Assembly: GCA_013201405.1 (NCBI GenBank)
Contig: JABMJC010000015.1
Coordinates: forward strand, 1 to 32,207
Origin: Desulfobulbaceae bacterium
GTDB taxonomy: Bacteria; Desulfobacterota; Desulfobulbia; Desulfobulbales; Desulfobulbaceae
Direction of reading: 5' to 3'
Length of the DNA: 32,207 bases
The notes beneath the pieces are model-generated. The model searched no databases. It was not told the DNA's origin and worked only from the letters and a program-made list of their open reading frames with translations. Each line of letters opens with the position of its first letter. Positions within the stretch are counted from its first letter, which is position 1. The position numbers and the translations under genes were made by a program. This document shows positions 1 to 32,207 of the stretch, one piece after another.

Positions 1-1794
1 TTGACCATCCCCTGGCTCACCTTTACCCTACATCTTTCCCTCGACTCGCTGGCAGGCTTCTTTTTACTGCCTGTCTTGCTGATTGCCCCACTGGCCGCCC
101 TCTACGGCTACCACTATATGGATACGAGCCGGCACAGCCTGCGACCAGTGGCCAGCTGTCTCTTTTTCAACCTGCTCATTGCCGCCATGATCCTGGTGCC
201 GCTCGCCGCCGACATGCTCGCCTTTGTGGTGGCCTGGGAGCTGATGTCCTTTGCCTCCTTCATCCTGGTACTCTACGATTGGGAAGAGCGGCAGACTCGG
301 CGGGCAGCCCACATATACCTGCTTTTCTCCCAAGCCGGCGCTTTTGCCGTTTTTGCCGCCTTTGGTCTGCTTTTTGCCGCCACCGGCTCCTTTATCTTAA
401 ACTCCGGCGCATTTGCTGCCCTGTCGCACGAGTTGAAGCTAGCCGCCTTTCTCCTGGCGCTCTTGGGCTTTGGCTCCAAGGCCGGGATAATGCCCCTGCA
501 TGTCTGGCTGCCTCATGCCCATCCGGCAGCGCCTAGCCATGTCTCTGCCCTGATGTCGGGCGTGATGATCAAACTGGGCATTTATGGCATCCTCCGCATG
601 TACTTTCTCCTCGACGACTCTGCCCCGGTCTTTGCCTGGATAATTTTGGCTCTGGGCATAATCTCCGGCATTCTCGGGGTGGCCTATGCCCTGGCTAAAC
701 ACGACATCAAGCGCTTTCTCGCCTACCACAGCATTGAAAACATCGGCATCATCCTCATTGGCTGCGGCCTGGGCATGTTGGGTTTGGCCACGGGTGAGCG
801 CACCATGGCGGTTCTGGGTTTTACCGGCGGGCTCTTGCACGTGCTCAACCACGCCCTGTACAAGTCTTTGCTCTTTTTTGGAGCAGGCGCCATCCACCGC
901 AGTACCGGCACCCGCACCATCGATGCACTGGGTGGTTTGGTGCGGCGCATGCCTATTACCGGCCGCAGCTTTCTCACTGGCTCGGTTGCCATTTCCGGGC
1001 TGCCGCCGCTCAATGGTTTTGTCAGCGAATTTCTCATCTATTACGCTGGTTTTCTGGGTCTTCGTTTTAGTGGTATCAACCTTGTGCTGGTCATTGCCGC
1101 CATTGTCTCCTTGGCCATGATCGGCGGGCTGGCCACTGCCTGTTTCACCAAGGCGGTGGGCATTGTCTTTCTCGGCGAGCCGCGCAGCCCGCAGGCCAGC
1201 CAGGCCACTGAAGCCGGGCCAGCCATGCAAACCACCATGCTGGCGCTCACCTTCCTCTGCCTGTGCATCGGGCTTTTTCCCGGGCCCTTCATCCACGCCG
1301 CCTTTGCAGGGCTGCGCGATCTTGGTCCCATGGCCTCCTCCTTGCTGTCGGGTGATGTGCTTGCCGGCATCAGCCGTAATCTCACCCTGATTGCCTGGCT
1401 CTTTGTGGTTCTGCTGGCCGGCCTGGCTGGCCTGCGCCACCGGGCCTACCGCGACAAACCTGTAGAACGGGCTGCAACCTGGGGCTGCGGCTTTACCCAG
1501 GCCAGCAGCCGTATTCAGTATACCGGCACCTCCTATGCCATGGGCCCGGTCAATTTTTTTCGTCCCTTGGTGCTGGCGCGCAGCCAGTGCACCGGTCTGG
1601 CGCAAAAAATTCTGCCTGCCTCGGCCGAATACACCAGCAAGGCAGAGGATTTGGCCGAAACAACCCTGCAGCGTCTGCTGACCACGCCTGTACTGTGGCT
1701 GGCACAAAAGCTGCGCTGGATACAACACGGCCGTATTCAGTCGTATATCGCCTACATCGTGTTGACCATCATTGTTGTTCTTCTGCTCGTCTAG
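1..1794 (+). CDS. hyfB: Hydrogenase-4 component B / NuoL-like proton-translocating membrane subunit (may be cut at the left edge)
   Basis: Multi-TM protein with antiporter-like motifs (GSKAGIMPLHVWLPHAHPAAPSHVSALMSG, HDIKRFLAYHSIENIGII, HALYKSLLFFGAGAI). First gene of a tight hyf-like operon; TTG start lies at window base 1. Confidence 0.9.
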   Translation: MTIPWLTFTLHLSLDSLAGFFLLPVLLIAPLAALYGYHYMDTSRHSLRPVASCLFFNLLIAAMILVPLAADMLAFVVAWELMSFASFILVLYDWEERQTRRAAHIYLLFSQAGAFAVFAAFGLLFAATGSFILNSGAFAALSHELKLAAFLLALLGFGSKAGIMPLHVWLPHAHPAAPSHVSALMSGVMIKLGIYGILRMYFLLDDSAPVFAWIILALGIISGILGVAYALAKHDIKRFLAYHSIENIGIILIGCGLGMLGLATGERTMAVLGFTGGLLHVLNHALYKSLLFFGAGAIHRSTGTRTIDALGGLVRRMPITGRSFLTGSVAISGLPPLNGFVSEFLIYYAGFLGLRFSGINLVLVIAAIVSLAMIGGLATACFTKAVGIVFLGEPRSPQASQATEAGPAMQTTMLALTFLCLCIGLFPGPFIHAAFAGLRDLGPMASSLLSGDVLAGISRNLTLIAWLFVVLLAGLAGLRHRAYRDKPVERAATWGCGFTQASSRIQYTGTSYAMGPVNFFRPLVLARSQCTGLAQKILPASAEYTSKAEDLAETTLQRLLTTPVLWLAQKLRWIQHGRIQSYIAYIVLTIIVVLLLV

Positions 1795-1811
1795 CCAGGT
1801 TCGAGGTTACC

Positions 1812-2744
1812 ATGTCCGTTATACTCTCTGTTTTTTCCCTTGTCCTGGCCCTGGCCCTGGTGCCGCTCTTTCCCGGCATCATTCTCAAGGTCAAGGCCTT
1901 TTTCGCCGGTAAAAAGGGCCCACCCCTTTTCATCAAGTACTACACCCTGCTGAAGCTGCTGCGCAAAGGCTCGGTCTACAGCACCAGTAGCACCTTTGTC
2001 TTCCGCCTGGGGCCGATTTTTTCCTGCGCTGCCGCACTCATGGCCCTGCTCTTTTTCCCCTTGGCCTGGATGCAGCCTCTCTTCTCCTTTCAAGGCGACA
2101 TCATTGTGCTCTTGTACTTTTTTGCCTTGAGACGTTTTTTTACCATTGTCGCCGCCTTGGACACGGCCTCGCCCTTTGAGGGCATGGGAGCGGCGCGCGA
2201 GGCCTTTTTCGCCTTTTTGGCAGAGGCCACGCTTTTTGCCATGTTGATTCTCTTTTTCCGCATGAACGGCACCCTCAGTCTGGGCGAATACTTTGCCGGC
2301 CAGACACCGCTTTCCTTTGATGGATCTCGGGGGGCACTGCTGGTTTTGGTGGTCGTGGGTCTGTTCATGGTTATGCTGGCGGAAAATGCACGGGTACCAG
2401 TGGACGACCCGGCCACCCATCTGGAACTGACTATGATTCACGAGGCCATGATTTTGGATCACAGCGGGCCTGATCTGGCCACGATCGAACTGGGGGCCTT
2501 TTGCAAACTCTTTTTCTATGCCGCCTTTGTCGCTTCTCTGCTCAAGCCGGCCCAGTTGGTTTTAAACCCAGTGCTGGCCACTCTGCTGTTCTATGGTCTG
2601 GTCGTGCTGGTATATACAGTCATTGGCGTGGTTGAGTCCGGCACCGCCCGTTTGAAGATGCCACTGGTGCCCAAGTACCTGCTCACCTCCTTTGCCCTGG
2701 TCTTTTTTGCCATTATTCTCACCTCCCTGGAGTTCATTCAATGA
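1812..2744 (+). CDS. hyfC: Hydrogenase-4 component C / NuoH-like membrane subunit
   Basis: NuoH-like motifs (ENARVPVDDPATHLELTMIHEAMILDHSGPDLA). ATG at 1812 preferred over the long upstream extension in the ORF track, which overlaps hyfB. Confidence 0.9.
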   Translation: MSVILSVFSLVLALALVPLFPGIILKVKAFFAGKKGPPLFIKYYTLLKLLRKGSVYSTSSTFVFRLGPIFSCAAALMALLFFPLAWMQPLFSFQGDIIVLLYFFALRRFFTIVAALDTASPFEGMGAAREAFFAFLAEATLFAMLILFFRMNGTLSLGEYFAGQTPLSFDGSRGALLVLVVVGLFMVMLAENARVPVDDPATHLELTMIHEAMILDHSGPDLATIELGAFCKLFFYAAFVASLLKPAQLVLNPVLATLLFYGLVVLVYTVIGVVESGTARLKMPLVPKYLLTSFALVFFAIILTSLEFIQ

Positions 2745-3394
2745 TTGGTGGTATTGAAATCTTCCTGGCCATCATCCTGCTCTCTGTCCTTTTTTCGCTG
2801 ACCTCCAGTCGGATGATGTCCCTGATTAAACTGATGGGCCTGCAGGGAGCCTTGGTTTCCCTGATCCCGGTGCTGCTGGAAATAGAGAGCAGGATGCATC
2901 CGGGTGGCATCATCCTTTTTGTGGTCATGCTGGCCATCAAGGCCCTGTGCATTCCGGGCCTGCTCTACTTTGCCCTCACCCGCATCGTTATCGGGCGCGA
3001 GGTAGAACCACTGGTTGGCTACCATAGCTCGGTCGCGGTTGGCTTGGGGCTCATCCTGGTGGCTGCGTATATCGCCCACCACCTGAATATCTCTGTGGAG
3101 GGTGTGCACACCCTGGTGCTGACCACCGCCATCACCACCCTGGGTGGCGGCCTCTTTCTGATGATGAGCCGCAGCAAGGCCCTGAGCCAGGTCATTGGCT
3201 ACCTGATGATGGATAATGGCATCTACCTGATGGGCACGGCCCTGACCAGGCAAACGCGCAGCATCTACCTGGTAGAATTCGGCGTTCTGCTCGACCTGCT
3301 GGTGGCGGTGATGGTCATGGGGATCATCCTCAACAATATCAGCCGGGCCTTTGACGATGTCGATACCCTGGATCTCGAACAACTCAAGGACTGA
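2741..3394 (+). CDS. hyfE: Hydrogenase-4 component E-like membrane subunit
   Basis: ATGA overlap with hyfC; about 217 aa, hydrophobic, NuoK-like C-terminal half; operon position matches hyfE. Confidence 0.85.
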   Translation: MIGGIEIFLAIILLSVLFSLTSSRMMSLIKLMGLQGALVSLIPVLLEIESRMHPGGIILFVVMLAIKALCIPGLLYFALTRIVIGREVEPLVGYHSSVAVGLGLILVAAYIAHHLNISVEGVHTLVLTTAITTLGGGLFLMMSRSKALSQVIGYLMMDNGIYLMGTALTRQTRSIYLVEFGVLLDLLVAVMVMGIILNNISRAFDDVDTLDLEQLKD

Positions 3395-3397
3395 GCC

Positions 3398-4834
3398 ATG
3401 CTGGAATACATTTTTTTATTGCCTGTGTGTGTTGGTCTCGTCACCCTGATTCTGCCGCCGATACTTGGGCGAATCGCCCTGGTGTCCACCGGTGTCCTGC
3501 ATCTGCTCCTCAGTCTCAGGCTTTGGCTCGATGGCGGGCAGGCCTATTTTCCCGAATTTTTTGGCAAGGCGCATCCAGGCATGCTGGTGCTTTTGCTCAG
3601 TTCCTTTGTCTTTGCCTGGACCGCCCCCTATGCGGTCAGTTATATGCGGCAGCGGCCCACAAAATATGAAGCTGTTTTCAGCGGCTGCATGCTCCTTTTT
3701 CTGGGCACCATGAGTATGGCGGCCCTGGCCGAGCATCCCGTTGTTTTCTGGATAGCCATCGAGGCCACCACCCTGGCCAGTGCGCCCCTTATTTTTATTC
3801 ACCGCTCCAAGCAGGCACTGGAGGCCACCTGGAAGTACGTGCTCATCTGTTCCGTGGGCATTGCCCTGGCCCTTTTGGGTCTGTTCTTCATCACCTTTTC
3901 CATGGAAGGGGCCGGGCCGGATATCCCGCTCAGCTTTTCTTCCCTGAACAAGGTGGCGCCGCTGCTCAATCCGCTCTGGCTCAAGACCGGCTTTATTTTT
4001 GTGCTCATCGGTTTTGGCACCAAGATGGGCCTTGCGCCCATGCACACCTGGCTGCCCGATGCCCACAGCGAAGCGCCCAGTCCGGCCTCGGCCCTGCTCT
4101 CCGGCGCCTTGCTCAACTGTGCTTTTCTGGGCATCTATCAGGTGCACACCCTTATGGTCCTGGCAGGGCTCGGTGCCTTCTCCAGCAACCTGCTCATTGG
4201 GTTCGGCCTTTTTTCCCTGCTGGTGGCCGGCGTTTTCATCCTCAACCAGCCGGATTACAAGCGGATGCTGGCTTACTCCAGTATTGAAAACATGGGCATC
4301 ATTGCCATTGGCACCGGTATCGGCGGACTGGGCCTGTTCGGGGCCATGCTCCACCTCATCCACCATTCCCTGCTCAAATCTTCCCTCTTTCTTTCGGCCG
4401 GCACCATCATGCGCACCTATGGCAGCAAGCTGATCAGCCAGTGCGCCAACATGCCCCGCGTGCTCCCCAAGACCTTTTGCTGCTATTTTGCAGCCTGTCT
4501 CGGTATTGCCGGTCTGCCGCCCTTTGGCCTTTTTATCAGCGAGGTGCTGATTCTTTTTGCCGCCTTTCAGCGGGGTCTGCCTGTGGTTGGCCTGCTTTTT
4601 GTCATTCTGTTGATTCTGGTTATCGCCGGTTTTGCCCAGGGAGCACTGCGTATGTCTTTGGGCCAGGAGAGCGACACCCAGGCTGCACTCCGCCCCAGGG
4701 AAAAGGTCTTGCAATTCCTGCCGCCTCTGGCCCTGTTGCTCAGCTCGCTTGTGCTCTGTCTCTGGATACCTGAACCGCTGCGGCAGGTTATTAACGACAG
4801 CATTGTCCTTTTGGGGGGCGTGATTCATGGATAG
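3398..4834 (+). CDS. hyfF: Hydrogenase-4 component F / NuoN/M-like antiporter subunit
   Basis: Motifs GFGTKMGLAPMHTWLPDAHSEAPSPASALLSGALLN and DYKRMLAYSSIENMGIIAIG; operon position. Confidence 0.9.
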   Translation: MLEYIFLLPVCVGLVTLILPPILGRIALVSTGVLHLLLSLRLWLDGGQAYFPEFFGKAHPGMLVLLLSSFVFAWTAPYAVSYMRQRPTKYEAVFSGCMLLFLGTMSMAALAEHPVVFWIAIEATTLASAPLIFIHRSKQALEATWKYVLICSVGIALALLGLFFITFSMEGAGPDIPLSFSSLNKVAPLLNPLWLKTGFIFVLIGFGTKMGLAPMHTWLPDAHSEAPSPASALLSGALLNCAFLGIYQVHTLMVLAGLGAFSSNLLIGFGLFSLLVAGVFILNQPDYKRMLAYSSIENMGIIAIGTGIGGLGLFGAMLHLIHHSLLKSSLFLSAGTIMRTYGSKLISQCANMPRVLPKTFCCYFAACLGIAGLPPFGLFISEVLILFAAFQRGLPVVGLLFVILLILVIAGFAQGALRMSLGQESDTQAALRPREKVLQFLPPLALLLSSLVLCLWIPEPLRQVINDSIVLLGGVIHG

Positions 4835-6347
4835 CCTCATGCTTAAAATCAATAACGGCGAGCGCATTGACCGTAGCCAGATTCCCCGAGTCTCCAGCGA
4901 GTTGTTCCACCGTCAGCTTAGCCAGTTTGTGCGCAACAACGGCTTTATCGTGCAGTTTTTCGCTTATCCGGAAGACAAGCAGATGGTACTTTTGGCTGTG
5001 CTGCGCAATAGCGACCTCTTTATTCTGGAAACCACGGTTGGCCGCGAATTTCCCTCGCTCACCCTAAATGCGGGCCCACAGTTCAACCTGTTTGAGCGGG
5101 AGGTGGCCGAGCAGTATGGCCTGCGCCCGGCCGGGCACCCATGGTTGAAGATGCTGCGCTACCATGCCAACAAGAGTGATAAGCCAGATGTGTTCGGCAA
5201 TAACTACGAAGAGGAGATTCCCGGCAACTACCCTTACTTTCAGGTGCAGGGTGAGTCGGTGCACGAGGTGGCAGTTGGGCCAGTGCATGCCGGCATCATC
5301 GAGCCGGGCCACTTTCGCTTTCAGTGTGCAGGCGAGGAGGTGCTGCACCTGGAAATCCAGTTGGGTTATCAGCACCGTGGGGTAGAAGAGCTGTTGCAGA
5401 CCGTGCCACACAAACGGCTTATCACCATTGCCGAAGGCATTGCCGGAGACACCAGCATCGGTCACAACCTCTCTTGCTGCCAGGCCCTGGAGGCACTGTG
5501 CGGGCTTGAGGTGGCAGGCGGGGCCAGCACGCAGCGTACCATTGCCCTTGAGCTGGAGCGCCTGGCCAACCACATCGGTGATCTTGGTGCGTTGAGTGGT
5601 GATGTGGCCTTTAACCCGCCGGCAGCGTACTTTGGCCGCATCCGCGGTGAATTCCTCAACCTGTTGTTGGCGCTGAGCGGTAACCGCTTTGGCAAGGGCT
5701 TGATCCGCCCTGGTGGCACGGCCTTTGCTATGGGGCAGGAGGCGCGCCAGGTGATTGCAAATAAAATCAAAGAATTGCGCCCAGAGATCCTCCATGTTTG
5801 TGACCTGCTCTTCACCGCCCACACGGTTTTGGCGCGTTTTGAACGAACCGGCACCGTCACCAGGGAGCATGCACAGGCGCTTGGCCTGGTGGGAGTGTGT
5901 GGCCGGGCCTCTGGGCTTGACTATGATGTACGGGAGTTTTTTCCGACCGAGTGCTATGGGGATCTGCCCACAATTAGCAACAAGGTGACCAGTGGCGATG
6001 TGCTGAGCCGGGCCATGGTGCGACAGGAGGAGATCGTACACTCGTTAAACGCCATTGACCTGCTGCTGGCCAGAGAAGAAGAACCGTGTCAGCCCGTGCC
6101 TGTAGAGGGCACAGACTATGCCCTGGCTCCCTCGAGCTGCGTGGTCACCTTAAACGAGGGCTGGCGTGGAGAAATCTCCCACTGCCTTTTGACCGATGAC
6201 CAGGGCCAGCTCATCCGCTACAAGATCAAGGATCCCTCCTTCCACAACTGGCCGGGCCTGGCCATGGCCCTGCGCAATCAGGAGATTTCCGATTTTCCTC
6301 TGTGCAACAAGAGCTTTAACTTGAGCTACTGCGGTTTTGACCTCTAG
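4827..6347 (+). CDS. Hydrogenase large-subunit-like protein (NuoC-NuoD fusion, HycE/HyfG-like) lacking the [NiFe] cysteine ligands
   Basis: N-terminal NuoC-like domain (FNLFEREVAEQYGLRPAGHP) followed by NuoD-like domain (HRGVEELLQTVPHKRLITIAEGIAGDTSIGHN). Expected CxxC reads GIAGDTS; the C-terminal ligand motif reads NLSYCGFDL. Overlaps hyfF by 8 bp. Confidence 0.88.
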   Translation: MDSLMLKINNGERIDRSQIPRVSSELFHRQLSQFVRNNGFIVQFFAYPEDKQMVLLAVLRNSDLFILETTVGREFPSLTLNAGPQFNLFEREVAEQYGLRPAGHPWLKMLRYHANKSDKPDVFGNNYEEEIPGNYPYFQVQGESVHEVAVGPVHAGIIEPGHFRFQCAGEEVLHLEIQLGYQHRGVEELLQTVPHKRLITIAEGIAGDTSIGHNLSCCQALEALCGLEVAGGASTQRTIALELERLANHIGDLGALSGDVAFNPPAAYFGRIRGEFLNLLLALSGNRFGKGLIRPGGTAFAMGQEARQVIANKIKELRPEILHVCDLLFTAHTVLARFERTGTVTREHAQALGLVGVCGRASGLDYDVREFFPTECYGDLPTISNKVTSGDVLSRAMVRQEEIVHSLNAIDLLLAREEEPCQPVPVEGTDYALAPSSCVVTLNEGWRGEISHCLLTDDQGQLIRYKIKDPSFHNWPGLAMALRNQEISDFPLCNKSFNLSYCGFDL

Positions 6348-6407
6348 CAGCAGGCCTATAACAGCACAGAAGGAAATACAGGGCCATTCAATCAGGAACA
6401 CGAACCA

Positions 6408-7172
6408 ATGTATAAAATCATCCGCAACCGGCTGGAACAGGGCCATCGCACCAGCAGCTACCCCAAAAAACCAATCCAGCTACCTGCCATCTACCGGGGC
6501 TTGCCCATGGTCAATGCAGACAGCTCGCTTACGTTAGCCCGCCGCTGCGCAGAGCTGTGCCCGCAAAACGCCATTCTGGCCGAAGAGAGAAAAATTGATT
6601 TGGGCCGCTGCACCTTTTGCGGCCGCTGCGCCGAGGTGCAGGAAGGGGATGGGGATTATTTTGTCCGCTTCAGTCAGCGCTTTGAACTGGCTGCAGTCCG
6701 CCGGGAAGACCTGATCACCAGCGGCTCTCTGCCTGAACTGGCACAGCACGCCAAAGAGCAGATCACCAAGCTCTTTGGCCGCTCTCTGCAGTTGCGGCAG
6801 GTCTCAGCAGGCGGCTGCAATGCCTGCGAGGCAGATATCAACGTACTGGGCACCCCTTTTTTTTTTTTGTCCCGCTTTGGTATAGACTTTGTCGCCTCGC
6901 CCCGCCATGCCGATGGCATCATGGTCACCGGGCCCATCAGTCGCAATATGCGGAGTGCCCTCATGGATACCTATCAGGCCGTGCCTGCGCCCAAGGTGGT
7001 CATTGCCGCTGGCTGCTGCGCCATTTCCGGCGGCCCTTTCCATGGTTCTGCCGAAATCATCGGCGATTTGAATACCCTGCTGCCAGTGGATCTGTACATC
7101 CCCGGCTGCCCGCCCCATCCGCTCACCACCCTGCACGCGCTGTTGGCCTATTTCAAGCAGGTGCAGAGCTGA
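6408..7172 (+). CDS. NuoB/HyfI-like small subunit with N-terminal ferredoxin-like domain
   Basis: NuoB-type N2 ligands present (GGCNACEADINVLG, AAGCCAISGGPF, PGCPPHP) plus FVASPRHADGIMVTGP. N-terminal RRCAELCPQNAI...LGRCTFCGRCAEVQ ferredoxin-like motif. Confidence 0.88.
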   Translation: MYKIIRNRLEQGHRTSSYPKKPIQLPAIYRGLPMVNADSSLTLARRCAELCPQNAILAEERKIDLGRCTFCGRCAEVQEGDGDYFVRFSQRFELAAVRREDLITSGSLPELAQHAKEQITKLFGRSLQLRQVSAGGCNACEADINVLGTPFFFLSRFGIDFVASPRHADGIMVTGPISRNMRSALMDTYQAVPAPKVVIAAGCCAISGGPFHGSAEIIGDLNTLLPVDLYIPGCPPHPLTTLHALLAYFKQVQS

Positions 7173-7353
7173 AACGCAGAGCCTGATTCCAGTTGCAGGG
7201 CAACGCTGTACTGCCACTCAGATCCATTCTGGAGAATTGCAGCGATTTGCAGCTTGATGTGATACGATGCGTTCGGTTGCAATCTTTTTGGAGTTCTATT
7301 GTTTTTACGTAGCGTAGTCGGGCTGTGGCACGGAGTGAGGGGCAAGATGGCCT

Positions 7354-8610
7354 ATGAACACGCTGGATAAACTGACCATTCTGGCGGATGCGGCCAAGTT
7401 TGATGCCTCCTGCGCCTCCAGCGGCAGTAACCGCAAGGCAAAACCCGGAGCCCTGGGTAATGCCGCAGCATCCGGCATTTGCCATAGCTGGTCAGCGGAC
7501 GGCCGCTGCATCTCGCTGCTCAAAATCCTGCTCAGTAACGACTGCCGCCTTGACTGCGTCTACTGCATGAGCCGCCGTTCCAATCACTGCGCCAGAGCCA
7601 CCTTTACCCCAGATGAGGTGGCTGATCTCACCATCAACTTCTACCGGCGCAACTATATCGAAGGGCTTTTCCTCAGCTCTGCCGTCTATGCCAGCCCGGA
7701 ACAGACCATGAGCGACATGGTGGATGTCTGCCACCAGCTCCGCACCAAATATGCCTTTAATGGCTATATTCATCTGAAAGTAATACCCGGTGCACCGCAG
7801 GAATTGGTTGCCAAAGCGGGCATGCTGGCCGACCGTTTGAGCGTGAACATTGAACTGCCCTCGGCAGCATCGCTAAAGGAGCTGGCACCACAAAAATCAC
7901 GGCAGGGCATCCTCACACCCATGCGGCAAATTGGCGAAGCAGCGAGTAACTATGGCGCGGAACGAAAAAAATCTCGCCGCACACCAAAATTTTGCCCAGC
8001 AGGCCAATCCACCCAGATGATTATCGGCGCAAGCGCCGAGAGCGACTTGCACATCCTCACCCTGTCGCAAAGCCTGTACACCAAAATGCAACTGCGGCGG
8101 GTCTATTATTCGGCATATATAGCGGTGAACAGCGCGCCCAACCTGCCCATGCCGAGCACTGCGCCGCCGCTGGTGCGCGAGCACCGGCTCTATCAGGCCG
8201 ACTGGCTCATACGCTTCTACCAGTTTCAGGCCGAAGAAATTCTGCAAGCCACAGCTCCCAATCTGGATGAACGGCTTGACCCCAAGGCGGCCTGGGCCCT
8301 GCGTCATTTTGATTTGTTTCCCCTTGATATCAATCGGGCCAGCTATGAAGAACTGCTTCGGGTGCCGGGCCTGGGCCTAACTTCAGCACGTCGCATCATT
8401 GCCACCAGAAGGGTGGCGGCCATCCGCGAAGAAGACTTGAAAAAACTGGGCCTGGTGATGAAACGGGCCCGCTATTTTTTATCCATCAACGGCAAAAAGC
8501 TGGTTGCCGCCATCCCCTCCCATCAAGACTTGCTGACCGCCATGTGCCGCCTGGAAAAACCGGCCATCAGCCACCTTAGCCCGCAGTATCGGCAGCTTAG
8601 ACTGTTCTAG
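7354..8610 (+). CDS. Radical SAM protein, putative DNA modification/repair (TIGR03916-like)
   Basis: CxxxCxxC motif (NDCRLDCVYCMSRRSNHC) and C-terminal helix-hairpin-helix (DINRASYEELLRVPGLGLTSARRIIATRR). Immediately followed by its typical partner gene. Confidence 0.85.
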   Translation: MNTLDKLTILADAAKFDASCASSGSNRKAKPGALGNAAASGICHSWSADGRCISLLKILLSNDCRLDCVYCMSRRSNHCARATFTPDEVADLTINFYRRNYIEGLFLSSAVYASPEQTMSDMVDVCHQLRTKYAFNGYIHLKVIPGAPQELVAKAGMLADRLSVNIELPSAASLKELAPQKSRQGILTPMRQIGEAASNYGAERKKSRRTPKFCPAGQSTQMIIGASAESDLHILTLSQSLYTKMQLRRVYYSAYIAVNSAPNLPMPSTAPPLVREHRLYQADWLIRFYQFQAEEILQATAPNLDERLDPKAAWALRHFDLFPLDINRASYEELLRVPGLGLTSARRIIATRRVAAIREEDLKKLGLVMKRARYFLSINGKKLVAAIPSHQDLLTAMCRLEKPAISHLSPQYRQLRLF

Positions 8611-8611
8611 C

Positions 8612-9382
8612 ATGGAACCTGTGGTTTACCTGTATGACGGCACTTTTGCCGGCATGCTCCATGCAATTGCCCGAGCCGTGAAGGATGGCGGTGCAGTGCA
8701 TGCCATTACCCCGACCCATCGCTATACACCCACCTTGTTTGATACGGTCATCACCCTGAAATGTGATGCCGATCAGGCAGACCGCCTCCTGCAGTATCTG
8801 CAGAACCTGCATCCCTTGGCTGCCAATCTGGCGGTCTATGCCTATCTCAGTGGGGAGGGCGGGGTGGAAATGCAGATGTATAGCTTTGTGCACCTGTGTC
8901 TGCGCCGTGGCAAACAGGCGCTCTCCTACGAAAGCCATAGCGCTGTTGCCCACTTAAAAGGGCTTTTTCATGCCGTTTCCCGCGAAGCGCACCGCTACAA
9001 GGGGCTGATCCGTTTCCGCATTCTGGCGGATGATTTGCAATACGGCCCCTTTGAACCCCACTACAACATCATTTCCCTGTGCGCCCGGCATTTTAGGCGG
9101 CGCTTGGCCGGGTGCCGCTGGCTCCTGCACGACCTGCAGCGCAATAGCGCGCTCTACTGGGATACCGTGGATTTACAGCCGGTGGAGGTGGATACTGATT
9201 TTGCCGCCTACGTGGCTCTGCACGGAGAAGTACCGGCGGCACAGCTGAGCGAGAACGAACAGGAGTACCAGCAGCTATGGCGCGCTTTTCATAGGGCCAT
9301 CAGCAACCCGGCCCGGCATAATCCGCAGTTACAACAACAGGGCATGCCGCAGCGCTACTGGAAATATCTCACCGAGATGTGA
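8612..9382 (+). CDS. Putative DNA metabolism/repair protein (TIGR03915/DUF4130-like), partner of the upstream radical SAM protein
   Basis: VVYLYDGTFAGMLHAIARAV N-terminus, AHRYKGLIRFRIL core and QRYWKYLTEM C-terminus match this family by recall. Starts 1 nt after the upstream stop codon. Confidence 0.8.
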   Translation: MEPVVYLYDGTFAGMLHAIARAVKDGGAVHAITPTHRYTPTLFDTVITLKCDADQADRLLQYLQNLHPLAANLAVYAYLSGEGGVEMQMYSFVHLCLRRGKQALSYESHSAVAHLKGLFHAVSREAHRYKGLIRFRILADDLQYGPFEPHYNIISLCARHFRRRLAGCRWLLHDLQRNSALYWDTVDLQPVEVDTDFAAYVALHGEVPAAQLSENEQEYQQLWRAFHRAISNPARHNPQLQQQGMPQRYWKYLTEM

Positions 9383-9409
9383 GGTTGCGGGCCAAAGAGA
9401 GGAAGCCCC

Positions 9410-9794
9410 TTACCACAGCTCAGGACGAGCCAGAACGGGTACAAATGCGAGTGTTTGCGGTGTTTGTGCAGGGGGAAAACCGTTCAGGTGCATGGCCTGC
9501 CAGCCGAACGAATACGTGAGGGGGTAGTGCGGAAAGATAGGGCGGAAGATAGGGCGGAAGATAGGGCGCAGCAGGTTTGGCTTTGCAGCCAAACCTGCTG
9601 TAATAGGCTGAATCGCCATAGACAAAGACCAGGTCAAGGACCTTTTGCGCAAGCAGCGCAATGGCCACAGCCGCCACCACCGACCCTTCGTCTTTTGGAA
9701 AGGCGCTCAGGTACAGCTCGCGGATCTGTTCGCAGTCCTGTGCCTCTGCCGGGCAAATGCGGAGCATTGCGGTTTCATCACTGCACAATGCCAA
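9410..9794 (-). pseudogene. Remnant of a GNAT N-acetyltransferase (YhbS-like), internally deleted and frameshifted
   Basis: Frame 1: LRICPAEAQDCEQIRELYLSAFPKDEGSVVAAVAIALLAQKVLDLVFVYGDSAYYSRFGCKAKPAAPYLPPY. It continues in a second frame as PLTYSFGWQAMHLN...ARPELW*. The acetyl-CoA-binding core is absent. Confidence 0.75.
9530..9566. repeat. 12-bp tandem repeat (CGGAAGATAGGG), 3 copies, one copy 13 nt long
   Basis: CGGAAAGATAGGG / CGGAAGATAGGG / CGGAAGATAGGG read directly. Confidence 0.95.
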
Positions 9795-9809
9795 TGAATT
9801 TCAATGCCC

Positions 9810-12014
<2,205 letters not shown>

Positions 12015-12277
12015 GATTCACCTGATGTACTGGGTCCCTTTCATGTACGATCTGCCCCAAATGGCGTACTATGCCACTAAAATTACTTCTGTTTACTCCT
12101 ACAAAGGCTTATCCCGCAGTATAAACAAGTTGAGGTGAACAGGAAAGAAGAGCGGGCAAGCTAATGGAAATTTAACGCAAAATAATCAACATATTAATAT
12201 AAGATAGCTGATTATCCGCACCTGTGTCATTCCTGTCTGGAGCAGGGCATTCTTCCAACAGTCACAACAAGAGGGGT

Positions 12278-12634
12278 TCAGGCGGCTGCCCTGTATGTGG
12301 GTGCATCTGCTGCCATGTCCTGGTCGGCACCTTGCACAAGCATGGCATGGAAGTTGGCCCTGGCTTCACTTGAACCGATCACCGCCACCATATCCTTGCC
12401 CTGTAAGCGAAAGTCAGGCCCAGGATTGACCTGTACTGCACCACTGCGCAGTACCCCCACTACGGACACACCGGTTTGACTGCGGACACGCGCTTCAGCC
12501 AGACTTCTGCCTAGCAGCCCACAGCCTTCCTGTACACTGAACCATTCCAGATCGAAATTCTGTTCTGCGGTGCGCAACTGCGCCAGGGTCTTGTATTGCT
12601 GCAGCAGGTGTTCGCCTTGGTCCTTCAGTTGCAA
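12278..12634 (-). pseudogene. Detached RCK_C/TrkA-C domain of the adjacent antiporter, in the same frame after a TAG stop
   Basis: FSVQEGCGLLGRSLAEARVRSQTGVSVVGVLRSGAVQVNPGPDFRLQGKDMVAVIGS is a typical RCK_C domain. The frame is continuous with 12641..14428 (EPLR-TAG-EFLQLKD). Confidence 0.75.
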
Positions 12635-12640
12635 AAATTC

Positions 12641-14428
12641 CTAGCGGAGTGGTTCGGTGTGCTGGTGTACCTCCTGCACCGGCAGGCCCAGGTGTAAGAG
12701 GGCCTGTCGAGTTATTTCCAGACCAGCCTCAAATTCCGGATACACCAGATCCCGTACTTTGAGTTTGTCGAATACCGGCATGAATTCGGTATCAGCCAGG
12801 CGCGCCACCACCTGAATGGTTGGATTGTGCAAACGTGCATTGTGGATAATGGCCTGCGCCACTACCACCGCCGGAATGCTGACCACCAGCAGCACAGCCC
12901 TGGCTGTGTTGGCAGCCTCCAGCACCACCGCTTGGCTGGCATCGCCAAACACCACCTTGAACCCGGCCTCCTTGGCCATTTCCACCAGGCGTTGATCCAA
13001 TTCGATAATGACAAAAGGGATGTGCAACCCGTGGAGAATTTTAGCAATCTGCATGCCAATGCGGCCGCCACCGGCAATCACCACATGCTGTGCCAGTTCG
13101 TCGCTGGCAAAGTTAAAGCTACGCATGGGCTCCCTGCGCATGTGTCGTTTCTTGATTTCGTAGAGGCGGCTGGTTTGTCCGGAGAGCAGGGGAGTGAGCA
13201 TCATGGTGGCCACTGCGGTGGTAAGCACCAGGTTGTACAGTTCTGCGCTGATTGAGCCCGTTGACAGACCGATGCGCGCCAACACAAAGGTGAATTCGCC
13301 AATCTGGAAGAGACCCAGGCCCACGGCAATGGGAATGACATTGCCATAGTGGAACAGGCAGGCGATGGCGGCAAAAATAGCGACCTTGCCCATGGTCACC
13401 AGAAGAACCAGCAGGGTCACCATCCAAAGATGATCCACCAAAAAACGGGGATTCAGCAGCATACCCACCGAGGCGAAGAAGAGCAGGCCAAACACGTCGC
13501 GCAGTGGAATGACATCGCTGAGCGCCTGGTGACCATAGTCAGACTCAGTGAGCACCATGCCAGCGATAAAGGCGCCAAAGGCAAAGGACAGCCCAACCAG
13601 ATAGGTGGCGTAGCCAACACCCAGGCCAATGGCAATCACGGCCAGTAAAAACAGTTCTCGCGAACCTAGGGCTGCAATGTGCCTGAGTAGTACTGGCAGC
13701 ATTTTGGCGCCGAAAAACAGCATGCAGGCCAGAAAAAGTACTGTCTTGAGCAGGGCATAGCCCAGGGCAGGCAACCCGGCTGCCGGGTCGTTCATCATGG
13801 GCAGAAGAATCATCATCGGCACGACAGCCAGGTCCTGCACAATGAGCATGCCGATCATCACCTTACTGGAAAGGGTGCCCATCCAGCCCTGGTTCATCAG
13901 GGTTTTCAAAAGCACCATGGTGCTGGAGAGAGAGATCAGCGCGCCAAACCATACCGAGGCAGTCAAATCCCAACCCAGCAGGCGACCAATGCCCATGCCC
14001 AGCAGCATGGTCAGGAGGATTTGCAGGGGTGTGCCCACAAAGGCGATCACCTTCACTGGCTTCAAGTCTTTATAGGAAAATTCGAGCCCCAGGGCAAAGA
14101 GGAGCAGGGCCACGCCTATTTCTGCCAGCAGTTCAATTTCGTGAATTTCTTGGATGATGATGCCGCCGGTATGTGGGCCCAGAAGAATACCGGCCAGGAT
14201 GTAGCCAAGAATAAGCGGCTGATGCAGCCGCTGCATGATAAGGCCACAGAAAAATGCGGTGATAACCAGAATGATGATGTCGGCGGCAATGCCCATGAAA
14301 TACGTGCCCTGAAAGAAAAGAACCCGCGTGATGCGCGGGTGCATGTTGACAGGTGGCTCAAATCGACGTAAAAGTGGCAGATTGTGCATGCTCCGACCGT
14401 AATAGGCCGGAGCATTGTCTTTGGACAC
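12641..14428 (-). CDS. CPA2 (KefB-type) cation:proton antiporter with TrkA-N domain, truncated before its RCK_C domain
   Basis: Na+/H+ exchanger fold ([32 protein letters not shown]), then Rossmann TrkA-N ([18 protein letters not shown]...VVFGDAS). The start may be the internal ATG at 14296. Confidence 0.88.
14322..14340 (-). terminator. Terminator/attenuator-like hairpin upstream of the likely antiporter start codon
   Basis: Minus strand reads ACCCGCG-CATCA-CGCGGGT followed by TTCTTTTCTTTC: perfect 7-bp stem with a U-rich tail. Confidence 0.4.
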
Positions 14429-14541
14429 AATACCTCAATTTGGCCCAGCAATGCCAGAAATTTGCACAACTCTGGCTGGCAGGACAGCCGTTTTTTGAAT
14501 GCTAGCCTGTTTGGGCCCATGCAGTGAATAGGAGTGGAATA

Positions 14542-15345
14542 ATGGGTTTGGAACTGATTATCACCTACTTGGTTGTTGGTCTCATTGCCGGTGTGCTGGC
14601 AGGCCTGCTGGGTGTGGGTGGGGGCGTGGTGATCGTGCCCATGCTGGTTTTTTGCTTCACCCGCCAGAGCGTACAGTTTGAAGTGATGATGCACCTGGCC
14701 CTGGGCACCTCTCTGGCCAGTATCATCTTCACCTCCATCTCCAGCTTCATGGCTCATCATCGCCGGGGCGCGGTGGATTGGGAAATTGTCCGCCGCATTG
14801 TGCTGGGTATTCTTTTAGGCACCTTTTTGGGTGGCTTTGTTGCAGCCAGGTTGTCCACTGGTTTTCTCAAGGTGTTTTTCTGTATCTTCCTCTACATCGT
14901 GGCCACCCAGATGATCCTCAACAAAAAACCCAAGCCAACCAGGGAGTTGCCTGGTCGCGGCGGCATGTTTGGCATGGGGTCGCTCATTGGTGTGGTTTCC
15001 AGCCTGGTGGGTATTGGCGGTGGCTCACTTTCCGTGCCCTTTATGCTCTTTTGCAATGTCAGCGCGCACCGCGCCGTGGGCACCTCGGCTGCCATTGGTC
15101 TACCCATTGCCATTGCCGGTGCCTTGAGCTATCTGATCAACGGCATTGGCGTTGCAGACCGTCCGCCACTGAGCTGGGGCTATATCTATCTTCCTGCCTT
15201 CATTGGTATTGTGTGTGCCAGCGTGCTGACTGCACCCCTGGGAGCCAAACTGGCCCATGCCCTGCCTGTGGATAAACTCAAGCGTCTCTTTGCCATTTTC
15301 CTCTACATCGTGGCTACCCGCATGCTCTGGTCGCTCTTGCATTGA
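14542..15345 (+). CDS. Sulfite exporter TauE/SafE family protein
   Basis: GLLGVGGGVVIVPML and GSLIGVVSSLVGIGGGSLSVPFM repeats; AGGAG about 6 nt upstream of ATG 14542. Confidence 0.9.
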   Translation: MGLELIITYLVVGLIAGVLAGLLGVGGGVVIVPMLVFCFTRQSVQFEVMMHLALGTSLASIIFTSISSFMAHHRRGAVDWEIVRRIVLGILLGTFLGGFVAARLSTGFLKVFFCIFLYIVATQMILNKKPKPTRELPGRGGMFGMGSLIGVVSSLVGIGGGSLSVPFMLFCNVSAHRAVGTSAAIGLPIAIAGALSYLINGIGVADRPPLSWGYIYLPAFIGIVCASVLTAPLGAKLAHALPVDKLKRLFAIFLYIVATRMLWSLLH

Positions 15346-15384
15346 TGGCCCACAGTTGTGGTCTGCACACCATTGAACAACAAT

Positions 15385-15431
15385 GGAGAGCTGTTGGGTG
15401 GGGCTGGAGCATGTACAACCAACAGCTCTCC
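15385..15431. repeat. Perfect 13-bp inverted repeat (hairpin), 21-nt loop
   Basis: GGAGAGCTGTTGG (15385-15397) and CCAACAGCTCTCC (15419-15431). Confidence 0.8.
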
Positions 15432-16127
15432 GTGGTCGCCTTAGATAACACCATGGAGAAAAAGACTGTTTTCAGGTCTTGTTAAGATCAGCCAACAAGA
15501 TCAGTCACAAGACCGCCAAGTTGCCTGTAACAACTCGGCTGCAGCAAGCTGGCATCCTTCAATTTAATATCCTTCTGCCCATTTTCTCCGTGTTCTCTCC
15601 TTGTTGAAACGTAGTGTGGCTTGCATACGTGAACCTTCTTTGCTTCCTCCAGGCCGCATGCAGGCCGCAAGTACTGTATAGAGACAGTATAATCCACGGA
15701 TGCTTTGCCCAAGTTTCCACATCCTGCACAGCCAGTTTCTTTGCACTAAGATCATGGAGTTAAAAAGCAAGCCAGGCACAGGAGAGGAAAAAAGACAAAA
15801 AACATGATGCAAGTGGTGGCAGGCCTGGGAATGCAGGTAATGCTGTTGTCTGCTTGCCAGGGTAAACAGCCGCAGCCTGATATGGACCTGTGTACTGAAG
15901 CTGGCAAAGGAGCGTTTTTTAAAGTCTTGCCTGTTTCAGCATGTGTTCTTGCTGATTTTTTACAGCAATCAATGTATTTCTGTTGTTTTTTAGGTAGATT
16001 TCACCATTTTTTATAGTGAATGCCAGGTGCTAGCTTGCCTAGAATGAAAAACAATCTATTGTATGTGGGAAATCCGCTCATGCGGTAAGATTTTGGTGAA
16101 TCAATAAATAGTGCTAAGAGGTGTACC

Positions 16128-16901
16128 ATGAAAACACGGAAAAAGGTAATTCTGACTTCTGTCCTGGCAGCCACTTTTGTTTTAGCAGGCGGCTACGCTG
16201 CTGCGGAAGAAACCACCACCTGGAAACAGGCAGGGAGCGAAATAAAGGAAGCTGGTTCCCAGGTTAAAGATGCTGCAGGCGCAGTAGTCGATGCCACGGT
16301 TGATTCCAGCAAAAAGGCTTGGGACAAGGTGAGCACTACCACTGGTGATGCCGTGAATGCTGTTCAGGAAAAGAGTTCAGCCGCATGGGAAAAGACCAAG
16401 GAAGAGGCCAGGGAAGCAAAGGAAAACATCAAGGATGCTGGTCAGGAAGCCAAGGTAAAGAGTGAAAGGGCCGTAGAAAAGACCAAAGAAGCTGGCCAGG
16501 AAGCCAAGGCAAAGACTGAAAGGGCCGTAGAAAAGGCTGAGGTTAAACACCAGAAAGCTGTAGAAAAGGCCGAAGCTAAAAGCAAGGAAGCCGTAGAAAA
16601 GACCAAAGAAGCCGGCCAGGAGGCCAAGGCCAAAACTGAAGATGCGGTAGAGAAGGTCGAAGCCAAGACTGAAAAGGCCGTAGAAAAGGCTGAAGCTCAA
16701 AGCAAGGAAGCTGTAGAAAAGACCAAAGAAGCCGGCCAGGAGGCCAAGGCCAAAGCTGAAGATGCAGTCGAGAAGGCCGAGGCCAAGACTGAAGATGCGG
16801 TAGAGAAGGCCGAGGCTGAGAGCAAGAAAGCTGCAGAAGAAACCAAGGAAGCGGTAGACAAGGTCAGGGCTGAGGTCCACGAAGCCACTGCCCCCAAATG
16901 A
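16128..16901 (+). CDS. Exported Ala/Glu/Lys-rich helical repeat protein (LEA/apolipoprotein-like)
   Basis: Signal peptide-like N-terminus (MKTRKKVILTSVLAATFVLAGGYAAAEE). Repeats of AVEKTKEAGQEAKAKTEDAVEKAEAK; charged with few aromatics. Confidence 0.8.
   Translation: MKTRKKVILTSVLAATFVLAGGYAAAEETTTWKQAGSEIKEAGSQVKDAAGAVVDATVDSSKKAWDKVSTTTGDAVNAVQEKSSAAWEKTKEEAREAKENIKDAGQEAKVKSERAVEKTKEAGQEAKAKTERAVEKAEVKHQKAVEKAEAKSKEAVEKTKEAGQEAKAKTEDAVEKVEAKTEKAVEKAEAQSKEAVEKTKEAGQEAKAKAEDAVEKAEAKTEDAVEKAEAESKKAAEETKEAVDKVRAEVHEATAPK
16441..16860 (+). repeat. Tandem repeat with 120-bp (40-aa) period, about 3.5 copies, inside the CDS
   Basis: 16441-16560, 16561-16680 and 16681-16800 align without gaps (e.g. 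CCGTAGAAAAGACCAAAGAAGC(T/C)GGCCAGGA at the same offset); partial fourth copy to about 16860. Confidence 0.9.
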
Positions 16902-16994
16902 TCGGCGCAGAGGAGCGGATGATCACCGCCCTTGTTTTTATATAGTACCTGTCATCTCCTTGGGTGAATCGCTTGAGGAGATGGAAAAAATCGA

Positions 16995-17027
16995 GGCCTG
17001 AAGCGCATTGCGTTTCAGGCCTTTTTT
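16995..17027 (+). terminator. Intrinsic terminator
   Basis: GGCCTGAAGCGC-ATT-GCGTTTCAGGCC followed by TTTTTT. Upstream A-run (GAAAAAATC) makes it plausibly bidirectional between convergent genes. Confidence 0.85.
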
Positions 17028-17109
17028 CATACATGGGCTCAAGGGCGCTGCGACAGGTTCGTGGAGCAAAATCTTACCCGCAGCCAAGCCGCAGCGATTA
17101 TAAAAACGC

Positions 17110-18495
17110 CTACAGAATGTGGCTGCTGTGCGCTTCCGGTAGGATCACCTCGGTGTTGCCCAACAGTTCGGCAAAACCCTGCATGATGCTCTCTTCACCG
17201 TGCACCAAAAAGGTGCGTGCAGGAGCGGCTTGTGCATGCCAGGTGAGCAGTTCCTGTTGATCGGCATGGGCGGAGAAACCATTGATGGTGTGGATGCTGG
17301 CATTGACCGCGATCTCTTCCTGGAAAATACGTACTTCATCTGCGCCGTCGATAATGGTGCGGGCCAGGGTGCCCTGGGCGGCAAATCCGACAAAGACCAC
17401 AGCAGCTTCGGGCTTCCACAGGTTGTTGCGCAGGTGGTGGCGAATGCGGCCACCAGTGGCCATGCCCGAACCAGCGATAATCACCACGCCATCCATATTT
17501 TTCAAAGCCATGGAATCGGCTGCCTCGCGCGAATAGTGTAAACTAGGCAGGGAAAAGGGATCGCGGCCAGTCATTAGCACCTGCCAGGTTTCCTCGTCAA
17601 AACACTCGGGATGCCTGCGAAAAATTTCAGTGGCTGAAATGGCCATGGGCGAATCCAGATATACCCTGAGGTTGACAGGCAAAGCACCCTGTTCCACACC
17701 CTCGCGCAGGTAATAGAGAATTTCCTGGCTGCGTTCCAAGGCAAAACTGGGGATGAGTACGTTACCGTGGCGGGCAACGGTGGTGTTGATGGCTGTAAAG
17801 AGTTCGTCAATCGATTGCTTGAGATCCTTGTGCCGACGGTTGCCATAGGTGGTTTCCATCACCACCACGTCGGCATGGGGAGCCCGGGCCGGGTCGGGCA
17901 TAATGGCCCGGTCGCTGGAGCCGAGGTCACCGGAAAAAAGCACGCTGCGCTTTTGGCCATTTTCTTCCAGCTGCAGCAAAATACAGGCCGAACCCAGGAT
18001 GTGCCCGGCATCGTAAAAGGTGACAGCAATGCCCGGGGCAAGCTGGTGCGGTTTTTCCCAGCGAGCAATATCCACAAAAAAATCGAACACATTGAGCGCA
18101 TCCACCGTGGTGTAGAGTGGTTCTACCGGTGGACCCGGATTTTTCCGTTTGGCTGCCTTGTAGTTCTGGTACTTGGCATCTTCCTCCTGAATCTTGGCCG
18201 AATCCAGCAAAACCAGTCTAGTCAGTTCCCTGGTGGCTGAGGTGCACAGAACCCGGCCGGCAAACCCCTGTTTGACCAAAAGGGGAATACGACCACAGTG
18301 ATCCAGATGCGCATGGGTGAGCAAAAGAAAATCGATGCTGGCCGGGTCAAAACCAAAGTCATTGGCATTTTCTTCAGCAAGGGCCCGGCTGCCCTGGTAC
18401 AGGCCACAGTCGATGAGGATATTTTTGCCATTGCATGTCACCATGTGGCAGGAGCCGGTAACGCTTCTGGCTGCACCATGAAATGATATCTGCAT
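17110..18495 (-). CDS. MBL-fold / beta-CASP RNA metallohydrolase
   Basis: HGAARSVTGSCHMV, LLTHAHLDHCGRIPLL, FSGDLGSSDRAIMPDPA, GSGMATGGRIRHHL, VNGFSAHADQQEL-like motif (INGFSAHADQQELLTW). Start set at the MQISFHG Met rather than the longer ORF. Confidence 0.92.
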   Translation of the reverse strand: MQISFHGAARSVTGSCHMVTCNGKNILIDCGLYQGSRALAEENANDFGFDPASIDFLLLTHAHLDHCGRIPLLVKQGFAGRVLCTSATRELTRLVLLDSAKIQEEDAKYQNYKAAKRKNPGPPVEPLYTTVDALNVFDFFVDIARWEKPHQLAPGIAVTFYDAGHILGSACILLQLEENGQKRSVLFSGDLGSSDRAIMPDPARAPHADVVVMETTYGNRRHKDLKQSIDELFTAINTTVARHGNVLIPSFALERSQEILYYLREGVEQGALPVNLRVYLDSPMAISATEIFRRHPECFDEETWQVLMTGRDPFSLPSLHYSREAADSMALKNMDGVVIIAGSGMATGGRIRHHLRNNLWKPEAAVVFVGFAAQGTLARTIIDGADEVRIFQEEIAVNASIHTINGFSAHADQQELLTWHAQAAPARTFLVHGEESIMQGFAELLGNTEVILPEAHSSHIL

Positions 18496-18555
18496 AGATT
18501 TTCTCTCGATCTTGATAAAGAATTGGATTCGGACCGGCCTTTGTGTCAACAGCGC

Positions 18556-18945
18556 CTAGCTGTGTTTGAAGACCGGCACTTCCCGGGGCAGGGGCACAAT
18601 GGTTTCCACCAGACCGGCGAAACCACCTGCGTCGTCGTACCAGGGATACTGATGCACCAATTTGCGCTGTCCCTGTTTTTCCTTGTAATATATGTTGGCG
18701 CTCTGTTCGTTCAGCATGCGTCTAAGCTGAGCATTGGCCGTTTCCGGATGACAGTCGAACAGGCTTTTCCCTAAAAGATCCATACCGCCCCAGCGGCTGT
18801 AGTACTCTGCGGCCAGGCGATTCATGGCAATGATGATGCCCTGTTGGTCGCATACGCTGACCGCCAGGGGATAGTGGTGTATCCAGTCAAAGGATGGATT
18901 GTTTGTCTCTTGCTGCATGGGGTATTGTGGCGCACGCGTGGCCAT
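18556..18945 (-). CDS. PAS-domain protein
   Basis: FDWIHHYPLAVSVCDQQGIIIAMNRLAAEYYSRWGGMDLLGKSLFDCHPE is PAS-like; 129 aa with no output domain. Confidence 0.75.
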   Translation of the reverse strand: MATRAPQYPMQQETNNPSFDWIHHYPLAVSVCDQQGIIIAMNRLAAEYYSRWGGMDLLGKSLFDCHPETANAQLRRMLNEQSANIYYKEKQGQRKLVHQYPWYDDAGGFAGLVETIVPLPREVPVFKHS

Positions 18946-19079
18946 GTGTAACTTATTGTTGTTGTGGTGGAAAATGCCGTTTTGCTCGGCTTGGTCGCAG
19001 GAAACATCGCGACACAGCCAGAGATGATCCTATACCCGTTTTTTGCACTGGGATCGCATAGTTCTGCTGCACAATGCAG

Positions 19080-19667
19080 TTAAAAAATACCCAGTTCCTC
19101 TGGGGCAAAGGGTAGCCAGCGAAAGAGAAGATGTTCCAGGCGACCGCACCGTTGGAAATGGCGTTCGATTGCCTGGCAGCGTTCGGGATTGTTGTTGCCA
19201 TACCGCTCGATAATGTATTCGAGTCGTTCGTCCAACGAAACCACACCATGGTGGCGCACCCGCTTATCAGCATAGTGCACCAGTTCCATGGCGGCGAACT
19301 GGCCCGCCTCGTAACGCTGCGTTGCAAAGGGCGACAAACGCACATGCTGGGCTACAATGGCCGCCACCTCGGGATAACCCTCTTTATGGCAGATTTCCGC
19401 TCCCACCTGGGCATGATCGCAGCGGCTGTGGAGGCAGGGGGTTTTGGCTATATCGTGCAACAAGGCTCCGGCCAGCACTAGTTCCTTGGCTGCTTGCGGA
19501 TTGTTTGGCTGCATGGCGCAGAGGCCTTCGAGCAGTTGGATGGCCAGGCGTGCAACCACCAGGGAGTGACGGCGTATGTTGCTGAGCATACCGTACTGCT
19601 CCATGAGCAGCAGGCATTCGTGCAAACCAGGAATGCGGGGTGGTGCTGCCGTTGCCATCGTGGCCAT
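19080..19667 (-). CDS. HD-domain phosphohydrolase
   Basis: RRHSLVVARLA...AGALLHDIAKTPCLHSRCDHAQVGAEIC...VAQHVRL HD signature. Confidence 0.85.
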   Translation of the reverse strand: MATMATAAPPRIPGLHECLLLMEQYGMLSNIRRHSLVVARLAIQLLEGLCAMQPNNPQAAKELVLAGALLHDIAKTPCLHSRCDHAQVGAEICHKEGYPEVAAIVAQHVRLSPFATQRYEAGQFAAMELVHYADKRVRHHGVVSLDERLEYIIERYGNNNPERCQAIERHFQRCGRLEHLLFRWLPFAPEELGIF

Positions 19668-19690
19668 GGACTCTGTCCTGCTTCGCCTGC

Positions 19691-20725
19691 TCAGCTCTGC
19701 TTACTCCGGCTGCTGAAGCGGTGCACCGCTTCCACCGCGATTTTTACCTGGTCTGGATCGGTTTCCGGGATAACCCCGTGGCCCAGGTTGAAGATATAGC
19801 CGCGGGCCGCCTTGCCATCTTCCAGCATGGCTGCGATGCGTGCCTCCAACTCTGTTTTGGGCAGAAAAAGCGCCAGAGGATCAAGGTTGCCCTGCACCGC
19901 GTGCGGCCCTACCTGCCGAATGGCGTCGGCCAAAGGGATCCGCCAGTCAATGCCCAACACATCGGCATCCAGACCCGACGTATGGCGCAGCAGGGTGGCG
20001 CCGTGGTTGGCAAAGTAGATGAGGGGAATATCGGTGTGCTTACGCAAATCAGCCAGGATGCTCTGCACATAGGGCAGGGCAAAACGTTCGTAGTCGCAGG
20101 GGGCAAGTGCTCCGGCCCAGGAATCGAACAGCTGCAGCGCCTGTGCACCTGCCTTGGCCTGGGCAATGAGATAGCTGCTGGTACAGGCAGTGATTTTGTC
20201 CAGGATGAGCCGGTAGAGTTCCGGCCTTTGGAACATCATGCTTTTAGTGGCATAGAAGTTCCTGGAGCTGCCGCCCTCAATCACATAGGTGGCCAGGGTA
20301 AAGGGTGCTCCGGCAAAGCCGATCAGCGGCACCTTGAGTTCCCGGCGCAACAGGCGAATGGTTTCCAGAACAAAGGGCATATCCTCGGCCGGGTTAGGGA
20401 TCCTGAGTGCTTCAGCCGCCTGCTGGCTCCGCACTGGTTCGGGAAAAACCGGCCCCTGGCCTTCGTGGAACTCCAGGGGAAGGCCCATGGCCTCCATGGG
20501 AACAAGGATGTCGGAAAAGAGGATTGCCGCGTCAAAGTGGAAAATATCCACTGGCTGCAAGGTAACCTCTGTACACAGGGCGGGATTCTTGCACAGGTCC
20601 AAAAAATTGAGTTTGCTGCGCACGCGCTGGTAATCGGGCAGATAGCGACCTGCCTGGCGCATAAACCAGACCGGAACATGGCTGGTTTGCTCGCCTTTGC
20701 AGGCTTTTAGAAAGGTTGTATTCAT
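19691..20725 (-). CDS. hemE: Uroporphyrinogen decarboxylase
   Basis: PVWFMRQAGRYLPDYQRVRSK, FSDILVPMEAMGLPLEF, GFAGAPFTLATYVIEGG, GNLDPLALF, FNLGHGV. Confidence 0.97.
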   Translation of the reverse strand: MNTTFLKACKGEQTSHVPVWFMRQAGRYLPDYQRVRSKLNFLDLCKNPALCTEVTLQPVDIFHFDAAILFSDILVPMEAMGLPLEFHEGQGPVFPEPVRSQQAAEALRIPNPAEDMPFVLETIRLLRRELKVPLIGFAGAPFTLATYVIEGGSSRNFYATKSMMFQRPELYRLILDKITACTSSYLIAQAKAGAQALQLFDSWAGALAPCDYERFALPYVQSILADLRKHTDIPLIYFANHGATLLRHTSGLDADVLGIDWRIPLADAIRQVGPHAVQGNLDPLALFLPKTELEARIAAMLEDGKAARGYIFNLGHGVIPETDPDQVKIAVEAVHRFSSRSKQS

Positions 20726-20788
20726 GCCGTACCTGGGAAAAAGGAAAGTAAAATAACTGACCTAGTCTACCTGAGGGAGATGGGGACG

Positions 20789-21841
20789 TCAACGACGGGG
20801 TTGATAAGAGCAGAAGGGCTCGGCTGCCAGATAATCGCCGGTCATGGCATAGGCCCTGGCCCGGCAACCCCCGCAAACATTGAGGTATTCGCAGTGGCCG
20901 CAATTGCCCTTGTAACCTTTGAAATCGCGCATCTCCAGCAAGAGCGGCGCTTGTTCCCATATTTCCCGAAAGGACTGTTCACCGAGATTGCCAGCGGCCT
21001 TGGGAAAATAGCTGCAGGGTAAAACATTGCCATCCACATCGATCAGGCAGATGAGCTGCCCGGCCAGGCAGCCCTTGGAGCCACCGGTGGAAAAAGAGAG
21101 GCTGCGGCGTTTGAAACTCGTGCCTTCAGCCTTGGCCCGTTGCAGAACCAAACGATAGTACTGCGGCGCACAGGTGGGGCGCATGAGCAGTTCATCTTCT
21201 TCTTTCTCCACATCATAGTGCCAGTGGAGCATGGCTTCATACTCATCCGGCGGGATAAGCTCGCTCATGATCTCTTCGCCGCGGCCAGTGGGAACAATCA
21301 TGAACAGATACCAGGCAGTGGCGCCCAACTTCTTCACCAGGGGATAGAGCTTGGCTGCCTCGTCCTGGTTGCGCTTGGTAAAGGAGGAGTTGACCAGAAA
21401 GGGAATGCCATGCTCCTTAAAGAGTTCGATTGCCTGCATCACCCCGGCAAAGGCGCCGGTTTGGCCGCGGAAGTTATCGTGCACGCTGGCACTGGCTCCA
21501 TCCAGGCTGAGCGACACCATCTTGATGCCGCTGGCCAGCATGTTGCGACATACCTCGTGGCTCACCAGGGAACCATTGGTGGCCAGACACATGCGCAGGC
21601 CAAGCTCTGTGCCATGGGCGGCAATATCAAAAACATCGCTGCGCAAAAGCGGCTCGCCACCGGAGAGCACCACCACCGGATCAGCATAGCTGCGGATATC
21701 TGCCAGAATGCGCTGGGCCTCGGCAAAGCTGAAATCCGGATGATCGCGCACCTCCAACTCCGAGGCAGAGCGACAATGCACACAGCCAAAGTTGCAGCGG
21801 CGGGTGATCTCCCAGGCTATCCATTTGGGAATAAAATCCAT
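20789..21841 (-). CDS. ahbD: Radical SAM/SPASM heme b synthase (AhbD-like)
   Basis: [14 protein letters not shown] (CxxxCxxC), [25 protein letters not shown]-terminal SPASM cysteines [31 protein letters not shown]; adjacent to hemE. Confidence 0.75.
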
Positions 21842-21972
21842 AGGGTGTCCATTGTATTGATAACGAATTACATTGAAAAAATATTCAATGCTGCAGTAAC
21901 AAATGTAGAAATGTTGGCTTCATCGCATATTCATGCCAACCTGCCGAATCTTCGCGCAAACTATCCAATACC

Positions 21973-22010
21973 GTAGGTTGGCGCTGAGCGCAGCGAAGCC
22001 CAACATCTAC
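21973..22010. repeat. Imperfect palindromic REP-like element
   Basis: GTAGGTTGGCGCTGAGCGCAGCGAAGCCCAACATCTAC folds on itself (GTAG..GTTGG / CCAAC..CTAC). It resembles the GTAGGTTGGGC-TTCGCTGCGCTCA-GCCCAACCTAC intergenic repeat seen in many proteobacteria. Confidence 0.6.
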
Positions 22011-22013
22011 TAC

Positions 22014-23177
22014 CTATACCTTTTTCAACTTGTAGGCCATGCTGCCCATGCCAATGGACTGGGCATATTCCATCTGATGAAACCCCCTGGTTTCCGGCCT
22101 GAGCCCGGCAAATTTATCCACGCCAGCACAGTGGTCACCGCAGCCAGGCAAGGGCACCAAGCCCGGGGCTGCCTTAACCAAATCAAAGCAGGCGGTGTCC
22201 AGAGCCACCGGATCCACCGAGGCCAGGATGCCCAAGTCTGGCACCAGTGCCGGATCGCTCCAGCCGGCACAGTCGCACTGCGGCGTCACATTCAACACAA
22301 AGTTAAGATAACACACCCGGCCTTCCTTGCCCTGCACCGCACCATAGGCGTATTCGGTCATGCGCTCGACAAAGGCACTGTGTTCGTCTGGCTGCTCCAC
22401 GCCAATGGCCTTCTGCTTGCACACGGTCATGCACTCGTAGCAGCCAATGCACTTCTTCTTGCTGATTTTGGCTTTTTTCTTGCCCTTGGCCTTACCCTTT
22501 GTCTTACCCTCTTCAACCTTTTTCAGAGAAATGGCCTCTTGGCGGCAGGAATCCAGGCATAGGCCGCAACCAATGCAGGCCTCCTCGTATATCACAACAT
22601 TGCGGCCATGCTGGTCTATTTTACCGGCATAGGAGGCGCAGCCCATGGCCAGGTTCTTGATGGCCCCGCCAAAACCACCCATCTGGTGGCCTTTGAAGTG
22701 GGAGAGTACCACCATGGCCGAGGCTTCGCGAAAGGCCCGGGCAATGTGCACTTCTTTAAAGTGTTTCAAGTCAACCGGCACCAGTTCTTCACTCATGCCA
22801 ATGATTCCATCGGCAATCACCACCGGAGCATTAACCACATAGGGAGTAAACCCGTGTAGGTAAGCTGTTTCCAGGTGATCGACCGCATTGTGGCGCATGC
22901 CATTGTACAGGGTGCAGGTGTCGGTGAGAAAGGGTTTGCCCCCGGCCTCCTTGATCAAATCAATAACCTGGCGGGCAAAGGTGGGATGCAGGTAGGTGTC
23001 GTTGCCCCGTTCGCCAAAATGGGCCTTGACTGCCACCAGCTCGTCTGCGCCCCCGCGTTTTTTGGGTTGCACCAGTGCGGCCAGGCCAACGGCCTGACAC
23101 AGGCGGCTGATTTTGGCCAGCCGGTTGTCGGTGGCATCTTTCACGTGCAGGTCGGCATAGTAAACCGTGGCGCTCAT
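22014..23177 (-). CDS. DUF362 domain-containing [4Fe-4S] protein
   Basis: VAVKAHFGERGNDTYLHP, MVVLSHFKGHQMGGFGGAIKNLAMGCAS, two ferredoxin motifs (CIGCGLCLDSCRQEAI; CIGCYECMTVCKQKAI). Start at MSATVYY. Confidence 0.9.
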   Translation of the reverse strand: MSATVYYADLHVKDATDNRLAKISRLCQAVGLAALVQPKKRGGADELVAVKAHFGERGNDTYLHPTFARQVIDLIKEAGGKPFLTDTCTLYNGMRHNAVDHLETAYLHGFTPYVVNAPVVIADGIIGMSEELVPVDLKHFKEVHIARAFREASAMVVLSHFKGHQMGGFGGAIKNLAMGCASYAGKIDQHGRNVVIYEEACIGCGLCLDSCRQEAISLKKVEEGKTKGKAKGKKKAKISKKKCIGCYECMTVCKQKAIGVEQPDEHSAFVERMTEYAYGAVQGKEGRVCYLNFVLNVTPQCDCAGWSDPALVPDLGILASVDPVALDTACFDLVKAAPGLVPLPGCGDHCAGVDKFAGLRPETRGFHQMEYAQSIGMGSMAYKLKKV

Positions 23178-23685
23178 GTTCGTCTCTCCTGTGTTCCCCT
23201 GTGGGCAGGCCAATATTCAGGAAGGTCTTTTTACAGATCAGGTGCTGGCCGGGCAGCTTGTTCATGGCCGTATGCAGCACAAAAAGCAGTAGTACAAAAA
23301 ATAACACGAGAAATAATATATGGCAGAAGCAAAGCTTTCAAATCATTTCAGGGCGGCTGTGCAGATACAGCCAAACAAGCAAAGAGTCCGCAGGGCAGCA
23401 TACGTGGCATGCAGGCGATTGTCATCCCAAATGAACAGGTGGTAGTAAACAGGCGATGGGCAGGTCACCCGCTGGACAGAACACCACATGGCCATGCTGA
23501 TCTGCGCGGTGGGCTTTGCTGTGCTCAGCGCCAAGCTACGGAGCAATAAAAAATTATACAAAAAATCGGCAGGTTGGGATGAATCTTTGATAAAGTCCAA
23601 CAGCTAAACTTTATCATGGGTTAGTTATGTGGTAGAATTTGATTGCAATACCTCATTGCTCCCATACACCTCAAGGAGGTTCACC

Positions 23686-24165
23686 ATGCAACCGATCACA
23701 ACTGTTCTCACTCCCATTGATTTTTCCGACAATGCTGCAATGATTTTGAAGGCGGCAGCCTATGTTGCCGGCACCTTCAAGGCAGAACTGCACCTGGTTT
23801 TTGTGGTGCAGAATTTCGAAGATTACAGTGGCTTCTTTGTGCCACCGGTCAATCTGCCCAATCTGGCGGAGGAGTTATATGCTTCGGCCCAGCAGCAGAT
23901 GGATACCTTTGTCAGCGAACACCGCCAACATTGCCTGGATGCCGGGGTCACCGGTTTGACGAGCAAAGTGCTGGCAGGCGATGTGGGCGAAGAAGTGGTG
24001 AAATACGCGACCCAAAAAAATGTTCAGCTGATTGTCATGGGCACACACGGCTACAAGGGGCTGGAACGCATCATGTTTGGCAGTGTTGCCGAAAAAGTGG
24101 TCAAGAGTGCACTTTGCGCAGTTATGACCATCAACCCCTATCGGGAAGAAGCCAAGCAATTGTAA
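23686..24165 (+). CDS. Universal stress protein (UspA family)
   Basis: TVLTPIDFSDNAAMILKAAAYVAG and VQLIVMGTHGYKGLERIMFGSVAEKVVKSALCAVMTI; AAGGAGG before ATG 23686. Confidence 0.93.
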   Translation: MQPITTVLTPIDFSDNAAMILKAAAYVAGTFKAELHLVFVVQNFEDYSGFFVPPVNLPNLAEELYASAQQQMDTFVSEHRQHCLDAGVTGLTSKVLAGDVGEEVVKYATQKNVQLIVMGTHGYKGLERIMFGSVAEKVVKSALCAVMTINPYREEAKQL

Positions 24166-24197
24166 AGTGCAACAACCACCGCGCTGTTGTCTGCTGA

Positions 24198-25433
24198 TCA
24201 GTCCTGCAGCAGGCCAAAGAGGCAGCAGGCCGGATGGTCTGCTGCGCTCGCGCAAATCGCGGGGGCTGCAGCGTCCATGGCGCAGAGCCGCTGGAGAAAA
24301 GACATGCCCGGCAGGACACTGAGGCGCAGGCGGCGCAGGGGGGCAGAGCCAGGAGAGGTGCTTGCCGCGTATTCGGCACGGATCAGGTTGTTCCAGGCAG
24401 GCGCCTCTTGGGCAAACAGGTGGGCGGCCCGTTGCAGGGCACTATGTATGGCTGCCTGCCCTGTCATGTCGGCCACCGCATGGATTTGGGTGAAGGCCTT
24501 GAGCAGACCGGGGCAGCGGCTGAGCAAGACCGGGGCTGCGTCGTAATTTTCCCCTTGAGCCGCACCAGGCAGGAGGAGCTCCGGCAAATCTACGCAGCCT
24601 GCTACTCCTGGCTCTTTTTGTTCAGCCAGGCGCTGTTCTGCACGCAGTTGCTCGGCCAACCCCTGTTGCCGGGTAATGTACCATATATGGGCCCAGGGCA
24701 GATCCACCTGTGCATACAGCTTGGTCCAGGCCTGCAAACGCTGGCTCTGCCACGGACTTTGATCTGTGCTGTACATGTTTGCCGGCGATATAGGCGATAT
24801 TACAGGCGATATAGTAGTAGGAGTGGTAGCAGTGGTGGATGATTCCTGCTCGCCTGTCTCACTACCAGTGCCATCACTCTCAGCATGGTCACTGATGTCA
24901 TCACCGGCATCATCAATGTTGTCGTTAAAGGTGGCAATCAGCCCCTGATGTTGTCTGTCGATGCGACCCAGGGCCGCTGTCAGTGCCTCTTCTTCCTGCT
25001 GTGCCTGGTCAGCCAAAACAAGCAACAGCCGCTGGCCCCACAAAAGATCCGCGTTGTTATCTTGCCGCCCCTCCAGCGCACCACTGCGCAACAGCCCGGT
25101 CAGGATGGCGGTTTCTTCCTGGCCAGTCTTGTTGGCCAGGCTTTCCAGAATATACTGCTTGAGTTGCTCGCTGTGCAGGGCCGCGTCGCTGCCACTAATA
25201 CTACTATCAAGCGATCGAACCAGATGCGCCAGGTGTTGGGCTTTGCTGTCAGACAGGGCAGGGGAAAGCGCCAGCAGCCGGCCTTCCTGCATGAGCCGGC
25301 GCAAACCAGCCTCTGCCGGCAGGGAAGCAGGGCTTGCACAAACATGGACAAGGGGTGAAAAAACCGGTACAAGGGGAACAACCCAGCCAGGGCTGGCCGT
25401 ACCTTCTGGAACAATGCAGGCTGCAGGCAACAT
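24198..25433 (-). CDS. Hypothetical protein, no recognised family
   Basis: Uninterrupted 411-codon ORF with GAGAGGAT upstream of ATG. Low-complexity acidic/Thr-Pro linker separates two helical parts. Confidence 0.6.
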   Translation of the reverse strand: MLPAACIVPEGTASPGWVVPLVPVFSPLVHVCASPASLPAEAGLRRLMQEGRLLALSPALSDSKAQHLAHLVRSLDSSISGSDAALHSEQLKQYILESLANKTGQEETAILTGLLRSGALEGRQDNNADLLWGQRLLLVLADQAQQEEEALTAALGRIDRQHQGLIATFNDNIDDAGDDISDHAESDGTGSETGEQESSTTATTPTTISPVISPISPANMYSTDQSPWQSQRLQAWTKLYAQVDLPWAHIWYITRQQGLAEQLRAEQRLAEQKEPGVAGCVDLPELLLPGAAQGENYDAAPVLLSRCPGLLKAFTQIHAVADMTGQAAIHSALQRAAHLFAQEAPAWNNLIRAEYAASTSPGSAPLRRLRLSVLPGMSFLQRLCAMDAAAPAICASAADHPACCLFGLLQD

Positions 25434-25451
25434 ATTATCCTCTCATCTATT

Positions 25452-25832
25452 ATGGCGCAAGAAAGCAAGACTCCTCGGGAAAGTTCACAACGCAACACCG
25501 TTGCACTGGTGCTCACCGGGCTCACCTATCTGCTCTTTCATCTTCGCTTGGGCACAGATGCTGCCACCACAGTCTCTGCCACCCTGGCACAGATGCTGCT
25601 GACTGCGCCCTATGCCATTGGTTTTACGTATCTGCTGCTCTACGTGTACCGCCGCCTGAGTGCAGAGCCTGTGCGCCCGGCCTGGACAAGGGTTCTCCGC
25701 ATCTTTTTTACCATGGGCATTGTCTTTGCCTTTTTTTTCGCCCTGTATGAGCATGGCGGTGGCAGCCCCTTTGACCCGGAAGCCCCTAGCGCAACAGGCT
25801 TTTGGCGGGATGTACTCCAGAAGCTGCGGTAG
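25452..25832 (+). CDS. Small membrane protein, unknown function
   Basis: 126 aa with about two to three hydrophobic segments (NTVALVLTGLTYLLFHL; LLTAPYAIGFTYLLLYVY; IFFTMGIVFAFFFALYEHGG). Confidence 0.6.
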   Translation: MAQESKTPRESSQRNTVALVLTGLTYLLFHLRLGTDAATTVSATLAQMLLTAPYAIGFTYLLLYVYRRLSAEPVRPAWTRVLRIFFTMGIVFAFFFALYEHGGGSPFDPEAPSATGFWRDVLQKLR

Positions 25833-26595
25833 CGTTTGGCATGAGCAGGGAGCCCGGCCCAAGCACGGTACCAGGGCTGGTGACCGAGTTGCAGCCGGTT
25901 TGCACACGGTCGCCCAAAATAGCACCAAATTTCCGCAGGCCGCTATCCATGCGCCGGCCATCCACCGTGACCATCACATTACCGGCAAGAAACCGCAGAT
26001 TGGCGCACTTGGTGCCAGCACCAAGATTGACCTCAACCCCCAGGATGGAGTCGCCTAAATAGGCAAAGTGACCGGCCTTGGCATCGTCTAAAAAAACAGA
26101 ATGCTTAACCTCGGTGGCATGGCCCACCACACAGCGCTTGCCAAGAAGGCAGTGACCGCGCAGATAGGCTGCCTGGCGAATTTCTGTGCAATCACCGATC
26201 AGGGCAGGTCCCTTGATCAGCGCTCCAGGCTCCACCAGCACGCCCCGGCCAATCTGGATGCCTTCGCCCATGAGCACGGCACCGGCCATAATCACCGAAG
26301 CGCCCGTAAGCACGCCGTCTTTACCCTGTACCGCCAGTTCGCCCTTGGCAATGCTGCCGGAGCTGATTTCCCACTGCTCACCAGCAAGAATGCGGCCCTC
26401 GTAAACAATGAGATGGCCGGCCAGGGGGATGCCGTTTCCTTTGGGCAACACACAATTTGCACGCTTTACCTGTTGCAGCTGCGCATGCACGTATTCCTTG
26501 AGCCCTGCAAGCGCTTGCCAAACCTGGCTGCAACCGGTAAACAACTTGGCATGGCTGCAGCGGTCGAGATCGAAAAACGAAGAAGGGGTGAGCAT
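25786..26595 (-). CDS. Left-handed beta-helix (hexapeptide repeat) transferase-like protein, GlmU C-terminal-like
   Basis: Hexapeptide pattern (VIMAGAVLMGEGIQIGRGVLVEPGALIKGPALIGDCTEIRQAAYLRGHCLLGKRCVVGHATEVKHSVFLDDAKAGHFAYLGDSILGVEVNLGAGTKCANL). Confidence 0.85.
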   Translation of the reverse strand: MLTPSSFFDLDRCSHAKLFTGCSQVWQALAGLKEYVHAQLQQVKRANCVLPKGNGIPLAGHLIVYEGRILAGEQWEISSGSIAKGELAVQGKDGVLTGASVIMAGAVLMGEGIQIGRGVLVEPGALIKGPALIGDCTEIRQAAYLRGHCLLGKRCVVGHATEVKHSVFLDDAKAGHFAYLGDSILGVEVNLGAGTKCANLRFLAGNVMVTVDGRRMDSGLRKFGAILGDRVQTGCNSVTSPGTVLGPGSLLMPNATAASGVHPAKSLLR

Positions 26596-26825
26596 GGAGC
26601 CTCCTTGCTGGCCTGCGTACTATTTTTTCGCTGTACTTGTGCTTTGTTTTTTATGTTGGGGAAAAGCACCACGATATATTGGCCAGCCTGCAAGCACAAG
26701 CGAAAAGCTGATTCAGTATCGTATGCCTGCCTTGACTTCAACTGGACGGTGTTTACCTATATTCTGATATTCTAACGGCACGTCTTCTTTATTTATGATG
26801 ACGTGTACCAAATGTATGTAAGGAG

Positions 26826-29276
26826 ATGAGTGTGGATTTTGATGATACCCGCTCTCCCGGTTCGGCTGAAATGGGAGAAGCACCACAGGATCTTGAAATA
26901 CCCGAAGTTTTGCCATTAATGGCGGTGCGGGATGTGGTGGTGTTCAACTACATGATCATTCCGCTTTTTGTGGGCCGCCCCAGCTCTGTCGAGGCGGTGA
27001 ACGAGGCGCTGGCCAGTCATAAACTGCTCATGCTGGTGACCCAGAAAGATCCGACCAAGGACGACCCACGCAGTGAAGACCTTTACCAGGTGGGCATGGT
27101 GGCCATGATCATGCGCACCCTCAAGCTGCCCGATGGGCGGCTTAAGGTGCTGGTGCAGGCACTGTCCAAGGCACATATCCGTGCTGTGCAGCAGGAAAAG
27201 CCCTTTTACCGGGTGGAAATTGAGCTGATCGATGAGCCAGAGGCCGGAGAAGTCACGGTAAAAATCGAGGCCTTGATGCGTACAGTGCGCGAGCAGATGG
27301 AAAAGATCATGTCGCTGCGCGGCCATCTTTCCGCCGACTTGATGATGGTTATCAACAACATCGAAGAACCAGGCCGCCTGGCCGATCTGGTTGGCTCGAA
27401 CCTGCGCTTGAAGGCAGCGGAATCGCAAAAGATTCTTGAAACCATCGATCCAATCGAGCGCCTGCAGCTGGTGGCGGAACAGCTCAACAAGGAGCTGGAG
27501 GTTTCCACTGTGCAGGCCAAGATTCAGTCAAACGCCAAGGAAGAGATGTCGCGCAGCCAGCGGGAATATTTCCTGCGCGAGCAAATTCAGGCCCTACGGC
27601 GCGAACTGGGCGACGACGACGGTTATTCGCAGGAAATTGAAGAGCTGACACGGCAGCTGCGCAAAAAAAGAATGCCGAAATACGCCAAAAAAGAGGCGAA
27701 AAAACAGCTCAAGCGCCTGGAGATGATGCACCCAGATGCCTCTGAAGCCAATATCATCCGCACCTATATCGACTGGTTCCTCGATCTGCCCTGGCGGCAG
27801 TCTTCAGAAGACGTGCTGGATCTCAAGGTGGCAGCCGAGGTGCTGGACGAAGATCACCATGGCCTGGAGGAAATAAAGGATCGCATCCTCGAATTTCTGG
27901 CCGTGCGCAAGCTCAACCAGGATACCAAGGGGCCAATCATCTGCTTTGTCGGCCCGCCGGGCGTGGGCAAAACTTCGCTGGGCCAGGCCATTGCCCGGGC
28001 CATGGGGCGCAAGTTCTACCGACTCTCCCTGGGTGGCATGCGCGACGAGGCAGAAATCCGCGGCCATCGCCGCACCTATATCGGTGCCATGCCGGGCCGC
28101 ATTCTGCAGGGGCTTAAGGCGGTGAAGACCAACAACCCCGTGTTCATGCTCGATGAAATCGACAAGGTGGGCGAAGACTACCGGGGCGATCCCTCTTCGG
28201 CCCTGCTGGAGGTGTTGGATCCGGAACAGAACAACACCTTTTCCGATCACTACATGAACCTGCCCTTTGATCTGTCTAAGGTTATGTTCATCACCACAGC
28301 CAACCGCTCCGACACCATCCCTGGCCCTCTGCTCGACCGCATGGAGGTGATCCAGCTCTCCGGCTACACCCTGGAGGAGAAGATGGCCATTGCCCGCAAA
28401 TATCTCTTGCCGCGCCAGATCGAGTCTTCGGGTATTCGTCCTAGCCAGGTGCGCCTGGGCGACGATATCCTCCAGCGCATCATCCGGCAGTACACGCACG
28501 AGGCCGGGGTGCGCAACCTGGAGCGGGCGCTGGGCAAGGTTTGCCGCAAGATCGCCAGGCGGGTGGCCGAAGGCGGCAAGGGGCCGTATTCGGTGTCGGA
28601 CAAGATGCTGGAAAAATACCTGGGCCCGCCCAAGTTTTTGCCGGAAACTGAAGTGGATACCAGCAACCAGCCCGGCTTGGCCGTTGGCCTGGCCTGGACG
28701 GAGGTGGGCGGTGAACTGCTGCAGATTGAAACCTCGCTCTTGCCGGGTAAGGGCAAGCTGCTGCTCACTGGGCAGTTGGGCGAGGTGATGAAGGAGTCTG
28801 CCCAGGCAGCCCTCACTTACTGCCGCAGCCGCGGCGCCTCGCTGGGCCTGGCTGAAGACTATTTCGACAGCGTGGATATCCATGTGCATGTGCCTGCGGG
28901 TGCCATTCCCAAGGATGGGCCCTCTGCGGGCATTACCATGACCACGGCACTCTTTTCTGCCATCAGCGGCAAGGCGGTGAAAAGTGGCCTGGCCATGACC
29001 GGCGAGGTAACCCTGCGCGGCCGGGTGCTGCCCATTGGCGGCCTCAAAGACAAGGCTCTGGCTGCCCTGCGGGCAGGCATCACCAAGATTTTGATTCCCG
29101 CAGACAACCAAAAAGATTTGGTGGAGATTCCCGAAGAGTTGCGCAAAAAAATAACCTTTTACCCTGTGGCACACATGGACGAGGTTGTCAGCCATGCCCT
29201 GGGCTTGAGCCCACAGCCGCAGTCGCGCAAGAAGCGCTCTGCCCAGTCTGGCGGCAGCCGGGAAAAGGCCGTTTAA
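26826..29276 (+). CDS. lon: ATP-dependent endopeptidase Lon (start could be GTG 26832)
   Basis: [51 protein letters not shown] and catalytic [16 protein letters not shown] abuts the ATG, so GTG 26832 has better spacing. Confidence 0.97.
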
Positions 29277-29310
29277 ATCCAGCAAGGTTCTTGTTGCTAT
29301 TTGCTGCTCC

Positions 29311-29351
29311 GACTCCCTGCTTTTTTCATGCAAAGCAGGGAGTCTTTTTTT
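29311..29351 (+). terminator. Intrinsic terminator downstream of lon
   Basis: GACTCCCTGCTTT-tttcatgc-loop-AAAGCAGGGAGTC followed by TTTTTTT. Confidence 0.9.
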
Positions 29352-29372
29352 ATATAAAATTCCTGTGCGCAC

Positions 29373-30584
29373 ATGCCTCTTGCAAAAATTAAAAATAGTG
29401 CAAAAAAACCCCTGATTCGCACTCTGGCTGCGTTTCTTGCGCTTTTGTGCTCTGTTACTGCTGGTCTTGCTCTGTGGTACTGGCACTACTGCCAATCGCC
29501 GGCGCAGCTGGCCGCTGAAACAACCGTATTCATTCCCAGGGGAGCTGGTGTGCGGCAGATTGGCACCCTCCTTGCCGCACAGGGTGTGTTGCGCAACGAT
29601 ATCCGCTACCTTACCTACCTGCGCCTCTCTGGCCTGGGTCCAAAATTGAAGGCCGGCGAATACGCCTTTGCCCCGGGTGTAACACCGCCCCAGGTGCTGG
29701 GCAAAATTGCCCGGGGCGAGGTGGTGCGCCATCCAGTTACCATTGCCGAGGGCCTGCGTTTAACCCAAATTGCCGCCATTTTTGCCCAGGATGGCTGGGT
29801 TGATCCTGCGCGCTTTCTGGCCCTGACGCAAGACACAGCCTTTATTCGCTCCTTGGGCTTGAGTATGGATAAAGATATGGAGATAGACAGCCTGGAGGGC
29901 TATCTCTTTCCCGACACCTATCTCATGGTGCGAGACGAAGCTCCTGCTCCCACAGAACCAACAAGATCAACAGGGAAGTCGCAGGAGTTGCAGGCAGGGC
30001 AGGGCGCGCGTGAAGAAAAGCTGATTCGCCACATGGTGCAGCGCTTTGAAGAGGTGTGGGCCACTCTGCCCAAAACAGGGCAAGCCGGGCTGAGCAGGCA
30101 CCAGGTGCTGACCCTGGCTTCGGTGGTGGAAAAGGAAACCGGCCAGGCCCAGGAAAGGCCGCTCATTGCCCGCGTGTTTCTCAACCGGCTGGTACTGGGC
30201 ATGCGCCTGCAATCCGACCCAACCGTTATCTATGGCCTGGGTGATGCCTTTAGTGGCAAGCTGCGCCGGAAAGATTTACGCACACCAAGTTCGCACAACA
30301 CCTATGTTATCCCCGGCCTGCCGCCAGGCCCCATTTGCAGTCCGGGCAGGGCAGCCCTGGCAGCGGTGCTTGCACCGGCCCAGTCTAATGCTCTGTACTT
30401 TGTTTCCCGAAATGATGGCTCGCATGTGTTCTCCACCACCCTGGCCGAGCACAACCGCGCGGTCAACACCTACCAGCGGCAGGGCAGAAAAGGCCAAACA
30501 ACCAACACACCAGCACTGCAGGCAAACCCTGCAACAGAACAAAACAATCCTTTGCCGCGCAATCAAGACAGCAGAGCAAATTAA
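29373..30584 (+). CDS. mltG: Endolytic transglycosylase MltG (YceG-like)
   Basis: VFIPRGAGVRQIGTLLAAQGVL, LKAGEYAFAPGVTPPQVLGKIARGEVVRHPVTIAEGLRLTQIA, SVVEKETGQAQERPLIARVFLNRL, MRLQSDPTVIYGLGD, YNTY-like SSHNTYVIPGLPPGPICSPGRAAL. Confidence 0.95.
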   Translation: MPLAKIKNSAKKPLIRTLAAFLALLCSVTAGLALWYWHYCQSPAQLAAETTVFIPRGAGVRQIGTLLAAQGVLRNDIRYLTYLRLSGLGPKLKAGEYAFAPGVTPPQVLGKIARGEVVRHPVTIAEGLRLTQIAAIFAQDGWVDPARFLALTQDTAFIRSLGLSMDKDMEIDSLEGYLFPDTYLMVRDEAPAPTEPTRSTGKSQELQAGQGAREEKLIRHMVQRFEEVWATLPKTGQAGLSRHQVLTLASVVEKETGQAQERPLIARVFLNRLVLGMRLQSDPTVIYGLGDAFSGKLRRKDLRTPSSHNTYVIPGLPPGPICSPGRAALAAVLAPAQSNALYFVSRNDGSHVFSTTLAEHNRAVNTYQRQGRKGQTTNTPALQANPATEQNNPLPRNQDSRAN

Positions 30585-30672
30585 AACGCAGCAGATAAGG
30601 CGCCGCAGATCCCGGGTATTGTCCTTGCCTCTCTTCCAGAGCTTCATTTTTAAAACGTGTATTTTCAAGACG

Positions 30673-30698
30673 TGTACATGTAACATGCGACATGTACA
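30673..30698. promoter_or_regulatory. Perfect 9-bp dyad upstream of the adhesin gene
   Basis: TGTACATGT-AACATGCG-ACATGTACA. Confidence 0.4.
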
Positions 30699-31124
30699 AG
30701 CACGGTATCTGAACAATCCATCTGTTCAGCAGATGTGCTTCAAAATTGCACTTAAGCTGCAACGTGCGCTGCAAGAAACAGGCCCTGGTTGCACCCATGC
30801 CGGCACGCCAAGGGGGTCTGTTATTTGTGGCCAGCCCTGGTCTACACCCGCAAAATATCCCATCCTGTGCGCCCAGCGTGTACGGCTGGCACGGCCATGC
30901 TCTTTTATCTTTTTGGCCAGCTTTAAGTCTTGCAGCCCTTGCCTGTTTATCCTGTTGCAAAACATTATTTTTACAAATTCATACCTTGGTACGATAGACA
31001 GGTCTTATTTCAAATATTATATTCGCCAAGCATTCAAATTAAAGTGCTTTCAATTCGGGTGCCCAGGGCAACGAAAAGCAAAGCCGGTTGGTTCGGTTCA
31101 ATTATATAAAAAATGAGGATAGTC

Positions 31125-32207
31125 ATGGCTGCACAAGCTATCGGTAAGGTTGTTATTGTTTACGGTACGGTAAAAGCTGTTTCTTCTGCAGGGGTAGAAC
31201 GTATACTCACACCCAACAGCCCTGTGTATGCCAATGAACGCATTGTTACCGGCACAGATGGCAGTGTTTCGTTCTTGTTTACCGAACAAAATGTTCATCT
31301 GGATTTGGGCAGGATGTCGGAAGTGGTGCTCGATGAAGATGTGTATGCCGATGGCAGCGGGCAATACTCAGTTGCCGAGGGCGCGGTTGATGTTGCTGCT
31401 ATGCAGGCTGCCCTGGAAGCCGGTGACTTCGACCCGACCACTGCCCTGCCTGCGCCTGCGGCCGGCGGTGGTGTGGCTGATGGCGGCCCCCGTGGTGGTG
31501 GCCGGCATTTGGTGGTTTTTACGCCGGATCAGCTGGAGGTAATTCCAGATTCTGGTGCAGAAACAATTGGTATCAGCCGTGATTTTCTCGATCCCCCGGA
31601 AGTAGAGTATCTGCAAGAGGAAGAACCAGTCGCCCCTGCGCCTATTATCGCAGTGGAACCAGCACCTGCCGCTCCACCTGCGCCAGCGCCGGACACTGTG
31701 CCAACCATTGGCACCATTGAGTTCACTTTAGACGAGGCCAACCTGGCCGATGGCAGCGCGCCAAACCCCGGTGCACTTGTTATGAGTGGCACCCTGGTCG
31801 ACCTTGATGTGGATTTTGGGCCAGACACCCCTGGTTCACTCGATTTTGGTGGGGGCAACATCATTCTCATTGATGGCAATGCAGCCAACTCCCTTACCAT
31901 CGTAGGTCGCTACGGCACCTTGGTTATTGATGGTACTGGCGCCTGGTCCTACACCCTCACGGGCAACACCGTTGACCATGCCAACCCCAATGCCATAGGT
32001 GTTGACGACCAGGTGCAGGAATCTTTTCCCTTTTCTGCCATCGACTCCGATGGTTCGGTAACCCCTGGTGGCAATATCACTGTCAACATCCTGGACGACG
32101 GACCAACCATCACCGCCACCGATGCAGCTGGAGAGGGCATGGTGCATGAGGATGCTCTGGGCAATGTGACCGGCAACACTACGAACAAGGAGAAGTGGTC
32201 CCTGGAT
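31125..32207 (+). CDS. LapA/BapA-like RTX-type adhesin, N-terminal retention module plus start of repeat region (runs off the right edge)
   Basis: ATG 31125 after GAGGA; 361 codons without a stop to the window end (not in the ORF track). MAAQAIGKVVIVYGTVKAVSSAGVERILTPNSPVYANERIVTGTDGSVSFLFTEQN..LDLGRMSEVVLDEDVY is a retention-module-like start. PAAG follows, then an Ala/Pro linker and VCBS-like beta-rich sequence (ILDDGPTITA). Confidence 0.85.
   Translation, partial: MAAQAIGKVVIVYGTVKAVSSAGVERILTPNSPVYANERIVTGTDGSVSFLFTEQNVHLDLGRMSEVVLDEDVYADGSGQYSVAEGAVDVAAMQAALEAGDFDPTTALPAPAAGGGVADGGPRGGGRHLVVFTPDQLEVIPDSGAETIGISRDFLDPPEVEYLQEEEPVAPAPIIAVEPAPAAPPAPAPDTVPTIGTIEFTLDEANLADGSAPNPGALVMSGTLVDLDVDFGPDTPGSLDFGGGNIILIDGNAANSLTIVGRYGTLVIDGTGAWSYTLTGNTVDHANPNAIGVDDQVQESFPFSAIDSDGSVTPGGNITVNILDDGPTITATDAAGEGMVHEDALGNVTGNTTNKEKWSLD

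Follow-up and report, generated by a model that had tools for sequence, protein, structure and literature searches.

What can a complex built like hydrogenase-4 do once its large subunit has lost every cysteine that would hold a [NiFe] site? The question is raised by a six-gene operon at positions 1–7172 of a 32,207 nt Desulfobulbaceae contig (the window, which is the whole contig; the host genome is 2.46 Mb in 185 contigs). An earlier note, made from the letters of this DNA, had read the operon as an Ehr-type, ion-pumping complex with a substrate other than H2, possibly a quinone or small redox carrier. The genes (Table 1) follow the order HyfB-HyfC-HyfE-HyfF-EhrL-EhrS, which is the same in about 100 loci. 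The 5′ gene is truncated by the contig edge, its alignment to the NCBIfam hydrogenase 4 subunit B model beginning at model residue 69, and for the HyfC-type gene the ATG at 1812 was chosen as the start, the listed ORF beginning at 1587.

Table 1. Positions of the Ehr operon genes and of the sites discussed in the text.
Feature	Position	Strand	Basis
HyfB/EhrA-type antiporter-like membrane subunit	1..1794	+	5′ end missing at contig edge; Pfam Proton_antipo_M 176 bits
HyfC/HycD/NuoH-type membrane anchor subunit	1812..2744	+	Pfam NADHdh 89 bits; HyfC/HycD alignment
HyfE-type membrane subunit	2741..3394	+	NCBIfam hydrogenase 4 membrane subunit, E 5e-18; Pfam NuoK-like
HyfF-type antiporter-like subunit	3398..4834	+	Proton_antipo_M 172 bits; hydrogenase 4 subunit F
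EhrL large subunit (NuoC + NuoD/HycE-like), without [NiFe] ligands	4827..6347	+	ORF, Pfam, alignment, structure match
EhrL E159 codon, equivalent of MbhL E21 (proton-transfer glutamate)	5301..5303	+	Alignments; invariant in 69 relatives
EhrL ex-first CxxC motif, AEGIAGDTSIGH	5430..5465	+	Translation, alignment, conservation
EhrL ex-second CxxC motif, SFNLSYCGFDL, C-terminus	6312..6344	+	Translation, alignment, conservation
EhrS small subunit, HycF/HyfH/NuoI-like ferredoxin domain fused to HycG/HyfI/NuoB-like domain	6408..7172	+	Family matches, alignments
EhrS residues 39–78, degraded outer [4Fe-4S] (N6a-type) site	6522..6641	+	S39/S40, A44, Q78; C47 left
EhrS inner ferredoxin cluster (N6b-type) ligands C51, C68, C71, C74, kept	6558..6629	+	Ligand alignment
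EhrS proximal (N2-type) cluster ligands C137, C140, C204, C234, hydrogenase-type CxxC spacing, kept	6816..7109	+	Ligand alignment

The EhrL reading frame is intact and encodes 506 amino acids. It gives a partial NuoD-family match to Pfam Complex1_49kDa (113 bits), with the NuoC part slightly under the cut-off. In sequence searches, HycE from the formate hydrogenlyase of Escherichia coli was the nearest chain of solved structure, with E 7.5e-41, or 5e-67 when a family profile was used. EhrL was aligned with E. coli HycE and HyfG, two Ech-type large subunits and three NuoD paralogues from the host genome. In this alignment, FLSDRVCGICGFAH aligned with TIAEGIAGDTSIGH without gaps, and the HycE-side SLDPCYSCTDR aligned, again without gaps, with SFNLSYCGFDL. 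The four [NiFe] cysteine positions are thereby placed at A206, T209, S500 and G503 of EhrL, and the four cysteines were found in none of 69 EhrL relatives. A disguised hydrogenase with displaced ligands was rejected on these grounds. The earlier note had claimed that both CxxC pairs are gone from an intact frame and NuoC/NuoD context, and the gap-free alignment, which disclosed no cysteines at shifted positions, bears this out. Its coordinates for the first motif were exact; it also read the C-terminal motif correctly, giving a start (6318) that is 6 bases late, the stop codon occupying 6345–6347.

One cysteine remains close by. C502 sits between the last two ex-ligand positions rather than at one, and is Ala in 6 of the 69 relatives; it is therefore not universally catalytic, and was discarded as a candidate universally essential thiol. 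EhrL stops at ...FDL* and has nothing of the C-terminal tail with which HycE continues beyond DPCYSCTDR.

Group 4 [NiFe] hydrogenases are recognized by four Cys ligands (RxCxxC and DPCxxC), a C-terminal extension that is removed by a protease and dependence on the Hyp maturation genes. EhrL has neither the ligands nor the extension. Nor does Ehr appear to depend on Hyp, as HypD was undetected in 19 of 49 EhrL genomes (one assembly was apparently counted twice, hence about 18 of 48), and one EhrL genome, 93% complete, is without HypD and also without a PF00374 hydrogenase of any kind. Compared with E. coli hydrogenase-3 and -4 (Hyc/Hyf), the closest systems by structure, the operon shares subunit types HyfB, C, E, F, G, H and I. 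However, it has no HyfA/HycB, HyfD, HycI or FdhF, and the counterparts of HyfH and HyfI are a single EhrS protein.

The residues that ion pumps of the complex I superfamily conserve in their antiporter-like subunits are present. The charged residues of E. coli Hyf are matched in HyfB by E80, K191, H280/H284/K288 and E343, and in HyfF by E122, H319/H323/K327 and E382. These residues and the Ehr genomes without HypD fit the earlier proposal of an ion-pumping complex with a substrate other than H2.

Present in many phyla, Ehr is usually noted as 'function unknown', and one recent paper, on Geobacter KN400, called it non-functional for want of a [NiFe] site (PMC13194489). Besides the lost site, a non-functional hydrogenase relic would account for the one or two iron-sulfur clusters missing in some lineages and for the missense mutations in two ehr genes of electrode-evolved Geobacter (PMC13194489). 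Conservation was scored over 69 EhrL relatives from more than 10 phyla. Identity to the commonest residue was 97% in the L0 segment (residues 148–166) and 96% over the C-terminal 18 residues, compared with 63% for the whole of EhrL, and few stretches of EhrL are as well conserved as the ex-ligand segments. E159, H162, R164, G207, D208, S500, Y501 and G503 are invariant in all 69. Against two close relatives, dN/dS was 0.10 and 0.08. By these sequence measures EhrL is under strong selection and is not decaying. Conservation and dN/dS thus argue against the statement of PMC13194489, as do retention of the entire operon and the production and regulation of the Ehr proteins (PMC7894505), and we regard a relic as extremely unlikely. 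Because the replacement residues are nearly unchanged across many phyla, Ehr is very probably a working machine. An AlphaFold2 model of EhrL built from the 69-sequence alignment had a mean pLDDT of 89.6 and a pTM of 0.92, with low values at residues 153–158 and the last five residues, and its best match in the PDB was HycE over the whole chain (7z0s_E, TM 0.85).

Ehr is an already known family, found in Geobacter, Nitrospira and others; what marks the window's type as a variant is its shortened electron wire. The subunit names EhrA, B, C, D, L and S, and the genes GSU0739–0745, come from Geobacter sulfurreducens (PMC7894505), whose operon content and ligand-free EhrL are as in the window; in Geobacter the EhrA genes carry numbers (EhrA-1, EhrA-2). 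An Ehr operon comprises antiporter-like EhrA and EhrD, NuoH-like EhrB, HyfE-like EhrC, EhrL and EhrS, and the six window genes match this set. EhrL of the Geobacteraceae belongs to the same family as that of the window, with about 46% identity, and from these likenesses we infer that the window operon is the complex named there. The Ehr assignment of the earlier note is upheld by the shared six-gene operon, the common family with the Geobacteraceae loci and the missing [NiFe] ligands. In a tree, all EhrL sequences form one group (SH-aLRT 99) apart from HycE/HyfG, Ech and NuoD. The tree includes Geobacter argillaceus and Geomonas, the G. sulfurreducens EhrL itself lying outside the set. The deep order among EhrL, HycE, Ech and NuoD is unsafe, with long branches meeting, and was left unused. 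The window EhrL and 14 others form a Desulfobulbales-type clade with support 100. Relatives of EhrL occupy at least 592 places in a species-wide genome collection, and the best 80 of these lie in Desulfobulbales, Geobacteraceae, Planctomycetota, Verrucomicrobiota, Omnitrophota, Acidobacteriota, Myxococcota, Methylococcaceae, Zixibacteria, Riflebacteria, Spirochaetota and others. Within the host family, about 36 of 76 genomes carry one, a count that takes in the listed places with an identity of at least about 45%.

The shortening of the wire is seen in EhrS, a 254-residue fusion of the HycF-HycG type. The earlier note had passed over both the fusion and the missing cluster. Which cluster of its ferredoxin domain is inner and which outer was assigned from the ligand order of NuoI, which we take to apply here. 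Ligands for two [4Fe-4S] clusters in this domain are present in 58 of 94 EhrS sequences, and those of the proximal cluster in 92–93 of 94. Geomonas and most other Ehr keep the outer ligands, whereas the window's lineage has lost them: the outer (N6a-type) cluster is short of ligands in 28 of 28 Desulfobulbales-type EhrS, including that of the window, where C47 is the sole survivor of four. Mapped on the EhrL tree, this loss falls at the base of the Desulfobulbales-type clade, with five changes overall. Three Omnitrophota EhrS (L068, L074 and L115) go further, both ferredoxin clusters having disappeared while the proximal site is kept. A search of the accessible literature found no earlier mention of outer-cluster loss in EhrS, and we report as new, from the aligned ligand positions, a fusion whose outer [4Fe-4S] ligands are gone throughout the Desulfobulbales-type clade. 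A single-sequence structure prediction of EhrS (pLDDT 34) was left out of the analysis.

The shortened wire bears on the possibility that Ehr works with formate dehydrogenase as a formate-linked pump, as suggested earlier for Margulisbacteria (PMC6349859). The nearest structure, HycE, comes from formate hydrogenlyase, and in G. sulfurreducens every Ehr subunit is present in larger amounts on formate than with H2 (PMC7894505). However, no formate dehydrogenase, HycB-like, NuoE or NuoF gene was recognized as a regular part of the operon in about 100 Ehr loci. EhrS also lacks the C-terminal metal site through which HycF contacts HycB/FdhF (PMC9474812), and the outer cluster, which would receive the electrons, is missing in the window's lineage. 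We therefore consider a dedicated partnership with formate dehydrogenase unlikely. The rise of the Geobacter proteins on formate is the only physiological lead to Ehr.

A second possibility is a complex I-like oxidoreductase without its NADH module, passing electrons from ferredoxin or formate to quinone. Ehr has in common with complex I (NuoCD/NuoB/NuoI) the NuoC-NuoD fold and homologous NuoB, NuoI, NuoH, NuoK and antiporter modules, and many relatives make menaquinone, with futalosine-pathway matches in 22 of 46 EhrL genomes and MenD in 4 more. However, the two features by which complex I is recognized, the quinone-binding His38/Tyr87 pair and the NuoEFG input module, are both absent. In Nqo4 this pair holds the quinone head group; the corresponding positions in EhrL are Ile158 and Gly207 in 69 of 69 relatives. 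The NuoEFG genes of the host genome lie outside the Ehr operon, on a separate contig (C64) beside another NuoCD. Ehr instead has the hydrogenase-type L0 glutamate, and the proximal cluster of EhrS is of the hydrogenase CxxC type where complex I has adjacent cysteines (PMC7684303). Furthermore, 24 of the 46 genomes have no futalosine pathway and 20 of those have no MenD above the cut-off, a count that is indicative, as most are MAGs whose completeness is not known; about 3 of the 20 may make another quinone, having a strong UbiA match. These results weaken the earlier suggestion of a quinone as substrate, and we judge a quinone reductase improbable.

The archaeal MBS offers a third comparison. 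Like MBS, Ehr has neither [NiFe] function nor the quinone pair any longer; the host lineage, probably relatives of Desulfobulbus, lives in sulfidic habitats, and C502 is nearly invariant at the ex-ligand site, all of which would suit a sulfane-sulfur (polysulfide) reductase. However, MbsL retains two of the four [NiFe] cysteines and EhrL none. MBS is recognized by a shortened proximal motif with three cysteines, to which its catalysis is assigned, and by the loss of E21, the glutamate that in MbhL has a proton-transfer role (PMC7684303). EhrS has all four proximal ligands at hydrogenase spacing and EhrL has E159, so that a mechanism of the MBS type is disfavoured. Many Planctomycetota, Verrucomicrobiota and Myxococcota carry Ehr as well. 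A sulfur reductase therefore seems very unlikely.

On balance, we think it probable that Ehr couples electron transfer to ion translocation, neither making nor using H2, and this is our best explanation of the complex as a whole. A low-potential soluble donor, either ferredoxin or a loosely docking dehydrogenase, would give electrons to the ferredoxin domain of EhrS. In the window's lineage the donor would feed the inner cluster directly, because the outer cluster has been lost. From the inner cluster, electrons would move to the proximal [4Fe-4S] cluster and finally reach EhrL, whose vacated [NiFe] pocket would hold a small protonatable substrate; there the hydrogenase-type glutamate E159 would give or accept protons. 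The redox step would drive, via HyfC and HyfE, ion movement by the antiporter-like HyfF and HyfB. The aligned sequences show the loss of the [NiFe] and outer ligands, the retention of the proximal ligands and E159, intact antiporter residues and strong selection. Donor, direction, substrate and pumped ion are what we infer beyond these; for the substrate this is because no donor or acceptor gene linked to the operon was found in the Ehr loci compared. The EhrL pocket could also be closed and hold no substrate. The proximal-only EhrS of Omnitrophota would be hard to square with an external donor, unless the donor docks on the proximal cluster.

More tentatively, and with rather less confidence than in the coupling itself, we suggest that Ehr may represent a third way of using the hydrogenase/complex I scaffold without [NiFe], distinct from the quinone and polysulfide enzymes. 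It would combine a hydrogenase-type proton-transfer glutamate, a four-Cys proximal cluster and a new, hyper-conserved NKSxNLSYCGxDL pocket that would take a protonatable substrate not yet described, with a wire of two clusters in the Desulfobulbales-type clade and of one in some Omnitrophota. The residue map sets Ehr apart from its three solved relatives (MBH, MBS and complex I) by testable features. The stepwise loss of EhrS clusters provides natural variants with which to locate the docking site of the donor and to ask if an external donor is required at all; this has a bearing on how members of the complex I superfamily link redox chemistry to ion pumping.

The genes around Ehr loci were also compared. 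Among about 100 loci, no other redox enzyme was recognized as a regular part of the operon, and the recurrent or adjacent neighbours tested (a helicase, two-component regulators, GAPDH, PurF, MFS, a pyrophosphatase, an EAL/HDOD protein and cytidylate kinase) yielded no donor or acceptor. In 6 of the 23 Desulfobulbales-type loci whose flanks are long enough, the gene immediately upstream is LCIB-like (PF18599, slightly under the cut-off); SulP transporters are close to 7 loci in several phyla. Together these recall NDH-1/Cup or DAB, in which antiporter-like subunits and a carbonic-anhydrase-like protein serve inorganic-carbon or pH handling. However, the LCIB match is weak and the protein gave no match in a PDB sequence search; the window's genome and most relatives do not carry the gene, two genomes have it but no EhrL, and most Ehr loci have neither neighbour. 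The LCIB-like neighbour is real, but a carbonic-anhydrase link was set aside, as the gene is confined to a few loci and is not tied to EhrL, and a role in inorganic-carbon or pH handling appears highly improbable. The genes 3′ of the ehr operon in the window encode a radical SAM protein (TIGR03916) and a TIGR03915/DUF4130 protein; they are unrelated to it, and the window's species and its nearest relative are the only ones in which they adjoin Ehr.

The Ehr (Ech-hydrogenase-related) complex is present in G062, a 93% complete genome in which neither HypD nor a PF00374 hydrogenase was found. There EhrL, the large subunit without [NiFe] cysteines, is encoded on contig C91 of G062. In the genome of the window, three NuoD paralogues are present besides EhrL, each on a contig of its own. 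In the host family we also found a second, distinct group of HycE-like large subunits from which the [NiFe] cysteines are absent too, with the motifs AERFSGTSAFAH ... GLSNAECDR. The small subunit, EhrS, has lost both ferredoxin clusters at three Omnitrophota loci, and the proximal cluster alone is kept.

Outside Desulfobulbales, a regulator combining HTH_17 and PTS EIIA type-2 domains was found upstream of Ehr, in most cases directly, at 35 of the 55 loci with enough flank, suggesting that Ehr is controlled there by the PTS(Ntr) system. Regulator cluster c5 comprises a member at L042 and those of 39 other loci, and not all of these members showed a detectable HTH.

At seven Desulfobulbales-type loci, a protein with a weak but recurring match to LCIB-type carbonic anhydrase (PF18599) is encoded in line with Ehr. 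The LCIB-like proteins of G062 and of the cable bacterium Candidatus Electrothrix gigas share 100% identity. SulP transporters lie near Ehr at seven loci from several phyla.

Two further features of the window were noted: a radical SAM protein with a putative role in DNA repair (TIGR03916), paired with its DUF4130 partner (TIGR03915), and a repetitive 257-aa protein, rich in lysine, alanine and glutamate, with a signal-like N-terminus.

Positions of the features described (L, locus; C, contig of the window's genome)
Feature	Locus or contig	Positions
NuoD with NuoB-CD-E-F-G	C64	
NuoB-C-D-H-I and antiporter genes, NuoE/F/G absent	C91	
Another NuoD	C140	
Second HycE-like group, [NiFe] cysteines absent	L134	3741-5360
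Same	L135	3810-5417
Same	L136	4065-5882
Same	L137	6106-7857
EhrS, proximal cluster only	L068	4675-5352
Same	L074	3289-3966
Same	L115	11515-12183
Cluster c5 regulator	L042	13426-14157
LCIB-like protein	L061	3527-4708
Same	L033, L045, L056, L057, L060, L101	
Radical SAM protein and DUF4130 partner	window	7354-9382
Repetitive protein	window	16128-16901
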